NCBI RefSeq assembly: GCF_900184245.1
Contig: NZ_FXXB01000007.1
Location: 248,001-312,000, forward strand
Reading direction: 5' to 3'
Origin: Brachybacterium massiliense
GTDB lineage: Bacteria > Actinomycetota > Actinomycetes > Actinomycetales > Dermabacteraceae
DNA length: 64,000 bases
Below are positions 1 to 64,000 of this stretch, piece after piece. The position numbers and the translations under genes are program-made. The notes below the pieces were generated by a model. The model made no database searches, was not told where the DNA came from, and saw only the letters and a list, made by a program, of their open reading frames with translations. The stretch's first letter is position 1. Each line of letters begins with the position of its first letter.

Positions 1-1241
1 CGGATGCCCAGGCCCGGGCCCGGGAAGGGCTGGCGCCAGACGATCTCGTCGGGCAGGCCCAGCTCGGAGCCGACGGCGCGCACCTCGTCCTTGAACAGGG
101 CGCGCAGCGGCTCGACCAGCTCGAAGGAGAGGTCCTCGGGCAGGCCGCCCACGTTGTGGTGGCTCTTGATGTTGGCCGCGCCCTCGCCGCCGCCGGACTC
201 GACCACGTCCGGGTAGAGCGTGCCCTGGACGAGAAACGCGGTCGCCTCCGCATGATCGCCCTCGACCACTCCCTGCTCGCGCAGGATGTCGGCCTGGGCC
301 TTCTCGAAGGTGCGGATGAACTCGTGCCCGATGATCTTGCGCTTGGTCTCGGGATCGGTGACCCCGGCGAGCGCGGCGAGGAACTGCTCCTCGGCGTCGA
401 CCATGACGAGCTTGGCCCCGCCCGTGGACTCGCCGAAGGCCTTCTGGATCTGGGCGGACTCGTCCTGGCGCATGAGGCCGTGGTTGACGTACACGCAGGT
501 GAGGCGGTCACCGATGGCGCGCTGCACAAGAGCTGCGGCGACCGCGGAGTCGACACCGCCGGAGAGGCCGCAGATGGCGGACCCCTCACCGATCTGGGCG
601 CGGATCCGCTCGACCTGCTCCTCGATCACATTGCCCGTGGTCCAGGTCGGCTCGATGCCGGCGCCGCGGTGGAGGAAGTTCTCGAGCACCTCCTGGCCGC
701 GGTCGGAATGGCCCACCTCGGGGTGCCACTGCACGCCGTAGAGCTGCTTCTCGCGGTTCTCGAAGGCGGCGACGGGGCTCGCGGCCGAGGTGGCGATGAC
801 CTCGAAGTCGGTGGGAGCCTCGGTGACGGAGTCACCGTGGCTCATCCACACGTCCTGGTCCACGTCCTGCGCGGCGAGCAGCTGGGAGTCGCCGTCCACG
901 CTGGACAGGCGGGTCGCGCCGTACTCGCGCACACCCGTCGGCGCGACGGTGCCGTCGAGCGCGGCGGCCATGGACTGGAAGCCGTAGCAGAGCCCGAGCA
1001 CGGGCACTCCGGCCTCGAGCAGCGCGGGGTCCAGGCGCGGGGCGCCTTCGGCGTAGACCGAGCTGGGGCCGCCGGAGAGGATGATCGCGCGGGGCTGCTT
1101 GGCGAGGATCTGCTGGGCCGGCATCGAGTGCGGGACGACCTCGGAGTAGACCCGGGCCTCGCGGACTCGGCGGGCGATGAGCTGTGCGTACTGGGCGCCG
1201 AAGTCGACGACGAGGACGGGGCGCTGGTCGGTGTCGTTCAC
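1..1241 (-). CDS. guaA: GMP synthase (glutamine-hydrolysing), C-terminus cut by window edge
   Basis: Converts XMP to GMP using glutamine and ATP, the last step of guanine nucleotide synthesis. About 413 residues are present; the C-terminal dimerisation part lies beyond the left edge. The class I amidotransferase domain begins [15 protein letters not shown] and has its nucleophile Cys85 in GLCYGFQS. The ATP pyrophosphatase domain carries the PP-loop SGGVDSA near residues 225-231 and later HHNVGGLP. The GTG at 1241 is chosen because a TAGACT box lies exactly 7 nt upstream, which suggests a leaderless transcript; there is no Shine-Dalgarno sequence. The preceding minus-strand gene ends 97 nt away, so guaA probably has its own promoter. 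Confidence 0.97.
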
Positions 1242-1254
1242 CCGATCGAGTCTA
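1242..1254 (-). promoter_or_regulatory. Leaderless promoter of guaA
   Basis: A TAGACT -10 box (1254 to 1249, minus strand) followed by 7 nt and the GTG start. The arrangement is identical to that of guaB3. I do not see a clear -35 element. Confidence 0.6.
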
Positions 1255-1338
1255 CGTCGGCCCGCGTGCTCGAGGCGTCCGGGTCCGCCCTGCGACGGCG
1301 AAATCCTCGTCACTCCCGCGGCGCGCGCTGCGCCGCGC

Positions 1339-1740
1339 TCAGGCGCGGTCCTGGTCCTGGAGGGTGGGGCGGCGCTCGAGATCGCTCTCGACCTTCTGCG
1401 CGGTCCAGCGCTCGCCGAAGAAGGACAGCACCGGGATCACACCGAAGAACATCAGCAGCAGCATCCGGGGCAGGCCCCAGCGCATCTTCATCCACAGGTC
1501 GAAGGCGAGCACCACGTAGATCATGTAGATCAGCCCATGGATCGGGGACCAGACGGAGGAGACCTGGTCCCAGAACGGGGAGACCGAGGAGAACCAGGTC
1601 TCGCCGCCGAAGACGACGTAGCGCATCACCATGATCACCACGAGCACGAGCAGGGCGATGCCCTCCACGATGGACGCCACGCGGAAACGGGCGAAGGAGG
1701 TCCGGCAGGCGACTTCGTCGAGGGGGCGGGGAGCGGGCAC
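1339..1740 (-). CDS. DUF3817 integral membrane protein
   Basis: A 133-residue membrane protein with the DUF3817 pattern: VEGIALL near the N-terminus, [12 protein letters not shown] in the middle, and about three hydrophobic segments ending before a charged tail. The function of this actinobacterial family is not established. The GTG start at 1740 lies 3 nt after the stop of the SURF1 gene, so the two are almost certainly co-transcribed. In actinobacteria this family often sits beside SURF1 and guaA, as here. It could help respiratory membrane biogenesis, but that rests only on the neighbour. Confidence 0.85.
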
Positions 1741-1743
1741 GGG

Positions 1744-2601
1744 TCACACGTCCTTGTCAGGGGTAGGGCCGGCGGTCGCGGGGACCGTCGTGGGGGAAGT
1801 CGTAGAGGAAGAAGCATCGGTCTTGGAGTCTTCGAGCATCCGCTCGAGCGCTTCGCGACGATCGGCGATCTCATCGAGGTGCGCGGCGCGCACGGACCGC
1901 CACCACAGATAGAGGAAGAAGGCGCCGAACAGCACCCACTGGAGGGAGTAGCCGATGTTCTGCCAGTCCAGGCCGCGCGAGAACTCGGACTCCGCGGCGG
2001 GCAGCGGCTGCAGGCCTCCGCCCGGCTCCTCGAGCGAGACGAAGCCGGAGTACATCGGCGAACCCCATTCGTTGACCAGCAGCGGGGTGGCGACCTCGCT
2101 GGCCACTCCCCCGCTCACACCGCCGGAGGCGGCTTCGCTGGCCTCGAGGCGTCCGGTGATCTCCACCTCGCCCTGCGGGGGCGCGGGCGCCAGGGAGGGG
2201 TCGATCTGTCCGTCGGCGCCGGTCAGCTCCTCGGCCGGGAGCCAGCCGCGGGCGACGGGAAGGCGCACCTGGGTGGCATCCTCGGTCTCGACCATCATCG
2301 CGGTGACGATGAGCACCGCCTCGGTGCCGCCGATGTTGCGGCCCGGGACCACCACCTGCTCGCCGGGCACGTAGGTGCCGGCCGCGGTGACGGTGTCTCC
2401 CGCGATCGCGTTGGTGACGGCATCTCCCACGTCGAGCACATCTCGGATGTCGCCGAGCTCCATGGGGCCGGCGGCCTTGCTCGTGATCGCCCGGTGCGCG
2501 CGGTCCCACTGCCAGGTGGCCAGGAGCCCGCAGACCAGGGTCGCCACCAGCATCAGGGCGAGCAGGCCCAGGAAGCGGGGACGAAGAGCGACGCGGAGCA
2601 T
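1744..2601 (-). CDS. SURF1 family cytochrome oxidase biogenesis protein
   Basis: A 285-residue inner-membrane protein of the SURF1/Shy1 family, which assists heme a insertion into cytochrome c oxidase. It has the classical two-helix topology: an N-terminal segment (FLGLLALMLVATLVCGLL) followed by TWQWDRA, a large extracytoplasmic loop, and a C-terminal helix (LQWVLFGAFFLYLWW). The ATG at 2601 follows a TACCAT box by 6 nt with no Shine-Dalgarno sequence, suggesting a leaderless message. The C-terminal tail after the last helix is rich in Ser and Thr. It is divergent from pta and leads the DUF3817 gene. Confidence 0.9.
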   Translation of the reverse strand: MLRVALRPRFLGLLALMLVATLVCGLLATWQWDRAHRAITSKAAGPMELGDIRDVLDVGDAVTNAIAGDTVTAAGTYVPGEQVVVPGRNIGGTEAVLIVTAMMVETEDATQVRLPVARGWLPAEELTGADGQIDPSLAPAPPQGEVEITGRLEASEAASGGVSGGVASEVATPLLVNEWGSPMYSGFVSLEEPGGGLQPLPAAESEFSRGLDWQNIGYSLQWVLFGAFFLYLWWRSVRAAHLDEIADRREALERMLEDSKTDASSSTTSPTTVPATAGPTPDKDV

Positions 2602-2613
2602 GGGGCCATGGTA
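2602..2613 (-). promoter_or_regulatory. Leaderless promoter of the SURF1 gene
   Basis: TACCAT at 2613-2608 (minus), 6 nt, then the ATG start; no Shine-Dalgarno sequence is present. Confidence 0.5.
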
Positions 2614-2766
2614 CGAGCCGTTCCCGGGAGGGTCCCTGGGCAGCGATGCCTCTCACATCCCGCCGCCCGGCTGGTCGCTCAGCGGCGACGGAAGCCGCCG
2701 CCCCTACCCCGACCCAGGACGTGGAACGGGTACCAGCAGTCCCTCTCCCTGCGCAGTCCCCGCGCC

Positions 2767-2779
2767 TATGCTGGGGAGC
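2767..2779 (+). promoter_or_regulatory. Leaderless promoter of pta
   Basis: TATGCT at 2767-2772, a 7-nt spacer, then GTG at 2780. If this is the -10 box, the in-frame ATG at 2768 lies inside the promoter and cannot be the start. A GGGGAG sequence also lies in the spacer but is too close to act as a normal ribosome binding site. Confidence 0.5.
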
Positions 2780-4864
2780 GTGTCCCAGAGTGTGTATATC
2801 GCCAGCCCGGAAGGGATGACCGGCAAGTCGATGGTGGCTTTCGGTCTTCTCGAAGCCCTCGCCTCCCGATCCGACCGCGTGGGGGTGTTCCGCCCCGTCG
2901 TCAAGGCCGACCGCTCCCGTGACTACGCCGTCGACCTCCTCACCCGCCATCCCGCCGTGGAGCAGTCCTACGAGGACGCGATCGGCGTGGACCATCAGCT
3001 GGTCCTGTCCGATCCCGATACCGCGCATGAGCGGATACTCGCCCGCCACCGCGAGCTCGCCGAGCGCTACGCGGTGCTGGTGGTCCTCGGCTCCGACTAC
3101 GACGACCTCGCCAATCCCACGGAGCTCGCCTTCAACGCCGAGGTCGCCGCGAACATGGGGGCGCCGGTGGTGGTGGTGCTGTCCGGCCTGGACCGCAGCC
3201 CCGATCAGATCGCCGCGCTCGCGGCGGTGTCGGTCAACGAGTTCGGCGGCCACCACGCCCTGCCGATCGCGGTGGTCGTCAACCGGGCCGATCCGGACTC
3301 CCTCGAGGCGATCCGCGAGTCCGTGGCGGCGAAGGTGCCCAGCGCCCTGGTCTCCGCGATCCCGGAGAACCCCGTGATCATGGCCTCCACCGTGGGCGAG
3401 CTGAAGGACGCCGTCGGCGGCACTCTGCTGCAGGGCAACCCCGAGTGGCTCGACCGGGTCGCCCTCGGGACCGTGATCGCGGCGATGAGTCTGCCCAACG
3501 TGCTCTCCCGCCTCACCGAGAACTGCACGGTGATCGCTCCCGGCGACCGCTACGACCTGCTCCCGGGATTGGTGATGGCACAGCAGTCGGGCACCTTCCC
3601 GGCGCTGTCCTCGATCGTGCTGACCGGCGGGTACGACGTCCCTGAGGAGGTGAGCCGGTTGATCTCGGGCGTGCAGCAGGACCTGCCGATCATCGCCTCG
3701 GAGCTGTCCACCTTCGACACCGCGGTGCGGGTGGCGAAATCACGCGGCCGCCTCGACGTCGACAGCCCCCAGAAGATGGATGCCGCACGGCGTGCGGTCG
3801 CCGAGCATCTGCCCACGCCCGAGCTGCTGAGCGCCCTCGAGGTGAGTCGCAGCGAGGTCGTCACTCCGATGATGTTCGAGTTCGAGCTGCTCGCCCGTGC
3901 GCGCGGTGAGAAGAAGACCATCGTGCTGCCCGAGGGCGACGAGCCGCGGATCATCGCCGCCGCCGAGGCGATCCTCGCCCGCGGCGTGGCGGACCTGATC
4001 CTGCTGGGTGACGAGAACACCATCCGCGCGAGGTCCGCGCAGCTGGGCCATGACATCTCCGAGGCGCGCGTGGTCTCGCCGCACGATGAGGAGTACGTCG
4101 AGCGCTACGCCGCGGAGTACGCGCGGCTGCGGGCGAAGAAGGGCGTCACCCTCGAGCAGGCGCGCGAGAAGGTCCAGGACGTCTCCTACTTCGGCACGAT
4201 GATGGTGCAGATGGGTGAGGCCGACGGGATGGTCTCCGGTGCGGCCCACTCCACGGCGCACACCATCCGTCCCTCCTTCGAGATCATCAAGACCAAGCCG
4301 GGCGCCAAGATCGTCTCCTCGGTGTTCCTGATGGCGCTCGAGGATCGCGTGCTGGTCTACGGCGACTGCGCGGTGAACCCGGATCCGACGGCGGAGCAGC
4401 TCGCGGACATCGCGGTGCAGTCCGCGGCGACCGCCGAGCAGTTCGGCGTGGATCCGCGCATCGCGATGCTCTCCTACTCCACCGGCACCTCCGGCTCCGG
4501 CGCCGACGTCGACAAGGTGCGCGAGGCCACCGCGCTGGTGCGCGAGGGCGAGCCGCAGCTCGACGTCGAGGGCCCGATCCAGTACGACGCGGCGGTCGAC
4601 GCCTCGGTCGCCAAGACCAAGCTGCCGGACTCCTCCGTGGCGGGGCGGGCGACGGTGTTCGTCTTCCCCGATCTCAACACCGGCAACAACACGTACAAGG
4701 CGGTGCAGCGCTCCGCCGGGGCGATCGCGATCGGTCCGGTCCTGCAGGGCCTGAACAGGCCGGTCAACGATCTCTCCCGCGGTGCGCTGGTGGACGACAT
4801 CATCAACACCGTCGTCATCACCGCGATCCAGGCGCAGGCCAGCACCCCGGCCACCACCAGCTGA
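2780..4864 (+). CDS. pta: Phosphate acetyltransferase
   Basis: Interconverts acetyl-CoA and acetyl phosphate; with ackA it forms the acetate overflow and ATP-yielding pathway. The 694-residue long form has an N-terminal P-loop-like domain (IASPEGMTGKSMVAFGLLEA, in which the Walker A motif is not canonical), a middle DRTGG-type domain, and a C-terminal PTA catalytic domain from about residue 360 (VLPEGDEPRI, SYSTGTSGSGADVDKV). The GTG at 2780 is preferred over the ATG at 2768 because a TATGCT box precedes it by 7 nt. The stop is 37 nt before ackA, so the two are co-transcribed. Confidence 0.96.
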   Translation: MSQSVYIASPEGMTGKSMVAFGLLEALASRSDRVGVFRPVVKADRSRDYAVDLLTRHPAVEQSYEDAIGVDHQLVLSDPDTAHERILARHRELAERYAVLVVLGSDYDDLANPTELAFNAEVAANMGAPVVVVLSGLDRSPDQIAALAAVSVNEFGGHHALPIAVVVNRADPDSLEAIRESVAAKVPSALVSAIPENPVIMASTVGELKDAVGGTLLQGNPEWLDRVALGTVIAAMSLPNVLSRLTENCTVIAPGDRYDLLPGLVMAQQSGTFPALSSIVLTGGYDVPEEVSRLISGVQQDLPIIASELSTFDTAVRVAKSRGRLDVDSPQKMDAARRAVAEHLPTPELLSALEVSRSEVVTPMMFEFELLARARGEKKTIVLPEGDEPRIIAAAEAILARGVADLILLGDENTIRARSAQLGHDISEARVVSPHDEEYVERYAAEYARLRAKKGVTLEQAREKVQDVSYFGTMMVQMGEADGMVSGAAHSTAHTIRPSFEIIKTKPGAKIVSSVFLMALEDRVLVYGDCAVNPDPTAEQLADIAVQSAATAEQFGVDPRIAMLSYSTGTSGSGADVDKVREATALVREGEPQLDVEGPIQYDAAVDASVAKTKLPDSSVAGRATVFVFPDLNTGNNTYKAVQRSAGAIAIGPVLQGLNRPVNDLSRGALVDDIINTVVITAIQAQASTPATTS

Positions 4865-4901
4865 CCCCTCACCCCCTACTGCGTTCAGGAGTCCCGCCCT
4901 C

Positions 4902-6125
4902 ATGGCAGCATCCACGGACCCGCGTGTCCTCGTCATCAACTCCGGCTCGTCGTCCCTGAAGTTCCAGCTGCTGGCTCCGGCCGACGGGACCGTCGAGGCG
5001 ACCGGCATCGTCGAACGCGTGGGGCAGGGGCAGGGCAACGCCGCGATCGAGGCGGGAGAGCGCGAGTCCTCCTTCGAGGGTCCGGTGCCGGACCACAAGG
5101 AGGCGATGAAGATCGTCGAGCGGCTCTTCGGCGAGGTGGGCCTGTCGCTGAGCGATGATCGGATCCGCGCCGTCGGCCACCGCGTGGTCCAGGGCGGTGC
5201 GCGGTACTCGAACCCGGTGCTGATCGACGAGCAGGTGCGCTGGGACATCCACGACCTGGGCAAGCTCGCCCCGCTGCACAACTACGCGGCGGTCGACGGG
5301 ATCGACGGCGCCCAGGCGCTGCTGCCGGACGTCCCGCACGTGGCGGTCTTCGACACCGCCTTCTTCACCGCGCTGCCGGAGGCGGCGGCGAACTATGCGC
5401 TGAACCGCGAGATCGCGAAGCAGTACCGGGTGCGCCGCTACGGCGCGCACGGCACCAGCCACCAGTTCGTCTCCCAAGCAGTGTCCTCGCACCTCGCCTC
5501 GCAGGGCCGGGACGTCTCCGATCTGCGACAGGTGGTGATGCATCTGGGCAACGGCGCCTCCGCCTCGGCGGTGCGCGGCGGCGAGGCGGTGGAGACCTCG
5601 ATGGGCCTGACCCCGCTCGAGGGCCTGGTGATGGGCACCCGCACCGGCGACATCGACCCCACGATCTACATCCACCTGCACCGGCAGGCCGGCTTCGGGC
5701 CGGAGGAGATCGACGACATCCTCAACAAGCGCTCGGGGATGATGGGCATGTGCGGGATGAACGACTTCCGTGACATCACCGCAGCGGTCGAAGCGGGCGA
5801 CGAGGCCGCGACCCTCGCGATGGACGTGTACGTGCACCGCCTGCGCAAGTACCTCGGCTCCTACTCCTTCGTGCTGGGCAGCCTGGATGTCATCGCCTTC
5901 ACCGCAGGGATCGGCGAGAACGTGCCGATGGTGCGCGAGAAGCTGCTGACGGGTCTCGAGCGCTTCGGCATCGAGCTCGATCTCGAGGCGAACGCCGCAC
6001 GCAGCAAGGAGATGCGGGTGATCTCGACCCCGGAGTCCGAGGTCACCGTCATGATCGTCCCGACCGACGAGGAGCTGTCGATCGCACGGCAGGCCTCCGA
6101 GGTGGCACGCCAGCTGGCCGGCTGA
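4902..6125 (+). CDS. ackA: Acetate kinase
   Basis: A 407-residue ASKHA-fold kinase that transfers phosphate between acetyl phosphate and ADP. It shows VLVINSGSSSLKFQL at the N-terminus, FDTAFF, YGAHGTSH, the LGNGAS loop and ITAAV/FTAGIGEN toward the C-terminus. All are characteristic of AckA, and the length is normal. The ATG at 4902 has AGGAG about 10 nt upstream. It is the second gene of a pta-ackA operon; no separate promoter is visible in the 37-nt gap. Confidence 0.97.
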   Translation: MAASTDPRVLVINSGSSSLKFQLLAPADGTVEATGIVERVGQGQGNAAIEAGERESSFEGPVPDHKEAMKIVERLFGEVGLSLSDDRIRAVGHRVVQGGARYSNPVLIDEQVRWDIHDLGKLAPLHNYAAVDGIDGAQALLPDVPHVAVFDTAFFTALPEAAANYALNREIAKQYRVRRYGAHGTSHQFVSQAVSSHLASQGRDVSDLRQVVMHLGNGASASAVRGGEAVETSMGLTPLEGLVMGTRTGDIDPTIYIHLHRQAGFGPEEIDDILNKRSGMMGMCGMNDFRDITAAVEAGDEAATLAMDVYVHRLRKYLGSYSFVLGSLDVIAFTAGIGENVPMVREKLLTGLERFGIELDLEANAARSKEMRVISTPESEVTVMIVPTDEELSIARQASEVARQLAG

Positions 6126-6192
6126 CCGCTCGCGGGGCCTCCTCGGGCCGTATCCTTGAGCAGCTCGTCCCGCACTGTCCGAGGGGTTCTCG

Positions 6193-6741
6193 TTGGTCCA
6201 TCATCAGCCGTATGCCCACGCCTATGCAGCTCCTCGTCGGCGAGGGAAGAAGCGACTGATCTTCGGGATCCTCGGTCTGGTGGCCAACGCGATCGGCCTG
6301 GTGGTGATGCCGATCGTCGCAGGGTTCATCGGCGCGGTGTTCACCGCCGCCGGAGGTATCGGGGTCGCGCACCTCGTGCCCGAGGGCGACTCCTTCGAGG
6401 CCTCCGGCTGGAGCCTCTACACCATCGCCGTCCCCGAAGCGGATCTCGCCACCGCGACCTGCGAGATCACCGGGCAGGACCTCTCCGTCGAGCCCGCGGA
6501 CCCCGAGGTCACGATCGCGACCATCGGCACCGAGGAGTATCACGACCTCTACGACGTCTTCCCCTCCGGTGATCAGGAGGTCACCGTCGTGTGCGAGGGG
6601 GTGCAGGAGGTCGTGGTCGCTGAGCTCGGGATGACCGGGACGCTGATCGGCGCCGGTGTCGGAGTGGTGCTGCCGGTGGGGCTCGGCCTGCTGGCGCTGG
6701 TGATGACCATCTGGGGTGCAGTGGCCCTGATGCGCTCCTGA
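6193..6741 (+). CDS. Small membrane protein of unknown function
   Basis: A 182-residue protein with a His/Tyr-rich cytoplasmic N-terminus, a basic RRRGKKR stretch, a long hydrophobic region (about residues 24-60), an acidic extracytoplasmic domain of about 85 residues and a C-terminal helix. I do not recognise a family. The start is a TTG with GAGGGG about 7 nt upstream; a TATCCT box at 6150-6155 could be its promoter, independent of ackA. It converges on the minus-strand gene ending at 6776. Confidence 0.7.
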   Translation: MVHHQPYAHAYAAPRRRGKKRLIFGILGLVANAIGLVVMPIVAGFIGAVFTAAGGIGVAHLVPEGDSFEASGWSLYTIAVPEADLATATCEITGQDLSVEPADPEVTIATIGTEEYHDLYDVFPSGDQEVTVVCEGVQEVVVAELGMTGTLIGAGVGVVLPVGLGLLALVMTIWGAVALMRS

Positions 6742-6775
6742 GCGGAGCGCTCCCGAGGCCTGCAGCACGCACGAC

Positions 6776-7420
6776 TCATCGCGACGAGTCGTCATCCCCT
6801 TCCTCGTCCTGCGTCTCCTCGCCGCCTGAGTCCGGGCTGAGGATCGAGGTCCCGCTCTCGTATACGGACGTCGAGGTGTACCCCGTGGAGTACACCGAGG
6901 TCGGGGTGTACACCGAGGAGGAGTACGCCGCTCCGGGGGACGCATAGCCAGCCGCGGAGCTCGTCGCCGTGGCAGCGGGCTCGGCCACGGACTCCTCCGG
7001 GGCCGGCTCCGCAGCGACAGGCTCCTCAGCGACGGAATCCTCGGTGGCTGACTCCCCGTCGGCGCGGTGCTCGGTCACCGGCTCCTCGGCGACGGACTCC
7101 TCGGTGACTGGCTCCCAGTCGGCGAGGTGCTCGACGATCGGTTCCCCGGGCTGTCTGTCCTCACGGTCGTCGACCGCCTCGTACCGCAGCTCCACCTCAT
7201 CGCGCTGGTCATGCTCGCGCCGGGCCTCGGCGCGCGCGAGCGCCTCCGTGAGGCTGTGCGCGGGCGCGGTCTGCGTGCGGGATCGTCCCGGCGGCTCCCC
7301 CGCGCCGATGCGCCTGCGCGGGGTCGGAGGCCGCCAGCCGGTGTCGTCCTTCTGCTCCCGGTTGATCAGGTAGCGCACCACCCAGATCGCGACCAGCACG
7401 AGAAAGAACAAGAACTCCAT
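6776..7420 (-). CDS. Membrane-anchored acidic repeat protein with Tyr-rich tail
   Basis: A 214-residue protein with one N-terminal hydrophobic segment (MEFLFFLVLVAIWVVRYLI), a basic patch, then a long acidic region made of imperfect repeats (a 60-nt unit at 7021-7140) and a Ser/Tyr-rich tail containing YSSSVYTPT and several further SVY motifs. The family is unknown. The ATG at 7420 has a GGAGAGGGG ribosome binding site. It is the last gene of a minus-strand run after 8870 and 8010. The same YSSSVYTPT motif ends the protein encoded at 8007-8870, which suggests a shared partner or shared modification. Confidence 0.75.
   Translation of the reverse strand: MEFLFFLVLVAIWVVRYLINREQKDDTGWRPPTPRRRIGAGEPPGRSRTQTAPAHSLTEALARAEARREHDQRDEVELRYEAVDDREDRQPGEPIVEHLADWEPVTEESVAEEPVTEHRADGESATEDSVAEEPVAAEPAPEESVAEPAATATSSAAGYASPGAAYSSSVYTPTSVYSTGYTSTSVYESGTSILSPDSGGEETQDEEGDDDSSR
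7021..7140 (-). repeat. Two tandem 60-nt repeats within the acidic protein gene
   Basis: Positions 7021-7080 and 7081-7140 align without gaps at about 50 of 60 positions. They encode imperfect copies of an acidic, Val/Glu/Pro-rich segment (EESVAEEPVTEH-like), so the unit is exactly 20 codons and is kept in frame. Confidence 0.8.
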
Positions 7421-7494
7421 GATGACCCCTCTCCCCCAGCCCCCCTGCTGAGACGACATTGTGCCAGGAGCCGGGACCCGCCGAGCGGCAGTTC

Positions 7495-8010
7495 TCAGCG
7501 CATTCCCTCCGCAGCCCGAGCATGGGCGGCCTCGGAGCAGGCGCGGGTCCATGACCGGTGGTCGTGGATCAGCTCGTCGCGCCAGGGGATGCCGAGCGCC
7601 TGGGCCATCTGGAAGCGGTGCCCCGCACCGAGCTCCTGGAGCGGCACGGCGGGGATCGCGATCCTGTCGTCCGTCTCCGTCGTCGGCTCCGCGGATTCCT
7701 CGTCGCCGCCGTCGGCGGGCGCTGCGGCCTGGGCGGCGGACCGCCCGCCGCCCGCCAGAAGGTGCAGCGTGCCGGGCACCGAGAACAGCCACCACAGCGC
7801 CAGCGTCATGGAGAGGAACCCGGTCGAGGGGCGCAGCAGCCATGCCACCAGGTACTCCATCATGCGCCACTCGAGCACCCAGTGCGCGAACGGCAGGTAG
7901 ACCACCAGGGAGATGACCACGGCCAGGAGCAGCCACAGCAGGGACCAGCGTCCCACCCGTCGAGCGCCGCGGCCCCGGTCCGGGCGCCGGTTCTGAGAGG
8001 TCGTCGTCAT
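7495..8010 (-). CDS. Two-helix membrane protein with a PWRDEL tail motif
   Basis: A 171-residue protein with two hydrophobic segments (about residues 22-45 and 53-85), an Ala/Gly/Asp-rich linker, and a conserved-looking cytoplasmic tail containing FQMAQALGIPWRDELI. No known family is recognised. The ATG at 8010 overlaps the stop of the upstream gene by 4 nt (ATGA), so translation is coupled. The LGxPWR motif recurs in the proteins at 16107-16880 and, more loosely, 8007-8870, suggesting these membrane proteins are related. Confidence 0.75.
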   Translation of the reverse strand: MTTTSQNRRPDRGRGARRVGRWSLLWLLLAVVISLVVYLPFAHWVLEWRMMEYLVAWLLRPSTGFLSMTLALWWLFSVPGTLHLLAGGGRSAAQAAAPADGGDEESAEPTTETDDRIAIPAVPLQELGAGHRFQMAQALGIPWRDELIHDHRSWTRACSEAAHARAAEGMR

Positions 8011-8870
8011 CGCTGCGCCCTCCCGTCCTCAGGGGTCTCGTCGACGTCGGAGCCCTCGGGGTCGGCGGGTGCGGCCTCTTCGCGCTCGGTGCCGTACAGG
8101 ACGGTCGGGGTGTACACCGAGCTGCTGTAGCTCGGGGACCAGGCGGGAGCGGCGGGCTCCTCCGTGTCGGAGTCGACCGCTTCCCCGGCTGCCATCGGCG
8201 CAGGAGCGGGCCCAGCACCAGCACCAGCACCAGCACCAGCACCAGCACCAGCACCAGCACCAGCACCAGCACCAGACTCGGGCCCCAGCGACGGTTCCGG
8301 CCCCGCGTTCTCCGCCGGTGCCGTCCCGTTCTCGAGCGCTCGCAGGATCTCGAGCAGTCCTCGGGCCCCGCCCTCGGTCGCGTACTCGGGACGCCACCGG
8401 ATGCCGGCGGTGCGGGCCATCTCCCCCAGCTCGGCGACGCTGCGCCGCTCGGCGGGCACACCGCCGCCGGCAGTGGCGGCGGAGGTGCCGCGACGGGCGC
8501 CGCGGGCCGGGGTCCGCTGCTCGCGCGCAGACGGCTTCTTCGTCGCCTGGTCCGTCCCGAACCGCTCTCGCCGGAGGTGGACCGCTCGGCGCCAGGGCGC
8601 CAGCACCAGCACCGTGCCGAACAGCAGGATCAGCAGCAGCGGGAACTGGAAGCTGAGCAGCCGCTGCAAGGTGAACGGGCCGCGACCGCCGAGCAGCAAC
8701 AGCAGCCAGCGCTGCAGGTGATCGGCGGGACGGGCGTGCTCCGGGTAGAACGGGCCGAGGAGCAGCAACAGGCACAGCCCGGCCACCAGCGCCCCGCCCA
8801 GGGCGATCAGCGCGGGCGGGAGAGCACGTACCTGGCTGGTGCTCTCCCCCGGCCTGGTCTCGACGGTCAT
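8007..8870 (-). CDS. Membrane protein with Gly-Ala repeat and YSSSVYTPT tail
   Basis: A 287-residue protein with two N-terminal hydrophobic segments (about 18-40 and 73-92), a basic region, a motif AGIRWRPEY near residue 160, a Gly-Ala dipeptide repeat of about 20 residues encoded by a hexanucleotide repeat, and an acidic tail containing YSSSVYTPT. Function unknown. The ATG at 8870 has GGGGGC upstream and lies 23 nt after the guaB3 stop, so it may be read from the guaB3 promoter as well as its own. It overlaps the next gene by 4 nt. The repeat could vary in copy number without shifting frame. Confidence 0.75.
   Translation of the reverse strand: MTVETRPGESTSQVRALPPALIALGGALVAGLCLLLLLGPFYPEHARPADHLQRWLLLLLGGRGPFTLQRLLSFQFPLLLILLFGTVLVLAPWRRAVHLRRERFGTDQATKKPSAREQRTPARGARRGTSAATAGGGVPAERRSVAELGEMARTAGIRWRPEYATEGGARGLLEILRALENGTAPAENAGPEPSLGPESGAGAGAGAGAGAGAGAGAGAGPAPAPMAAGEAVDSDTEEPAAPAWSPSYSSSVYTPTVLYGTEREEAAPADPEGSDVDETPEDGRAQR
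8213..8275 (-). repeat. Hexanucleotide repeat, about ten CAGCAC units
   Basis: On the plus strand CAGCAC repeats about ten times from 8213. On the coding (minus) strand this reads alternating GGT and GCT codons, so slippage adds or removes Gly-Ala pairs. Confidence 0.9.
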
Positions 8871-8893
8871 CGTGCCCCCAGTCGGCCGGTGGA

Positions 8894-10006
8894 TCAGGCG
8901 GTGGTCACGACCTCGACCCGCTGGAATTCCTTGAGGTCGAGGTAGCCGGTGGTCGCCATCGCGTGGCGCAGGGCGCCCACCAGGTTGGTGGTGCCGTCGG
9001 CCGCCATTGAGGGGCCGAACAGGATCTGCTCGAGCGGTGCGACCGTGCCCACCGGCACGCGGTGGCCACGGGTGAGGGTGGGGTGGTGCGCCTCGCTGCC
9101 CCAGTGGTGGCCGCGCCCCGGCGCCTCCTCGGCGCGGGCGAGCGCCGCACCGACCATCAGGCCGTCGGCGCCGCAGGCGATCGCCTTGACCAGATCACCC
9201 GAGCGGCCCAGGCCGCCGTCGGCGATGACGTGCACGTACCGGCCGCCGGACTCGTCCATGTAGTCGCGGCGCGCCGCGGCGACGTCCGCCACCGCGCTCG
9301 CGAGCGGCACGGAGATCCCGAGGGTCTCCTGGGTGGTCTGCGAGGCGCCGCCGCCGAAGCCGACGAGTACACCGGCCGCGCCGGTGCGCATGAGGTGCAG
9401 GGCCGCGGTGTAGGTCGCGCAGCCGCCCACGATCACCGGGACGTCGAGCTCGTAGATGAAGCGCTTGAGGTTCAGCGGCTCGCGGTCGGAGGAGACGTGC
9501 TCGGCGGAGACGGTGGTGCCGCGGATGAAGAACAGGTCCACGCCCGCATCTACCACTGTCTTCCAGTGCTCCTGGGTGCGCTGCGGGGAGAGGGCGCCGG
9601 CGGCGGTCACGCCCGCATCGCGCAGCTGCTGGAGGCGGTCGCGGATCAGCTCGGGCTTGACCGGCTCGGAGTAGAGCTCGCGCATGACGGAGACGACGTC
9701 GGCGTCCGTGACGGAGGCGAGGCGGTCGAACTGCGTCGCGGGGTCCTCGTACCGGGTCCACAGGCCCTCGAGGTCGAGCACGCCGAGCCCGCCGAGGCGG
9801 CCCAGCTCGATCGCGGTCTCCGGGGACATCAGGGAGTCCATCGGGGCCGCGAAGATCGGGATGTCGAAGTGGTAGGCGTCCACCTGCCAGGCGGTGGAGA
9901 CGTCCTCCGGGTCGCGGGTGCGCCGGGAGGGGACCACCGCCACGTCGTCGAAGCTGTAGCTGCGGCGCCCGCGCTTGTTCCGGCCGATCTCGATCTCGCT
10001 CATCAC
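8894..10006 (-). CDS. guaB3: GuaB3-type IMP dehydrogenase/GMP reductase family protein
   Basis: A 370-residue TIM-barrel protein of the GuaB3 branch, without CBS domains. It has DVAVVPSRRTRDPEDV, IFAAPMDSLMSPETA, IADGGLGRSGDLVKAIACGADG and a C-terminal YLDLKEF. At the place of the IMP dehydrogenase catalytic loop (GSICTTR) it has GGASQTTQE, so the catalytic cysteine is replaced by glutamine. This seems typical of actinobacterial GuaB3 from memory; the true reaction is uncertain. The GTG at 10006 follows a TAGACT box by 7 nt, identical to guaA; the ATG at 10003 is the alternative. It leads a run of three small membrane protein genes. Confidence 0.9.
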   Translation of the reverse strand: MMSEIEIGRNKRGRRSYSFDDVAVVPSRRTRDPEDVSTAWQVDAYHFDIPIFAAPMDSLMSPETAIELGRLGGLGVLDLEGLWTRYEDPATQFDRLASVTDADVVSVMRELYSEPVKPELIRDRLQQLRDAGVTAAGALSPQRTQEHWKTVVDAGVDLFFIRGTTVSAEHVSSDREPLNLKRFIYELDVPVIVGGCATYTAALHLMRTGAAGVLVGFGGGASQTTQETLGISVPLASAVADVAAARRDYMDESGGRYVHVIADGGLGRSGDLVKAIACGADGLMVGAALARAEEAPGRGHHWGSEAHHPTLTRGHRVPVGTVAPLEQILFGPSMAADGTTNLVGALRHAMATTGYLDLKEFQRVEVVTTA

Positions 10007-10019
10007 GTCCGCGAGTCTA
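10007..10019 (-). promoter_or_regulatory. Leaderless promoter of guaB3
   Basis: TAGACT at 10019-10014 (minus), 7 nt, then GTG; the same hexamer, spacing and start codon as guaA. Confidence 0.6.
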
Positions 10020-10072
10020 CCGTCGGCCGGGAGCGCCCCGGGTCTTCGCCCGTGTGCGGGCGGGTCGCGGAC

Positions 10073-10084
10073 TACCGTGGGGCG
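10073..10084 (+). promoter_or_regulatory. Leaderless promoter of the membrane protein at 10085
   Basis: TACCGT at 10073-10078 followed by 6 nt and ATG at 10085; no Shine-Dalgarno sequence fits. Confidence 0.5.
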
Positions 10085-10702
10085 ATGATCTCCGAGCACC
10101 GTCCCGACGTGGGCCCCGAGCGCAGCGGATCGTCCGTGCCGGGCGAGACCGGCCCCGCGCCACGGCTGGATGCCCGGGGGATGCCGGTGGAGCGCGCTGC
10201 GCGGGACGGAGACGCCCCCGCGCGGGAGCGCGGCCCCTCGCTGCTGCTGCCGGCGCTGGTCTCGGCCGCCGGGGTGCTGCTGGCCGGGTTCGAGGTTTTC
10301 TCGCTGGTGACGATGGATCTGCCCGAGGGAGAGCCGCTGCCGCTGCACCGCGCGGTGCTCTCCTGCGCGCTGGCGCTCGGCGGCTTCTCCGTCACCCGGC
10401 TGCTGCAGCTGCTGGTCTTCGCCTCGACGCGCCGGCGGCGCCGTCAGGCCGGGCAGGAGCTGGCTGAGGTGGCCTGGCAGCTCACCGATGCTCACACCGT
10501 GCACGGGGTGTGGGCGCTCGGGGTGAGCGGCTCGATCGCACTGATGGGCCTGCTGGGGCTGTGGTCGCTGCTGGACGGGATCCCCTCCGGTCTCGAACCG
10601 GGCTGGCCGCTGCTGCTGGTTGGCGGGGTCCTGGCACTGCTGGGCCGGCTCGCGTGGCTGCGCACCTCCGCGTGCTGGGAGGGTGCGCCGGAGGCGTTCT
10701 GA
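10085..10702 (+). CDS. Four-helix membrane protein of unknown function
   Basis: A 205-residue protein with a hydrophilic, proline-rich N-terminus of about 55 residues and four hydrophobic segments (roughly 57-80, 98-122, 140-163 and 172-193). No family recognised. The ATG at 10085 is chosen because a TACCGT box lies 6 nt upstream. It is divergent from guaB3 and converges on the exonuclease gene 28 nt downstream. Confidence 0.7.
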   Translation: MISEHRPDVGPERSGSSVPGETGPAPRLDARGMPVERAARDGDAPARERGPSLLLPALVSAAGVLLAGFEVFSLVTMDLPEGEPLPLHRAVLSCALALGGFSVTRLLQLLVFASTRRRRRQAGQELAEVAWQLTDAHTVHGVWALGVSGSIALMGLLGLWSLLDGIPSGLEPGWPLLLVGGVLALLGRLAWLRTSACWEGAPEAF

Positions 10703-10730
10703 GCCGGTTCCTGAGAGCTCCGGGCCCTCC

Positions 10731-11447
10731 TCAGAGGGGCCAGGCGGTGTTCACGTCGGGGGTCTTGCCCTTCTTGGTCAGCCACTCGTTCATGCCCTCG
10801 GCCCAGCGGAGGTGCCAGCCCATCTGCTCGCGGTGCAGATCCGCGAGGGTCGAGCCCGCGACCTGCGGGTACTTCGCGGCGATCGCGCGCACCACATCGA
10901 GGGTCGCGGAGACGTCGACGTCGGCGGTGTGGAGGCGGCCGTCCTGCTCGAGGCCGTAGTGGGCGAGCACGTCGGTGAGCGTGCGCTTGCCCTTGCGGTA
11001 TCGGTCCACCCCGCGGTCGATCACCAGGCCGTCGATCACGGGGGCGATGTCGTGGCCCAGGCGCTCGGTGAGGGTGGGCAGCCCCAGACGGCTCAGCTCG
11101 TTCTGCAGGATCGCGAGGTCGAAGCCGATGTTGAAGGCCACCAGCGGGACGTCCTTCGCGAGCGCCTCGACGATCAGGGCGGCGACCTCGTCGAGCGCCG
11201 CGGCGGCGTTCATGCCGTGGGCTCGCGCATGCTCGGTGCTGATCCCGTGGACGCGCTGGGCGGGTTCGGGGATGTCCATCTCCGGGTCGATCAGCCAGGT
11301 CGCGACCGTCTCGTTCGCCCGGCCCGGGCCCACCGAGTGCACAAGCGCGACGGTGACGATCCGATCCGACGCGACATCCGTGCCGGTGGTCTCGGTGTCG
11401 AAACCCAGCAGGGGCGCGTCGATCCAGGGGGCGGTGCTCGAGCTCAT
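10731..11447 (-). CDS. DEDDh-type 3'-5' exonuclease
   Basis: A 238-residue RNase T/DnaQ-fold exonuclease. The first acidic pair is in GFDTETTG (Asp17, Glu19), the second acidic residue is in FNIGFDLAIL, and the DEDDh histidine and aspartate are in LHTADVD. VHGIS is also typical. Such proteins trim DNA 3' ends as proofreading subunits or act alone in repair; the isolated gene gives no hint which. The ATG at 11447 follows a TAAGCT box by 6 nt. Confidence 0.88.
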   Translation of the reverse strand: MSSSTAPWIDAPLLGFDTETTGTDVASDRIVTVALVHSVGPGRANETVATWLIDPEMDIPEPAQRVHGISTEHARAHGMNAAAALDEVAALIVEALAKDVPLVAFNIGFDLAILQNELSRLGLPTLTERLGHDIAPVIDGLVIDRGVDRYRKGKRTLTDVLAHYGLEQDGRLHTADVDVSATLDVVRAIAAKYPQVAGSTLADLHREQMGWHLRWAEGMNEWLTKKGKTPDVNTAWPL

Positions 11448-11459
11448 GGCCCCAGCTTA
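11448..11459 (-). promoter_or_regulatory. Leaderless promoter of the exonuclease gene
   Basis: TAAGCT at 11459-11454 (minus), 6 nt, then ATG at 11447. Confidence 0.5.
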
Positions 11460-11570
11460 GGCGCGCACGCCCACACTCCGAGGCGCCCGTACCCTCCGAT
11501 GTGGACACACCGACTCCGGGGAGGAATGATCGCGGCACCCACCACCGCCGCACCGCACCGAGGAGGGCCC

Positions 11571-12005
11571 ATGCCCGCACCGTCCCTGTACCTGCACCTG
11601 CCCGGCACCGCCGCCGAGGCGCTCGAGTTCTACCGCACCGTCTTCGGCGGCACGGTCCAGCAGCACAGCTTCGCCGAATTCGAGCGCACCGACGGGCCCG
11701 CCGACGCGATCGCCCACGGGGAGCTCCGCGGCGCCGTGGACCTGTACGTCTCGGACACGGGCGCGCAGGACGAGCCGTTCTCCGCGAGCGGGCTGATGGT
11801 CGCGCTGCTCGGGGTCGCGGAGCCGACCACCCTGCGCACCTGGTTCGCGGGCCTCGCCGAGGGCGGCGAGGTGGTCTCGGAGCTGCAGCGACGCCCGTGG
11901 GGCGCCTCCGACGGGCAGGTCCGCGACCGCTACGGGGTGCGGTGGCTGATCGGCTACGAGCACGGCACGGACCCCTCGGCCGACGCGACCAGCGCGCAGG
12001 AGTGA
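11571..12005 (+). CDS. VOC (glyoxalase/PhnB-like) family protein
   Basis: A 144-residue protein of the vicinal oxygen chelate fold, close to the PhnB/3-demethylubiquinone-like group: LYLHLPGTAAEALEFYRTVFGG at the start, then MVALLGVAE and RDRYGVRWLI at the end. The ligand and reaction cannot be told from sequence. The ATG at 11571 has GAGGAGG 4-9 nt upstream. A TACCCT box at 11489-11494 may be the promoter. A strong bidirectional terminator follows the stop. Confidence 0.85.
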   Translation: MPAPSLYLHLPGTAAEALEFYRTVFGGTVQQHSFAEFERTDGPADAIAHGELRGAVDLYVSDTGAQDEPFSASGLMVALLGVAEPTTLRTWFAGLAEGGEVVSELQRRPWGASDGQVRDRYGVRWLIGYEHGTDPSADATSAQE

Positions 12006-12023
12006 GGGCGCCCGCGAGCTGAG

Positions 12024-12058
12024 GGGCGCCCCGCGACCTCGATGGCCGCGGGGCGCCC
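12024..12058. terminator. Bidirectional hairpin terminator
   Basis: A perfect 12-bp inverted repeat (GGGCGCCCCGCG at 12024-12035 and its complement at 12047-12058) with an 11-nt loop lies between two convergent genes. There is no T-run, as is common in such GC-rich genomes. Confidence 0.8.
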
Positions 12059-12072
12059 TGGCGCATGCCGGG

Positions 12073-12498
12073 TCAGATCAGCGCGGTGCCCGCGAGGAGC
12101 GCTCCGATCAGAGCCCCCAGGGCGAGGACGGGCGCGGTGACGGCGAGGACGATCGCGATGATCGCCTGCACCTTCCCCTGCCCGGCGCCGAGTCCGATCA
12201 CGGCCAGCACGATCGAGACGATCCCGGACACAGTCCACAGCAGCAGGGAGCCGAAGGCGCCGAGCACGGCCCACTGGTACCAGGCAGGGGTGTCGGCGAG
12301 GAGCCGTCCGTGCTCGGCCTCCATCGGGGAGATCGTCAGGCCCACCCCGGTCATCGCGACGAGGGAGCCGATCAGGGCGAGCAGGGCCAGTCCGAGCGCC
12401 CAGGGCACGGCGCGATGGCGACGGGGCCGCTCCTCCGGGCTGTACGGCGCGGTCCTCGAGGAGGTGGGGGACGGGGCGGGGATGCTCGTGGAGGTCAT
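12073..12498 (-). CDS. Small polytopic membrane protein
   Basis: A 141-residue protein with a proline/serine-rich cytoplasmic N-terminus of about 30 residues and three to four hydrophobic segments (about 32-58, 75-103 and 110-140). It resembles DUF4190-type small membrane proteins in layout, but I cannot assign it. The ATG at 12498 follows a TAGTCT box by 7 nt. Function unknown. Confidence 0.7.
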   Translation of the reverse strand: MTSTSIPAPSPTSSRTAPYSPEERPRRHRAVPWALGLALLALIGSLVAMTGVGLTISPMEAEHGRLLADTPAWYQWAVLGAFGSLLLWTVSGIVSIVLAVIGLGAGQGKVQAIIAIVLAVTAPVLALGALIGALLAGTALI

Positions 12499-12511
12499 GT
12501 CCTCGAGACTA
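12499..12511 (-). promoter_or_regulatory. Leaderless promoter of the 12073-12498 gene
   Basis: TAGTCT at 12511-12506 (minus), 7 nt, then ATG at 12498. Confidence 0.5.
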
Positions 12512-12605
12512 GGAGCCCGCCTGGGCCCTTCCCCACCGTGTCATCCTCCGACCCGGGCGGGGGACATCCCCGCCCCCGCATGCCGGGTCGACCCAGAGCT
12601 CCCGC

Positions 12606-14210
<1,605 letters not shown>

Positions 14211-14403
14211 TCACGGCGCAGCGCTCGCAGCAACGCGCCGTACGTCACGTCCACCGAGAAGGGGAGAGGTCAGGACACCTCGGATTCATCTCGCGTTCGC
14301 TCTGCGGTCATCGACGATCTACAGTGGCGGCGGTCCTTGTCGGGACGCGGGATTGCCGATGCACCTCGCTGCCCCTGCCCTCCTCATCCCCGGGAATTCG
14401 ACG

Positions 14404-16038
14404 ATGCCAGGCCCCACCGCTCAGAGCCCCTCCGCCGCACCTGCCTCCCCAGGATTCCTCGGCCCCGACCGCAACTGGCACCTCGGTGCCGGGCTGATAA
14501 CGCTGGCGACGGTCGTCGCCTTCGCGATCTGGACGTTCACCCACACCGGAACGGATGTCAACGCCTTCCTGCTGATCATCGCGATCGCCTTCGGCCTGTT
14601 CATGGCGTTCAACATCGGCGGCAACGACGTCGCCAACTCCTTCGGGACCAGCGTGGGGGCGGGCACGCTGACGATGAAGCAGGCACTCGTGGTCGCCGCG
14701 GTGTTCGAGGTCTCCGGCGCGGTCCTCGCCGGTGGGTCGGTGACCGAGACCGTGCGCAGCGGGATCGTCGACCTCGGCGGCACGAGCATCGACCCCATGG
14801 CCTTCGTCTACATCATGATGGCGGCGCTCGCGGGGGCGGCCTTCTGGCTGCTGCTCGCCACCCGGATGGGCTGGCCCGTCTCCACCACGCACGCGATCAT
14901 CGGCGGCATCGTCGGCGCCGCCGTCACCACCGGATTCGTGACCGGCACGGGCGGTTTCGAGATGGTGCAGTGGAGCGAGATCGGGAAGATCGCGGTCTCG
15001 TGGATCCTCTCGCCGCTCTTGGGCGGGATCTCTGCCTACCTCCTCTTCGGCGCCATCAAACGACACATCCTCGCGCCGGCGGCCCGCGCGATCGCCCTGG
15101 GATCTCGCGGCTATGACGACGCCGAGGACGACGACGATGACGACAGCGACGGGGACGAGCGGGGCCACGTGTCCAGCAGCGAGCGGCTGGGCGAGCTGCA
15201 GCAGAGCGCCTTCGCGGAGTCGGCGGCGTTGGACCTCTCCCCCGGCAGCGCTGGCGCGCAGTTCGTCGAGAGCACCCGGTCGCTGGACAAGAAGGAGCGC
15301 AAGGCGGCGCGGAAGGTGGAGCGCCGGGCGGCCTACCACGCGCTCGAGAAGCGTGTGCCTCCGCTGGCCGCCGGCGCCGCGGTGCTGCTCGCGGCGATGC
15401 TGGTGTTCAAGGGCCTGGACAACGTGGGCCTGAACATCTCCGTCGGCGGCGGCCTGCTGATGCTGACCATGCTCGCCCTGGGCGTGTGGATGGCCACCAC
15501 CGTGTTCGCGCGTGCGCTGAAGAAGCAGACGATCTCCCGCGCCACCTTCATCATGTTCAGCTGGATGCAGGTGTTCACCGCCTGCGCCTTCGCCTTCAGC
15601 CACGGCGCCAACGACATCGCCAACGCCGTGGGCCCCTTCGCAGCCGTGCTCGACGTGCTGCGCACCGGCACGATGTCCCAGGAGGCCGCGGTTCCCACCG
15701 CGGTGCTGATCGCCTTCGGCGTCTCCCTGATCTCCGGCCTGTGGTTCGTGGGCCGCAAAGTGATCCACACCGTCGGCACCGGCCTGACCGCGATGCACCC
15801 CTCCTCCGGCTTCGCCGCAGAGCTCGCGGCGGCGACGGTCGTGCTGCTCGCCTCGGTGCTGGGCCTGCCGGTCTCCTCCACACACATCCTCATCGGTGCG
15901 GTGCTCGGCGTGGGCGTCGTCAACCACGCCGCGAACTGGAAGCTGATGCGGCCGATCTTCCTGGCCTGGATCATCACCCTTCCCGCCGCAGCGGGGATCG
16001 GCGCCGTGATCGTGTTGCTGCTGCGCGCGCTCTTCTGA
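14404..16038 (+). CDS. PiT-family inorganic phosphate transporter
   Basis: A 544-residue low-affinity phosphate symporter. Both halves carry the duplicated PHO4 signature: GGNDVANSFGTSVGAGTL near the N-terminus and SHGANDIANAVGP in the second half, plus PVSTTHAI and PVSSTHILIG. About ten helices flank a large cytoplasmic loop (about residues 235-320) that contains an Asp run (15113-15160) and a lysine-rich patch. The ATG at 14404 is taken as start; an in-frame ATG at 14359 would add 15 residues. No phoU-like gene (DUF47) precedes it. Confidence 0.94.
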   Translation: MPGPTAQSPSAAPASPGFLGPDRNWHLGAGLITLATVVAFAIWTFTHTGTDVNAFLLIIAIAFGLFMAFNIGGNDVANSFGTSVGAGTLTMKQALVVAAVFEVSGAVLAGGSVTETVRSGIVDLGGTSIDPMAFVYIMMAALAGAAFWLLLATRMGWPVSTTHAIIGGIVGAAVTTGFVTGTGGFEMVQWSEIGKIAVSWILSPLLGGISAYLLFGAIKRHILAPAARAIALGSRGYDDAEDDDDDDSDGDERGHVSSSERLGELQQSAFAESAALDLSPGSAGAQFVESTRSLDKKERKAARKVERRAAYHALEKRVPPLAAGAAVLLAAMLVFKGLDNVGLNISVGGGLLMLTMLALGVWMATTVFARALKKQTISRATFIMFSWMQVFTACAFAFSHGANDIANAVGPFAAVLDVLRTGTMSQEAAVPTAVLIAFGVSLISGLWFVGRKVIHTVGTGLTAMHPSSGFAAELAAATVVLLASVLGLPVSSTHILIGAVLGVGVVNHAANWKLMRPIFLAWIITLPAAAGIGAVIVLLLRALF

Positions 16039-16057
16039 GACGAGCGCTCACTGCTCC

Positions 16058-16096
16058 GCCCAGGGCGTCCCGGCATCGTGCCGGGGCGCCCTGGGC
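16058..16096. terminator. Bidirectional hairpin terminator
   Basis: An 18-bp inverted repeat with one mismatch (16058-16075 and 16079-16096) and a 3-nt loop lies between the convergent phosphate transporter and the 16107-16880 gene. Confidence 0.85.
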
Positions 16097-16106
16097 GTTG
16101 TGGGGC

Positions 16107-16880
16107 TCAGCGCTCCGGGTCGTCCTCGCGCGCAGGTTCCCTGCCGCCGAGCACCCGGCGCACCCGGTCGAACTCGGCCTGGAAGGCCTCCTCGTGGTCC
16201 TCGTACTGCGCGCGCCAGGGCATGCCCAGGCGGGCGGCGAGTTCCCGCTGCCGCTCGATCCTGCGCCTGCGACGGTTCTCCTGCCTCAGCACCTCCCGTG
16301 GCGGGGCGGGCCGCAGCCCCGTGGCCGCCTGGAGCGCACGGAGACCGTCGAAGGACGCGCCGTCCCAGCCCACCTCGGGAACGATCCACTGGCGCGGCGG
16401 CGCCTCAGGATCCTGCGTGCTCACGCCGATCAGCGCCATGCCGCCGCGCTCCGCCTCCCCCACCGCATGCTCGACCTGGGCCAGGGGCGCGCGCTCAACG
16501 ATCCTCGGGCCCTTGCGCAGGGCGATGGTGCCCTCGCCCTCGTCCAGCAGCACGGTGCGCTGGGTCAGCAGCAGCGGGACCAGCGCCCACAGCGCGAACA
16601 GCGCCCACAGCAGCAGCGCGCCCAGCAGCAGCTGCGTCCAGGCCGGGGCGAGGAGCTGCTCGAGCAGCCCGTCCTGGCCCGCCTCCAGCCGCGATGCCCG
16701 CCACTGCTGGAGCCCGGCTCCCGCGAAGGGGCACAGCAGCGCCGAGACCAGCGGCAGGCCGATCAGCGCACCGGGTCGGTAGCGCGCGCCCACGGTGGGT
16801 CCGATGATCACCTGCCCGGAGCGGGTGCGCCGCGGCGCCGGCGGGGCGTCGCCGTGACCTGGGGTGCGAGGGTCGTTCAC
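16107..16880 (-). CDS. Two-helix membrane protein with LGMPWR tail motif
   Basis: A 257-residue protein with two hydrophobic segments (about 37-55 and 80-100) followed by a cytoplasmic domain with DEGEGTIALRKGPRIV, which resembles a PH-type strand pattern, and a basic C-terminal helix containing ARLGMPWRAQYED. No confident family. The GTG at 16880 overlaps the stop of the pseudouridine synthase (GTGA), so it is the third gene of a coupled operon; a TACCCT box 6 nt upstream might give an additional leaderless start. Confidence 0.75.
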   Translation of the reverse strand: MNDPRTPGHGDAPPAPRRTRSGQVIIGPTVGARYRPGALIGLPLVSALLCPFAGAGLQQWRASRLEAGQDGLLEQLLAPAWTQLLLGALLLWALFALWALVPLLLTQRTVLLDEGEGTIALRKGPRIVERAPLAQVEHAVGEAERGGMALIGVSTQDPEAPPRQWIVPEVGWDGASFDGLRALQAATGLRPAPPREVLRQENRRRRRIERQRELAARLGMPWRAQYEDHEEAFQAEFDRVRRVLGGREPAREDDPER

Positions 16881-17953
16881 GGCCCCAGGGTACGAGATGC
16901 GCCTCCGCGCACCCCGAGCCGCCCGGTGCTGCGGAACTCGCGCTGCTCGCCCGTGATCGGGTCGCGGAAGGCCAGGGTGCGGGCGAGCAGCTGCAGCGGC
17001 AGCCCCTGCGGCCACAGCCGTGCTGGCGGCAACGGACGGTGGGCGGGCCAGTAGAGGTCCTCCCCCAGGATCGGTGCGCCTCGTGAGGCGAGCTGGAGGC
17101 GCAGCTGGTGGGTGCGCCCGGTGCGGGGCCGCAGACCGAACCGGTGCACGCCCTCGCCTTCGACCTCGAGCAGCTCGACCTCGCTCTCGGCGTTCGGCGG
17201 CTCCTCGAGCACCTGGGCGGTGAGCTCTCCGTGCCGCTTGACGAGGTGATCGCGCAGGGTCTGCACGGTGCCGGGAGTGCTCGGCAGGGAGCTGCCGAGC
17301 TCGGGGAGGGTGCGGGCCTCGTACTCCTTGTCCACCTCTCCGCGGGCGAAGAGCTGCTGGTAGGCGGAGCGCTCCTCGGGCCGGATGCCGAAGGCGAGCA
17401 CCCCGGCGGTGCGACGGTCCAGCCGGTGCAGGGGCACGAGCGCCTCGAGGCCGGTGGCGCGCCGGAGCCGGATCAGGGCGCTGCCGAGCACGTGCACGCC
17501 GCGGGGGATGGTGGCGATGTCGTGGGGCTTGTCGAGCACCAGCAGGTGCTCGTCGCGGTGCAGGATCCGCAGCTCCACCTCGGCGACCTCCTCCTGCGGC
17601 AGCTCGCGGTGGAACCACATCTCGTCGCGCGGGCCGACGGGATCCCCGGCGCTCCAGGCGCGGCCCCGCGCATCCACGATCTCCCCGGCGGCGAAGCGCT
17701 GGGCGAGCGGTGCGGCGGCGGGATCGGCGAGGGCCGGGAAGCGCTGCTGGAGCGCGTCGAGCGCGGGCGTGCTGCGGGGCGCGTCGGGCGGGAGCTGCCA
17801 GCGCACGGGGTCCAGACCGTCACGCTGCGGGAGCGGGGGCGGGAGCCGGTTCGCCCGCCGACGGGCCGCGCGCCCGGAGGAGGTCTCCTGGGTGCGGGGG
17901 CTCCCGGCGGGGCGCCCCTCGTGCCGCCCGCGGCGCCCCGTCACAGCCCCCAT
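16877..17953 (-). CDS. RluA-family pseudouridine synthase
   Basis: A 358-residue RNA pseudouridine synthase. The catalytic signature VPLHRLDRRTAGVLAF carries the conserved Asp, and GRTHQLRLQL is the second family motif. The N-terminal third is specific to an actinobacterial branch (RDEMWFHRELP). The rRNA or tRNA target cannot be deduced. The start is ATG 17953 or GTG 17944; the latter gives the usual 4-nt GTGA overlap with the upstream gene. The stop overlaps the next start in the same way. Confidence 0.9.
   Translation of the reverse strand: MGAVTGRRGRHEGRPAGSPRTQETSSGRAARRRANRLPPPLPQRDGLDPVRWQLPPDAPRSTPALDALQQRFPALADPAAAPLAQRFAAGEIVDARGRAWSAGDPVGPRDEMWFHRELPQEEVAEVELRILHRDEHLLVLDKPHDIATIPRGVHVLGSALIRLRRATGLEALVPLHRLDRRTAGVLAFGIRPEERSAYQQLFARGEVDKEYEARTLPELGSSLPSTPGTVQTLRDHLVKRHGELTAQVLEEPPNAESEVELLEVEGEGVHRFGLRPRTGRTHQLRLQLASRGAPILGEDLYWPAHRPLPPARLWPQGLPLQLLARTLAFRDPITGEQREFRSTGRLGVRGGASRTLGP
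16881..16892 (-). promoter_or_regulatory. Possible internal leaderless promoter
   Basis: TACCCT at 16892-16887, 6 nt, then GTG at 16880, inside the end of the upstream coding region. Because the genes also overlap by GTGA, this may be chance. Confidence 0.3.
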
Positions 17954-18639
17954 ACGGCGAAGGTGAGCACGTTGTGGCCGACGTAGAAGGCCAGCAGGAG
18001 CAGCAGCAGGAGGTTCGGGTGGCGGTCCACGAAGCTCATCGCCTCGGGCGCCTGCCGCATCAGCTCGGCCGGGGTGATCGCGTCGATGTGCACGATGCTC
18101 ACGCCCGCCTCGCGGGCCCGCTGGAGGGTCATCTCCTGGGCGCGGTGGCCGAAGAAGCGGCTCGAGACGGCCAGGATGCGCCGTCCCTGCCGGTCCATCA
18201 CGTAGACCCCGTCGTAGGCCGTCTCGGGCGCATCGAGCACCTCGGGGGCGGTGCCGCGATCGATGTCGCGGGCGGCGATCACCTGTCCCACCTCGTCCCA
18301 GCTCACCGTCCGGGTGCGGCGGAAGAGGCTGCGCAGCTCGAAGCCCCGCTCGTGGATCTGCAGCCAGGAGGTGATCACGCGCAGCACCGTGACGGTCACG
18401 CTCACCGCGACCACCACCCACAGCAGCAGCGGGAGGGTGAAGAGGAAGTCCTCCTTCAGCGCCGGGTCGGTCCACAGACGCTGGCCCACGAAGCTGATGA
18501 TGACGAGGAACTCGAGCACCACCACGAAGACGAAGCCGACCACGAGGGAGCCGATCACCACGGAGGCCGGCGGCCCGTAGGTGCGGGTGGGGAGGTCCCC
18601 CTCATGGGCCGAGCGTGCGGCATCCGGTGTACTGATCAC
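17941..18639 (-). CDS. Membrane protein with PH-like domain
   Basis: A 232-residue protein: two N-terminal hydrophobic segments (about 27-55 and 68-90), a cytoplasmic domain with GFELRSLFRRTRTVSWDEVG and AVSSRFFGHR that looks like a bacterial PH or YcxB-type domain, and a C-terminal hydrophobic segment near VDRHPNLLLLLLLAFYVG. The GTG at 18639 is chosen because GAGGAG lies 5 nt upstream; GTG 18642 is adjacent. A TAAGAT box near 18680 is a candidate promoter. It heads a three-gene coupled operon. Confidence 0.75.
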   Translation of the reverse strand: MISTPDAARSAHEGDLPTRTYGPPASVVIGSLVVGFVFVVVLEFLVIISFVGQRLWTDPALKEDFLFTLPLLLWVVVAVSVTVTVLRVITSWLQIHERGFELRSLFRRTRTVSWDEVGQVIAARDIDRGTAPEVLDAPETAYDGVYVMDRQGRRILAVSSRFFGHRAQEMTLQRAREAGVSIVHIDAITPAELMRQAPEAMSFVDRHPNLLLLLLLAFYVGHNVLTFAVWGL

Positions 18640-18768
18640 CACTGCTCCTCCCCCCGTCGTTCCCGGTGTGACTCGCACCATCTTAGGCCGCGCACGGGTC
18701 GCGACGGACCGGCTCGCCGGAGGCTGGTCAGCATCGCCGAGCAGGCACGATGACCCGCAGGACGTGCG

Positions 18769-18812
18769 GAACGGGCGGGCGCACCGGGTCTCCCCGGTCC
18801 GCCCGCCCGTTC
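18769..18812 (-). terminator. Hairpin terminator of the groES-groL operon
   Basis: A 20-bp inverted repeat with one mismatch (18769-18788 and 18793-18812), 4-nt loop, lies about 45 nt past the groL stop. A second smaller palindrome (18824-18850, GGTCGATC arms) lies just after the stop. Confidence 0.8.
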
Positions 18813-18856
18813 AGGTGCGGGAGGGTCGATCGATCATCCGATGATCGACCGCTCGG

Positions 18857-20745
<1,889 letters not shown>

Positions 20746-20857
20746 GCGGCTCACTCCTTCATGAAGAGATGTGACTCTGCGTGAGTTCTGGGTGGCGGGA
20801 TCCGTGCCCGATCGTCGTCGCGGTGCCGACCGGAGGTGGATCCCTCTGCGGCAGCCT

Positions 20858-20884
20858 CTGGCACTCTCGGCCGTCGACTGCCAA
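20858..20884 (-). promoter_or_regulatory. CIRCE element, downstream copy
   Basis: CTGGCACTC, 9 nt, GACTGCCAA: a slightly degenerate CIRCE located at or just after the predicted transcription start of groES-groL. It is the expected binding site of the HrcA repressor. Confidence 0.8.
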
Positions 20885-20891
20885 CGGGGCA

Positions 20892-20921
20892 ACTGTAGGA
20901 CGCGCGCTGGCACTCATGCAA
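20892..20921 (-). promoter_or_regulatory. groES-groL promoter
   Basis: Read on the minus strand: TTGCAT (20921-20916), an 18-nt spacer and TACAGT (20897-20892). The -35 box falls within the spacer of the upstream CIRCE, and the start site falls at the edge of the downstream CIRCE. Confidence 0.7.
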
Positions 20922-20933
20922 GGCGAGTGCCAG
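20907..20933 (-). promoter_or_regulatory. CIRCE element, upstream copy
   Basis: CTGGCACTC, 9 nt, GAGTGCCAG: a perfect inverted repeat with CIRCE spacing, overlapping the -35 region of the groES-groL promoter. HrcA binding here would block RNA polymerase. The rest of the gap to 21165 shows nothing I can name. Confidence 0.9.
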
Positions 20934-21165
20934 ATCGCGGATGTTCGCCCACGACGAACCGGCGTCGCGCCGCCCCTCCGCTCTTCCGCGTCTCACCATT
21001 GCGCACCAGGTCACATGCTTTTTGTGAATCTGGCAACTTGTGCAGCGAAAGTCTTCCGCGCCTCACGCGCGCGAGCGAGGATGTGGGGGTATCGATGGCG
21101 TCGGAGCACCTGCGATCCAGGGCCCGACCGATCACGTCGCTCCATACAGAAGAGGACCCACCATC

Positions 21166-21339
21166 ATGACCTTCCTCCGCTCCCTCAGCGCCGCCATGGG
21201 CCGTCTCGCCGACCGCATGCAGGGCCAGGACGTCGAGCGTCCCGGCGCCGCCGCCGCGCACCGTCGGGGCGAGGACCACGCCGCCCTGATGAAGGCGCGC
21301 TACTCCCAGGGCATCGGCCCGATGGGCATGGGTCGCTGA
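21166..21339 (+). CDS. Small hypothetical protein, 57 residues
   Basis: A 57-residue basic, Met-rich protein beginning MTFLRSLSAAMGRLADRMQG and ending GIGPMGMGR. It has no transmembrane segment or recognised domain; the first 20 residues could form an amphipathic helix. AGAGGA lies about 10 nt before the ATG, and a good hairpin terminator follows the stop, both supporting a real gene. It is divergent from groES. Confidence 0.65.
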   Translation: MTFLRSLSAAMGRLADRMQGQDVERPGAAAAHRRGEDHAALMKARYSQGIGPMGMGR

Positions 21340-21355
21340 CCCCAGCGCCTCTCCG

Positions 21356-21385
21356 AGCCCCTGCACGCCGCGGCCTGCAGGGGCT
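21356..21385. terminator. Bidirectional hairpin terminator
   Basis: A perfect 10-bp inverted repeat (AGCCCCTGCA at 21356-21365, complement at 21376-21385) lies between two convergent genes. Confidence 0.8.
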
Positions 21386-21421
21386 TCTCGCATCCCGGGG
21401 CGCGTACGCCGGGCTCGGCGC

Positions 21422-22276
21422 TCAGCGCCCGGCGGCCTCGAGGATCCGCCCCACCTGCTCGGCGCTGAAGCGGTAGACGGGCCGGGAGGCATCGCCCGCG
21501 GTGTCCCCAGTGTTCGGGAACACCGCGCTGATCACGCGCGGGGCGCCCTGGCCCAGCTCGATGACGCTCGCGCCGGAGAGCGGGAGCGCCTGCTCGTGCT
21601 CTCCCCCGGTGAGCGGGTCGACGACGTTCGTGATGCCCGGGGCGACGTGGACGGGGATCCCGGCGATCTGCCCGTCCATCTCGTGGTGGTAGTGGCCCGA
21701 GAGCACGATCTGCACGTCCGTGCCCTCGAGCACGGCGGCGAGCTCGTCGAGCCCGTCGAGGTCCAGGCCCCGCAGCAGCGCGGTCGCGCCCACCAGCGGC
21801 GGGTGGTGGATCGCGAGCACCGTGCCGCCCTCGGCGGGCGCGGCGAGCACCTCGCGCAGCCAGTCGAGCTGGGCGGGCTCGAGATGCCCGTAGCCGGCGC
21901 CGGGCACGCTCGAGTCGAGCACCACCGCTCGGCCGCCGCCGGGCAGCCCTACCACGCGGTCCTGGCTCTCGGCCGCCCGCTGACCGGGCGAGATCTCCGT
22001 GCCGTACACCGCGGAGACGTCGTGGTTGCCCATCACCACCGCGAGCTGCGCGCCGAGGGAGGCGGCGAAGGGATCGAGCATCTCGTGCAGCAGGCGGTAG
22101 CTCTCTGCCGTGCCGTCCTCAGAGGCGTCCCCGGTGTGGAGCACCAGATCGATATCGCGGAGGTCGGCGAGACGGTCCAGTACGCCGCGCAGGGCGGCGG
22201 TGGTGTCGATCCGGTCGTAGTGGCGTGCCGAGGGGTCGCCGTAGAGGTGGGTGTCGGTCAGGTGCAGGATGCGCAT
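21422..22276 (-). CDS. Metallophosphoesterase, CpdA-like
   Basis: A 284-residue calcineurin-like phosphoesterase. The metal-binding motifs are in order: HLTDTHL, HTGDASEDG, VMGNHD, AIHHPP and LSGHYHHEMDG. This layout matches 3',5'-cyclic nucleotide phosphodiesterases of the CpdA group, but substrate specificity cannot be fixed from sequence. No signal peptide, so cytoplasmic. The ATG at 22276 follows a TACCGT box by 6 nt. It is the first transcription unit before the molybdenum-cofactor genes, from which it is separated by 52 nt. Confidence 0.88.
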   Translation of the reverse strand: MRILHLTDTHLYGDPSARHYDRIDTTAALRGVLDRLADLRDIDLVLHTGDASEDGTAESYRLLHEMLDPFAASLGAQLAVVMGNHDVSAVYGTEISPGQRAAESQDRVVGLPGGGRAVVLDSSVPGAGYGHLEPAQLDWLREVLAAPAEGGTVLAIHHPPLVGATALLRGLDLDGLDELAAVLEGTDVQIVLSGHYHHEMDGQIAGIPVHVAPGITNVVDPLTGGEHEQALPLSGASVIELGQGAPRVISAVFPNTGDTAGDASRPVYRFSAEQVGRILEAAGR

Positions 22277-22288
22277 GGGAGCACGGTA
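22277..22288 (-). promoter_or_regulatory. Leaderless promoter of the metallophosphoesterase gene
   Basis: TACCGT at 22288-22283 (minus), 6 nt, then ATG at 22276. Confidence 0.5.
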
Positions 22289-22328
22289 GCGATCCCCGGT
22301 GTCCAGCAGGTGACGCGGAGCCGAGCAC

Positions 22329-22841
22329 TCAGCCCAGCGCACCCACCCATTCGCTCTGGCCGTCCTCGAAGAGCTGGTGCTTCCAGATCGGCACCCGCTG
22401 CTTGACGGTGTCCACCAGCTCGTCGCAGGCGACGAAGGCCTGCTTGCGGTGCGGGGCCGCGACCGCGCACACCAGGGCGCTGTCGCCGATCTCGAGCCGT
22501 CCCACGCGATGGGCCACGGCGATCAGCGTGTCCGGATAGCGCTCGGCGATCTCACCGGCCACCTCGGCGAGGACCTGCGGGGCCGACGGATGCCCGGAGT
22601 ACTCCAGGCGCTCCACGCCGCGCCCGCCGTCGTGGTCGCGCACCACCCCGTCGAAGGTGACCACCGCGCCGCAGCGGGGGTCGGAGACGGCCTCGACCAT
22701 GCGGGCCACGGTGATCTCCTGCTCGCAGAGGGCGGCGAGGCGGGCGCGCTGTGCGGCCCCGCCCATCGCGGGATCGCCCGCGATGCGCAGCTCCTGGGCG
22801 GAGGCCCCGAAGGGGGTGGTGCCGCGGGTGGGGTCGTTCAT
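22329..22841 (-). CDS. moaE: Molybdopterin synthase catalytic subunit
   Basis: A 170-residue large subunit of molybdopterin synthase, which with MoaD adds the dithiolene sulfurs to precursor Z (cPMP). It contains GAVVTFDGVVRDHD, LEYSGHPSAPQVL, AVAHRVGRLEIGD and the C-terminal active-site segment RVPIWKHQLFEDG. An N-terminal extension of about 35 residues precedes the conserved domain. The ATG at 22841 overlaps the stop of the upstream mog-like gene by 4 nt, so it is the last gene of a moeA-moaC-mog-moaE operon. Confidence 0.95.
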   Translation of the reverse strand: MNDPTRGTTPFGASAQELRIAGDPAMGGAAQRARLAALCEQEITVARMVEAVSDPRCGAVVTFDGVVRDHDGGRGVERLEYSGHPSAPQVLAEVAGEIAERYPDTLIAVAHRVGRLEIGDSALVCAVAAPHRKQAFVACDELVDTVKQRVPIWKHQLFEDGQSEWVGALG

Positions 22842-23386
22842 GCGTGGTCTCCTCCGTCGCGCTGGTCGAGCAGGTGGTCCAGGATCGGGTCCAGCACCTC
22901 GATGCCGTCCCGCACTCCCCCGCGCGAGCCCGGCAGGTTCACCACGAAGGAACGTCCGGCCATGCCGGCCACGCCGCGGCTGAGCAGCGCGGTGGGGACC
23001 TTCCGCGCACCGAGCCGGCGCACGGCCTCGAGGATGCCGGGCATCTCTCGCTCGATCAGCGGAAGGGTCTGCTCCGGGGTGGTGTCGGTGGGGCTGATGC
23101 CGGTGCCGCCGGAGGTGAGGACGATGTCGGTGCCCGCCGCGATCGCGTCCGCGATCGCGCGTCCCACCTCGGGGCCGTCGCTGACCACCACGCGCTCGAC
23201 GGGTGTGAGGCCGCGGCCGCACAGCCACTGCACGAGCAGCGGGCCGGTGCGGTCCTCGTAAGTGCCGTCGGCGGCGCGGGTCGAGGCGATGACCACCCGG
23301 GCGGTGCCGTGCAGCACGGGCGGGGCCTGCGGATCCTCGCGCACGGTGCAGTCCGCGTCGGTGCGGCGGGCGGGGACGTCCCTCAC
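22838..23386 (-). CDS. Molybdopterin adenylyltransferase (MogA/MoaB family)
   Basis: A 182-residue protein of the MoaB/MogA family that adenylates molybdopterin before metal insertion. The substrate-binding motif VLTSGGTGISPTDTTPEQT and the segment NLPGSRGGVRDGIEVL are diagnostic. The first 25 residues are variable. The GTG at 23386 overlaps the moaC stop (GTGA). Whether it should be called mogA or moaB cannot be decided from sequence alone. Confidence 0.92.
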   Translation of the reverse strand: MRDVPARRTDADCTVREDPQAPPVLHGTARVVIASTRAADGTYEDRTGPLLVQWLCGRGLTPVERVVVSDGPEVGRAIADAIAAGTDIVLTSGGTGISPTDTTPEQTLPLIEREMPGILEAVRRLGARKVPTALLSRGVAGMAGRSFVVNLPGSRGGVRDGIEVLDPILDHLLDQRDGGDHA

Positions 23387-23907
23387 GCTCCGCTCCCCTG
23401 CACGCCCCCGTCCGGGTGCTGCGCCCTCTCGCGCGTCCAGTCGCCGGAGCGGCCGCCGGACTTGGTGAGCACCTGGACCTCCCCGATCGTGGCGAGGTGG
23501 TCGACGGCCTTGATCATGTCGTAGACGGTCAGCGCGGCGACCGTCGCGGCGGTCAGCGCCTCCATCTCCACCCCGGTGACGCCCTTGGTGCGCACTCGAG
23601 CGGTGATCTCAACCCGGTCGCCGTCGGGCACCAGGTCGAGCTCCACGCCGGACAGCGGCAGCGGATGGCACAGCGGGATCAGGTCCGGGGTGCGCTTGGC
23701 GCCCATGATCCCGGCGATCCGGGCGGTGGCGAGGGCCTCGCCCTTGGGCAGGTCGCCCTCGGCGATGCGGGTGACGACGTCGGGCCGGGTGCGCAGCATT
23801 GCGCGGGCGCTGGCCTCGCGGGAGGTGACGGCCTTGTCGGTCACGTCGACCATGTGGGCGGAGCCGTCGGCCCGCACGTGGGAGAGGTCGTCGGCGGGGT
23901 GGGTCAT
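23383..23907 (-). CDS. moaC: Cyclic pyranopterin monophosphate synthase
   Basis: A 174-residue MoaC, which with MoaA converts GTP to cyclic pyranopterin monophosphate. It carries HMVDVTDKAVTSREA, IPLCHPLPL, GVEMEALTA and the C-terminal KSGGRSGDW. Length is normal. The ATG at 23907 overlaps the moeA stop by 4 nt and its own stop overlaps the next start, so translation of the operon is tightly coupled. Confidence 0.96.
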   Translation of the reverse strand: MTHPADDLSHVRADGSAHMVDVTDKAVTSREASARAMLRTRPDVVTRIAEGDLPKGEALATARIAGIMGAKRTPDLIPLCHPLPLSGVELDLVPDGDRVEITARVRTKGVTGVEMEALTAATVAALTVYDMIKAVDHLATIGEVQVLTKSGGRSGDWTRERAQHPDGGVQGSGA

Positions 23908-25163
23908 CGGTCTCCTCCGGGGATCAGCAGGGTCTCGAGCTCGTCGCCGTCGCGGATCGTGTCGATGCCGGCGGGCACGCGCACCAGGGCGTCTGCGGCG
24001 GCGTAGCCGCCGATCAGGTGGGAGGAGGCTCCGCCCACCAGGCGCACCCGGCCCGAGGGGAGCACGCGCGCGCGGCGGTACTGGTCCAGGGCGGGCGGCG
24101 AGGGCTCCGCGGCCTCGAGCTGCACGGGCAGGCGCAGGCGCCGACGCGCGGGCGCGCCGAGGGCGGGACGGGCGATCAGCTCGCAGCTGAGCAGGGCGGA
24201 GACGGGGTTGCCGGGGAAGGCGAGCCACGGCACGCGGCGGCCGTCCACCTCGAGGGTGCCGATGCCCTGCGGCCCGCCGGGCTGCATCGCGAGGGTGGGG
24301 AAGGCGAGGGTGACCCCGTCGTGGTCGGCGGCGTGGCGCACCACCTCGAAGGCGCCCATGCTCACGCCTCCGCTGGTGAGCACGAGGTCGGCGTCGTGCT
24401 CGCGCACCTGGGCGCGCAGCTGCGCGAGCAGGGCGGCGGCGTCGTCCGGGACGGCGTCGCGGTGCACCACCTCGGCGCCCGCCTCGGTGAGGGCCGCGGC
24501 GAGTCCCGGCCCGTTGGCGTCGAAGAGCCGGCCGGGAGCGGGGGCGCCGACCGCCGGGGCCTGCACCTCGCTGCCGGTGGACAGCACGATCACCCGCAGC
24601 CTCGCCTCGACCTCGACGTCGCGCGCTCCGCAGGCGGCGAGGTGCGCGATCCGGGCCGGGGTGAGCAGGCGGCCCTCCCGCAGCACGGTGTCGCCGCGGC
24701 GGGTGTCGGAGCCGCGGCGGCGCACGAAGCGTCCGGGCTCGACCGAGGCCGGGGTGAGGGTGACCGTGCCCGTCTCCCCCTGCTCGGAGGTGAAGCGTCC
24801 CTGGGCGCTCTCCTCGACGGGGATCACCAGCTCGGCGCCGTCCGGCAGCGGCGCGCCGGTCATGATCGGGCGGGCGGTGCCCCTGAGGTGCTCGGAGGGG
24901 CCGTCCCCTGCGGCGATCACGGCGCCCCGCGGCAGGGTGACCGGCTCCCCGGCCGCCGCGAGATCTGCGGCGGCGAGCGCGTAGCCGTCCATCTGGGAGT
25001 TGTCGACGCCGGGGACGTCCACCAGGGCGCGCTGGGGCCGGGCGGCGATCCTTCCGACGGCGCGCCCGTCCAGGGCGATCACCTCGGTGGTGCGGACGGC
25101 GGCGAGCAGCGCGACGGCGTCCGCCACGTGATCGGCCAGGGGGATCCGCTGGGCACCGGACAT
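23904..25163 (-). CDS. moeA: Molybdopterin molybdenumtransferase
   Basis: A 419-residue MoeA, which inserts molybdate into adenylated molybdopterin. It has VPGVDNSQMDGYAL, PIMTGAPLPDGAE, the molybdopterin-binding domain with LTSGGVSMGAFEVV, and FPGNPVSALLSCEL before the C-terminal beta-barrel domain. The ATG at 25163 has GGGAGG about 10 nt upstream. It is the first gene of the moeA-moaC-mog-moaE operon and is divergent from moaA. A second, broken moeA lies at 28007-29223. Confidence 0.95.
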   Translation of the reverse strand: MSGAQRIPLADHVADAVALLAAVRTTEVIALDGRAVGRIAARPQRALVDVPGVDNSQMDGYALAAADLAAAGEPVTLPRGAVIAAGDGPSEHLRGTARPIMTGAPLPDGAELVIPVEESAQGRFTSEQGETGTVTLTPASVEPGRFVRRRGSDTRRGDTVLREGRLLTPARIAHLAACGARDVEVEARLRVIVLSTGSEVQAPAVGAPAPGRLFDANGPGLAAALTEAGAEVVHRDAVPDDAAALLAQLRAQVREHDADLVLTSGGVSMGAFEVVRHAADHDGVTLAFPTLAMQPGGPQGIGTLEVDGRRVPWLAFPGNPVSALLSCELIARPALGAPARRRLRLPVQLEAAEPSPPALDQYRRARVLPSGRVRLVGGASSHLIGGYAAADALVRVPAGIDTIRDGDELETLLIPGGDR

Positions 25164-25316
25164 CGTTCGCCGCCTCCCGTCTGCGTGCTGGGGCGCCCGG
25201 GCGGCGCCCCCACCAGTATGGCGTGCCGGCGCACCGAGGACGCCGACGGAGGGCCTGCACACCCCCGTCGGCCCGGAGCGGTGCGCATGGTCCCGCCGCC
25301 GAGGGCGCAGCACCCC

Positions 25317-25322
25317 TATCCT
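25317..25322 (+). promoter_or_regulatory. Candidate -10 box for moaA-moaD
   Basis: TATCCT lies about 46 nt before the moaA start and overlaps a short palindrome (TCCTG-AA-CAGGA). The leader is too short to hold a Moco riboswitch, and I see no such structure in the 205-nt gap. Confidence 0.4.
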
Positions 25323-25368
25323 GAACAGGACACCGGCATCACCGGACGGCGTCGAGAGAGGTGAGCAA

Positions 25369-26466
25369 ATGGCATCGCGCCGCATCTCGCTGGGCATGCC
25401 CACCCCGCGCAGGACCGACGAGACCGCCGCCCTGCCCGACACCTCGGACAGGCCCGACACCCCCGCGCTGGCCGACCGGTTCGGTCGCGAGGCGACGGAT
25501 CTGCGCCTGTCCCTGACGGACTTCTGCAACCTGCGCTGCACCTACTGCATGCCCGAGTCCGGGATGGCGTTCCTGAAGAAGGATCAGCTGCTGAGCGTCG
25601 ACGAGGTGGTGCGCCTGGTGCGCATCGGCGTGGAGCACCTGGGCATCGACCAGGTGCGCTTCACCGGCGGCGAGCCGCTGACCCGCCCCGACCTCGAGGA
25701 GATCATCGCGGGCGTCGCAGCACTTGAGCCGCGCCCGAACATCTCCCTGACCACGAACGCGATCGGCCTGGACCATCGGGCGGGCCCCCTGCGCGAGGCG
25801 GGTCTGGACCGGATCAACGTCTCCCTCGACTCGGTGGTGACCGAGACCTTCGAGCGCCTGACCCGGCGCCCGCTGCTGCATCGTGTGCTGGCCGGGATCG
25901 ACGGTGCCCGCGCGGCGGGGCTCGACCCGATCAAGGTCAACGCCGTGCTGCTGCCGGGCGTGAACGACCACGAGCTGCCGGACCTGCTGGACTGGTGCCT
26001 GCAGCGGGATCTGCAGCTGCGCGTGATCGAACAGATGCCGCTGGATGCGGACCACATCTGGGACCGCGGCTCGATGATCACCGCCGGGGACATCCACCAG
26101 ATGCTCGAGCCCCGCTACGCGCTCACCCCGGTGACCGAGGCCCGGGACGGCGCTCCCGCCGAACTGTTCGAGGTCGCCGACCGCACCACCGGCACCCACC
26201 GCGGGCGGGTGGGCATCATCGCGTCGGTGACCCGTCCCTTCTGCGCCGACTGCCGCCGCACCCGGCTCACCGCCGAGGGACGCGTGCGCACCTGCCTGTT
26301 CTCGCGCGAGGAGACGGATCTGCGCACCGCCCTGCGCTCGGGCGCCGAGGACGAGGAGATCGCGACCATCTGGCGGGCCGCGCAGTGGGGCAAGAAGGCC
26401 GGCCACGGCATGGACCGCGAGGACTTCGTGCAGCCCGAGCGGCCGATGAGCGCCATCGGCGGCTGA
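25369..26466 (+). CDS. moaA: GTP 3',8-cyclase
   Basis: A 365-residue radical SAM enzyme starting molybdenum-cofactor synthesis. The N-terminal cluster motif is CNLRCTYCM, followed by RFTGGEPLTRPDL; the C-terminal cluster motif is FCADCRRTRLTAEGRVRTCLF with its three Cys; the protein ends in Gly-Gly as required for activity in this family. The ATG at 25369 has GAGAGG about 8 nt upstream. The first 40 residues are extra compared with short MoaAs. moaD follows 11 nt later. Confidence 0.97.
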   Translation: MASRRISLGMPTPRRTDETAALPDTSDRPDTPALADRFGREATDLRLSLTDFCNLRCTYCMPESGMAFLKKDQLLSVDEVVRLVRIGVEHLGIDQVRFTGGEPLTRPDLEEIIAGVAALEPRPNISLTTNAIGLDHRAGPLREAGLDRINVSLDSVVTETFERLTRRPLLHRVLAGIDGARAAGLDPIKVNAVLLPGVNDHELPDLLDWCLQRDLQLRVIEQMPLDADHIWDRGSMITAGDIHQMLEPRYALTPVTEARDGAPAELFEVADRTTGTHRGRVGIIASVTRPFCADCRRTRLTAEGRVRTCLFSREETDLRTALRSGAEDEEIATIWRAAQWGKKAGHGMDREDFVQPERPMSAIGG

Positions 26467-26477
26467 GAGAGGACGAG

Positions 26478-26765
26478 ATGACCAGCACCGACACCACCAC
26501 CACGAGCGGCGCGTCCACGGCGCCGCGGATCCACGTGCACCTGTTCGCGGGCGCCGCGGCGGAGTTCGGGGCGGACACCGCCCAGGTGCATGCCGCGAGT
26601 CTGCGCGAGGCCGTCGAGGCGCTGCAGGCCGGGGCCTCGGCGGACGCGGCGCGCGTCATCGAGCGCTCGAGCTTCCTGGTCAACGCGGTGGCCTGCACCG
26701 ATCGGGAGCGAGTGCTCGCGGACGGCGACCGTCTGGACGTGCTGCCGCCCTTCGCAGGCGGCTGA
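26478..26765 (+). CDS. moaD: Molybdopterin synthase sulfur carrier subunit
   Basis: A 95-residue ubiquitin-fold sulfur carrier ending PPFAGG; the terminal Gly-Gly is thiocarboxylated and donates sulfur to MoaE-bound precursor. It has IHVHLFAGAAAEFG near the start and LVNAVA and DGDRLDVLPP at the end. A Thr-rich N-terminal extension of about 16 residues is unusual. The ATG at 26478 has GAGAGGA upstream, and it is co-transcribed with moaA. It converges on moeB 12 nt away. Confidence 0.93.
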   Translation: MTSTDTTTTSGASTAPRIHVHLFAGAAAEFGADTAQVHAASLREAVEALQAGASADAARVIERSSFLVNAVACTDRERVLADGDRLDVLPPFAGG

Positions 26766-26777
26766 GCAGGGCCGGGC

Positions 26778-28010
26778 TCAGCCCGGCAGCACCACCGCGA
26801 CCTCGCTGTCCTGGACGGCGCCGAAGCCGCCGTGCAGGGAGCGCACCTCGATGCCGCGCTCGGCCAGCACGCGCTGCGCGCTCGCGGAGCGGGAGCCCGC
26901 GGCGCAGTACAGCACGGCCCCCGCGAGGGACTCCCCACCGGGTGCGGTGCCCGCGGCGAGCAGCTCGGCCATCGGCACGTGCTCGGCGCCCCGCACCAGC
27001 CCGCCCTCGAGCTCATGGGCCTCGCGGATGTCGATCACCCGCGTCCCCGACTCGAGCAGCCCCGGCAGCTCCGAGACCGTCACCTCAGCCGTGGCAGGTC
27101 CGGTGGGGCCGGGCAGGCCGCAGGTGAGCATCACGTCCTCGATCACCTGGACCGGCGGGCGCTGGGGGTCCCGGGCGAGCGGCACCTGGTCCCAGCGGGC
27201 GCGCAGCGCGTCATACAGCGCGAGCCGCCCGAAGAGCACATCGCCCATACCGGCGAGCACCTTGACCGCCTCCATCGCCATGCTCGAGCCGATCACGCCG
27301 CACAGCATCCCCAGCACCCCGGCCTCGGAGCAGCTGGGCACCTCCCCGGGCCGGGGCGGCACCGGGTGGACGTCGCGGTAGGTCACGCCGCGCCCGCCCG
27401 CGCCCCAGAACACGCTGACCTGGCCTGCGAAAGCGAGGATCGAGCCCCACACCAGCGGGATGTCGAGGATCTCGCAGGCGTCGGAGGCCATATAGCGGGT
27501 GGGGAAGTTGTCGGTCCCATCCAGCACCAGATCATGCCCGGCCAGCTGCTCGAGGGCGCTGCCGGGGCTGACCGTGCCCACCACGGCGGTGACGCGCACC
27601 TCGGGGTTCTGGGAGGCCAGGTGCGCAGCGGCGGCGACCGCCTTCGGGGAGCCGACGTCCTCAGCGGTGAACAGCACCTGGCGATGGAGGTTCGTGACGT
27701 CGACGGTGTCGGGGTCGAACACGGTGATCTCCCCGATGCCGGCGGCGGCGAGGTAGGAGAGCACGGGGGCGCCGAGCCCTCCGGCACCGATCACGGCCAC
27801 CCGCGCCGCGGCCAGGCGCCGCTGTCCGAGCTCGCCCAGCTGCGGCAGCCTCATCTGGCGCAGGTAGCGCTCGCCGAGGCTCCCGGGCGCGGTGAGCCGG
27901 TGCTCGGGCACGGCGCGTTCCAGGATCGAGGGCGGTCCCGCCTGCGGGTCCGGGATGTTTCGCGTGGGCTCCACGGTGTCCTCTCCTCCAGCGGCTCGAC
28001 CAGCACTCAT
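26778..28010 (-). CDS. moeB: MoeB/ThiF-type adenylyltransferase with C-terminal rhodanese domain
   Basis: A 410-residue E1-like enzyme that adenylates the MoaD tail, fused to a rhodanese domain that can supply sulfur (MoeBR/MoeZ architecture). It has the nucleotide motif VIGAGGLGAPVLSYLAAAG, DGTDNFPTRY and PSCSEAGVLG; the rhodanese active Cys is in VLYCAAGSRS near the end. The usual CxxC zinc pair is not evident (TYRDVHP where CYRCLFP is common). The ATG at 28010 overlaps the moeA2 stop (ATGA). A GTG at 27974 with GGAGGAGAGG upstream is a strong alternative start. Confidence 0.92.
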   Translation of the reverse strand: MSAGRAAGGEDTVEPTRNIPDPQAGPPSILERAVPEHRLTAPGSLGERYLRQMRLPQLGELGQRRLAAARVAVIGAGGLGAPVLSYLAAAGIGEITVFDPDTVDVTNLHRQVLFTAEDVGSPKAVAAAAHLASQNPEVRVTAVVGTVSPGSALEQLAGHDLVLDGTDNFPTRYMASDACEILDIPLVWGSILAFAGQVSVFWGAGGRGVTYRDVHPVPPRPGEVPSCSEAGVLGMLCGVIGSSMAMEAVKVLAGMGDVLFGRLALYDALRARWDQVPLARDPQRPPVQVIEDVMLTCGLPGPTGPATAEVTVSELPGLLESGTRVIDIREAHELEGGLVRGAEHVPMAELLAAGTAPGGESLAGAVLYCAAGSRSASAQRVLAERGIEVRSLHGGFGAVQDSEVAVVLPG

Positions 28011-29223
28011 AGCGGGACCACCAGCGCGGTGCTCTCGGCGCCGGTGTCCGCCGCGGCGCCGCCGAGCACGAGCGCGTCGGCACGGCCGTAGGGCGCCATG
28101 CGCCGCCCGGGCAGCAGCTGCACGGCGCGTCGGCCCTGCTCCCCGGTGACCGCACGGCCCGCGAGCACCACCAGGCCGTCCCGTCGGCGGCTGCGGGCCA
28201 CCAGGCCCTCGGGGTCCTCGAGCGCGAGCCGGTGCGGCGCGATCGCATCGCCGGGCAGCAGCGGGCGCACGAACAGGTGGTACCCCACCAGCGCGCCGAC
28301 GGGCGTGCCGGGCAGGTGCACCACCGGGGTGCCTCCGGGCAGGCGGCCGGCCCCCTGCGGGCCACCGGGGCGCAGAGCGAGATGCACGAACTCCGAGCTG
28401 CCCCGGCCTCGTGCCCCGAGCAGCTCCTTGACCACGTCGTAGGCGCCGTGGCCGATCCCTCCGGTGGTCAGCACCAGGTCGGCGTCGCGCTCAGCTTCGG
28501 CGAGCACCTCGGCGAGTGCGGTGGGATCATCGCCGCTGCGCAGCATCCGCGCCGTGCAGCCGTCGGCCGCGAGGGCCGCGGCGAGCATGGTGCCGTTGGA
28601 TTCACGCACCGTGCCCTCCTGCCCCGGGGCGGCGTCCTCGGTGAGCTCGTCGCCGGTGACCAGCACGCTCACCCGCGGCGGCGCGATGACCGTCAGCTGT
28701 GCGAGGCCCAGGGTGCGGGCGAGGCCGATCAGGCCCGGGCCTACCCGGTCCCCTGCCTCGGCGAGAACGGCGCCGCGGGCGATCTCCTCGCCGCGGCCCC
28801 GGAGGTGGCGGCCGCTCTCCCGCGAGGCGTCCACCCCGATCCGCACCCGGGCGGGGGCGGATCGGGGTGGACGCCTCGCGGGACCTGGACCACGAGATCA
28901 GCGCCCTGCGGGACGGGCGCGCCGGTCATGATCCGCACGGCAGTGCCGGGGGCGAGCGGTGCCACCTCGCCGGGCCGGGCGGGCAGGTCCGCGACGACGG
29001 GCAGCTCGACGGCGGCTGTCCCCGAGAGATCACCGCTGCGCACGGCGAAGCCGTCCATCGCCGAGACGGGGCCGGAGGGGACGTCCTCGGGGCTGTGCAG
29101 CGGCCGGGCGAGCAGGCGACCTGCGGCCCGTTGCACCGGAAGGGTCTCCGCGGCCGGGACGAGCGTCATGCTCTTACGCAGGTGCTCCCGCCATCGCCAC
29201 GGGTCCGTGGAGCTCGCTGCCAT
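28007..29223 (-). pseudogene. Second moeA-like gene, broken by an inverted repeat and frame change
   Basis: Two pieces in different frames make up one MoeA-like protein. The 5' piece from ATG 29223 (GGAGGAGG ribosome binding site) has VSAMDGFAVR and RIMTGAPVPQGADLVV. The 3' piece, readable from 28846, has VRIGVDASRESGRHLRGRGEE, VLTTGGIGHGAYDVV and LPGTPVGALVG. At the junction the sequence is a perfect 27-bp inverted repeat (28818-28844 and 28857-28883). The downstream arm fits the expected protein and the upstream arm is its inverted copy, so the reading frame is lost. Either a foldback mutation or an assembly fault. The 3' end overlaps moeB by 4 nt. Confidence 0.85.
28818..28883. repeat. Perfect 27-bp inverted repeat with 12-nt loop inside moeA2
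   Basis: Arm 28818-28844 and arm 28857-28883 are exact reverse complements; the loop 28845-28856 is ACCCGGGCGGGG. The arm near the gene's 3' half encodes the expected MoeA residues (VRIGVDASRE), while the other arm encodes nothing MoeA-like. Confidence 0.95.
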
Positions 29224-29323
29224 GGTCCTCCTCCACCTCCGGGTGCTCACCCCTGATCCTCCCATGTCCATCGGGACGCCGACGGGACGGACGGCCGTCC
29301 CCTCCCGGGTGCATCATGGAGGT

Positions 29324-30310
29324 ATGCGCGAGATCCTCTTCGACCGCTTCGGCGGCCCCGACGTCCTGACCGTCCGCACCGACTCGCCCCGCCCGGAACC
29401 GGCCCCGGGCGAGGTGCTCGTGGAGGTGGCCTACGCGGGCTTGAATCCGCTGGACTACAAGATCCGCGACGGTTCCTCGGGCCGCGCCGAGGGGCTCGAG
29501 CTGCCCGCCGGCACGGGGCGGGAGATGGTGGGCACCGTGCTGGCCGCCGGCCCGGATCTGGACGAGGTGGAGCTCGCCTCGCGCGGTCTCGCCCCGGGCA
29601 CGCGGGTGTTCGGCATGCGCGGGCCCCAGGATGCGCGCGGTGTGGCGGCGGAGGTCATCGCGATCTCGGCCGATGACCTGGCCCCGATCCCGGACTCCGT
29701 GACCGAGGAGGAGCTGCCGGGCTGGGCGGGGCTCGCCCTGGCCGGGCTCACCGCGATCGCGACCGTGCACGACGCGGCGGGTCTGCGCGAGGGGCAGTCG
29801 GTGCTGATCCACGGCGGCAGCGGCGGCGTGGGCCAGCTGCTGATCCCGATGGCGCTCGAGGCGGGCGCCTCCCGGGTGTGGGCCACGGGCCGTGCCGCGA
29901 ACGCGGAGCGGATCCGGGAGCTGGGCGCCGAGCCGATCGCCTACGACGAGGTGGACTGGCAGCAGGCGATCCGGGAGGCGACCGATGGCGACGGGGTCGA
30001 TGTCGTGCTCGACACCCACTACTTCTCGACCTTCGAGCCGAGCCTGGACGTGGTGCGGCCCGACGGGATCGTGGTGGCGCTGCCCAGCCTCGCGGATCTC
30101 GCCCCCGCTCGGGAGCGCGGGGTGCGCGCCGCGATCCCCGCGATCGTGCCCGGCCGTGACCGGCTCGACCAGCTCGTCCACGGGATGCGCTCGGGCGCCT
30201 ACCCGCTCGAGGTCTCGCAGGTGCTGCCGCTCGCGCAGATCGGCGAGGCCCACCGGATCCTCGAGCAGGGCCACACCCGCGGCAAGCTCGTGATCGACGT
30301 GCGCGCGTGA
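29324..30310 (+). CDS. Zinc-independent quinone oxidoreductase-type MDR dehydrogenase
   Basis: A 328-residue medium-chain dehydrogenase/reductase of the NADPH:quinone oxidoreductase group. It has the N-terminal GroES-like fold (GEVLVEVAYAGLNPLDYKIRDG) and the nucleotide motif LIHGGSGGVGQLLIPMA. The zinc ligands of alcohol dehydrogenases are absent. The substrate is unknown. The ATG at 29324 is immediately preceded by GGAGGT and, 6 nt upstream, CATCAT, so it may start either with a very short leader or as a leaderless message. Confidence 0.88.
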   Translation: MREILFDRFGGPDVLTVRTDSPRPEPAPGEVLVEVAYAGLNPLDYKIRDGSSGRAEGLELPAGTGREMVGTVLAAGPDLDEVELASRGLAPGTRVFGMRGPQDARGVAAEVIAISADDLAPIPDSVTEEELPGWAGLALAGLTAIATVHDAAGLREGQSVLIHGGSGGVGQLLIPMALEAGASRVWATGRAANAERIRELGAEPIAYDEVDWQQAIREATDGDGVDVVLDTHYFSTFEPSLDVVRPDGIVVALPSLADLAPARERGVRAAIPAIVPGRDRLDQLVHGMRSGAYPLEVSQVLPLAQIGEAHRILEQGHTRGKLVIDVRA

Positions 30311-30346
30311 GACCGCGCCCTCGTGAGCTCGGCCCGCATGACCAGG

Positions 30347-30359
30347 TAGTCTCGCGGGC
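30347..30359 (+). promoter_or_regulatory. Leaderless promoter of the 30360 operon
   Basis: TAGTCT at 30347-30352, 7 nt, then ATG at 30360. Confidence 0.5.
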
Positions 30360-31637
30360 ATGCCCGTTCCGATGAGCGCCGACAGCGATGCCGTGAAGGC
30401 GGTCGAGCCGGTGCTGCACCCGGGCGGCCTCGACCTGCTCGACTCCCTCCCTCCCTACGAGGAGAAGGACGTCCTGCGTCGCAGCGCGGCGCTGCGCGAG
30501 GCCGGTCATGCCCCCGAGCTGGTCTCCGCGGTGATGACCCAGTCACGCCTGCGCGCCCGTGCGGCGGAGAAGTTCGGGGAGTTCGCCTCGACGATGCTGT
30601 TCACTCCGGACGGCCTCGAGCAGGCCACCCGCCTCCCGATCGCCGCTCTGCATGCGCGTCGCTTCCAGCGCGCGGGCGTCACCTCGGTCGCTGATCTGGG
30701 CTGCGGCATCGGCGGGGACTCGATGGCCATGGCGGGGCTCGGCATCGACGTGCACGCGGTGGACCGGGACCCGGTCGCCGTCGCCGTCGCGACGGTCAAC
30801 CTGCGCCCCTTCCCCACCGCCTCCGCCCATCTGGGCACCGCCGAGGAGCACGCCCCCTCGCTGACGCAGGGCATCTGGATGGATCCCGCGCGGCGCGCAC
30901 CCGCCCGGGGCGGGTCGCGCCGGCTCCACGATCCGGAGGACTACTCCCCGCCGGTCTCCGCGGTGCTCGAGCTGGCCCGCCGCCTCGGTGACGGCGACGC
31001 GCTCGGTCCGCTCGGGGCGAAGCTCGGCCCGGCGGTGGATCGTGAGGCGCTGCCCGCGGAGGCCGAGGTGGAGTGGCTGTCCTGGCACGGCCAGGTGCTC
31101 GAGGCGACGATGTGGTGCGGTCCGCTGGCCACCGACGGGGTCGGCTCCTCCGCGCTGGTGATCGATCGGGCCGGTGCGCACCGCCTCGAGCGCTCGGCGG
31201 GGGATCCCGCGGGCCCCGTGGATCCCGAGCCGGGACCGCTCGAGGCGCATCTCTACGAGCCCGACGGCGCGCTGCTGCGCGCCCGCCTGCTGGGCCGGCT
31301 GGCCGGGGACCTCGAGGCGCACACCCTCGATCCGACCATCGCCTACCTGACCTCCGCCCGAAAGATCGCCACGCCCTTCGCGCGCGGCTACGCCGTGCGG
31401 GATGTGATGCCCTTCGGCATCAAGCGCCTCACCTCCTATCTGCGCGAGCACCGGATCGGGGTGCTCGAGATCAAGAAGCGCGGCACCGCCGTGGAGCCCG
31501 AGGAGCTGCGCCGCAAGCTGCGGCCGCGCCGCTTCGGGGACGACTCCGCGACGCTGATCCTCACCCGTATCGCCGGTGAGCAGTCCGTGATCGTCGCCTC
31601 CCCGCATCGCACGCCTCCGTCTGGCGCCGCCGGATGA
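30360..31637 (+). CDS. Class I SAM-dependent methyltransferase with THUMP-like C-terminus
   Basis: A 425-residue protein with the SAM-binding motif I VADLGCGIGGDSMAMAG near residue 110, followed by VHAVDRDP, and a catalytic-like segment GIWMDPARR. The C-terminal part (FGIKRLTSYLREHRIGVLEIKKRGT) matches the THUMP-like domain seen in actinobacterial proteins of this kind. Probably an RNA methyltransferase, but target unknown. ATG 30360 lies 7 nt after a TAGTCT box. The stop overlaps the next start (ATGA). Confidence 0.82.
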   Translation: MPVPMSADSDAVKAVEPVLHPGGLDLLDSLPPYEEKDVLRRSAALREAGHAPELVSAVMTQSRLRARAAEKFGEFASTMLFTPDGLEQATRLPIAALHARRFQRAGVTSVADLGCGIGGDSMAMAGLGIDVHAVDRDPVAVAVATVNLRPFPTASAHLGTAEEHAPSLTQGIWMDPARRAPARGGSRRLHDPEDYSPPVSAVLELARRLGDGDALGPLGAKLGPAVDREALPAEAEVEWLSWHGQVLEATMWCGPLATDGVGSSALVIDRAGAHRLERSAGDPAGPVDPEPGPLEAHLYEPDGALLRARLLGRLAGDLEAHTLDPTIAYLTSARKIATPFARGYAVRDVMPFGIKRLTSYLREHRIGVLEIKKRGTAVEPEELRRKLRPRRFGDDSATLILTRIAGEQSVIVASPHRTPPSGAAG

Positions 31638-32377
31638 CCAGCGCGCCCGCCCTCGACCCGCCCACCGCGCAGGACGACGGTGCGGGCAGGCGCCGTGCGC
31701 GCCGCACCCTGGCCGCGCTGCTGCTGATCGCGGCGCTGGGCGCCCTGGGGATCGTCGGCCTCGGCGCCTCCGCCGAGCGCGGGCCGCTGGTCGAGGTGGG
31801 CGAGGTCCGCGAGGTGGAACCCCCGCCGGCGGAGCAGACGGCCGAGGAGTACTGGGAGCCGGACTGGTCGGTGTACACCGTCCCGCCCCGCGAGCCCGGC
31901 AGCGCGGCACCCCGCTTCGTCGGGACCGCTCTCGTGGTGATCGCCGCAGTCGCCGCGGCGGCGCTGCTGCTGTGGCTGATGGTGCGCATGCGCGCCCTGG
32001 CGAGGCCGCCGCTCGAGGAGGCCGAGGAGGCTGCGGACGTGGACCTCACCGCGGAGCAGGCCCGCACCGCCCTGGCCGACGCCCGAACCCGGCTCACCAC
32101 GGACATGGACGCCCAGGACGCGGTGGTCGCCGCGTGGCTCGCACTCGAGGCGGCGATCGCCCGGGCCGGGATCCGGCGCGATCCCGCCCAGAGCACCCTC
32201 GAGTTCGTGGTCGCGGTGCTCGGCGCTCTCGAGGTCGACCGCTCAGCGCTGGATCGCCTGGCTCATCTCTACCGCCGTGCGCTGTTCGACGACGCACCGC
32301 TCACCGAGGCGGACCGCGAAGACGCCCTGGCACGGCTGGATCTGCTGGCCGAGCAGCTGAGGGAGGACCACAGATGA
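31634..32377 (+). CDS. DUF4129 domain membrane protein
   Basis: A 247-residue protein with one N-terminal helix (about 25-45), an extracytoplasmic stretch with EEYWEPDWSVYTVPP, a second helix (about 97-118) and a C-terminal helical DUF4129-type domain (ARTRLTTDMDAQDAVVAAWLALE). This family usually accompanies MoxR and DUF58 genes, which here lie 7 kb downstream on the same strand. ATGA overlaps join it to both neighbours. Confidence 0.8.
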   Translation: MTSAPALDPPTAQDDGAGRRRARRTLAALLLIAALGALGIVGLGASAERGPLVEVGEVREVEPPPAEQTAEEYWEPDWSVYTVPPREPGSAAPRFVGTALVVIAAVAAAALLLWLMVRMRALARPPLEEAEEAADVDLTAEQARTALADARTRLTTDMDAQDAVVAAWLALEAAIARAGIRRDPAQSTLEFVVAVLGALEVDRSALDRLAHLYRRALFDDAPLTEADREDALARLDLLAEQLREDHR

Positions 32378-32865
32378 GCCGGGAGCTCCGTTCGCTGCTG
32401 CTGCACCTGCTGCTCGGCGCCGTGATCGCGCTGCTGGTGTTCGGCGGCCTCGCCGCAGCCGGCCTGCGGATGGCCCTGCCGACGCTGCTCGCCGCCGGTC
32501 TCGCCGGCGGCGCCGCGATCTGGCTGCTGCGGCTCGAACCCTCCCGGGCGGACCAGCTCGACACTCCTCCGCTCGATCTCGACGTCGACTACGCACTCCC
32601 GCACGGCCAGGACATCCGGGTGCGGCGTCTCGAGGACATGATCTACGGCGCCCAGCCGAACCGGCGCATGACCGCGCGGACGCTCGCCCGCACCCTCGCC
32701 GAGATCGCCCAGGAGCGCGCCCTGGGCCCGCAGGCCGCGCCGCTGAGCCCTCCGCTGCAGGACCTCATCGACCGCGCCCGCCACGAGGATCCCGAGGCCG
32801 CGCCGATCCAGGCGATCGATCGCCGCACCCTGCACCGGCATCTGCGGGAGCTCGCGAACCGGTGA
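32374..32865 (+). CDS. Two-helix membrane protein of the DUF4129 operon
   Basis: A 163-residue protein with two hydrophobic segments (about 7-28 and 33-51) and a cytoplasmic tail rich in Arg and Ala (RRLEDMIYGAQPNRRM). No named family. The ATG at 32374 overlaps the DUF4129 stop by 4 nt. In many actinobacteria a similar small protein sits between the DUF4129 gene and moxR, so it probably belongs to the same machinery. Confidence 0.75.
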   Translation: MSRELRSLLLHLLLGAVIALLVFGGLAAAGLRMALPTLLAAGLAGGAAIWLLRLEPSRADQLDTPPLDLDVDYALPHGQDIRVRRLEDMIYGAQPNRRMTARTLARTLAEIAQERALGPQAAPLSPPLQDLIDRARHEDPEAAPIQAIDRRTLHRHLRELANR

Positions 32866-32920
32866 GTAACGATTCGGTCATGACAGCTTCGACACACGTC
32901 CAGCACCGCATCGGGTGATC

Positions 32921-32926
32921 TACAGT
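32921..32926 (+). promoter_or_regulatory. Candidate -10 box for the oligopeptide transporter operon
   Basis: TACAGT lies 176 nt before the first permease start in a 236-nt gap. No convincing -35 element at 17 nt. The leader shows nothing else I can name. Confidence 0.35.
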
Positions 32927-33101
32927 TCTGGGACCGACGCACAACGCTGTGTTCGGCACCATGCCTCCCACGACGAGGCGCATGACCTGACATGTGAGGA
33001 ATCCCCGTGCTGCACCTCTCCGAATCGAGCCCGCCCACCGGCCGCTCGACCCTCCGCGGACGCGCAGTGGTGAAAGGCCTGCGGGCCGAAGGAGTCGCCC
33101 G

Positions 33102-34136
33102 GTGACGAAGTACATCCTGCGCCGGTTCGTGAACTATGCGATCCTCACGGGGCTCGCGACCGTCTTCGCCTATATCGCCGCGAGCTCCTTCTTCCAGCCG
33201 CGCAACCGCTACCTGGGACGGAACCCTCCGATCGACGAGGCGTCGATCGATGCGATCCTCAGCGCCCACGGCGTGAACGACAAGGACCCGGTGCTGCTGC
33301 GCACCTGGTGGTGGATCGAGAACTTCGTGACCGCGCCGTTCATGGACAAGCTCGGCACGGACCTCAACGACCGCTCCGTGGTCCACCAGATGCTCGGCGA
33401 TCCCTCGCACTGGCTGCTGTTCTGGGAGCAGGGCTGGCTGGGCCGCTCCGGCGTGAGCCTGCGCCTGCTGATCATCGGCTCCCTGCTGGCCGCCCTCGTG
33501 GGCGTGGCCGCGGGTGTCTGGGGCGCGGTGCGGCAGTACAAGGCGTCCGACCAGATCATCTCCTACAGTTCGTTCATCCTCATCTCGACCCCGACCTTCG
33601 TGGGCGGCGTGCTGCTGATGATCATCGCCACCAAGTTCAACCAGGCGATGGGCGGTCAGCTGATCAGGTTCACCGGGGCGTACACCCCAGGCATCAGCGG
33701 ATTCTGGCCTACGACCTGGGATTTCATATCCCATCTGCTCTTACCCACGATCGCGCTGACGCTGTTCGGCGCCGCCGGCTACTCGCGCTACCAGCGCGCG
33801 GTCATGCTCGACGTGCTGGGCTCGGACTTCATCCGCACCGCCCGCGCCAAGGGCGCCACCCGCACGCGTGCGCTGATCAAGCACGGCCTGCGTGTCGCGC
33901 TGATCCCGATGTCCACGTACTTCGCCTACAACTTCGGCACGTTGGTCTCCGGCTCGGCCTTCCTCGAGATCGTGTTCTCGTGGTCCGGCATGGGCCAGTA
34001 CGGCATCACCGCCGTCCAGCAGTCCGATGTGAACGCGCTGGCCGGGACGGTGCTGTTCTCCGCGATCCTGGTGCTGTTCGCCTCCACGCTCTCCGAATTC
34101 CTGTACGCCGCGCTCGATCCGAGAGTGAGGATCTGA
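33102..34136 (+). CDS. Oligopeptide/dipeptide ABC transporter permease, DppB type
   Basis: A 344-residue inner-membrane permease. It starts VTKYILRRFVNY and has about six helices; the binding-protein-dependent transport motif is DFIRTARAKGATRTRALIKHGLR near residues 240-265. A longer than usual periplasmic segment (about 35-110) precedes the second helix. GTG at 33102 has GGAG about 7 nt upstream. Co-transcribed with the second permease 3 nt later. Confidence 0.92.
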   Translation: MTKYILRRFVNYAILTGLATVFAYIAASSFFQPRNRYLGRNPPIDEASIDAILSAHGVNDKDPVLLRTWWWIENFVTAPFMDKLGTDLNDRSVVHQMLGDPSHWLLFWEQGWLGRSGVSLRLLIIGSLLAALVGVAAGVWGAVRQYKASDQIISYSSFILISTPTFVGGVLLMIIATKFNQAMGGQLIRFTGAYTPGISGFWPTTWDFISHLLLPTIALTLFGAAGYSRYQRAVMLDVLGSDFIRTARAKGATRTRALIKHGLRVALIPMSTYFAYNFGTLVSGSAFLEIVFSWSGMGQYGITAVQQSDVNALAGTVLFSAILVLFASTLSEFLYAALDPRVRI

Positions 34137-34139
34137 CCC

Positions 34140-35099
34140 ATGTCGACTCTCTCCACGCCTCCCTCCGGCCCGCCGGAGGCGCCCGACATGGTCGATGCCG
34201 ACACCGGTCTGCACGACGACGCCACCCAGGGACCCCGGAAGAAGCCCATCTCCCGCAACGCGCTGGTGTGGCGCCGGCTGAAGCGCAAGCCCAACTTCTG
34301 GGTCGGCGCCTCGATCACACTCGCGATCGTGCTGTTCGCCCTGCTGGGCAACATCCCGAACATCTACGAGGTGGGCCAGCAGGACCCCTACGGGTTCAAT
34401 GCTCCCCCCGGTGGCCAGCACTGGTTCGGCGCCGACGCGATCGGCGTGGACCTGTACGCCTCGATCACCGCGGCGCTGCGCAAGTCGCTGATGATCGGCT
34501 TCATCGCCGCGCCCATCGCGACGATCATCGCAGCGCTGGTCGGCGCGCTGGCCGGCTACCTCGGCGGGCCGGTGGAGCTGTTCCACGGCTGGCTGGTGAA
34601 CCTGCTGCTGACGCTGCCGATCTTCTACGTGCTGATGATCATCTCGCCGCTGATGGCGAGCATGTCCTGGATGATCCTGGTGCTGTTCATCGGCCTGTTC
34701 GGCTGGATGATCATGTCCCAGATCGTGAAGAACCAGACGAAGTCGCTGCGGGAGCGGGAGTTCGTGCTCGCCGCCCGGTTCTCCGGGGTGGGGACCTTCA
34801 AGATCCTCACCCGGCACATCGTCCCGAACGTGTCCTCCCTGCTGATCGTGGACGCCACCCTCGGGGTGTGCTCCGCGATCCTCGCCGAGACCTCGCTGTC
34901 CTACTTCGGACTGGGCATCCAGCCGCCGGACGTGTCGCTCGGCACCCTGCTGCAGGACGGCACCTCCGCGGCGGTCTCCCGCCCCTGGCTGTTCATCTTC
35001 CCCGCCGCGTTCCTGGTGGCCCTGCTGACCGCCGTCTCCCTCGTGGGCGATGCATTGCGCGACGCGCTGGACCCCACCAGCGGCACCGACCGGGCCTGA
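34140..35099 (+). CDS. Oligopeptide/dipeptide ABC transporter permease, DppC type
   Basis: A 319-residue second permease with a hydrophilic N-terminus of about 50 residues and six helices. The coupling motif is LREREFVLAARFSGVGTFKILTRHIVPN (seen around residues 200-228, quoted only in part in families), followed by LAETSLSYFGLGIQPP, typical of DppC/OppC. It forms the membrane channel with the protein encoded just upstream. Confidence 0.92.
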   Translation: MSTLSTPPSGPPEAPDMVDADTGLHDDATQGPRKKPISRNALVWRRLKRKPNFWVGASITLAIVLFALLGNIPNIYEVGQQDPYGFNAPPGGQHWFGADAIGVDLYASITAALRKSLMIGFIAAPIATIIAALVGALAGYLGGPVELFHGWLVNLLLTLPIFYVLMIISPLMASMSWMILVLFIGLFGWMIMSQIVKNQTKSLREREFVLAARFSGVGTFKILTRHIVPNVSSLLIVDATLGVCSAILAETSLSYFGLGIQPPDVSLGTLLQDGTSAAVSRPWLFIFPAAFLVALLTAVSLVGDALRDALDPTSGTDRA

Positions 35100-35250
35100 G
35101 CGCCCCCACTCCTGTCCCGACCCGACACCAACGCCGGGTCCCGTTCCGAAGGCGCATCCCGCACCTTCCCGACCTGCACCGCCGGCTCGCCCGGCCTCCG
35201 AAACGTCCGTCTCTTCCCGTGGCGGAGTCTCACCTTCAAAGGAGATCACC

Positions 35251-36984
35251 ATGACCATCACCAGCAACCGTCGCCGGTTCCTGCAGGGCACTGCCGCGGT
35301 GGGTGGCCTCGGCGCACTCGCCGCCTGCGGTCAGCAGTCCACCGAGGAGCAGGCCAGCCAGGCCGCGGAGGAGAACGAGCAGGCCGCCGAGGAGGCCTCG
35401 GAGCTGCCCAACACCGGCTGGGAGCGCGCGGAGTACGACCAGGTCGAGGAGGGCGGCACGCTGCGCCTCGCGGTCACCCAGCTGCCCAGCACCTGGAACT
35501 ACTACCACACCAACGGCGCCCTGGCCGATCTGAACACCATCCTCGGGCCGTGCTGGCCCGGCGGGAACATCGCCGATGAGAGCGGCAAGGTCGTCATCAA
35601 CCCGGACACGGTCGTCTCCGCGGAGATCACCAGCGAGGATCCGCAGATCGTCACGGTGAAGTACAACCCGGACGCGGTGTGGGAGGACGGCTCGCCCATC
35701 ACGATCAAGGACTTCGCCGCCCAGTGGAAGGCATGCAACGGCTCCGACGAGGCGTTCCAGGTCGCGAGCACCACCGGCTGGTCGGACATCGCCGATGTGC
35801 GCGAGACCGATGACGAGTTCACCGGCGAGATCGAGTATTCCTCGACCTTCCCGGACTGGATCGCCTACCTCTACCCGAGCCTGCCCGAGTCGATCTCCTC
35901 CGATCCCACGGAGTTCAACGAGGGCTACGTGACCACCCCGACCCCGTCCTACGGGCCGTTCAAGGTGGGCGACATCGACCAGACCGGCGAGGTCGTCACC
36001 CTGGTGCGCAACGAGAACTGGTGGGGCCAGGCCCCCAAGCTCGAGACCATCATCTTCTCGGTGGTCAGCCAGGCGCAGATGCCCTCGTCCTTCGCGAACG
36101 CGGAGATCGACGTCATCGACATCGCCGATGGCGACACCTACTCGCAGGCCTCGGGCCGCTCCGATGCTGTCATCCAGAAGACCAACGGTCTGACCTGGAC
36201 CCACGTGACCCTCAACGTCGCCGGCGACGACAACCCGCTGGCCGACGTCAAGGTGCGTGAGGCGCTCGCCCGTGCGATCAACCGCGACGCCGTCGGCCAG
36301 GCCGTGGTGGGTCCGCTCGAGGCACCCGTGGTGCCGGTGAACAACTACGTGTTCATGCCCGGACAGGACGGCTACGAGGACTCCTTCGAGGTCGCCACCG
36401 GCAGCCCGCTCACCTACGACCCCGAGGCGGCCGGCGCCCTCCTGGACGAGGCCGGCTGGGCGCTCAACGGCGATGTGCGCGAGAAGGACGGTGCGCAGCT
36501 GACCCTCTCGGTCACGGTCCCCGCGGACGTCAAGTCCAACTCGGACCGCGCTCGCCAGATCCAGACCGACCTCAACGCGGTCGGCTTCTCGGTCGAGCTC
36601 GAGACCGTCCCCTCCGACGCCTACTTCAACGAGTACGTCGATCCGGGCGACTTCAAGATGGTGACCTTCTCGTGGGTGGGCACCCTGTTCCCGCAGCAGT
36701 CCTCGGCGAACCTGTTCTACCCGGCCGATTCCGGGCAGAACTACACCGGCCTGGACCTTGATGCGGAGCTCGGCGACCTCGCCGAGACGATGCAGACCGA
36801 GCTCGACCCGGAGGCCCGCATGGCCGCCTCCAACGAGTTCTCCTCGATCGTCGCGGGCGCGTTCAGCGTGATCCCCTTCTACGCGACCCCGACCATCTTC
36901 GGCGTCTCGGAGGGCATCGTGAACTACGGCGCGAAGCTGTTCGAGACGGTCGACTGGACCACCGTGGGCTTCAAGGCCGCCTGA
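35251..36984 (+). CDS. Oligopeptide-binding lipoprotein, family 5
   Basis: A 577-residue extracellular solute-binding protein. The signal has a twin-arginine motif (NRRRFLQG, residues 6-13) and a lipobox LAAC with Cys26, so it is probably a Tat-exported lipoprotein. An acidic, Gln/Glu-rich linker (about 28-50) follows. The SBP family 5 core has GGTLRLAV and VREALARAINRD. The ligand is likely a peptide, but not proven. AAAGGAG lies before ATG 35251. A strong terminator follows. Confidence 0.93.
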   Translation: MTITSNRRRFLQGTAAVGGLGALAACGQQSTEEQASQAAEENEQAAEEASELPNTGWERAEYDQVEEGGTLRLAVTQLPSTWNYYHTNGALADLNTILGPCWPGGNIADESGKVVINPDTVVSAEITSEDPQIVTVKYNPDAVWEDGSPITIKDFAAQWKACNGSDEAFQVASTTGWSDIADVRETDDEFTGEIEYSSTFPDWIAYLYPSLPESISSDPTEFNEGYVTTPTPSYGPFKVGDIDQTGEVVTLVRNENWWGQAPKLETIIFSVVSQAQMPSSFANAEIDVIDIADGDTYSQASGRSDAVIQKTNGLTWTHVTLNVAGDDNPLADVKVREALARAINRDAVGQAVVGPLEAPVVPVNNYVFMPGQDGYEDSFEVATGSPLTYDPEAAGALLDEAGWALNGDVREKDGAQLTLSVTVPADVKSNSDRARQIQTDLNAVGFSVELETVPSDAYFNEYVDPGDFKMVTFSWVGTLFPQQSSANLFYPADSGQNYTGLDLDAELGDLAETMQTELDPEARMAASNEFSSIVAGAFSVIPFYATPTIFGVSEGIVNYGAKLFETVDWTTVGFKAA

Positions 36985-37000
36985 TCCCGGCAGCCTGAGC

Positions 37001-37045
37001 AGCAGAAGGCCCGGTCACCCCGCAGGGGTGGCCGGGCCTTCTGCT
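37001..37045 (+). terminator. Strong hairpin terminator after the peptide-binding gene
   Basis: A 21-bp inverted repeat with one mismatch (37001-37021 and 37025-37045) and a 3-nt loop, placed 17 nt after the stop. Confidence 0.9.
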
Positions 37046-37104
37046 GTGCGGGAGGGTTCGCGGCAACGAGGACTCGCGGCGGCTGAGCCGCTGCGCGGGT
37101 GGGC

Positions 37105-37776
37105 TCAGAGGATGATGCGGGCGGCCACGGCGAGCGCCGCGCCCAGCAGCGCAGCGATGACCCCGACGTTGGGGCTCCGCGTGGGCGTCGTGTCCTCGCC
37201 GGCGTCGGCCCTGGTGCCGCCCTGCGCGGCATCCCAGCGCTCCCAGGCGTCGACAGCCGCGTGGCTGGGGCTCTCGAGCTGGTCGTGGCGCAGGCGCTGC
37301 GCCCAGTCGGGGCGCTCGGCCGCTCCCCCGGCGCGCGAGCGGGGATCCATGCGGGCGAGCCGCTCACGGGGCCTGTCGCGGCCCACGCCCGGAGCGTTCC
37401 AGGCGGTGAGCACCCGGGTCTTCTCGCTGCCCTGGGCGGGCACCAGCTCGAAGCGCAGCATCGCCCCGAGGCGCACCCGGTCGATCGCGGCCATCGGCAG
37501 CGTCCACGTCTCGAGCACGTTGCGCACCTCGATCCGCTCCTCGCGTACCACGACGCGCGGCGCCCACAGCAGCGCCCAGACCAGGCACGAGATCGCCAGC
37601 GGCAGCACGGCGAAGCGCCAGCCCGCCGTCCCCAGGAGCCAGAGCGACTCCGCCACCGTCGCGGCGCACAGCAGCCACACCACCACGCACAGCACCAGAG
37701 CGCCGCCGGGGCGGATCAGAGTGGAGCCGTCGTCCCTGCGGCGGAGGCCGAGACGTCCGAAGAGCTGCCGGGCCAC
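37105..37776 (-). CDS. Membrane protein with bacterial PH-like domain
   Basis: A 223-residue protein with two hydrophobic segments (about 27-45 and 50-70), then a PH-type region (PRVVVREERIEVRNVLETW), a basic and acidic linker, and a C-terminal hydrophobic tail. Function unknown. The GTG at 37776 lies 3 nt after the stop of the double ATPase gene, so both are read together although the topic of the protein differs. A similar layout occurs at 17941-18639. Confidence 0.75.
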   Translation of the reverse strand: MARQLFGRLGLRRRDDGSTLIRPGGALVLCVVVWLLCAATVAESLWLLGTAGWRFAVLPLAISCLVWALLWAPRVVVREERIEVRNVLETWTLPMAAIDRVRLGAMLRFELVPAQGSEKTRVLTAWNAPGVGRDRPRERLARMDPRSRAGGAAERPDWAQRLRHDQLESPSHAAVDAWERWDAAQGGTRADAGEDTTPTRSPNVGVIAALLGAALAVAARIIL

Positions 37777-37779
37777 GTC

Positions 37780-39576
37780 TCAGGCGCTCGTGACCTCGGT
37801 GACCTCGCCAGCGGCGATGCGGGCGTCCAGCGCGTCGCGGTCCAGGAAGATCCGGTCGCGGCGACGCTCGATCTCGGGATCGGGGATCGGGACCGCGGAG
37901 AGCAGCGCCTGCGTGTACTCGTGCTTCGGGTCGTCGAAGACGTCCTCGGTGCGGCCGGACTCGACGATCCGTCCCTTGTACATCACGGCGATGCGGTCGG
38001 AGATGTTGCGCACCACGGACAAGTCGTGGGAGACGAACAGGTAGCTCACGCCGAGATCCCGCTTGAGCTCCTCGAGCAGGTGCAGCACACCGGCCTGGAT
38101 GGTCACATCCAGCGCGGAGGTGGGCTCGTCGAGCACGATCAGCTTGGGCTCGCAGGCCAGGGCGCGCGCCACACCGATGCGCTGGCGCTGACCGCCGGAG
38201 AACTCGTGCGGGTAGCGGTCCGCGTGCTCGGGCAGGAGACCCACCGTGTCCAGCAGCCACTGGATGCGCTCATCCATCTTCTGCTTCGAGTAGCCCTGCA
38301 CGGTCATCGGCTCGCGCAGCGTGTCCGAGACCGGCAGCCGCGGATCGAGCGAGGCCATCGGGTCCTGGAAGACGATCGAGATGTCCGAACGCAGCTTCTT
38401 GCGCTCGGCTTTGTTGAGCGTGGAGGTGTCCTTGCCGTTGAAGCGGATCTGGCCGCCCTGCAGCGGCTCGAGCTTCATGATCTCCATCAGCGTGGTGGTC
38501 TTGCCGCAGCCGGACTCGCCCACCAGGGCGAAGCACTCCCCCTCGTGGATGTCGAAGGAGATGCCGTCGACCGCGCGCTGCTCGCCGACCTTGCGGCGGA
38601 ACACCGCGCCCTTGGTGATCGGGTAGATGCGCTCGAGCTGGTCGACCTCGAGGATCTTCGGCGCGGCGGTGGTGTCGACGACCGCGTCGCTCACGTTGTC
38701 GGGCGAGGTGCCGCCCACGTCGCCGGCCTCGGAGGCCTCCAGCTCGCCGCGCTCGATCGCGAGGCGCTCGGCGGCGGTGGCCTGACCGTCCACGCGCGGG
38801 ACCGCGGAGAGCAGCTTCTGGGTGTACGCCTCGCGGGGGTGGTAGAAGATGTCGTCGACGCTCCCCTCCTCCACCAGCAGGGACTTCTCCATCACCAGCA
38901 CCCGGTCGGCGAAGCCGGCGACGACTCCGAGATCGTGGGTGATCAGGATCGTGGCCGCGTCGACCATCTCCTGCGCGGTCTTCAGCAGCTCCATCACCTG
39001 CGCCTGGATGGTGACGTCGAGTGCCGTGGTGGGCTCGTCGGCGATGATCAGCTCGGGCTCGTTGGCGATCGCCATCGCGATCATGGCGCGCTGGCGCATG
39101 CCGCCGGAGAACTCGTGGGGGAACTGGCGGGCGCGGCGCCGCGCCTCGGGGATGCCGACCGACTCGAGCAGCTGCACGGCGCGGTCCGCCGACGCGGCCT
39201 TGGAGACCTGCGGGTGGTGCAGCTGGATCGCCTCGGCGATCTGGTCGCCGATCGTGTAGACCGGGGTCAGGGCGGACAGCGGGTCCTGGAAGATCATCGA
39301 GATCTTGTCGCCGCGCAGCTTGGAGAGCTGGCGGTCGTTGAGGGAGAACAGGTCCTGGCCCATGAAGTCGATGCCGCCGGAGATCGTGGCCGTATCGGGC
39401 AGCAGCCCCATCACCGCGAGCGAGCTGACGGACTTCCCCGATCCGGACTCGCCCACGATCGCGAGCGCCTCGCCGCTGCGCACCTCGTAGTTCAGGTTCT
39501 GCACGGCACGGACCGTTCCCGCCTCGGACGGGAAGGTGACGGTGAGGTCACTGACGGTCAGGATCGGTTCGGGCAT
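37780..39576 (-). CDS. Fused double ATP-binding subunit of the oligopeptide transporter
   Basis: A 598-residue protein with two complete ABC cassettes joined by a linker of about 50 residues, equivalent to DppD plus DppF. First cassette: Walker A GESGSGKS, signature FSGGMRQR, Walker B IIADEPTTALD. Second cassette near residue 355: GESGCGKT, FSGGQRQR and VLDEPTSALD. It lies on the opposite strand to the permeases and binding protein, converging on them. The ATG at 39576 has AGAGGTAGGA upstream. An upstream TATCCT at 39702-39697 could be its -10 box. Confidence 0.94.
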   Translation of the reverse strand: MPEPILTVSDLTVTFPSEAGTVRAVQNLNYEVRSGEALAIVGESGSGKSVSSLAVMGLLPDTATISGGIDFMGQDLFSLNDRQLSKLRGDKISMIFQDPLSALTPVYTIGDQIAEAIQLHHPQVSKAASADRAVQLLESVGIPEARRRARQFPHEFSGGMRQRAMIAMAIANEPELIIADEPTTALDVTIQAQVMELLKTAQEMVDAATILITHDLGVVAGFADRVLVMEKSLLVEEGSVDDIFYHPREAYTQKLLSAVPRVDGQATAAERLAIERGELEASEAGDVGGTSPDNVSDAVVDTTAAPKILEVDQLERIYPITKGAVFRRKVGEQRAVDGISFDIHEGECFALVGESGCGKTTTLMEIMKLEPLQGGQIRFNGKDTSTLNKAERKKLRSDISIVFQDPMASLDPRLPVSDTLREPMTVQGYSKQKMDERIQWLLDTVGLLPEHADRYPHEFSGGQRQRIGVARALACEPKLIVLDEPTSALDVTIQAGVLHLLEELKRDLGVSYLFVSHDLSVVRNISDRIAVMYKGRIVESGRTEDVFDDPKHEYTQALLSAVPIPDPEIERRRDRIFLDRDALDARIAAGEVTEVTSA

Positions 39577-39893
39577 GTTCCTACCTCTGGCGTTCGGTGG
39601 CGGCGGTCGTGTCGGACTGCGACGGGCGCGGACGCCGTCTGCGCGCGCGACGACGGGCACGAGAACCCGCACGCGGGCGGATTCGAGACGATCGCCAGGA
39701 TATCCCCTCACCCTGTTGCAGGGGTGCATCCCGCACCCCCGCCCCTGATCCTGACCAAACCGTGATGTACCTGCCGCGGCCCCGCCCGTGAGGGCCCGTC
39801 CCACCTGCGCGAGCCGCCTGCGCTGTGGGCTGTCTCTCACGTAAGGTCGTGGGGGTCGCCCCGGCGTGCGCAGCCCCCGGCCCGCACCGTCGC
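39577..39893. other. Intergenic region left of the adapter
   Basis: About 320 nt between the double ATPase gene and the adapter. It holds a possible minus-strand TATCCT (39702-39697), a short GC-rich palindrome region near 39710-39745, and TAAGGT at 39842-39847 on the plus strand. Because adapter follows, its continuity with moxR is unproven. Confidence 0.5.
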
Positions 39894-39947
39894 CTGGTTC
39901 TTATACACATCTGACGCTGCCGACGATACTCCTTGTGTAGATCTCGG
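39894..39947 (+). other. Illumina Nextera adapter contamination
   Basis: 39899-39912 is TCTTATACACATCT, the end of the transposase mosaic end; 39894-39912 matches that 19-mer at 17 of 19. Then 39913-39926 GACGCTGCCGACGA (Nextera read 1 side), 39927-39934 TACTCCTT (complement of i5 index AAGGAGTA) and 39935-39947 GTGTAGATCTCGG (P5 complement). It is not native DNA and marks a faulty join. Confidence 0.98.
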
Positions 39948-40908
39948 GGCGACTGCCGCCGCCGAGGCCGTGCTCGATGCCGTCGAGACCGCGGTGGTCG
40001 GCAAGCGCGAGTCCCTCGAGCTCGTCCTGACCGGGATCTTCGCCGGGGGCCACGTGCTGCTCGAGGACCTTCCGGGTCTCGGCAAGACCCTCGCCGCCCG
40101 CTCCTTCGCCCAGGCGCTCGGGCTCGAGTTCACCCGCGCCCAGTTCACCCCGGACCTGCTGCCCGCGGACCTCACCGGCGCCGAGGTCTTCGACCAGCGC
40201 ACCGGCGAGTTCGTGTTCCGGCCGGGTCCGGTGTTCACCGGTCTGCTGCTGGCCGACGAGATCAACCGCACCCCGCCGAAGACCCAGTCCGCCCTGCTCG
40301 AGGCGATGCAGGAGCGGCAGGTCTCGGTCGAGGGCACCACACGGCGCCTGCCCGAGCCGTTCCACGTGCTCGCCACCGCGAACCCCGTCGAGCACGAGGG
40401 CACCTATCCCCTGCCCGAGGCACAGCTGGACCGCTTCCTGCTGCGGCTCTCCTTCGGCTATCCCACTCCGGAGCAGGAGTGGGAGGTGGTCTCCCGCCGC
40501 CTGGACCGGCGCCGCGAGGAGCAGACCGTCACCGAGGTGCTCGATGCCGCACAGCTGCGCGCCGTCCAGCGCGTGGTCGAGGAGGTGCACGTCGACGAAG
40601 CGGTGGGCCACTACGCGGTCGAGCTGGTGGCCGCCACCCGCGTGCACCAGAACGCCCTCGTCGGCGCCTCCCCTCGCGGCACCCTCGCACTGATCACCTG
40701 CGCCCGGGCGCTCGCCGTGATCCGGGGACGCGCCTACGTCATCCCCGAGGACGTCAAGGCCCTCGCCCACCCCGCGCTCGATCACCGCGTGACGGTCAAG
40801 CCCGAACTGTGGCTGCAGGACGCCACCGGCGCCGGGGTGGTCGCCTCGGTGCTCTCCCAGACCCCCGTGCCCGCCGCCGCGGAGCCGCCGACGGGCACCC
40901 CCGCGTGA
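39948..40908 (+). CDS. MoxR family AAA ATPase, 5' end lost in adapter
   Basis: A MoxR-type AAA+ ATPase, usually a chaperone acting with DUF58 and VWA proteins. Visible motifs: [16 protein letters not shown], Walker [11 protein letters not shown], Walker [24 protein letters not shown], and [21 protein letters not shown]. Only about 10 codons of plausible N-terminal sequence precede VLDAVETA before the adapter is reached, so the true start is missing; GTG 39970 is the first in-frame start codon. The stop overlaps the DUF58 start (GTGA). Confidence 0.93.
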
Positions 40909-42221
40909 GACCCCTGCAGGCCCGGGCCACGGCCGCCATGGTGCGCGCCGTGCTCGTAGGCTGCACGGCGCTCGTGCTCGGGGTGCTGCTGGGCCGCCCC
41001 GCTCTGCTGCTGGTCGGCCTCCCGCTGCTGGCCTGGGCGCTGACCGCGGTGGCGCTGCGGATCCTCCAGGACCGCGAGGAGGGCTTCCCCGCCCCGGTGC
41101 TCGAGCCCGGCCTGCGCACCGTCGAGGAAGGCGGGACCACGGCGCTGACCCTGCGCACCGCGCCAGGAGCGCTCACCGCGATCACCGTGCCGATGCAGCC
41201 GCACACCCGGTTCTGGCCCCGCTACGGCTCGCTCGCCGGCGACGGCACGGTGCGGCTGCGCGTCACGGCCGAGCGGTGGGGACGAGTCCGCGTCGGCCCC
41301 GTGCACACGCTGGTCACCGACCCGCTGGGAGCCTTCCGCGCGCAGGCCGAGGTGCCCGCCGTGACCGTCCGCGCGGTGCCCTCCTCCTCGGTGCTCGACG
41401 CGCCGGTGGAGGTGCCCACCCCGATCGGGGTCAGCGGCATGCACCTCTCCCGCCGCCGCGGCGACGGGACCGCGCTGTCGGAGGTGCGCGAGTTCCGCCC
41501 GGGCGACCGGCTGCACCGCATCAACTGGCGCGTGACCAGCCGCACCGGCCGCCTGCACACCAACGCCACCTTCACCGAGCAGGACACCGAGGTCCTCATC
41601 GTCACCGACACCATCGCGGACATCACCCCCGCGCCCTGGGCCGGGGATGAAGCACCCTCGAGCCTCGACATGACCGTGCGCGCCACGGCCGCGGTGGCGC
41701 GCCACTACCTCACCGCCGGCGACCGCGTGACCCTGTTCGATCTGGGGCACCTGATCGGTCCGGTGCCCGCGGGCACCGGCCCGCGCCAGCTGCGCGTGCT
41801 CACGAACGCCCTGGCCCGCGCGGGCCGCGAGGACGGCGCGATGCGGCTGCCGCGCCGGCTGCGGTCGGTGCGCTCGGGCACCCTGGTGGTGGTCTGCTCG
41901 CCGCTGCTGCACAAGGAGGCGATCGCCCAGATCGGGGTGCTGATCTCGCTGGGCGCCGACGTGGTGGTGGTGGACACCCTGCCGCCGAGCATCGGCGACA
42001 CCGCGCCGCTGCGCGGGAGGCCCGTCCGCCAGGAGGGCATCTCCTCGGACCGCTTCTGGCCCGAGGCGTGGGCGATGCGGCGCCTGCTGCGGAACTCCAC
42101 CGTGCGCGAGCTGCGGGAGGCCGGCGTGCCGGTCACCACGTGGGAGGGCCCCGCCTCCCTCGCCCCGGTGCTGCTGTCCCTCTCTCGCGCTCGCAGCGCC
42201 CCGCGCCGGAGGAGGTCCTGA
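40905..42221 (+). CDS. DUF58 domain-containing membrane protein
   Basis: A 438-residue protein with two N-terminal hydrophobic segments and a C-terminal DUF58 domain marked by [30 protein letters not shown] (around residues 190-220; key residues EFRPGD and INW). DUF58 proteins resemble von Willebrand A domains and partner with MoxR. The GTG at 40905 overlaps the moxR stop; ATG 40938 is an alternative. The next gene overlaps its stop by 1 nt (TGATG). Confidence 0.88.
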
Positions 42222-42769
42222 TGGCCCTGCGCACGCTGATCGACCCGATCGCCGAGCCGCTGCTGAGCCTGCGCCAGGTCAGCACCACCCAGTGGGCGCT
42301 GCGCCTGACGGGCCTGGTGGGGATGGTGCTCGCACTCCTGGCGACCCTGCCGCAGGGACCCTTCGCGGGCTTCCCCTCGGTGCTGCTCACCCTCACGCTC
42401 GCGGTGCTCACCCTGCTTCAGATGCTGCGCCCCGATACCGGGCTCGGCGTGGCGGGGCCTCTGCTGGTGGTGCTCGTGCTCGCGGTGCAGGCGGAGCTGT
42501 CCCTGCTGCGGGCGCTCACGGTGGGGCTCGCGCTGCTGCTGTCCCATGTGGGCTTCTCCCTGGCCGCGACCTTGCCCGCCCACGGTCGCTTCGAGCCGTC
42601 GGCCCGCCGCCTGGCGCTGCGGTGGCTGTTGCCGGTGCTGGGTGTGACCGTCCTCGGCGCGGCGGTGGTGCTCACCGCCGCCGGGACGGTGCTCGGGGCG
42701 TGGATGGTGGTGCCGGGCGTGCTCGCGGTGATCGCTCTGCTGGTCGCGCTGCTGCCCCGGTCCCGCTGA
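42221..42769 (+). CDS. Polytopic membrane protein of the MoxR-DUF58 operon
   Basis: A 182-residue protein with five or six hydrophobic segments and few charged residues (LTGLVGMVLALLATLPQGPF, LLVVLVLAVQAELSLL and others). No family recognised. GGAGGA lies 5-10 nt before ATG 42221. Its 1-nt overlap with DUF58 suggests the three proteins act together at the membrane. Confidence 0.75.
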   Translation: MALRTLIDPIAEPLLSLRQVSTTQWALRLTGLVGMVLALLATLPQGPFAGFPSVLLTLTLAVLTLLQMLRPDTGLGVAGPLLVVLVLAVQAELSLLRALTVGLALLLSHVGFSLAATLPAHGRFEPSARRLALRWLLPVLGVTVLGAAVVLTAAGTVLGAWMVVPGVLAVIALLVALLPRSR

Positions 42770-42833
42770 GCCCTCGCCCCGGCTGACGGGTGAGAAGCCT
42801 CCCTGCCCCCTGCCCTCCCGCGCCGGGCAGGAC

Positions 42834-42846
42834 TACCGTGGCTCTC
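42834..42846 (+). promoter_or_regulatory. Leaderless promoter of msrA
   Basis: TACCGT at 42834-42839, 7 nt, then ATG at 42847. Confidence 0.5.
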
Positions 42847-43539
42847 ATGTGGCAGATGATGGATCTCCTGTACGGGCACAAGAAGGAGATGGTCTCCCCC
42901 GAGGACGCCCTCCCGGGCCGGGACCGGTATCCGTACCCCCTCGCGCGCGAGCACATAGTGCTGGGCACCGACATGCTGGGGCCTGACGCGCCGGTGGATC
43001 CCCAGCCCTGGCCCGTCGGCGCCGAGGAGCTGATCCTCGCGGGCGGCTGCTTCTGGGGCATCGAGCGGATCGCCTGGCAGATCCCGGGCGTGCACACCAC
43101 CTCCTCGGGCTACGCGGGCGGCTTCACACCCCACCCCACCTACGAGGAGGTGTTCTCGGCCCGCACCGGTCATGCCGAGGCGGTGCGCGTGATCTACACC
43201 GGCGGCGGGGAGACCCTGCGCGCCCTGCTCACCGAGTTCTGGCAGCAGCACGATCCCACCACCGCGAACCGTCAGGGCAATGACGTGGGCACCGAGTACC
43301 GCAGCGCCGTGTACTGGACCACCGCCGCGCAGGGCGAGGTGGTGCGGGACTCCGCCGCCCGCTACCAGCAGGCCCTCGACGCGGCCGGACGCGGCAGCAT
43401 CACCACCCAGCTGGCGCCCCTGGCCGAGGCCGGTGACGGCGTGTACTACACGGCCGAGCCCGAGCACCAGCAGTTCCTCGCGAAGAACCCCGGAGGCTAC
43501 TGCAACCACGGCTTCAACGGGGTGGCCTGCTCGCTCTGA
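42847..43539 (+). CDS. msrA: Peptide-methionine (S)-S-oxide reductase
   Basis: A 230-residue MsrA that repairs oxidised methionine. The catalytic Cys68 lies in GGCFWGIERI; PGVHTTSSGYAGG, TGHAEAV and GNDVGTEYRSAVY are family motifs; resolving Cys residues lie in the C-terminal GYCNHGFNGVAC. The first 55 residues form an extension also seen in actinobacterial MsrAs. It converges on the ArsD-like gene. Confidence 0.96.
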   Translation: MWQMMDLLYGHKKEMVSPEDALPGRDRYPYPLAREHIVLGTDMLGPDAPVDPQPWPVGAEELILAGGCFWGIERIAWQIPGVHTTSSGYAGGFTPHPTYEEVFSARTGHAEAVRVIYTGGGETLRALLTEFWQQHDPTTANRQGNDVGTEYRSAVYWTTAAQGEVVRDSAARYQQALDAAGRGSITTQLAPLAEAGDGVYYTAEPEHQQFLAKNPGGYCNHGFNGVACSL

Positions 43540-43562
43540 GCCCGCCCCCGCCGGGAAGTCGG

Positions 43563-44072
43563 TCAGCTGGGCAGGCCGTCGCCGTGGTCGCCGCCCATGA
43601 GGTTGCGCCGCCCGCCGATGTCCGGTCCCCCGGCGGGCCGCGCCGGAGCGGGCGAGACGCCCATCAGCTGGGCCGCGAACCCGCCGGCCTCACGGGGCAG
43701 CGGCGCGGCACCGCCCGTCGGGCCGCACGCCGAGGCCGCCGCCGAGCGCTGCACGCGCTCCTGCGCGCCCGCCCTCCCGAAGCGCACCATCTGCTCCGTC
43801 GTGGGGTAGACCGAGGTGACCACGATGTCCAGGCCCAGCAGCGTCACCGGCAGCGCGGCCTCCCCCGCCGAGTCCAGCAGCTCCCGCACCGGCTCACACT
43901 GCTCGAAGGCCCAGGCATCCTCGTCCTGCAGGTAGACGGTGATCGGATGCCCGGCCACGGCCAGCGCCGCGGCCTCGTCGAGGAAGGCTTCCTGCCGCTC
44001 GACGTCCGGGGGCGGGGAGGGCAGGAAGATGTCCAGTGCCGCCAGCTGCTCGGGAGCGTCCGCATCAGTCAT
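43563..44072 (-). CDS. ArsD-like protein lacking the N-terminal metal-binding cysteines
   Basis: A 169-residue protein whose first 100 residues follow the ArsD thioredoxin-like pattern: a beta strand ending PSPPPDVERQEAF, then VRELLDSAGEAALPVTLLG and VVTSVYPTTEQM. ArsD normally has a vicinal Cys pair in the first loop for metalloid binding; here that loop is proline-rich with no Cys. A C-terminal Gly/Pro-rich tail with one Cys follows. No other ars gene is near. The ATG at 44072 follows a TACCGT box by 7 nt. Assignment is tentative. Confidence 0.6.
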   Translation of the reverse strand: MTDADAPEQLAALDIFLPSPPPDVERQEAFLDEAAALAVAGHPITVYLQDEDAWAFEQCEPVRELLDSAGEAALPVTLLGLDIVVTSVYPTTEQMVRFGRAGAQERVQRSAAASACGPTGGAAPLPREAGGFAAQLMGVSPAPARPAGGPDIGGRRNLMGGDHGDGLPS

Positions 44073-44085
44073 GGGGCCTACGGTA
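44073..44085 (-). promoter_or_regulatory. Leaderless promoter of the ArsD-like gene
   Basis: TACCGT at 44085-44080 (minus), 7 nt, then ATG at 44072. Confidence 0.5.
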
Positions 44086-44113
44086 TATCGGGGCCGGGTG
44101 ACACACTGGAACG

Positions 44114-44266
44114 ATGGATCCCGCTGCCCCCGCGCCCCGTCTCCTCGAGCAGGACACCCAGGTGATGCAGCAGATCACCGGGTTCGTGTCCAACGACTTC
44201 GACATCCTCGACGGCACCCCGCTCGCCTCGCTGGTGTGGCCGGCTGAACCGGTGCCCGGCCCATGA
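44114..44266 (+). pseudogene. 5' fragment of a scramblase/LURP-one-like gene
   Basis: From ATG 44114 a 50-residue reading frame encodes LLEQDTQVMQQITGFVSNDF and DILDGTPLASLVW, which resembles the N-terminus of actinobacterial phospholipid scramblase-related (LURP-one) proteins of about 200 residues. The similarity stops near 44240, where a nanE tail begins in another frame. A CACACT box lies 6 nt before the ATG. The 3' three quarters of the gene are missing. Family call is from memory and moderate. Confidence 0.6.
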
Positions 44267-44481
44267 CCGACGGCCCGGACCTCGAGCTGGTGTCCGAGCT
44301 CGGACGGCGCCTGCCCGAAACCTCCGTGCTCGCGGCCGAGGGTCGGGTGCACTCCTCACAGCAGGCCGGCGAGGCACGCGCCGCCGGGGCCCTCGCCGTG
44401 GTGATCGGCACCGCGATCACCCACCCCACGAGCATCACCCGCTGGTTCCGCACCGCTGTCCAGGAGGACCTGTCACGATGA
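44248..44481 (+). pseudogene. nanE: 3' fragment of N-acetylmannosamine-6-phosphate 2-epimerase
   Basis: The frame through TGARPMTDGPDLELVSEL, VLAAEGRVHSSQQAGEARAAGA and AVVIGTAITHPTSITRWF matches the last 75 or so residues of NanE, the TIM-barrel epimerase of sialic acid catabolism. About 160 N-terminal residues including the catalytic Lys are absent. The frame has a stop at 44245-44247, immediately before the homology, where TAC of GYT would be expected. ATG 44263 is the first start. The stop overlaps the sialidase start (ATGA). Confidence 0.85.
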
Positions 44482-45617
44482 CCGATCTCAGACCCACCCC
44501 GGCCCCGGTACCGGATGCCCCCGTGCCGCACACGGTCCTCGCCCGCGCCGGCGAGGGGCCCTGGCCCCGCTATCGGATCGTGGCGCTGATCCATCTCGGC
44601 GACGGCCACCTGCTGGCGGGCTTCGACGGTCGCGAGACGGGCCAGGACGTCCCGGATCCGACGGGCCTGGTCCAGCGCCGCTCCCTTGACGGGGGCCGCA
44701 CCTGGGGCCCCTTCGAGTCGCTGCGCGAGGCGGACCGCGAGGGACAGCAGTGGTACTGCGACCCCAGCTACCTGCACGATCCCGCCTCCGGCAGGCTGCT
44801 GATGTTCCACACCCATGCGAAGGACCGCGGGGTGTGGGACGCGATCTCCGGCACCGATGACGCGGAGCGCGACGTGATGGGCTCGGCCGTGGGCATCTCC
44901 GACGACCAGGGCCGCAGCTGGGAGTTCCGCTCGGTCACCGCGATCGCCGCTCCCCCGGAGCAGATCCGCACCGCCTTCCCCACCTCGGGTGCCGGGATCG
45001 TGCTGCGCCGCGGCCCGCACGCGGGCCGGCTGCTGCAGCCGTACTGCGGCTGGTTCCGCGACGGCGCCGCGGGCGAGGGCCCGGTCGAGGGCGAGGTGGT
45101 GCGCTCCTACGTGCTGTTCTCCGACGACCACGGGGAGACCTGGCAGCGCGGCGAGCCCGTCGGCGAGGACATGGACGAGACCACGATCGTGGAGCTCTCC
45201 GACGGCAGAGTGCTGCTGAACTCGCGCGACCACGCCCGCGGCGGGCATCGCCGCATCGCCGTCTCGGCCGACGGCGGCGCCAGCTGGGAGGACCGCGGCA
45301 TCGATGAGCAGTTCGTCGATCCGGGCAACAACGCCCAGCTCGCCGTCCGCTTTCCGGAGGCGCCCCGGGGAGATGCCCGGGCACGGGAGCTGCTGTTCAG
45401 CAATGCCCATGACCGCTTCGCGCGGCAGCGGGGCACGCTGAGCGCCTCGCTGGACGATGGCGGGACCTGGGGCGAGGTGCTCGTGTTCGAGCCGGGGCCG
45501 CTGGACTACTCCGTGGTCCAGGCGCTCGAGGACGGCGCGGTGGGTGTGCTGTGGGAGGTCGAGGCGCGCGAGATCCGCTTCGCCCGGATCGAGGCGGAGC
45601 ACCTCCCCGGCCACTGA
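44478..45617 (+). CDS. Exo-alpha-sialidase (BNR/Asp-box protein)
   Basis: A 379-residue six-bladed propeller sialidase. It has the FRIP-like motif RYRIVAL followed by LLAGFDGRE, and five Asp boxes: SLDGGRTW, SDDQGRSW, SDDHGETW, SADGGASW and SLDDGGTW. A late Tyr-Glu region (YSVVQALEDGAVGVLWE) fits the nucleophile area. No signal peptide is seen, so it probably acts inside the cell on imported substrates. It lies directly after the truncated nanE, consistent with a former sialic acid operon. Confidence 0.9.
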   Translation: MTDLRPTPAPVPDAPVPHTVLARAGEGPWPRYRIVALIHLGDGHLLAGFDGRETGQDVPDPTGLVQRRSLDGGRTWGPFESLREADREGQQWYCDPSYLHDPASGRLLMFHTHAKDRGVWDAISGTDDAERDVMGSAVGISDDQGRSWEFRSVTAIAAPPEQIRTAFPTSGAGIVLRRGPHAGRLLQPYCGWFRDGAAGEGPVEGEVVRSYVLFSDDHGETWQRGEPVGEDMDETTIVELSDGRVLLNSRDHARGGHRRIAVSADGGASWEDRGIDEQFVDPGNNAQLAVRFPEAPRGDARARELLFSNAHDRFARQRGTLSASLDDGGTWGEVLVFEPGPLDYSVVQALEDGAVGVLWEVEAREIRFARIEAEHLPGH

Positions 45618-45712
45618 GCCGCAGCCCAGCCCCCGACCCGGCCACAGCGCCCAGCCACCCTCCAACTCGGCCCCGAGGCCCAGCCCCCTTCCACGCCGCA
45701 GCCGTCCCGCTG

Positions 45713-45782
45713 ACGAGTACTGGCGCTGGGGAGAGCACTACGGCTATTTCGCCGTAGTGCACGCTCCAGCGCCAGTACTCGT
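45713..45782. repeat. 70-bp imperfect palindrome in the gap after the sialidase
   Basis: Outer arms of 17 bp (45713-45729 and 45766-45782) and inner arms of 9 bp (45736-45744 CACTACGGC and 45751-45759) pair perfectly around a 6-nt loop TATTTC; six unpaired bases separate the arms on each side. The rest of the 302-nt gap is C-rich, with a tandem repeat on its right side. Confidence 0.9.
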
Positions 45783-45822
45783 GATCCCCCACCACGACCG
45801 GGCCGCCGGGGACCCGATCCCC

Positions 45823-45903
45823 GGGACATCACGCGCCGAGTCGGCGCCCAGAACGTCACGGGCCGAGCCGTCGCCCGCGACATCACGAGCCCGGCCGGCA
45901 CCT
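45823..45903. repeat. Three tandem 27-nt repeats
   Basis: Units 45823-45849, 45850-45876 and 45877-45903 share the core ACRTCACGNGCCGAG followed by CGNCGCCC; the third is the most diverged. They lie just after the stop side of the 45920-46756 gene. Confidence 0.7.
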
Positions 45904-45919
45904 GGCCACCGCGCGCATC

Positions 45920-46756
45920 TCAGGGGGCAGCGGTCTCCCGCATGATCTCGACCTCCGCCGCCGAGGGCAGGGAGAAGTCGGGGCGCCAGAGGTGTTCGAG
46001 CGCCGCCTCGTCCAGCTCCGGGTCCTGCTCCGCGCCGTCAGGGAACACGCTGAGCATGCTCAGCATTCCGTCGTCGATCTGCAGCTCGAGCTGGAAGCGG
46101 TAACCACGCTGTGTGAAGGTCCCGCGCACCGGCCAGGTCTGGTGCCGGGGCACGGCGCGCTCCGCCGTCTCAGGCACGGTGAGCCACACCTCGCTCGCCT
46201 CCTCAGCGGGTCCGTGGGTGCGTGCGAGCAGCAGCTGAGCACGCAGCGCCGGAGCGCCGGGCAGGTCCTCGCCGTCCTCAGGCTCCGCCAGCAGCAGTGC
46301 CACCAGGTCGCGGGCAGGGGCCGGCAGCTCCCGGTCCTCCTCGTCGGACTCCTGGGAGAACGAGTCCTCACCCTCCACCTGCCCTGCGCTCCTCCGTGCC
46401 TCGAGGGCGTAGAGAGCGAGGGTGCCGGCCGCGCCGATCCCGGCGAGCACCAGGCGGGGCCGCGAGATCCCGCGGCGTCGCATCAGATCGACCAGAGCAC
46501 CGTCGAGATGCTCTCCGAGGTCCATCAGGCCGAGCGTCGCGGCGCCCGTGAGCACCCCATCCAGCGAGGGCGACAGCAGCGCCTCCTCCTCGGTGGTGGT
46601 GTCAGCAGTGAGCAGGCCGCTCACCCCCGCCACGCCGATCCGGTAGGCGGCGCGGGACCACGGTCCGAGGCGGCGGGGTTCGATGAGGGAGATCCCGCTG
46701 ACGACGGCCGCAGCGGCGGCGGTGCGGAGCGGAGCAGGGAAGGAGTACGAGGTCAT
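45920..46756 (-). CDS. Hypothetical protein with hydrophobic N-terminal half
   Basis: A 278-residue protein with moderately hydrophobic segments in the first 120 residues (TAAAAAVVSGISLIEP, LVLAGIGAAGTLALYALEA), an acidic middle (about 125-145) and a C-terminal beta-rich domain. No family recognised. The ATG at 46756 follows a TACTAT box by 6 nt and shares a 55-nt divergent promoter region with the DUF2079 gene, whose own box lies on the other strand. Confidence 0.7.
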   Translation of the reverse strand: MTSYSFPAPLRTAAAAAVVSGISLIEPRRLGPWSRAAYRIGVAGVSGLLTADTTTEEEALLSPSLDGVLTGAATLGLMDLGEHLDGALVDLMRRRGISRPRLVLAGIGAAGTLALYALEARRSAGQVEGEDSFSQESDEEDRELPAPARDLVALLLAEPEDGEDLPGAPALRAQLLLARTHGPAEEASEVWLTVPETAERAVPRHQTWPVRGTFTQRGYRFQLELQIDDGMLSMLSVFPDGAEQDPELDEAALEHLWRPDFSLPSAAEVEIMRETAAP

Positions 46757-46768
46757 CCGCGAATAGTA
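46757..46768 (-). promoter_or_regulatory. Leaderless promoter of the 45920-46756 gene
   Basis: TACTAT at 46768-46763 (minus), 6 nt, then ATG at 46756. Confidence 0.55.
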
Positions 46769-46799
46769 GAGCGTCTGCGGACCGCTCGGCCACGCGATA

Positions 46800-46811
46800 T
46801 ACGCTCGCCCC
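46800..46811 (+). promoter_or_regulatory. Leaderless promoter of the DUF2079 gene
   Basis: TACGCT at 46800-46805, 6 nt, then GTG at 46812. Confidence 0.55.
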
Positions 46812-48245
46812 GTGGATACTCCGACCGCTGCTCCTCCCGTGCCGCGGCGCAGTGCGTCAGAGCCCCCGGACGGCGGCCTCGTGCGTGCTCTGGTGCCCGG
46901 GCTGCTCGCGATCGCGGCGACTCTCGCCTACGGTCTGCTGGGCTCCCAGCAGTTCCGCAATCTGGTGGCGCGGTCGTGGGACCTGGGCATCTTCACCCAG
47001 CTCGCGCGCGCCTACGGGGAGCTGCGCGCGCCGATCGTGCCCATCAAGGGCGATGACGTGAACCTGCTGGGCGATCACTTCCATCCGCTGCTGGTGCTGC
47101 TGGCGCCGGTGTGGTGGGTCTGGCCCTCGGGCGAGGCGCTGCTGTGGACGCAGGCGCTGCTGTTCGGGCTCTCGGCGATCCCGCTGACGACGCTGGCGAT
47201 CGACCGGCTCGGCCCGCGGCTGGGCTCCCTCGCGGGCGGGGCGTACGTGTTCTCCTTCGGGCTGCAGTCCGCGGCCGCAGTGCAGTTCCACGAGATCGCC
47301 TTCGCGGTGCCGCTGCTGGCGCTGGCGCTGACGGCCCTGCTGCGCGAGCGGGTGCGGACGAGCGTGCTGTGGGCGGCGCCGCTGGTGTTCGTGAAGGAGG
47401 ATCTGGGACTCACGGTCGCCCTGCTGGGGGTGCTGATCGCGCTGCGCCACCGCCCCCACCGCGTCGAAGGCGTCGCGCTGGCCGGCTGGAGTGCGGGCTG
47501 GTTCGTGCTGTCGACGTTCGTGATCCTGCCGCTGCTGAACACGACCGGGCAGTACGACTACACCGACAACCTCGGCTCTCCGCTCGAGGTCTTCTGGCCG
47601 CCCGTGAAGTGGCTGACCGTGCTGATGCTGGTGCTCACGGCCGGGGTGATCGGTGCCCGCTCGCCGCTGATCTGGCTGATGGTGCCCACGCTCGCCTGGC
47701 GCTTCACCGGCACGGTGGAGTTCTACTGGGACTGGTACTGGCACTACAACGCCGTGCTCATGCCGATCGCGCTTGCGGCGATGCTCGAGGCGCTCGGTGA
47801 CCGCCGCACTGGGCGCGCGGTGGCGTGGTGGCGGCGCGATGCGCCGGTTCCGGTGCGACGGATCCGGGCCACCGCGGTGGTGGCCTCGGCGCTGGTGACG
47901 CTGCTGCTCGGCTCGGCGATGCCGATCCTGGACGTGGTGCGGCCCAGCAAGTGGGAGCCGACCTGGCGGGCGGAGCCGGCGGCCGCCGCGCTCGAGGCGG
48001 TCCCGGACGGCTCGGTGCTCGCGGTAGACATCACCCTGATGGCGCATGCGGTGCCGGAGCACGAGGTGCAGTGGCTGCACGGCCCGAACCAGCGGGTGCC
48101 GGACTGCATGCTCAGCGACCACTACGCCTTCTCCTGGGCGGGCGATCCGCCGCAGGATCCGGCGCTCTGGGCTCAGCAGGAATGGGGCACCGAGTACCGC
48201 ACCGTCTTCGAGGACGGCGGATTCACCGTGGTGTGCCGGGCCTAG
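46812..48245 (+). CDS. DUF2079 polytopic membrane protein (glycosyltransferase-like)
   Basis: A 477-residue protein with about ten hydrophobic segments and the DUF2079 hallmarks: RSWDLGIFTQLARAYG, LLGDHFHPLL and FVKEDLGLTVALLG, followed by a C-terminal soluble part (EVQWLHGPNQRVPDCML). The family resembles GT-C glycosyltransferases with lipid-linked sugar donors, but no member's reaction is firmly known to me. The GTG at 46812 follows a TACGCT box by 6 nt. Its stop codon overlaps that of the convergent gene in a shared CTAG. Confidence 0.88.
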   Translation: MDTPTAAPPVPRRSASEPPDGGLVRALVPGLLAIAATLAYGLLGSQQFRNLVARSWDLGIFTQLARAYGELRAPIVPIKGDDVNLLGDHFHPLLVLLAPVWWVWPSGEALLWTQALLFGLSAIPLTTLAIDRLGPRLGSLAGGAYVFSFGLQSAAAVQFHEIAFAVPLLALALTALLRERVRTSVLWAAPLVFVKEDLGLTVALLGVLIALRHRPHRVEGVALAGWSAGWFVLSTFVILPLLNTTGQYDYTDNLGSPLEVFWPPVKWLTVLMLVLTAGVIGARSPLIWLMVPTLAWRFTGTVEFYWDWYWHYNAVLMPIALAAMLEALGDRRTGRAVAWWRRDAPVPVRRIRATAVVASALVTLLLGSAMPILDVVRPSKWEPTWRAEPAAAALEAVPDGSVLAVDITLMAHAVPEHEVQWLHGPNQRVPDCMLSDHYAFSWAGDPPQDPALWAQQEWGTEYRTVFEDGGFTVVCRA

Positions 48246-49096
48246 TTCCCCGTGTCCGGGCCGGAGCCGTTACCGTCGCCGCCGTCGTTGCCCCCGTCAG
48301 CGCCGCCGCCGTCGTTGCCCCCGTCAGCGCCGCCGCCGTCGTTGCCCCCGTCAGCGCCGCCGCCTTCGTTGCCCCCGTCAGCGCCGCCGCCTTCGCCGCC
48401 ACCGGGCTGTTCGGACGAGCTGCCGTCGCCCGGATCCGGCTGGGTGGGTTCGGGATCGCTCGACTCAGGATCGTCCGGCTCTTCCGGCTCGGGCTCCGTC
48501 GGCTCGGGCGGGGTGCCGGTGTTCGGGGGAGTCTGCGGCGCGCTCGGCTCTCCCGACGGGGTCTCCTCGGGGGTCGATGTGCCCGGAGCAGGTGCAGGTG
48601 CCGGGGCAGGCGCCGGAGTCCATCCCCCGCCGCCGCCGTTGCCGCCGTGCGAACCACCGCTGCCGCCGTTCGAGCCGCCCGAGGATCCGCCGCGACGGTC
48701 GCCGTCGCCGCTCGACCCGCCGGGCTCGGTGCCCGGCGCCGGGGCGTCCTCGGCGGGGTCGGTCTCGGTGGGGTCCTCGGACTCGCTCGGCGTCTCGGAG
48801 GGGCTCTCGCTGGGCTCCTCGCTGGGCGTCGGGGCACCGCCGCCGTCCGAGGGAGCGGGGGTTGAGGGTTCCGTCTCGGCAGGCTGCGGGGTCGCAACGG
48901 GCTCCGAGGTCTCGGTGGGCTCGGCATCTCCGGCGAGGGCCGCGAGCGGGCCCATCCCCGCGACGCCGAAGCCGGTCACCGCACCGACGCCGACGATGCT
49001 CGCCACCGCGAGGCCGCGCAGGAGACCCTGACGGGTCGGAAGCGCACCGGTGCTTCGGATACCGGTGGCGCGACGCCTGCCCTTCCCTGTGCCCAT
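48242..49096 (-). CDS. Membrane-anchored low-complexity protein with Gly/Asn/Asp repeats
   Basis: A 284-residue protein with a basic N-terminus, one hydrophobic segment (about 28-50, a signal or anchor), then low-complexity Pro/Ser/Thr/Glu sequence, a Gly/Ser-rich stretch, an Ala-Pro repeat and at the C-terminus four copies of a nine-residue GGGADGGND-type repeat. Likely a cell-wall-spanning or surface stalk. No enzyme domain. ATG 49096 is taken as start. Function unknown. Confidence 0.75.
   Translation of the reverse strand: MGTGKGRRRATGIRSTGALPTRQGLLRGLAVASIVGVGAVTGFGVAGMGPLAALAGDAEPTETSEPVATPQPAETEPSTPAPSDGGGAPTPSEEPSESPSETPSESEDPTETDPAEDAPAPGTEPGGSSGDGDRRGGSSGGSNGGSGGSHGGNGGGGGWTPAPAPAPAPAPGTSTPEETPSGEPSAPQTPPNTGTPPEPTEPEPEEPDDPESSDPEPTQPDPGDGSSSEQPGGGEGGGADGGNEGGGADGGNDGGGADGGNDGGGADGGNDGGDGNGSGPDTGN
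48281..48388 (-). repeat. Four tandem 27-nt repeats in the low-complexity gene
   Basis: Units begin at 48281, 48308, 48335 and 48362; the first three are identical and the fourth has one base change, with a partial fifth to about 48400. Each encodes nine residues of the type GGGADGGND. Confidence 0.9.
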
Positions 49097-49174
49097 CGAT
49101 GCTCCCCCTGGCCTGTGCTGTGTGCTCTCAGCGTACTGGCGCCGCCCGTCCCTCAGCAGGAACAGCGGCAGGTC

Positions 49175-50575
49175 TCACACTGGATCGGCCCGCTCGGACG
49201 GCGGGATCCGGCCGCGATGGTGACGGGGATCGGTGCGGGCACGCTCCCGCTGCAGCCGCTCCCGCTCGACCCACGCGGACTCCAGGCGCAGCCGCCACGG
49301 CGAGTACCGTTCCGCGGCGAGAGCGATCTGCAGGCCCCGCGAGAGCGCCAGATCCGTCGCGGAGACGGGCAGGGCGGCGAGCGCCTCGGCGTGCTCGGGG
49401 AGCCGATGCGCGGTCCCGCACGCGCTCCAGCGTGCGGCGACCTGCAGGATCCGACTGCGGGTGTCGAGCATCGAGTGTCGAGCTCCGCGGATCTCGAGCA
49501 GCTGCGCGCCGGGGATGCGTCCGGCCAGGTCACGGGCTATCGAGGGCGGAGAGACCAGGTCGTGTGAGCCGGTGAGCACGAGCGTGGGGGCGGTGATCGC
49601 GGGGGCCAGCTCGTGCAGGTCCACCCGCTCGCGTTCGAAGGGGGCGACCGCTCGGGCCTGCTCTGCCTCCAGCAGCAGGGAGTCCAGCGGGCCGCCGTCG
49701 GCGTGATGGCCCCGCCCCAGCTCGGTGTGCATGATCCGGGCGGTGAGATCGTGCTCGATCACGTACGGCGTGGACTGCAACCAGGTCTGGTTCAGCACCT
49801 GGCGCACGCTGGTCCAGGTCAGGCTCCCGCGGCCCACGGCGAGCAGGTCCACGAGATCTCGCACGGCCTCCGGGCCGCCGTGCTCATGCACGGCCAGCAC
49901 CACCGGGCCGGCGCGGGAGGCATCCAGGGCGCCCTCCTGCGCGAGGCGCCGCAGGGTGCGCGCGGTGGTGTCGGTGGCCGGATCGTTCCCCTCCCAGTAC
50001 AGGTCGCGCAGCGCCTGCTGGGCGATCGCCTCGTCCCCGGCCGAGGTGAACGGGGAGTCCAGCACGAGGGAGTGCACCCGCTGCGGGTGGAAGATCGCCA
50101 GCAGCTGCGCGAGATAGGCCCCGTACCCGGTGCCCACCACCGCGGCCTGTCGCACCCGGGCATGGTCGAGCACCGCGAGCAGATCCCCGATCACCTCGCG
50201 CAGCGACATCGCCGTGACGGGGAGGTCCTCTCCCCGGGAGTCGAGCCGGGACAGTCCCACCCCTCGGTGCTCCATCATCAGCACGTCCAATCCGCGCCCG
50301 GCCATGCTGCGCCGCAGCACGTCGTAGGGCAGCACCGAGGCGCGGGACGGGCCGTCGGGGATCAGCAGCACCGGCACCTGCGGCTCGGCGGTGCCGCGGG
50401 GATGCCCGCTCGTGGCGCGCACCCGGCGCGGGACCGTGCGCGCGTAGCGCAGGGGGAACAGTCGCGGATCCTCGGCGGAGATCTCGCGGTAGACCGTCAT
50501 CAGGTCGTTGCGCAGCTGCAGCAGGTCGTCCTGCGCAGAGCGGTCGAACAGTTCGACGGCGCGGCTGCGCGTCAT
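49175..50575 (-). CDS. Alpha/beta hydrolase-fold protein with Gly at the nucleophile position
   Basis: A 466-residue protein with the alpha/beta hydrolase core: VPVLLIPDGPSRAS, MMEHRGVGLSR, and VVGTGYGAYLAQ, then VLTGSHDLVSPP (acid) and GARHSML (His). At the nucleophile elbow the residue is Gly150 (codon GGG at 50126-50128) where Ser is normal, so hydrolase activity is doubtful. The ATG at 50575 overlaps the S9 peptidase stop by 4 nt. The C-terminal 80 residues are Arg-rich and unassigned. Confidence 0.82.
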   Translation of the reverse strand: MTRSRAVELFDRSAQDDLLQLRNDLMTVYREISAEDPRLFPLRYARTVPRRVRATSGHPRGTAEPQVPVLLIPDGPSRASVLPYDVLRRSMAGRGLDVLMMEHRGVGLSRLDSRGEDLPVTAMSLREVIGDLLAVLDHARVRQAAVVGTGYGAYLAQLLAIFHPQRVHSLVLDSPFTSAGDEAIAQQALRDLYWEGNDPATDTTARTLRRLAQEGALDASRAGPVVLAVHEHGGPEAVRDLVDLLAVGRGSLTWTSVRQVLNQTWLQSTPYVIEHDLTARIMHTELGRGHHADGGPLDSLLLEAEQARAVAPFERERVDLHELAPAITAPTLVLTGSHDLVSPPSIARDLAGRIPGAQLLEIRGARHSMLDTRSRILQVAARWSACGTAHRLPEHAEALAALPVSATDLALSRGLQIALAAERYSPWRLRLESAWVERERLQRERARTDPRHHRGRIPPSERADPV

Positions 50576-52725
50576 GAGTCCTTCCCGATGGTGTCCCACA
50601 GGAAGGTGTACAGCAGGGCGTTCATCCGCGCGGCCTGCTCGTTGGTGGCCGCACCGCCGTGACCGCCCTCGATGTTCTCCCAGTAGCGCACGTCGGCGCC
50701 GAGCGACTCCATCGCGGCGGTGAACTTGCGGGCGTGCCCGGGGTGGACCCGGTCATCGCGGGTCGAGGTGAGCACGAAGGTGGGCGGGTACTGCACGTCC
50801 TCGCGCAGCAGGTGGTACGGGCTGAAGGTGCGCACGTACTCCCAGTCCTCGGTGTCCGGGTCGCCGTACTCGGCCATCCAGGAGTGCCCGGCCAGCAGGT
50901 GGCTGTAGCGCTTCATGTCCAGCAGCGGCACCTGGATGATCACCGCGCCGAACAGCTCGGGGTACTGGGTGACCATGTTGCCGGTGAGCAGACCGCCGTT
51001 GGAGCCGCCGCGCACGGCGAGGTGGTCGCGGTCGGTGACCCCGCGCTCGACGAGGTCCTTCGCCACCGAGGAGAAGTCCTCGTAGGCGCGGTGGCGGTTC
51101 TCCTTGAGCGCGGCCTGATGCCAGCGCGGCCCGTACTCGCCGCCGCCGCGGATGTTGGCCAGCACGTAGGTGCCGCCGCGCTCGAGCCATGCCTTGCCGA
51201 TCGCTCCCAGGTAGGAGGGGGTCAGGGAGATCTCGAAGCCGCCGTAGCCGTACAGCAGGGTGGGCTGGACCTCGCCCGCCTCCACCCGGTCCGGGCGGGA
51301 GATCTCGAAGTAGGGGATGCGGGTGCCGTCATCGCTGGTCGCGAAGTGCTGGCTGACGTCGAGGCCCTCAGCCTCGAAGCGGGCCGGGGCGGACTTGATC
51401 AGCTCGAGCTCTCCGGCCTGGCCGCCGCCGGCGACCTCGTGGAGGTCGCCCAGCAGCAGACGGGTGGGCTCGATGAAGTCGGTGACGGTCACCCACACCT
51501 CGTCGCTCACGTCCGCATCGACCGCGGAGACGCCGATCGCGCCGCGCAGCTCCGGGTAGAGGTCCTGGCGCACCCACTGCCCGTGCTCGTCCCGGGTGTG
51601 GACCTCGAGCCGGTGCACCACGTCCTCGAGGATCGAGAGCACCACGGCGGTGCGGGTGATGGTCATGTCCGCGAGCGAGGTGGTCTCAGTGGGCTCGAAC
51701 AGCATGTGCAGCTCGGGCTCACCGGCGAGGAAGCGGTCGAGGTCGCCCACCACGAGCGAGCCGGCCGGGTAGGTCGCCTCGCCGATCTCCCAGTCGCTGC
51801 GGGGGCTGAAGATGCCCAGGTCCCGGTGGGCGTTCGCCTCGAGGTCCGCGGGGACGTCGAGGGTGGTCAGGGTGGGCGGCTGCTGCGTGCGATCCACGAG
51901 GTGGAGGGTGTTGTCGTAGAAGGCGTGGGCCTCGACCACCCAGTCCCGCTCCCAGCCGGGGGTGGAGTCGTGGGCGGCGAAGACGGCCATGTCGGACGCT
52001 GCGACCTCGTGCACCAGCTCGGCCTGGGCGAGCTCGGTGCCACGGCGCCAGATCCGTGCCTGCCGGGCGTAGCCCGAGCTGGTCATGGTGCCCTCGCCGA
52101 AGTCGGTCGCGGCCCAGACGGTGTCCTCGTCGATCCAGCTCAGGGAGCCCTTCGCCTCGGGCCGCTCGAAGCCACCCTCGGCGGCGGGCACGAAGGAGAG
52201 GGTCTCGAGGTCGAACTCGCGGGTGACATCCGCGTCGGAGCCGCCATGGGAGAGGTCCACGAGCGCGCGCCGGTAGGGCTCACCCTCAGCGGATCCCGAC
52301 GGGCGCAGCAGGCGGGCGCCGTGCCACACCCAGTCCTCCTCCTCGTCCCGGTTGAGCGCGTCGACGTCCAGCAGGATCTCCCACTCGGGCTCCTCGGTCC
52401 GATAGGACTCGAGGGTGGTGCGCCGCCAGAGGCCGCGCTCGTGCTCGGCGTCGGTCCAGAAGTTGTAGAGGTGCTCCCCGCGCTTGACCACGCCGGGGAT
52501 GCGGTCCTTGGCGTCGAGGATCTCGCGGATCTCGTGCTGGAGCGTGGCCGCGAGCGGCTTGCCCGACGGGTCGCGGGGATCGCTCGCCTCGTCGAGCTCC
52601 GCCTCCGCCGCGGCATTGCGCTCACGCACCCAGGCCAGGGCGTCCTCGCCGGTGACCTCCTCGAGCCACTGGTGGGGGTCGGTGCTGCCGTCGGAGGCGG
52701 GCAGCTGCGGTGCGCTCTGGGTCAT
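50572..52725 (-). CDS. Prolyl oligopeptidase family (S9A) serine peptidase
   Basis: A 717-residue peptidase with an N-terminal seven-bladed propeller and a C-terminal catalytic domain. The nucleophile Ser lies in VRGGSNGGLL (about residue 574), the Asp in STRDDRVHPGHA (about 657) and the His in IEGGHGG (about 688). It cleaves after proline in short peptides; no signal peptide, so cytoplasmic. It overlaps both neighbours by ATGA, forming a SRPBCC-S9-hydrolase operon. Confidence 0.95.
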   Translation of the reverse strand: MTQSAPQLPASDGSTDPHQWLEEVTGEDALAWVRERNAAAEAELDEASDPRDPSGKPLAATLQHEIREILDAKDRIPGVVKRGEHLYNFWTDAEHERGLWRRTTLESYRTEEPEWEILLDVDALNRDEEEDWVWHGARLLRPSGSAEGEPYRRALVDLSHGGSDADVTREFDLETLSFVPAAEGGFERPEAKGSLSWIDEDTVWAATDFGEGTMTSSGYARQARIWRRGTELAQAELVHEVAASDMAVFAAHDSTPGWERDWVVEAHAFYDNTLHLVDRTQQPPTLTTLDVPADLEANAHRDLGIFSPRSDWEIGEATYPAGSLVVGDLDRFLAGEPELHMLFEPTETTSLADMTITRTAVVLSILEDVVHRLEVHTRDEHGQWVRQDLYPELRGAIGVSAVDADVSDEVWVTVTDFIEPTRLLLGDLHEVAGGGQAGELELIKSAPARFEAEGLDVSQHFATSDDGTRIPYFEISRPDRVEAGEVQPTLLYGYGGFEISLTPSYLGAIGKAWLERGGTYVLANIRGGGEYGPRWHQAALKENRHRAYEDFSSVAKDLVERGVTDRDHLAVRGGSNGGLLTGNMVTQYPELFGAVIIQVPLLDMKRYSHLLAGHSWMAEYGDPDTEDWEYVRTFSPYHLLREDVQYPPTFVLTSTRDDRVHPGHARKFTAAMESLGADVRYWENIEGGHGGAATNEQAARMNALLYTFLWDTIGKDS

Positions 52726-53306
52726 CGGGTCTCCTCGTCGGATGCGGTGTGCTCGAAGGCGGTGAAGTCGGTCAGGGTGGTCTTCCACAGCGCCTTCCAG
52801 GCCTCGCGGCCCTCGGCGGTCTCGATGCCCTTGTGCTCGAGACCGACGGTGCTGCGCTCCGAGTCCTTCGCGGTGATGTTCACCGAGAGGCGGGAGCCGT
52901 CGCTCACCGCGGCGCGCCAATAGCGCCACGTGGGAGTGTCGCTCAGGCGCACCTCATCCAGGCCCAGCTCCTCGCGGCGCGGGGCGGTGAGGAAGGCGTC
53001 CCACCTGGCACGCACGGCATCGGGATCGCCGGGCACGGTGCGGGAGGCCGACGCGGCGAAGTCGCCCTGGCAGCTCCGGCCCACCACGCGGCGGCCGATG
53101 ATCTGCTCGTAGGCGACGGTCACGCCCTGCGCCCACCACTCGGTGATCTCCCAGCGCTGCGGCAGCAGGCGGGCGATCGAGGTGTGGTCGAAGTCGCGAC
53201 CCCCGGCCTCGTCGATCCGCTGCGCCCAGGTGCTCAGCGGCGTGCCCGTCCCGGCCTCGATCCGGGCGGCGTGGGGATGCTCCGAGGGAGGGATCTCGTG
53301 GCTCAT
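52722..53306 (-). CDS. SRPBCC-like protein with DUF4287-type N-terminus
   Basis: A 194-residue soluble protein. The N-terminal 50 residues (IEAGTGTPLSTWAQRIDEAG) resemble the DUF4287-type helical module, and the remainder (WWAQGVTVAYEQIIGRR, TWRYWRAAVSDGSRLSVNI) resembles an SRPBCC or AHSA1-like fold. The ligand is unknown. ATG 53306 lies 6 nt after a TAGGCT box. First gene of the three-gene operon. Confidence 0.7.
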   Translation of the reverse strand: MSHEIPPSEHPHAARIEAGTGTPLSTWAQRIDEAGGRDFDHTSIARLLPQRWEITEWWAQGVTVAYEQIIGRRVVGRSCQGDFAASASRTVPGDPDAVRARWDAFLTAPRREELGLDEVRLSDTPTWRYWRAAVSDGSRLSVNITAKDSERSTVGLEHKGIETAEGREAWKALWKTTLTDFTAFEHTASDEETR

Positions 53307-53318
53307 GGGATCAGCCTA
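53307..53318 (-). promoter_or_regulatory. Leaderless promoter of the SRPBCC-S9 operon
   Basis: TAGGCT at 53318-53313 (minus), 6 nt, then ATG at 53306. Confidence 0.5.
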
Positions 53319-53381
53319 CGGGGGTCCGGCGGCGTAGGTCACAGCGGCACGGAGACACCGACCGCGTGGAACACTGGCGGC

Positions 53382-54596
53382 ATGCGTCGTCGTCCCCTGC
53401 TCGCCCTCGCCCCTGCTCTCGCGCTGGCCGCCTGCACCGCCGAGGAGCCGGGAGCTGATCCCACCGGCGACGGGCCGAGCGACTCCGGCGGCTCGAGCGA
53501 CACGGGCGGCGCGAGCGACGCGGGCGGCGCCACCGAGCCCACCGAGGCGCCCACCACCGAGCCGCCCACCGCGGCGGAGCAGCTGCTGGAGAGCCTCTCC
53601 CCGCGCGAGCTCGCCGGCCAGCTGGTGCTGGTGGGTATCCCTGCGGGCACGGAGGTCCCGCAGGAGGTGCTCACCGAGCACCACGCCGGGGGCCTGTTCC
53701 TGCTCCAGGTCTGGGAGAGCGCCGAGACGGTCGAGGCCACGCTAGCGATCGCGCAGGAGCTCGCCCGCCCCGATCTGCCCGCCCTGATCGCGGTGGACCA
53801 GGAGGGTGGGCAGGTGCGGATGCTGCGCGGGGACGCCGCCCGGCGCACCCCGTCGGCCGAGGAGCTCGGCGCACAGGGGGTGGAGGCGACCACAGAGGCG
53901 TACACGAGCATCGGCGAGGACCTCTCCGCGCTCGGCATCCATGTGGCTCTCGCCCCGGTCGCAGACGTCGTGGACCCGGCGCTCGGCGGCGCCAACGAGC
54001 CCGTCGGCGGTCTGGACCGCGGCTTCGGCACCGAGCCGGAGGCCGTGGGCGAGCACGTCGTCGCGGCGACGACCGCGCTCGAGGAGCAGGGCGTGGCCGC
54101 GACGCTCAAGCACTTCCCGGGCCTGGGCCGGGTCGAGCAGAACACCGACTTCTCCGCCGAGGGGATCGAGGACGAGATCACCGGGCCCGAGGATCCGTTC
54201 CTCGAGTCCTTCCGGGCCGGGATCGAGGCCGGGGCGCAGCTGGTGATGATGTCCTCCGCGATCTATCCGCAGCTCGAGCCGGAGGTGCCTTCGATGTTCT
54301 CCTCCGCCGCGATCGAGGACCTGCTGCGCGGGAGCCTCGGCTTCGAGGGCCTCGTGGTCACCGACGACATCGGCGCCGCGAAGGCCGTCGCCGACGTGCC
54401 CGTCCCCGAGAGGGCCACCCGCCTGCTCGAGGCCGGTGGGGACGTGGTGCTCACGGCCGACGCCTCGCTGACCGGTCAGCTGGTCGACGCGATCGAGGAC
54501 TGGGCCGCGCGCGGCCAGGAGCAGCAGCGCCGGGTGCGGGAATCGGCCGGGCGGATGCTGGCCCTCAAGCAGCAGCTGGGACTGCTCGCGGAGTAG
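53382..54596 (+). CDS. Glycoside hydrolase family 3 lipoprotein, NagZ-like
   Basis: A 404-residue exported protein: lipoprotein signal with LAAC (Cys18), a Gly/Ser/Thr/Pro-rich linker (about 20-65) and a GH3 catalytic domain. IAVDQEGGQVRML, LAPVADVVDP and KHFPGLGRVEQNTDFS follow the beta-N-acetylhexosaminidase pattern, and the nucleophile Asp is likely in VVTDDIGA. The His-Asp dyad loop of NagZ (KHFPGHG...DSH) is altered to GLG...NTD, as in some actinobacterial relatives. An AACACT sequence 6 nt before ATG 53382 could be a weak leaderless box. Confidence 0.9.
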   Translation: MRRRPLLALAPALALAACTAEEPGADPTGDGPSDSGGSSDTGGASDAGGATEPTEAPTTEPPTAAEQLLESLSPRELAGQLVLVGIPAGTEVPQEVLTEHHAGGLFLLQVWESAETVEATLAIAQELARPDLPALIAVDQEGGQVRMLRGDAARRTPSAEELGAQGVEATTEAYTSIGEDLSALGIHVALAPVADVVDPALGGANEPVGGLDRGFGTEPEAVGEHVVAATTALEEQGVAATLKHFPGLGRVEQNTDFSAEGIEDEITGPEDPFLESFRAGIEAGAQLVMMSSAIYPQLEPEVPSMFSSAAIEDLLRGSLGFEGLVVTDDIGAAKAVADVPVPERATRLLEAGGDVVLTADASLTGQLVDAIEDWAARGQEQQRRVRESAGRMLALKQQLGLLAE

Positions 54597-54717
54597 AGCT
54601 CAATCCTGCTCCTCTGACTGAGCTCCTACCGCTCGCGAGCTCGCAGTACGTCGCTCAGTCCTGCTCCATTCACTGAGCTCCTACCGCTCGCGAGCTCGCA
54701 GTACGTCGCTCAGTCCT
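54597..54717. repeat. Duplicated 55-nt hairpin element between convergent genes
   Basis: Copies start at 54617 and 54672; 46 nt are identical, and a partial copy precedes them. Each contains arms ACTGAGC/GCTCAGT around a GCTCGCGAGC palindrome. The second copy includes the thiD stop codon. It probably works as a bidirectional terminator. Confidence 0.85.
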
Positions 54718-55585
54718 TATCCAACGTGATCAGGTGGTTGACGGGGCCGTAGCCGCCCTCGTGCTGCGAGAGGCGCCAGTCGCTCGCATTCTCGGTGGCG
54801 CTGGCCACGAACTCCCTCGCCGAGGCGACGATGGTGACCATGTCGTCGTCCGTGCCCTTCTCGCCGATCTCCCCCAGCTCTCCGGCGCGGTCGAACTCCG
54901 CGATCCGGGCGAGCTGGGCCGCGATCGCGGCCGAGAGGGTGGTGCCGGCACCGCGCACCCTCCGCCCCGGCACGCGCCGGGCGCGCAGCAGATCGGTGCC
55001 TCCCTCGTGCACGAGCACGTCCACCACGCCCTCGCCCTCGAGGCGGCCGCCGGTGATCAGCACCGCGCGGGGCCCCTTCGCCTGCAGGGCGAGGGCCTGC
55101 TCGCGGATCTCGTCGATCGAGGTGGCCAGCGGCCGGCCCAGCAGCTGCGCCGCCTCGGCCATCGTCGCGCAGAGCACATCGGCCAGGGGCACCAGCTCGG
55201 TGGCGAGCGCGGCCGCGCCCTCGGCGGTGATCAGGGGCGTGCCGTACGCGCTGACCATCACCGGATCCAGCACGATCGTGCCCAGCTGACCGCGGTGCGC
55301 CCGGACGGCCGCCGCGACCTCCGTGACCGCCGCCGCGCTGCCGAGCGCCCCGATCTTCGTGGCGTCCAGGCGCAGATCCCCCGCGACCGCCTCGATCTGG
55401 CGGCGCACCACGCCCGCGGGCAGCGGATGGGTGCTCTCGACCCCTGCCGCGGTGACCACGGTGACCATGCTGACCACGCTCGCCCCGTAGGCGCCGAGCG
55501 CCGTGAAGGTCTTGAGATCCGCCTGCAGGCCGGCGGCCCCGTCGGTCTCCGAAGCGGCGATGGTCAGGACGAGGGGCGGGCGCAT
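54710..55585 (-). CDS. thiD: Hydroxymethylpyrimidine/phosphomethylpyrimidine kinase
   Basis: A 291-residue ribokinase-fold enzyme phosphorylating HMP and HMP-P for thiamine synthesis. It has TIAASETDGAAGLQADLKTF (most ThiD proteins read SDPSGGAG where this reads SETDGAAG), IVLDPVMVSAYG, and RRVRGAGTTLSAAIAA with the GAGxx catalytic area, where the general base Asp seems replaced by Thr. C-terminal SQHEGGYGPVNHLITLDKD. GGAG lies 5 nt before ATG 55585. No TPP riboswitch seen upstream. Given the altered motifs it may be a pyridoxal/HMP kinase variant. Confidence 0.8.
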   Translation of the reverse strand: MRPPLVLTIAASETDGAAGLQADLKTFTALGAYGASVVSMVTVVTAAGVESTHPLPAGVVRRQIEAVAGDLRLDATKIGALGSAAAVTEVAAAVRAHRGQLGTIVLDPVMVSAYGTPLITAEGAAALATELVPLADVLCATMAEAAQLLGRPLATSIDEIREQALALQAKGPRAVLITGGRLEGEGVVDVLVHEGGTDLLRARRVPGRRVRGAGTTLSAAIAAQLARIAEFDRAGELGEIGEKGTDDDMVTIVASAREFVASATENASDWRLSQHEGGYGPVNHLITLDKD

Positions 55586-55692
55586 GCGGTCTCCATCTCT
55601 CGGTGGTCCCGGCACCGGCGGGGCGCGGGCTGGCGGTCCGGGACAGCGCACCGGTTCCGTGAGCGGAGAGTACCAACCGCCCCTGGCATCTC

Positions 55693-55698
55693 TATCCT
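55693..55698 (+). promoter_or_regulatory. TATCCT -10 box before the 55798 gene
   Basis: TATCCT is 6 nt before an in-frame ATG at 55705. Either it drives a leaderless start there or a leader of about 93 nt before ATG 55798, which has a strong GGGGAGG site. Confidence 0.5.
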
Positions 55699-55797
55699 GT
55701 TCGCATGCACGCGGTGCTCCGCATGCGAGAATCACCCGGGGGCAGGAGCATCGCCCGCCCCACAGGGGGACGGGACGGCGGTGCCGGGGAGGTGGCG

Positions 55798-56716
55798 ATG
55801 AACCAGGAGTCGGGCGAGGGACAGCAGTCCTCGAGATCCGGGCTGCCCGATTTCTCCGCCTCCTCGTCCACGCGGTCCTCGCAGTCGCTCCCCGATCTGG
55901 CCTCTCGCGAGGGACCGGTGACGCTCGGCGAGCCGAGCGAGCGGACCCTGCGCCGCAACCGCACCACCATGCTCGCTGTCATCGGCGGCTCCGTCGTGGT
56001 GATGGCGGTGGTCGCGCTGGTGCTGTCGCAGACGGTGTTCCGTTCCGTGCTGGACCCGGCCGGACCCACCGCCTACCAGACCGGCCAGCGCACCGCTCAG
56101 GGGCAGTCGGAGTACGTGCCCGATCCGGAGGATCCGGACATCGCCCCTCCCCCGCCGATCTTCACGCACGGTGCCCGAGGGCACGGAGGCCCCCGAGCCC
56201 TCGGCCCCGGGCAAGGTGCGCGGCGGCGGCCTGGAGTACACCAACCCCGACGGCTGGGGCGACGGCTGGATCGCCCACTCGCTGCCCTATATGACCGACG
56301 TGGGCGCGGACTCGCGCGTGGTCGAGGGAAGCTGGTACTCGGTGGTCAACCTCGGCCGCGTCCACTACCCCGAGGAGGAGGGCGGCTACCCGGGCCTCGA
56401 GTCCGCGGCGGTCGCGATCTTCCAGTGCTACGCCACCACCTCGGGCGTGGTCTCCCACTTCGGTGAGAACCCCGAGGTCACCGACTACCGCTCCGAGGTC
56501 ATCACGGTCGACGGGGAGCCCGCCTGGATCGTGCAGGCCACCTACCACTTCGAGGATCCCGAGGTGCTCGAGACCTCGAGCGCCTCCGTGGTCACCTCGA
56601 TCGTTGTGGAGACCCCGAACGGGCCCAGCGCCCTGGCCAGCGACGTCGCAGCCGACCAGCCCGAACACGTCCAGAACCTCGAGGACATCATCGCCAGTCT
56701 CGACGTCATCGAGTGA
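55798..56716 (+). pseudogene. Membrane-anchored secreted-domain protein, frameshifted
   Basis: The first frame encodes a hydrophilic N-terminus, RTLRRNRTTMLAVIGG and one transmembrane segment, then DPEDPDIAPPPPIFT. The second frame (from about 56171) encodes VPEGTEAPEPSAPGKVRGGG and an extracellular domain of about 170 residues ending LEDIIASLDVIE. A single extra base around 56163-56172 separates them. The extracellular domain is similar to that of the next gene (RGGGL, ...SSASVVTSIVVETPNGPS), so it is a tandem paralog. Start ATG 55798 or 55705. Confidence 0.8.
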
Positions 56717-56752
56717 CGTCGCGGCGCGACCGCCCTCCCGAAGGAGCCCACC

Positions 56753-57574
56753 GTGCACACCGGACCGCAGTACACCGCCACCCATCCCCAGCCCGGGGGC
56801 GGCGGCGGGCGGGGCACCGCCCTGCTGTTCGGCGGCCTCGCCTTCGCGGTGGTGTTCCTGCTGATCGTAGGCGTCACCGTCGGCTACCTGGTGCTGCGTC
56901 CCGGAGGCTCCTCCGGCGGCCCCATCGCCACAGACACCGCCACCTCGACAGCGAGCACCACGCCCGGGGAGACCGAGTCCCCCACCGCGACGGACACCGC
57001 CTCCGCCACCCCCACGAATGTCGAGGAGGAGCGCTGCTGGGGCCCGGAGCGCTTCTCGCGCACCTCCTCCAACCCGTCGGGCAAGCTGCGCGGCGGCGGC
57101 CTGCAGTTCATCCCCCCGGCCGAGTATGACCTGCGCTCCACCCCGCAGGGCACCAGCTACTCCGATGACGTCCAAGGGGCGCAGGCGATCGTCGAGGAGG
57201 GCTGGGCCTCCACGATGTATGTCGGGGCGGTCACCTGGCAGCCGGGCATCGAGTACCCCGGCGCCGAGGTCGCCTCGCAGACCATCACCCACTGCTTCTA
57301 CGGCGCGAACATCTGGGGCGAGACGAAGGGCCGTTCGCTGGATGACGTGATCACCGAACCGGTGACCATCGCCGGGATGCCCGGCTACCGCACCACCGGG
57401 ATCGTGAACTTCTCCTACGCCCCGATGGAATCCACCTCGGCGACCGAGCTGGTCGTGGTGGTGCTCGAGACCCCGCAGGGACCGAGCGTCTTCGCGACCG
57501 AGACCGCCGTCGGCGTCGAGGCCCACGAGGAGGCGGCCGACGAGGCCTACGCCTCGCTCACCGGCATCTCCTGA
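56753..57574 (+). CDS. Membrane-anchored protein with conserved extracellular domain, intact paralog
   Basis: A 273-residue protein: short cytoplasmic N-terminus, one transmembrane segment (about 24-48), a Thr/Ser linker, and an extracellular domain of about 185 residues with LRGGGLQFIPPAEYDLR, GVEYPGAEVASQTI-like text, HCFYGANIWGE and VVVVLETPQGPSVFA. No known family name. One Cys near ERCWGPE and one in HCFYG could pair. The GTG at 56753 has AAGGAG. It sits 36 nt after its frameshifted paralog and is probably co-transcribed. Confidence 0.8.
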   Translation: MHTGPQYTATHPQPGGGGGRGTALLFGGLAFAVVFLLIVGVTVGYLVLRPGGSSGGPIATDTATSTASTTPGETESPTATDTASATPTNVEEERCWGPERFSRTSSNPSGKLRGGGLQFIPPAEYDLRSTPQGTSYSDDVQGAQAIVEEGWASTMYVGAVTWQPGIEYPGAEVASQTITHCFYGANIWGETKGRSLDDVITEPVTIAGMPGYRTTGIVNFSYAPMESTSATELVVVVLETPQGPSVFATETAVGVEAHEEAADEAYASLTGIS

Positions 57575-57601
57575 GGGCGCCCGCGCGCAGCGGCACGGCG
57601 C

Positions 57602-59089
57602 TCAGACGACGGCGGAGGCGAGGCGGCAGAGGTTATCGACCACCTGCATCGTGCGGGGGCGGTGCTGCCATTCCTCGAGGGTGAGCTTGCGGCTGCGCTC
57701 GCGGTAGGCGCCCTCGACCTCGCGCATCTTCTCCATGAAGTCGGTGCCGCCGATCATCAGCGAGCACTCCATCTGCAGCAGGAACGAGCGGATGTCCATG
57801 TTCGAGGAGCCGACCACCGTCACCGAGTCGTCGATCGTGACGTGCTTGGCGTGCAGGATCGTGGGTGCCCGGTAGAGCCAGATCGTCACGCCGGCCTCGA
57901 GCAGCACCGAGTAGTAGGAGCGCTGGGCGTGGAAGACGAGGAACTGGTCGCCGATCTCGGAGACGAACAGCTCCACCTCGACGCCGCGCCGTGCGGCGGT
58001 GACCAGGGCCGAGAGCATCGACTCATCGGGCACGAAGTACGGGGAGACCGCGACGATGCGGCGGGTCGCGGAGTAGAACAGCTGGTTGAACAGCAGCAGG
58101 TTGTTCTCCGAGACGTAGCCGGGGCCGCTGGGCACCAGCTGGCACTCGTAGGTGCCGGAGGTGTCCGGCGAGCTGCGCACCACGGTCTCCTCGGGCAGCA
58201 TCTGCTCGGACTCGTAGTACCAGTCGGTGGCGAACAGCAGGTTCAGCTCCGAGACGATCGGTCCTCGGAATCGCGCCATCGTCTCCTGCCAGTGCAGACC
58301 GCGGCGGATGTTGGAGCGCTTGTTGTAGTGGGCAGCGATCATGTTCTGGCTGCCCATCCAGCCGATCTGCCCGTCCACGATCACCATCTTGCGGTGGTTG
58401 CGCAGATCGGGCCGCTGGAAGGCGCCGTCGCGGATGGGCTGGATGGGGTTCATCGGGAAGTGCTCGATGCCGTGGGCGTCGAGCTTGCGGCGCATCGTCT
58501 TGTAGGTCGTGCGGTGGCTGACCGCGCCCCAGTGGTCGTAGAGCACCCGCACGGCCACTCCCGCGTCGGCGCGCTCGGCGAGCGCCTCGAAGAAGTCCTC
58601 GGTGATCTCGTCCAGCGCCATGATGTAGAAGAGCACGTGCACGCTCTCGCGGGCGGTGCGGATGTCCGCCGTCATCTTCGCGATCGAGGTGTCGTAGTCG
58701 ATCTCGAGATCTGCGGAGTTGTTGCCCGTCAGGGGGAAGGCGCCGAGCTCCCGGTTCAGCCGCACCGCGGACTGCAGCCAGCTGGGCACGTCCTCGTCGA
58801 GCTCGCTGTCGGGGATGTTCTGCGCCCGCACCCGCATCAGGCGGTGGATGATCTTCTGCTTCTCGCGCCGGCGGCGCGGCAGCTCGGACTTGCCCAGCAT
58901 CAGGTAGAGGGGGAAGCCCAGCAGCGGGAGCACCATGATCGCCAGCAACCAGGCGATCGCCGAGCCGGGGCGCCGGTTGCGCGGCACCACGATCAGGCTG
59001 ACCAGGCGCAGCACGATGTCCACGCCCCAGTACACATAGGTGACCGCGAGGACCGCATGGTCCATCACCCACTGCCAGATGTCGGACAT
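57602..59089 (-). CDS. cls: Cardiolipin synthase (phospholipase D family)
   Basis: A 495-residue membrane enzyme making cardiolipin from phosphatidylglycerol. Two N-terminal helices (about 10-32 and 42-62), then two HKD motifs: NHRKMVIVDGQIGWMGSQN and LHAKHVTIDDSVTVVGSSN. The spacing and total length fit bacterial Cls. GGAGGAGG precedes ATG 59089. It is separated from the upstream BI-1 gene by a good terminator, so it likely has its own promoter. Confidence 0.95.
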   Translation of the reverse strand: MSDIWQWVMDHAVLAVTYVYWGVDIVLRLVSLIVVPRNRRPGSAIAWLLAIMVLPLLGFPLYLMLGKSELPRRRREKQKIIHRLMRVRAQNIPDSELDEDVPSWLQSAVRLNRELGAFPLTGNNSADLEIDYDTSIAKMTADIRTARESVHVLFYIMALDEITEDFFEALAERADAGVAVRVLYDHWGAVSHRTTYKTMRRKLDAHGIEHFPMNPIQPIRDGAFQRPDLRNHRKMVIVDGQIGWMGSQNMIAAHYNKRSNIRRGLHWQETMARFRGPIVSELNLLFATDWYYESEQMLPEETVVRSSPDTSGTYECQLVPSGPGYVSENNLLLFNQLFYSATRRIVAVSPYFVPDESMLSALVTAARRGVEVELFVSEIGDQFLVFHAQRSYYSVLLEAGVTIWLYRAPTILHAKHVTIDDSVTVVGSSNMDIRSFLLQMECSLMIGGTDFMEKMREVEGAYRERSRKLTLEEWQHRPRTMQVVDNLCRLASAVV

Positions 59090-59119
59090 CGACGATCCTC
59101 CTCCGTGGGTGCACAGCGA

Positions 59120-59147
59120 AACGGCGGGTCCCGAAGGACCCGCCGTT
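59120..59147 (-). terminator. Hairpin terminator after the BI-1/YccA gene
   Basis: Perfect 12-bp inverted repeat (AACGGCGGGTCC at 59120-59131 and complement at 59136-59147) with a CGAA tetraloop, between the BI-1 stop and the cardiolipin synthase start. Confidence 0.85.
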
Positions 59148-59192
59148 CAGCATACGGGCACGAGCAGAGCCTCACCCGTGAGGGGCTCGCGG

Positions 59193-60086
59193 TCAGTCGC
59201 TGCCGCGCAGGATCATCAGGATCCGCAGCACCTCGACGTAGAGCCAGACCATGGTCACGGCGATGCCGAAGGCCAGGCGCCAGGCGTACTTGCGCGGGAC
59301 GCCCGCCTCCGAGGAGTGCTGGACGGCTTCGAAGTCCATCACCAGAGAGTAGGAGGCCATCACCACGGCGAGACCGCCGATGATCAGGCCGAGCATGCCG
59401 TCGCGGAGGCTCGTGCCGGTCACCAGCAGCAGACCGATGTTCACGAGCCCGAAGATCATGTAGGCGATCATCGCGACCATGAAGATCTTGGTCAGTCTCG
59501 GCGACGTACGCAGCACACCCACGCGGAACAGCACCAGCACGGTGCCGGCCACGGCGAGGGTGCCCACCACGGCCTGCAGCGCGATGCCCGGGTAGAAGTA
59601 CTCCATGGTGCCGCTGATGCCGCCGAGGAACAGACCCTCGAAGACGGCGTAGGCGATCACCGCGATCGGCGAGGGCTGCTTCTTGAAGATGTTCACCAGG
59701 GCGGCCACCAGGCCGCCGAGGACGCCGATGAGGGTGGCGCCGCCGGCGAGCGCGAGGCCCGCCTGGGCACCTGCCTGCCCGCCCACGAGGGCAAGGGCGA
59801 AGGGCATCATGGCGACGACGAAGCCGACCACCATGATGATGCCGAGGGTCGCGGTGATCGCGTTCAGCGCGTCCTTCAGCGTCATCCGGCCGGTGTCGTG
59901 GCCGGTGGCGGAGGGGCTGTTGTACATCGACTCGAGCTGGTCGTGGCCCTGCTGGTCGAAGCCCGTGGACCACTGCGTGCTCTGGGCGGGGGCGGGCTGC
60001 GCGGACTGACCGAATCGGGGGGCGTTGTAGTTCGCACCGCTGTGGACGGCCTGGTCGCGGCCGAACACGATGTTCTGGCGTGCCAT
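59193..60086 (-). CDS. Bax inhibitor-1/YccA family membrane protein
   Basis: A 297-residue protein with a hydrophilic N-terminus of about 70 residues (Gln/Ser/Asn rich) and seven helices typical of the BI-1 family. Family marks: VFEGLFLGGISG, and IGLLLVTGTSLRDGMLG, with acidic VMDFEAVQ in the last loop (the possible proton or calcium site). Role in bacteria is unclear, perhaps ion leak or protease modulation. GAGGAG precedes ATG 60086. Confidence 0.9.
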   Translation of the reverse strand: MARQNIVFGRDQAVHSGANYNAPRFGQSAQPAPAQSTQWSTGFDQQGHDQLESMYNSPSATGHDTGRMTLKDALNAITATLGIIMVVGFVVAMMPFALALVGGQAGAQAGLALAGGATLIGVLGGLVAALVNIFKKQPSPIAVIAYAVFEGLFLGGISGTMEYFYPGIALQAVVGTLAVAGTVLVLFRVGVLRTSPRLTKIFMVAMIAYMIFGLVNIGLLLVTGTSLRDGMLGLIIGGLAVVMASYSLVMDFEAVQHSSEAGVPRKYAWRLAFGIAVTMVWLYVEVLRILMILRGSD

Positions 60087-60202
60087 GTGGCTCCTCACGT
60101 GGATCGTTGGGGTCGACGACGGAGGCGCTGGTGCTCCCGTCGGACCGACCGGTTCATCCTACCGGGCGGAACCCGGGATGGAGCTGGAAGTTCGCTGTGC
60201 CC

Positions 60203-61342
60203 TCAGCGAAGACGGGCGGCGGCGAGCGCCTGGTCGAGGTCGCCGAGCAGGTCCTCGAGGTCCTCGATGCCGACGCTCAGCCGCAGCAGCTCATCGGAGA
60301 TCCCGGCCGCGGCCCGCGCCTGCGGGGTCATCGCCTCGTGCGTCATCGTGGAGGGTCGGCAGATCAGCGACTCGACCCCGCCGAGGCTGACCGCGAAGGC
60401 GGGGTAGCGCAGCGCCCGGAGGAAGGCGACGCGGTCCAGGCCCTCGGCGAGCTCGAAGGACAGCACGGCACCGGGGCCGCTGGCCTGGGAGGCGTGCAGG
60501 CGGGCCTCGTGCGCGCTGTGGGAGCCGGGGAAGCGGACGGTCGCGATGCCCTCCTGCTCCCGCAGGTGGGAGACGATCGCCCGGGCGTTGGCCTGCTGCC
60601 GCTCGAGGCGCAGCGGGAGGGTCTTCAGCGACTGGATGAGCCGGAAGGAGTCCTGCGGGGCGAGCACCCCGCCCTCGGCCTGCTGGCACAGGCGGTACGC
60701 CTCGGCGAGCTCGTCGTCGCTGGTGGTGACCACGCCCGCGAGCAGGTCGGAGTGCCCCGCGAGGTACTTGGTGGCGGACTGCACGACCACGTCGGCCCCG
60801 AGGTCCAGGGGCTTCTGCAGCACCGGGGTCATGAAGGTGTTGTCCACGATCACCCGTGCGCCGTGGCGGTGCGCGAGCTCGACCACCCGGCGCAGGTCGG
60901 TGATGCGCAGCGTGGGGTTCGCGGGCGTCTCGACGAAGACGGCCCGCGTGGCGGGGGTGAAGTCCTCGTCGGTGAGCTCGTCGAGGTGGTCGACGTAGCG
61001 CCCGGTGACGCCCCGCGCGGGCAGCACCCTGCCCACGAAGCGGTAGGTGCCGCCGTAGACGCTCGCCGGCAGCAGGATCTCCTCCCCCTCCCGCAGGATC
61101 GACAGCGCGGCGGCGGTGGCCGCCATCCCGGAGGCGAAGGCGAAGGCGTGGGCGGAGCCCTCGAGCGTGGCCAGCACCGTCTCTAGCTGGGCGCGGGTGG
61201 GGTTCGAGGAGCGCTGGTAGGCGTACTCGCCGCCCTCGGTCTCCGGGTCGAGCGCGAAGGTCGAGGCGAGGTGCACGGGCGGGACCACGGCGCGATGCTC
61301 GAAATCGTGCAGGGCGTGGATGACGGCGGTCTGGATCTGCAC
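60203..61342 (-). CDS. Cystathionine gamma-synthase/lyase family PLP enzyme
   Basis: A 379-residue trans-sulfuration enzyme. Typical motifs: YAYQRSSNPTRAQLE, FASGMAATAAAL, VIVDNTF, and VVQSATKYLAGHSDLLAG with the PLP-binding Lys; C-terminal SLGGVESLICRP. It could be a cystathionine gamma-synthase, gamma-lyase or beta-lyase; sequence alone does not separate them. GTG 61342 is chosen because GAGGAG lies upstream; a TACAGT box near 61383 is a likely -10 element. It lies alone. Confidence 0.9.
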   Translation of the reverse strand: MQIQTAVIHALHDFEHRAVVPPVHLASTFALDPETEGGEYAYQRSSNPTRAQLETVLATLEGSAHAFAFASGMAATAAALSILREGEEILLPASVYGGTYRFVGRVLPARGVTGRYVDHLDELTDEDFTPATRAVFVETPANPTLRITDLRRVVELAHRHGARVIVDNTFMTPVLQKPLDLGADVVVQSATKYLAGHSDLLAGVVTTSDDELAEAYRLCQQAEGGVLAPQDSFRLIQSLKTLPLRLERQQANARAIVSHLREQEGIATVRFPGSHSAHEARLHASQASGPGAVLSFELAEGLDRVAFLRALRYPAFAVSLGGVESLICRPSTMTHEAMTPQARAAAGISDELLRLSVGIEDLEDLLGDLDQALAAARLR

Positions 61343-61476
61343 GGTGGCTCTGGCTCCTCGGATCGGCTTTGCGGCTGCTGCCACTGTAGGGCTCCGCGTG
61401 GGCGGGGCCGCATGCCCGATGGCGGACTATGACGGCCGGGAGGGCTCCGCGCGGCGCAGCCCGAGGCAGCGGTGGG

Positions 61477-62823
61477 TCAGCCGCCGACGGTCACGGGGAG
61501 CGCGTCGGTGCGGGTGGGGACCTCGTGCTCGGCCGACGGGTCGAGCGCGGGGATCTGCCCGGTGTAGGTGGGCTCGTGCTCGCGCAGCACCGCGAGGGTG
61601 CGGCGAGAGCGCACGCGCAGAGCGATCAAGGTGGCCGCGACCAGGACGAATCCGGTGCCGGCCAGCAGGATCGCGACCACCATCGGTGCCCGGTAGCCGA
61701 GCCCGCCGGCGATCACGGCGCCGCCGAGCGCCGCGCCGAGCGCGTTGGCGACGTTGAACGCCGCGTGGTTGAGGGAGGCGCCGAGCACCTCGGAGCGGTG
61801 GGCGACGCGGATCAGCCAGGTCTGCAGGGCCGGGCCGAGTGCGGAGCTGCCGAGGTTGACGGCGAAGAATCCGATCAGCAGGCCGGGCAGGGAGCCGGGG
61901 GCGGCCAGGAACAGGCCCACCAGGGCGGTGATGTAGAGCGGGAAGCCCACCAGCAGAGTCCCGCGCAGGGAGCGGTCGGTGGTGATCCCGCCCAGGATGT
62001 TGCCGAGCGTCATCCCGAGCCCGGCGGCGGCCAGCACCCACGGCACCATGCCCGCGGCGGCGCCGGAGACCTGGGTGGTGATGTCGGCGACGTAGCTGAA
62101 CACCGCGAAGCCGCCTGCGAAGCCGATCGCGGCGATGCCCATGACGATCCACAGCTGCACTCGGCGCAGCGCCACCACCTCGTCGACGGCCCGTCGGCCC
62201 GAGATCACCGGCTGGGGCGGGAGCGCGGCGCGCAGTGCGAGCACCGTGAGCACGAAGATCCCGGTGATCACGAGGTAGACGGCGCGCCATCCGACCAGCT
62301 GGCCGAGGGCGGTCATCAGCGGCACGCCGACGAGGTTCGCGACCGTGAGCCCGGACAGGGCGACGGCCACTCCCTTGCCCTGGCTCCCGGGGCCCATCAG
62401 CGAAGCGGCCAGCAGCGAGGCGACCCCGAAGTAGGCGCCGTGCGGGACTCCGGCGAGGAAGCGGGCGAGGACGGTGAGCTCGAAGCTGGGCATCGCGGCG
62501 GAGAGCACGGTGCCGGCCGCGAGCGCCGCGGCCAGCGCGATGATCATCGAGGTGCGGCTCCAGCGCACCGAGAGCAGGGCGAGCACGGGCGCGCCCACGA
62601 CGACGCCGAGGGCGTAGGCGGTGATCAGCTGCCCGGCGCGGGCGATGCCGGCGTCGGGGGCGGTGGCCATCTGCTCGGGCAGCAGGCCGTGGGCGATGCC
62701 GGGCAGCAGGCCCATGGTGGCGAACTCGGAGGCGCCGATGCCCACGCCGCCCAGGGCGAGGGCGAGCAGGGCGAGGGTGCGGCGGCGGGCGCTGATCTCG
62801 TGCGGTGCGGCGGGTGGGGTCAT
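61477..62823 (-). CDS. MFS transporter, AraJ/DHA1-like exporter
   Basis: A 448-residue transporter with twelve hydrophobic segments. The start LALALGGVGIGASEFATMGLLP and motif A-like RWSRTS after helix 2, and FLAGVPHGAYFGVASLLAASL in helices 4-5, are typical of the sugar-efflux/AraJ branch. The C-terminal 50 residues are hydrophilic. Substrate unknown. GAGGAA lies 7-8 nt before ATG 62823. It is divergent from a ROK regulator and has an operator-like palindrome in its promoter. Confidence 0.88.
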   Translation of the reverse strand: MTPPAAPHEISARRRTLALLALALGGVGIGASEFATMGLLPGIAHGLLPEQMATAPDAGIARAGQLITAYALGVVVGAPVLALLSVRWSRTSMIIALAAALAAGTVLSAAMPSFELTVLARFLAGVPHGAYFGVASLLAASLMGPGSQGKGVAVALSGLTVANLVGVPLMTALGQLVGWRAVYLVITGIFVLTVLALRAALPPQPVISGRRAVDEVVALRRVQLWIVMGIAAIGFAGGFAVFSYVADITTQVSGAAAGMVPWVLAAAGLGMTLGNILGGITTDRSLRGTLLVGFPLYITALVGLFLAAPGSLPGLLIGFFAVNLGSSALGPALQTWLIRVAHRSEVLGASLNHAAFNVANALGAALGGAVIAGGLGYRAPMVVAILLAGTGFVLVAATLIALRVRSRRTLAVLREHEPTYTGQIPALDPSAEHEVPTRTDALPVTVGG

Positions 62824-62879
62824 GAGGGTTCCTCGGCGGTCGGGAAGCAGGGGCGGAGGGGCGTCATCGACCGGGGAAC

Positions 62880-62910
62880 AGAATAAGCAAACGCTGTTGC
62901 GTTAGGTCAA
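62880..62910 (-). promoter_or_regulatory. Promoter and possible operator of the MFS gene
   Basis: Minus strand: TTGACC (62910-62905), 19-nt spacer, TATTCT (62885-62880). Between the boxes lies the inverted repeat AACGC-TGTT-GCGTT (plus 62890-62903), well placed for a repressor. The AT-richness here contrasts with its surroundings. Confidence 0.6.
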
Positions 62911-63020
62911 GGGGCGGGCTGTCGGACCCACGTCACACCCAGCCAGGCTCCTCATGGCGCACCCGCCCGGAGCCGGCCCCTCACCCGCTTCGCGCGGGCG
63001 GCCGTGGGAGGATGAGCACC

Positions 63021-64000
63021 GTGAAGCCGACCGGACCGCTGGACCGCATGGCGGGCGCGCATGACGCCGCTGTGCTCGAGGTCGCCCGCCACGGCGAGCC
63101 CGTCTCCCGCGCTGGCCTGGCCGCAGCCCTGCAGGTCACACCGCAGGCGATCTCGAAGATCCTCTCCCGGCTCGGCGAGCGGGGCCTGATCGAGGAGGCC
63201 GGCTCGGTCTCCTCGGGGCCCGGCAAGCCCACCACCCTGTATCAGATCGTCCCTGGCTCGCGGCGGGCGATCGGCCTGCATCTGACGCGCTCACGGGTGC
63301 ACGGCGTCGTGGCGGACCTCACCGGCCAGGTGCTCGAGCGGCGTGAGGTCGGGATCGACCGGCAGCTGCCGGTGCCGGAGCTGATCGGCGCCCTCGCTGC
63401 GCTTGCGCGCGAGCTCGCGGAGCACGGGAACGGGCACCTGCTGGGAGTGGGCGTGGGGATGCCCGGCCCCGTGGACTCGGTCGAGGGCATCTACCGCGGC
63501 GCCCCGGCCCCCGACGACGCCTGGCAGGGCGCCTCGCTGCGCTCGCTGCTGCTCGAGGAGCTGGGCCTGCCGGTGCTGCTGGACCACGACTCGCGTGCGG
63601 CCCTCGTGGGCGAGAGCTGGTCGCAGCCGGGCCTGCTGGACAACGCCGCGCTGGTGCTGGCCGAGGACGGGCTGGGCGCGGCGCTGCGGCTGGACGGCGC
63701 GATGGTGCGCGGGGCGCACTCGCGGGCCGGGGAGGTGGGGCACACGGTGGTGAGGATGGGCGGCGTGCCGTGCCCCTGTGGTCGTCGGGGCTGCGCCCAG
63801 GCGGAGTATCTCGCCGCGCTCGAGACATCCGACGCGGAGCGCGCCGCGCAGGTGCTCGCGACCGTGGTGCTGAACCTGGTGCGCCTGGTGGATGTGGACC
63901 GGGTGGTGCTCGGCGGGCGCTCCATCTACACCCACCACGCCACCACGATGGAGGCGGTGCGGGCCGCGCTCGAGGAGGGGCTGCGCGCCGAGGCGCGGCT
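63021..64000 (+). CDS. ROK family transcriptional regulator, cut by window edge
   Basis: At least 326 residues: an N-terminal winged helix-turn-helix (VSRAGLAAALQVTPQAISKILSRL, residues about 28-51, in part) and a ROK sugar-kinase-like domain with VGVGMPGPVDS, LLDHDSRAAL, GEVGHTVV and the zinc motif CPCGRRGCAQAE. ROK repressors usually sense sugars or sugar phosphates. GTG 63021 has GGGAGG 9 nt upstream; in-frame ATG 63012 is an alternative. It is divergent from the MFS gene. The C-terminus lies past the window. Confidence 0.92.
   Translation, partial: MKPTGPLDRMAGAHDAAVLEVARHGEPVSRAGLAAALQVTPQAISKILSRLGERGLIEEAGSVSSGPGKPTTLYQIVPGSRRAIGLHLTRSRVHGVVADLTGQVLERREVGIDRQLPVPELIGALAALARELAEHGNGHLLGVGVGMPGPVDSVEGIYRGAPAPDDAWQGASLRSLLLEELGLPVLLDHDSRAALVGESWSQPGLLDNAALVLAEDGLGAALRLDGAMVRGAHSRAGEVGHTVVRMGGVPCPCGRRGCAQAEYLAALETSDAERAAQVLATVVLNLVRLVDVDRVVLGGRSIYTHHATTMEAVRAALEEGLRAEAR

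Follow-up and report, generated by a model that had tools for sequence, protein, structure and literature searches.

The window analysed here, i.e., the whole stretch of 64,000 nt from contig C1 of the Brachybacterium massiliense assembly (G000; 3.87 Mb, 8 contigs), contains a moxR-type ATPase gene that lacks its native start. Directly at the 5' end of this gene lies a stretch of Nextera sequencing adapter, and the gap towards the neighbouring transporter gene is filled with intergenic sequence of differing conservation. The coordinates of all features, including further adapter copies elsewhere in the genome, are given in Table 1. A tRNA scan of the window found none.

Table 1. Features of the moxR locus (window positions) and adapter copies in the whole assembly (contig:position)
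Feature	Position	Strand	Basis or remark
Oligopeptide/dipeptide ABC transporter ATP-binding protein (fused ATPase domain pair), divergent to moxR	37780..39576	-	ABC_tran and oligo_HPY, each matched in two stretches
Native intergenic anchor to the left of the adapter	39820..39853	.	match to G006
Weakly conserved intergenic sequence, left side of the hole, probably native, edge uncertain	39854..39893	.	local G006 match stops at 39853; weak alignment beyond
Nextera i5-side read-through adapter, whole	39894..39947	+	
Mosaic end	39894-39912	+	2 errors
Read-1 adapter complement	39913-39926	+	
i5 index complement TACTCCTT	39927-39934	+	
P5 complement, first 13 bases	39935-39947	+	last bases possibly common with genome
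moxR-type AAA ATPase without native start	39948..40908	+	AAA_3 2.2e-63, AAA_lid_2 2.8e-20; ORF list; G006 comparison
DUF58 protein, 3' of moxR, start approximate	40908..42221	+	PF01882 2e-13
i5-side adapter copies (n=8, 23-54 bases)	C1:287894 (window), C4:1(-), C4:47194, C3:1302439, C3:518610, C4:144136, C3:1581659, C3:1627881(-)		
i7-side adapter copy	C3:1287764	-	reads CCGAGCCCACGAGAC, CGAGGCTG, AT, then N

The identity of the adapter follows from an alignment of the 70-base adapter sequence, which matches 39899-39947 as Nextera i5 read-through in 49/49 bases (100%, E 2.7e-19; G000:C1:287899-287947 in genome coordinates). When extended over the whole feature, 52/54 bases are adapter bases, with the two differences at adapter positions 4 and 5. 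Its parts stand in the order required of a Nextera (Tn5 tagmentation) read-through after genomic sequence, i.e., mosaic end, read-1 complement, 8-base index and P5 complement. The index belongs to the commercial set, within which we take it to be S507. With up to 3 mismatches allowed, the 19-base mosaic end has a single match in the window and none in 100 shuffles, while the i7-side adapter core has no match in the window with up to 2 mismatches. An 8-base block at about 39830 that resembles the mosaic-end start, CTGTCTCT, was rejected as native, given that G006 has the block with one change.

To see which sequence is missing, we compared the locus with relatives. Among the moxR loci of 12 relatives, the one of G006 is the best match (91%) and aligns with the window in a single piece from 38470 to 40400. 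Where the window has adapter, the sequence of G006 is native and includes the ribosome site and the ATG of moxR. Its MoxR protein begins MPQPTPMSPAEATAAARAVLDAV, while the window resumes at a stretch of 12 residues (not shown). That is, by comparison with G006, the adapter occupies the place of the ribosome site, the ATG and the first 11 codons, and native-type sequence is absent from the window. Between the anchors CTCACGTAAGGTCG and GGCGAC we count 137 bases in G006 vs. 98 in the window (54 of them adapter); since G006 is a fragmented draft of 750 contigs, the true native length may differ. The longest moxR ORF starts at the internal GTG 39970, the earliest start codon that the window offers in this frame, such that the predicted MoxR protein begins too late. 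Apart from its start, the gene is an ordinary MoxR-type ATPase, followed by DUF58.

A first-pass annotation, made from the sequence letters, had proposed that a Nextera adapter with this very i5 index was assembled into the chromosome and that the moxR start and its promoter are thereby unreliable. All of this agrees with the exact alignment and the native start region of G006, by which the gene start and the bases directly in front of it are lost, and we regard 39894-39947 as almost certainly an assembly artefact and not bacterial DNA. The same annotation went further, i.e., it regarded the oligopeptide transporter and moxR as not reliably adjacent and the entire range of 39.6-39.95 kb as an artefact. 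The comparison supports neither extension. The oligopeptide ATPase gene is found upstream of moxR with similar spacing at 2/12 relatives' loci (G006, G002); in the single-contig genome G002, the same two genes are separated by 346 bases between matches vs. 360 in the window. Since the adjacency is present in two relatives, it is probably real in this genome as well, though not general: the fetched flank of the other 10/12 moxR loci yields no match to the ATPase gene, where the locus of G001 is cut by a contig end. Furthermore, 39601-39766 aligns to G006 at 82% and 39820-39853 at 91%, which reduces the unreliable part to about 39854-39947. The 53 bases in between (39767-39819) are without counterpart in G006 and are not adapter.

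The window copy has company within its own genome. When up to 2 mismatches to the 19-base mosaic end are allowed, G000 has 9 matching places vs. 0 for the reversed control, i.e., eight remnants beyond the window copy. Four i5-side copies extend through the index, where their sequences are TACTCCTT, TACTCCTT, TACTCCTC and TCCCCCTT, which corresponds to 0, 0, 1 and 2 mismatches to S507; one barcode thus recurs in the assembly. Three of these four copies are inside contigs. The barcode of the i7-side copy, CGAGGCTG, is presumably N710. Given i5 and i7 copies, both barcodes of one dual-indexed library are visible. The eight i5-side copies show 19 substitutions, among them 11 A>C and 4 T>C. An A>C excess is expected of poor read tails, and the bias seems to fit such low-quality tails.

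For these counts, a full-adapter search of G000 was evaluated that gave 20 matches. Eight are the i5-side copies and one is the i7-side copy, found via its mosaic end (E 1.53). We did not count the weak match at C3:1427732 (E 1.53, one gap) and regard the remaining ten (E 0.4-2.9) as chance. The adapter-index pattern matches G000 5 times vs. 2 times for the reversed control; its fifth match, C3:1084757 (3 mismatches), is absent from the mosaic-end places and was not counted.

Besides the window site, we compared C3:1581659, C4:144136 and C4:47194 with relatives. All 7/7 relatives searched match across C3:1581659, where G000 has 54 bases more than G006 and G011, the two that were aligned. Of these extra bases, 28 are adapter and 24 repeat the flank with one mismatch, which leaves two more. 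The site looks as if overlapping contig ends had been joined unmerged, with the adapter hiding the overlap. Within the encoded GntR/aminotransferase protein, the in-frame insert (C3:1581659-1581686; L014, L237) adds 18 residues that are partly adapter-coded. At C4:144136-144164 (L013), the adapter replaces a GC-rich linker that is present in G002 and G007; the host gene was named a peptidoglycan-binding-like repeat protein from reading its sequence. The left flank of C4:47194 is a permease-like gene (likewise named by sequence reading) with many paralogues in the relatives, and the right flank gives short matches only.

The largest structure bounded by adapter is found at the start of contig C4. 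Here, C4:1-47234 (L233, L236, L234) forms a 47.2-kb inverted repeat with adapter at both ends. Its arms are identical between position 60 and the centre (23617/23618); their only differences, at positions 1, 23 and 26, all lie within the terminal adapter. Both arms stop at one common genomic base, after which the adapter follows. The fold centre falls within a xylose-isomerase-like gene (Pfam TIM barrel) that continues past the fold point in 6/7 relatives, while the seventh (G006) is without match. The 5' region of the respective G002 gene matches C3:1752469-1753882, i.e., the last bases of contig C3; in G002 coordinates, the match stops 53 bases before the break. The C4 arm should therefore continue into C3. 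Judging from these alignments, the second arm most likely results from a fold-back, i.e., a false duplication of about 23.6 kb. The listed contamination of G000 is 4.05 vs. 0-1 in eight same-genus relatives of at least 99% completeness, which may reflect this duplication.

A 25-base core of the adapter, allowing 3 mismatches at most, served to screen the genomes of the order. Remnants are present in 10/396 genomes, G000 included, compared to 0 for the reversed control. Comparisons of proteins and genomes can thus pick up false joins and peptides that are encoded by adapter. Index reading covered 30/34 of the core matches. A full 8-base index was obtained for 26/30, of which 15 are within one mismatch of a known index. 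The agreement within assemblies varies. Three of three indices in G180 equal S508, those of G242 show 0, 1 and 0 mismatches to S503, and G031 is S507-like (1, 2 and 1 mismatches). The four full indices of G320 have 1, 1, 3 and 4 mismatches to S508. The copies of G008 are degraded, with S504 as nearest index at 2-5 mismatches; two copies in G387 reach 7 and 2 index bases and disagree; the index of G097 is unreadable. That is, one shared barcode per assembly is found in G000 and, elsewhere, in G180 and G242, while G387, G097, G008 and two of the four G320 copies are imperfect in this respect.

Regarding location, copies are at most 164 bases away from a contig end in G031, G180, G242, G320, G325, G327 and G387, while G008 and G097 have copies inside contigs. 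On contig C1 of G008, which belongs to the same genus, seven interior sites were read (six i5-side, one i7-side), all of them with Ns within about 150 bases. Two G008 sites run beyond the P5 or P7 end into A-rich junk. For G000, an N within 1.5 kb is found at only 1/9 adapter sites, such that we infer gap closing at the others from the G008 pattern. A search of the full adapter in five other relatives gave nothing at E 0.01.

A similar picture emerges for exact adapter matches in a scan of genome contigs, where 119/120 loci among the matches listed are at most 210 bases from a contig end. The sole interior locus among these 120 is L075 (Gordonibacter sp. Marseille-P2775, LT827128.1:480010-480058), where an exact indexed adapter lies in the interior of a chromosome record of 3.9 Mb; the surrounding 8 kb contain no N. 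Of 124 indices at the 120 listed loci, 121 are members of the commercial set, and the remaining three deviate from a member by one base. Among the matches listed, the S. lydicus loci L070, L146 and L151 all carry S504, and eight DPWB01 loci all carry S501.

With high confidence, we consider read-through adapter that was retained at contig ends and then buried by joining to be the best explanation. Short Nextera fragments would have been sequenced beyond their far end, and untrimmed read tails consisting of adapter, sample index and P5 or P7 would have been kept as contig ends. Such retention probably occurred at poorly covered, GC-rich spots, where low coverage is our presumed cause. Later scaffolding, extension or gap closing may then have joined the adapter-tipped ends to the next contig, whichever of these steps it was, and such joins would bury the adapter inside a large contig.

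A physical chimera of the library would produce a similar sequence if adapter had been ligated or tagmented into a real molecule, such that genuine reads span genome, adapter and genome. This would agree with the right flank, where the correct gene is taken up again at a plausible point. However, the native-type bases that G006 has are gone from the window site, the flank at C3:1581659 is duplicated, and the G008 sites read adjoin Ns. Moreover, such a molecule would have to prevail in the consensus at each of nine sites, or eight independent ones, given that C4:1 and C4:47194 terminate one and the same duplicated arm. We thus rate a chimera as very improbable. Even less credible is a real Tn5/IS50-type insertion or a transposon mutagenesis that left a mosaic end in the chromosome. 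The 19-base mosaic end does derive from Tn5, but here it runs on into read-1 adapter, index and P5, and we know of no transposon that carries these. The two inverted ends around a transposase or marker that such an insertion requires are not present in the window, which has one end only, with the moxR and transporter ATPase genes on either side; in addition, there are eight further sites in the genome. Finally, that the stretch resembles adapter by chance or is native regulatory DNA in front of moxR has a negligible probability and is refuted by an exact ordered match of 49 bases including the index, by the failure of 100 shuffles to give even the mosaic end, and by the different sequence with ribosome site and ATG that G006 carries in this interval.

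Assuming retention and burial of read-through adapter, the consequences exceed the few adapter bases themselves. In G000, the scars bound the C4 duplication, add 18 residues (together with duplicated flank) and remove the moxR start. The moxR start, the transcription-factor peptide and the 47-kb duplication of G000 are not biology and unfit for interpretation. Buried indexed adapters are, in our view, likely scars of falsely or blindly joined contig ends that lead to larger errors. If true, searching the interior of contigs in species-representative genomes for index-bearing adapters would catch misassemblies that contig-end screens miss. The recurring barcode provides a simple test by which such scars can be told apart from the ends of real mobile elements.

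That microbial genome databases are contaminated with Illumina adapter has been published (Moeller et al. 2024, PMC11536531). As in our case, the adapter was reported in assemblies, both from isolates and metagenomes, where it is concentrated at contig ends and lowers contiguousness. That report concerns the Illumina universal adapter at contig ends, whereas we find an indexed Nextera adapter within large joined contigs; its main text has 0 occurrences of 'Nextera', 'misassembl' or 'within contigs'. Nanopore barcode remnants were found in public databases as well (Barbell, PMC13293122), i.e., library oligos in deposited sequences that create false links between records, although for another platform and other oligos. 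A possible route is indicated by the pipeline described in PMC3441570, which uses adapter-cleaned reads for contig building and the original read set for scaffolding; scaffolding of this type could bring adapters to the joins. Our finding is thus an instance of a known problem, with the adapter here buried within the contig rather than located at its end.
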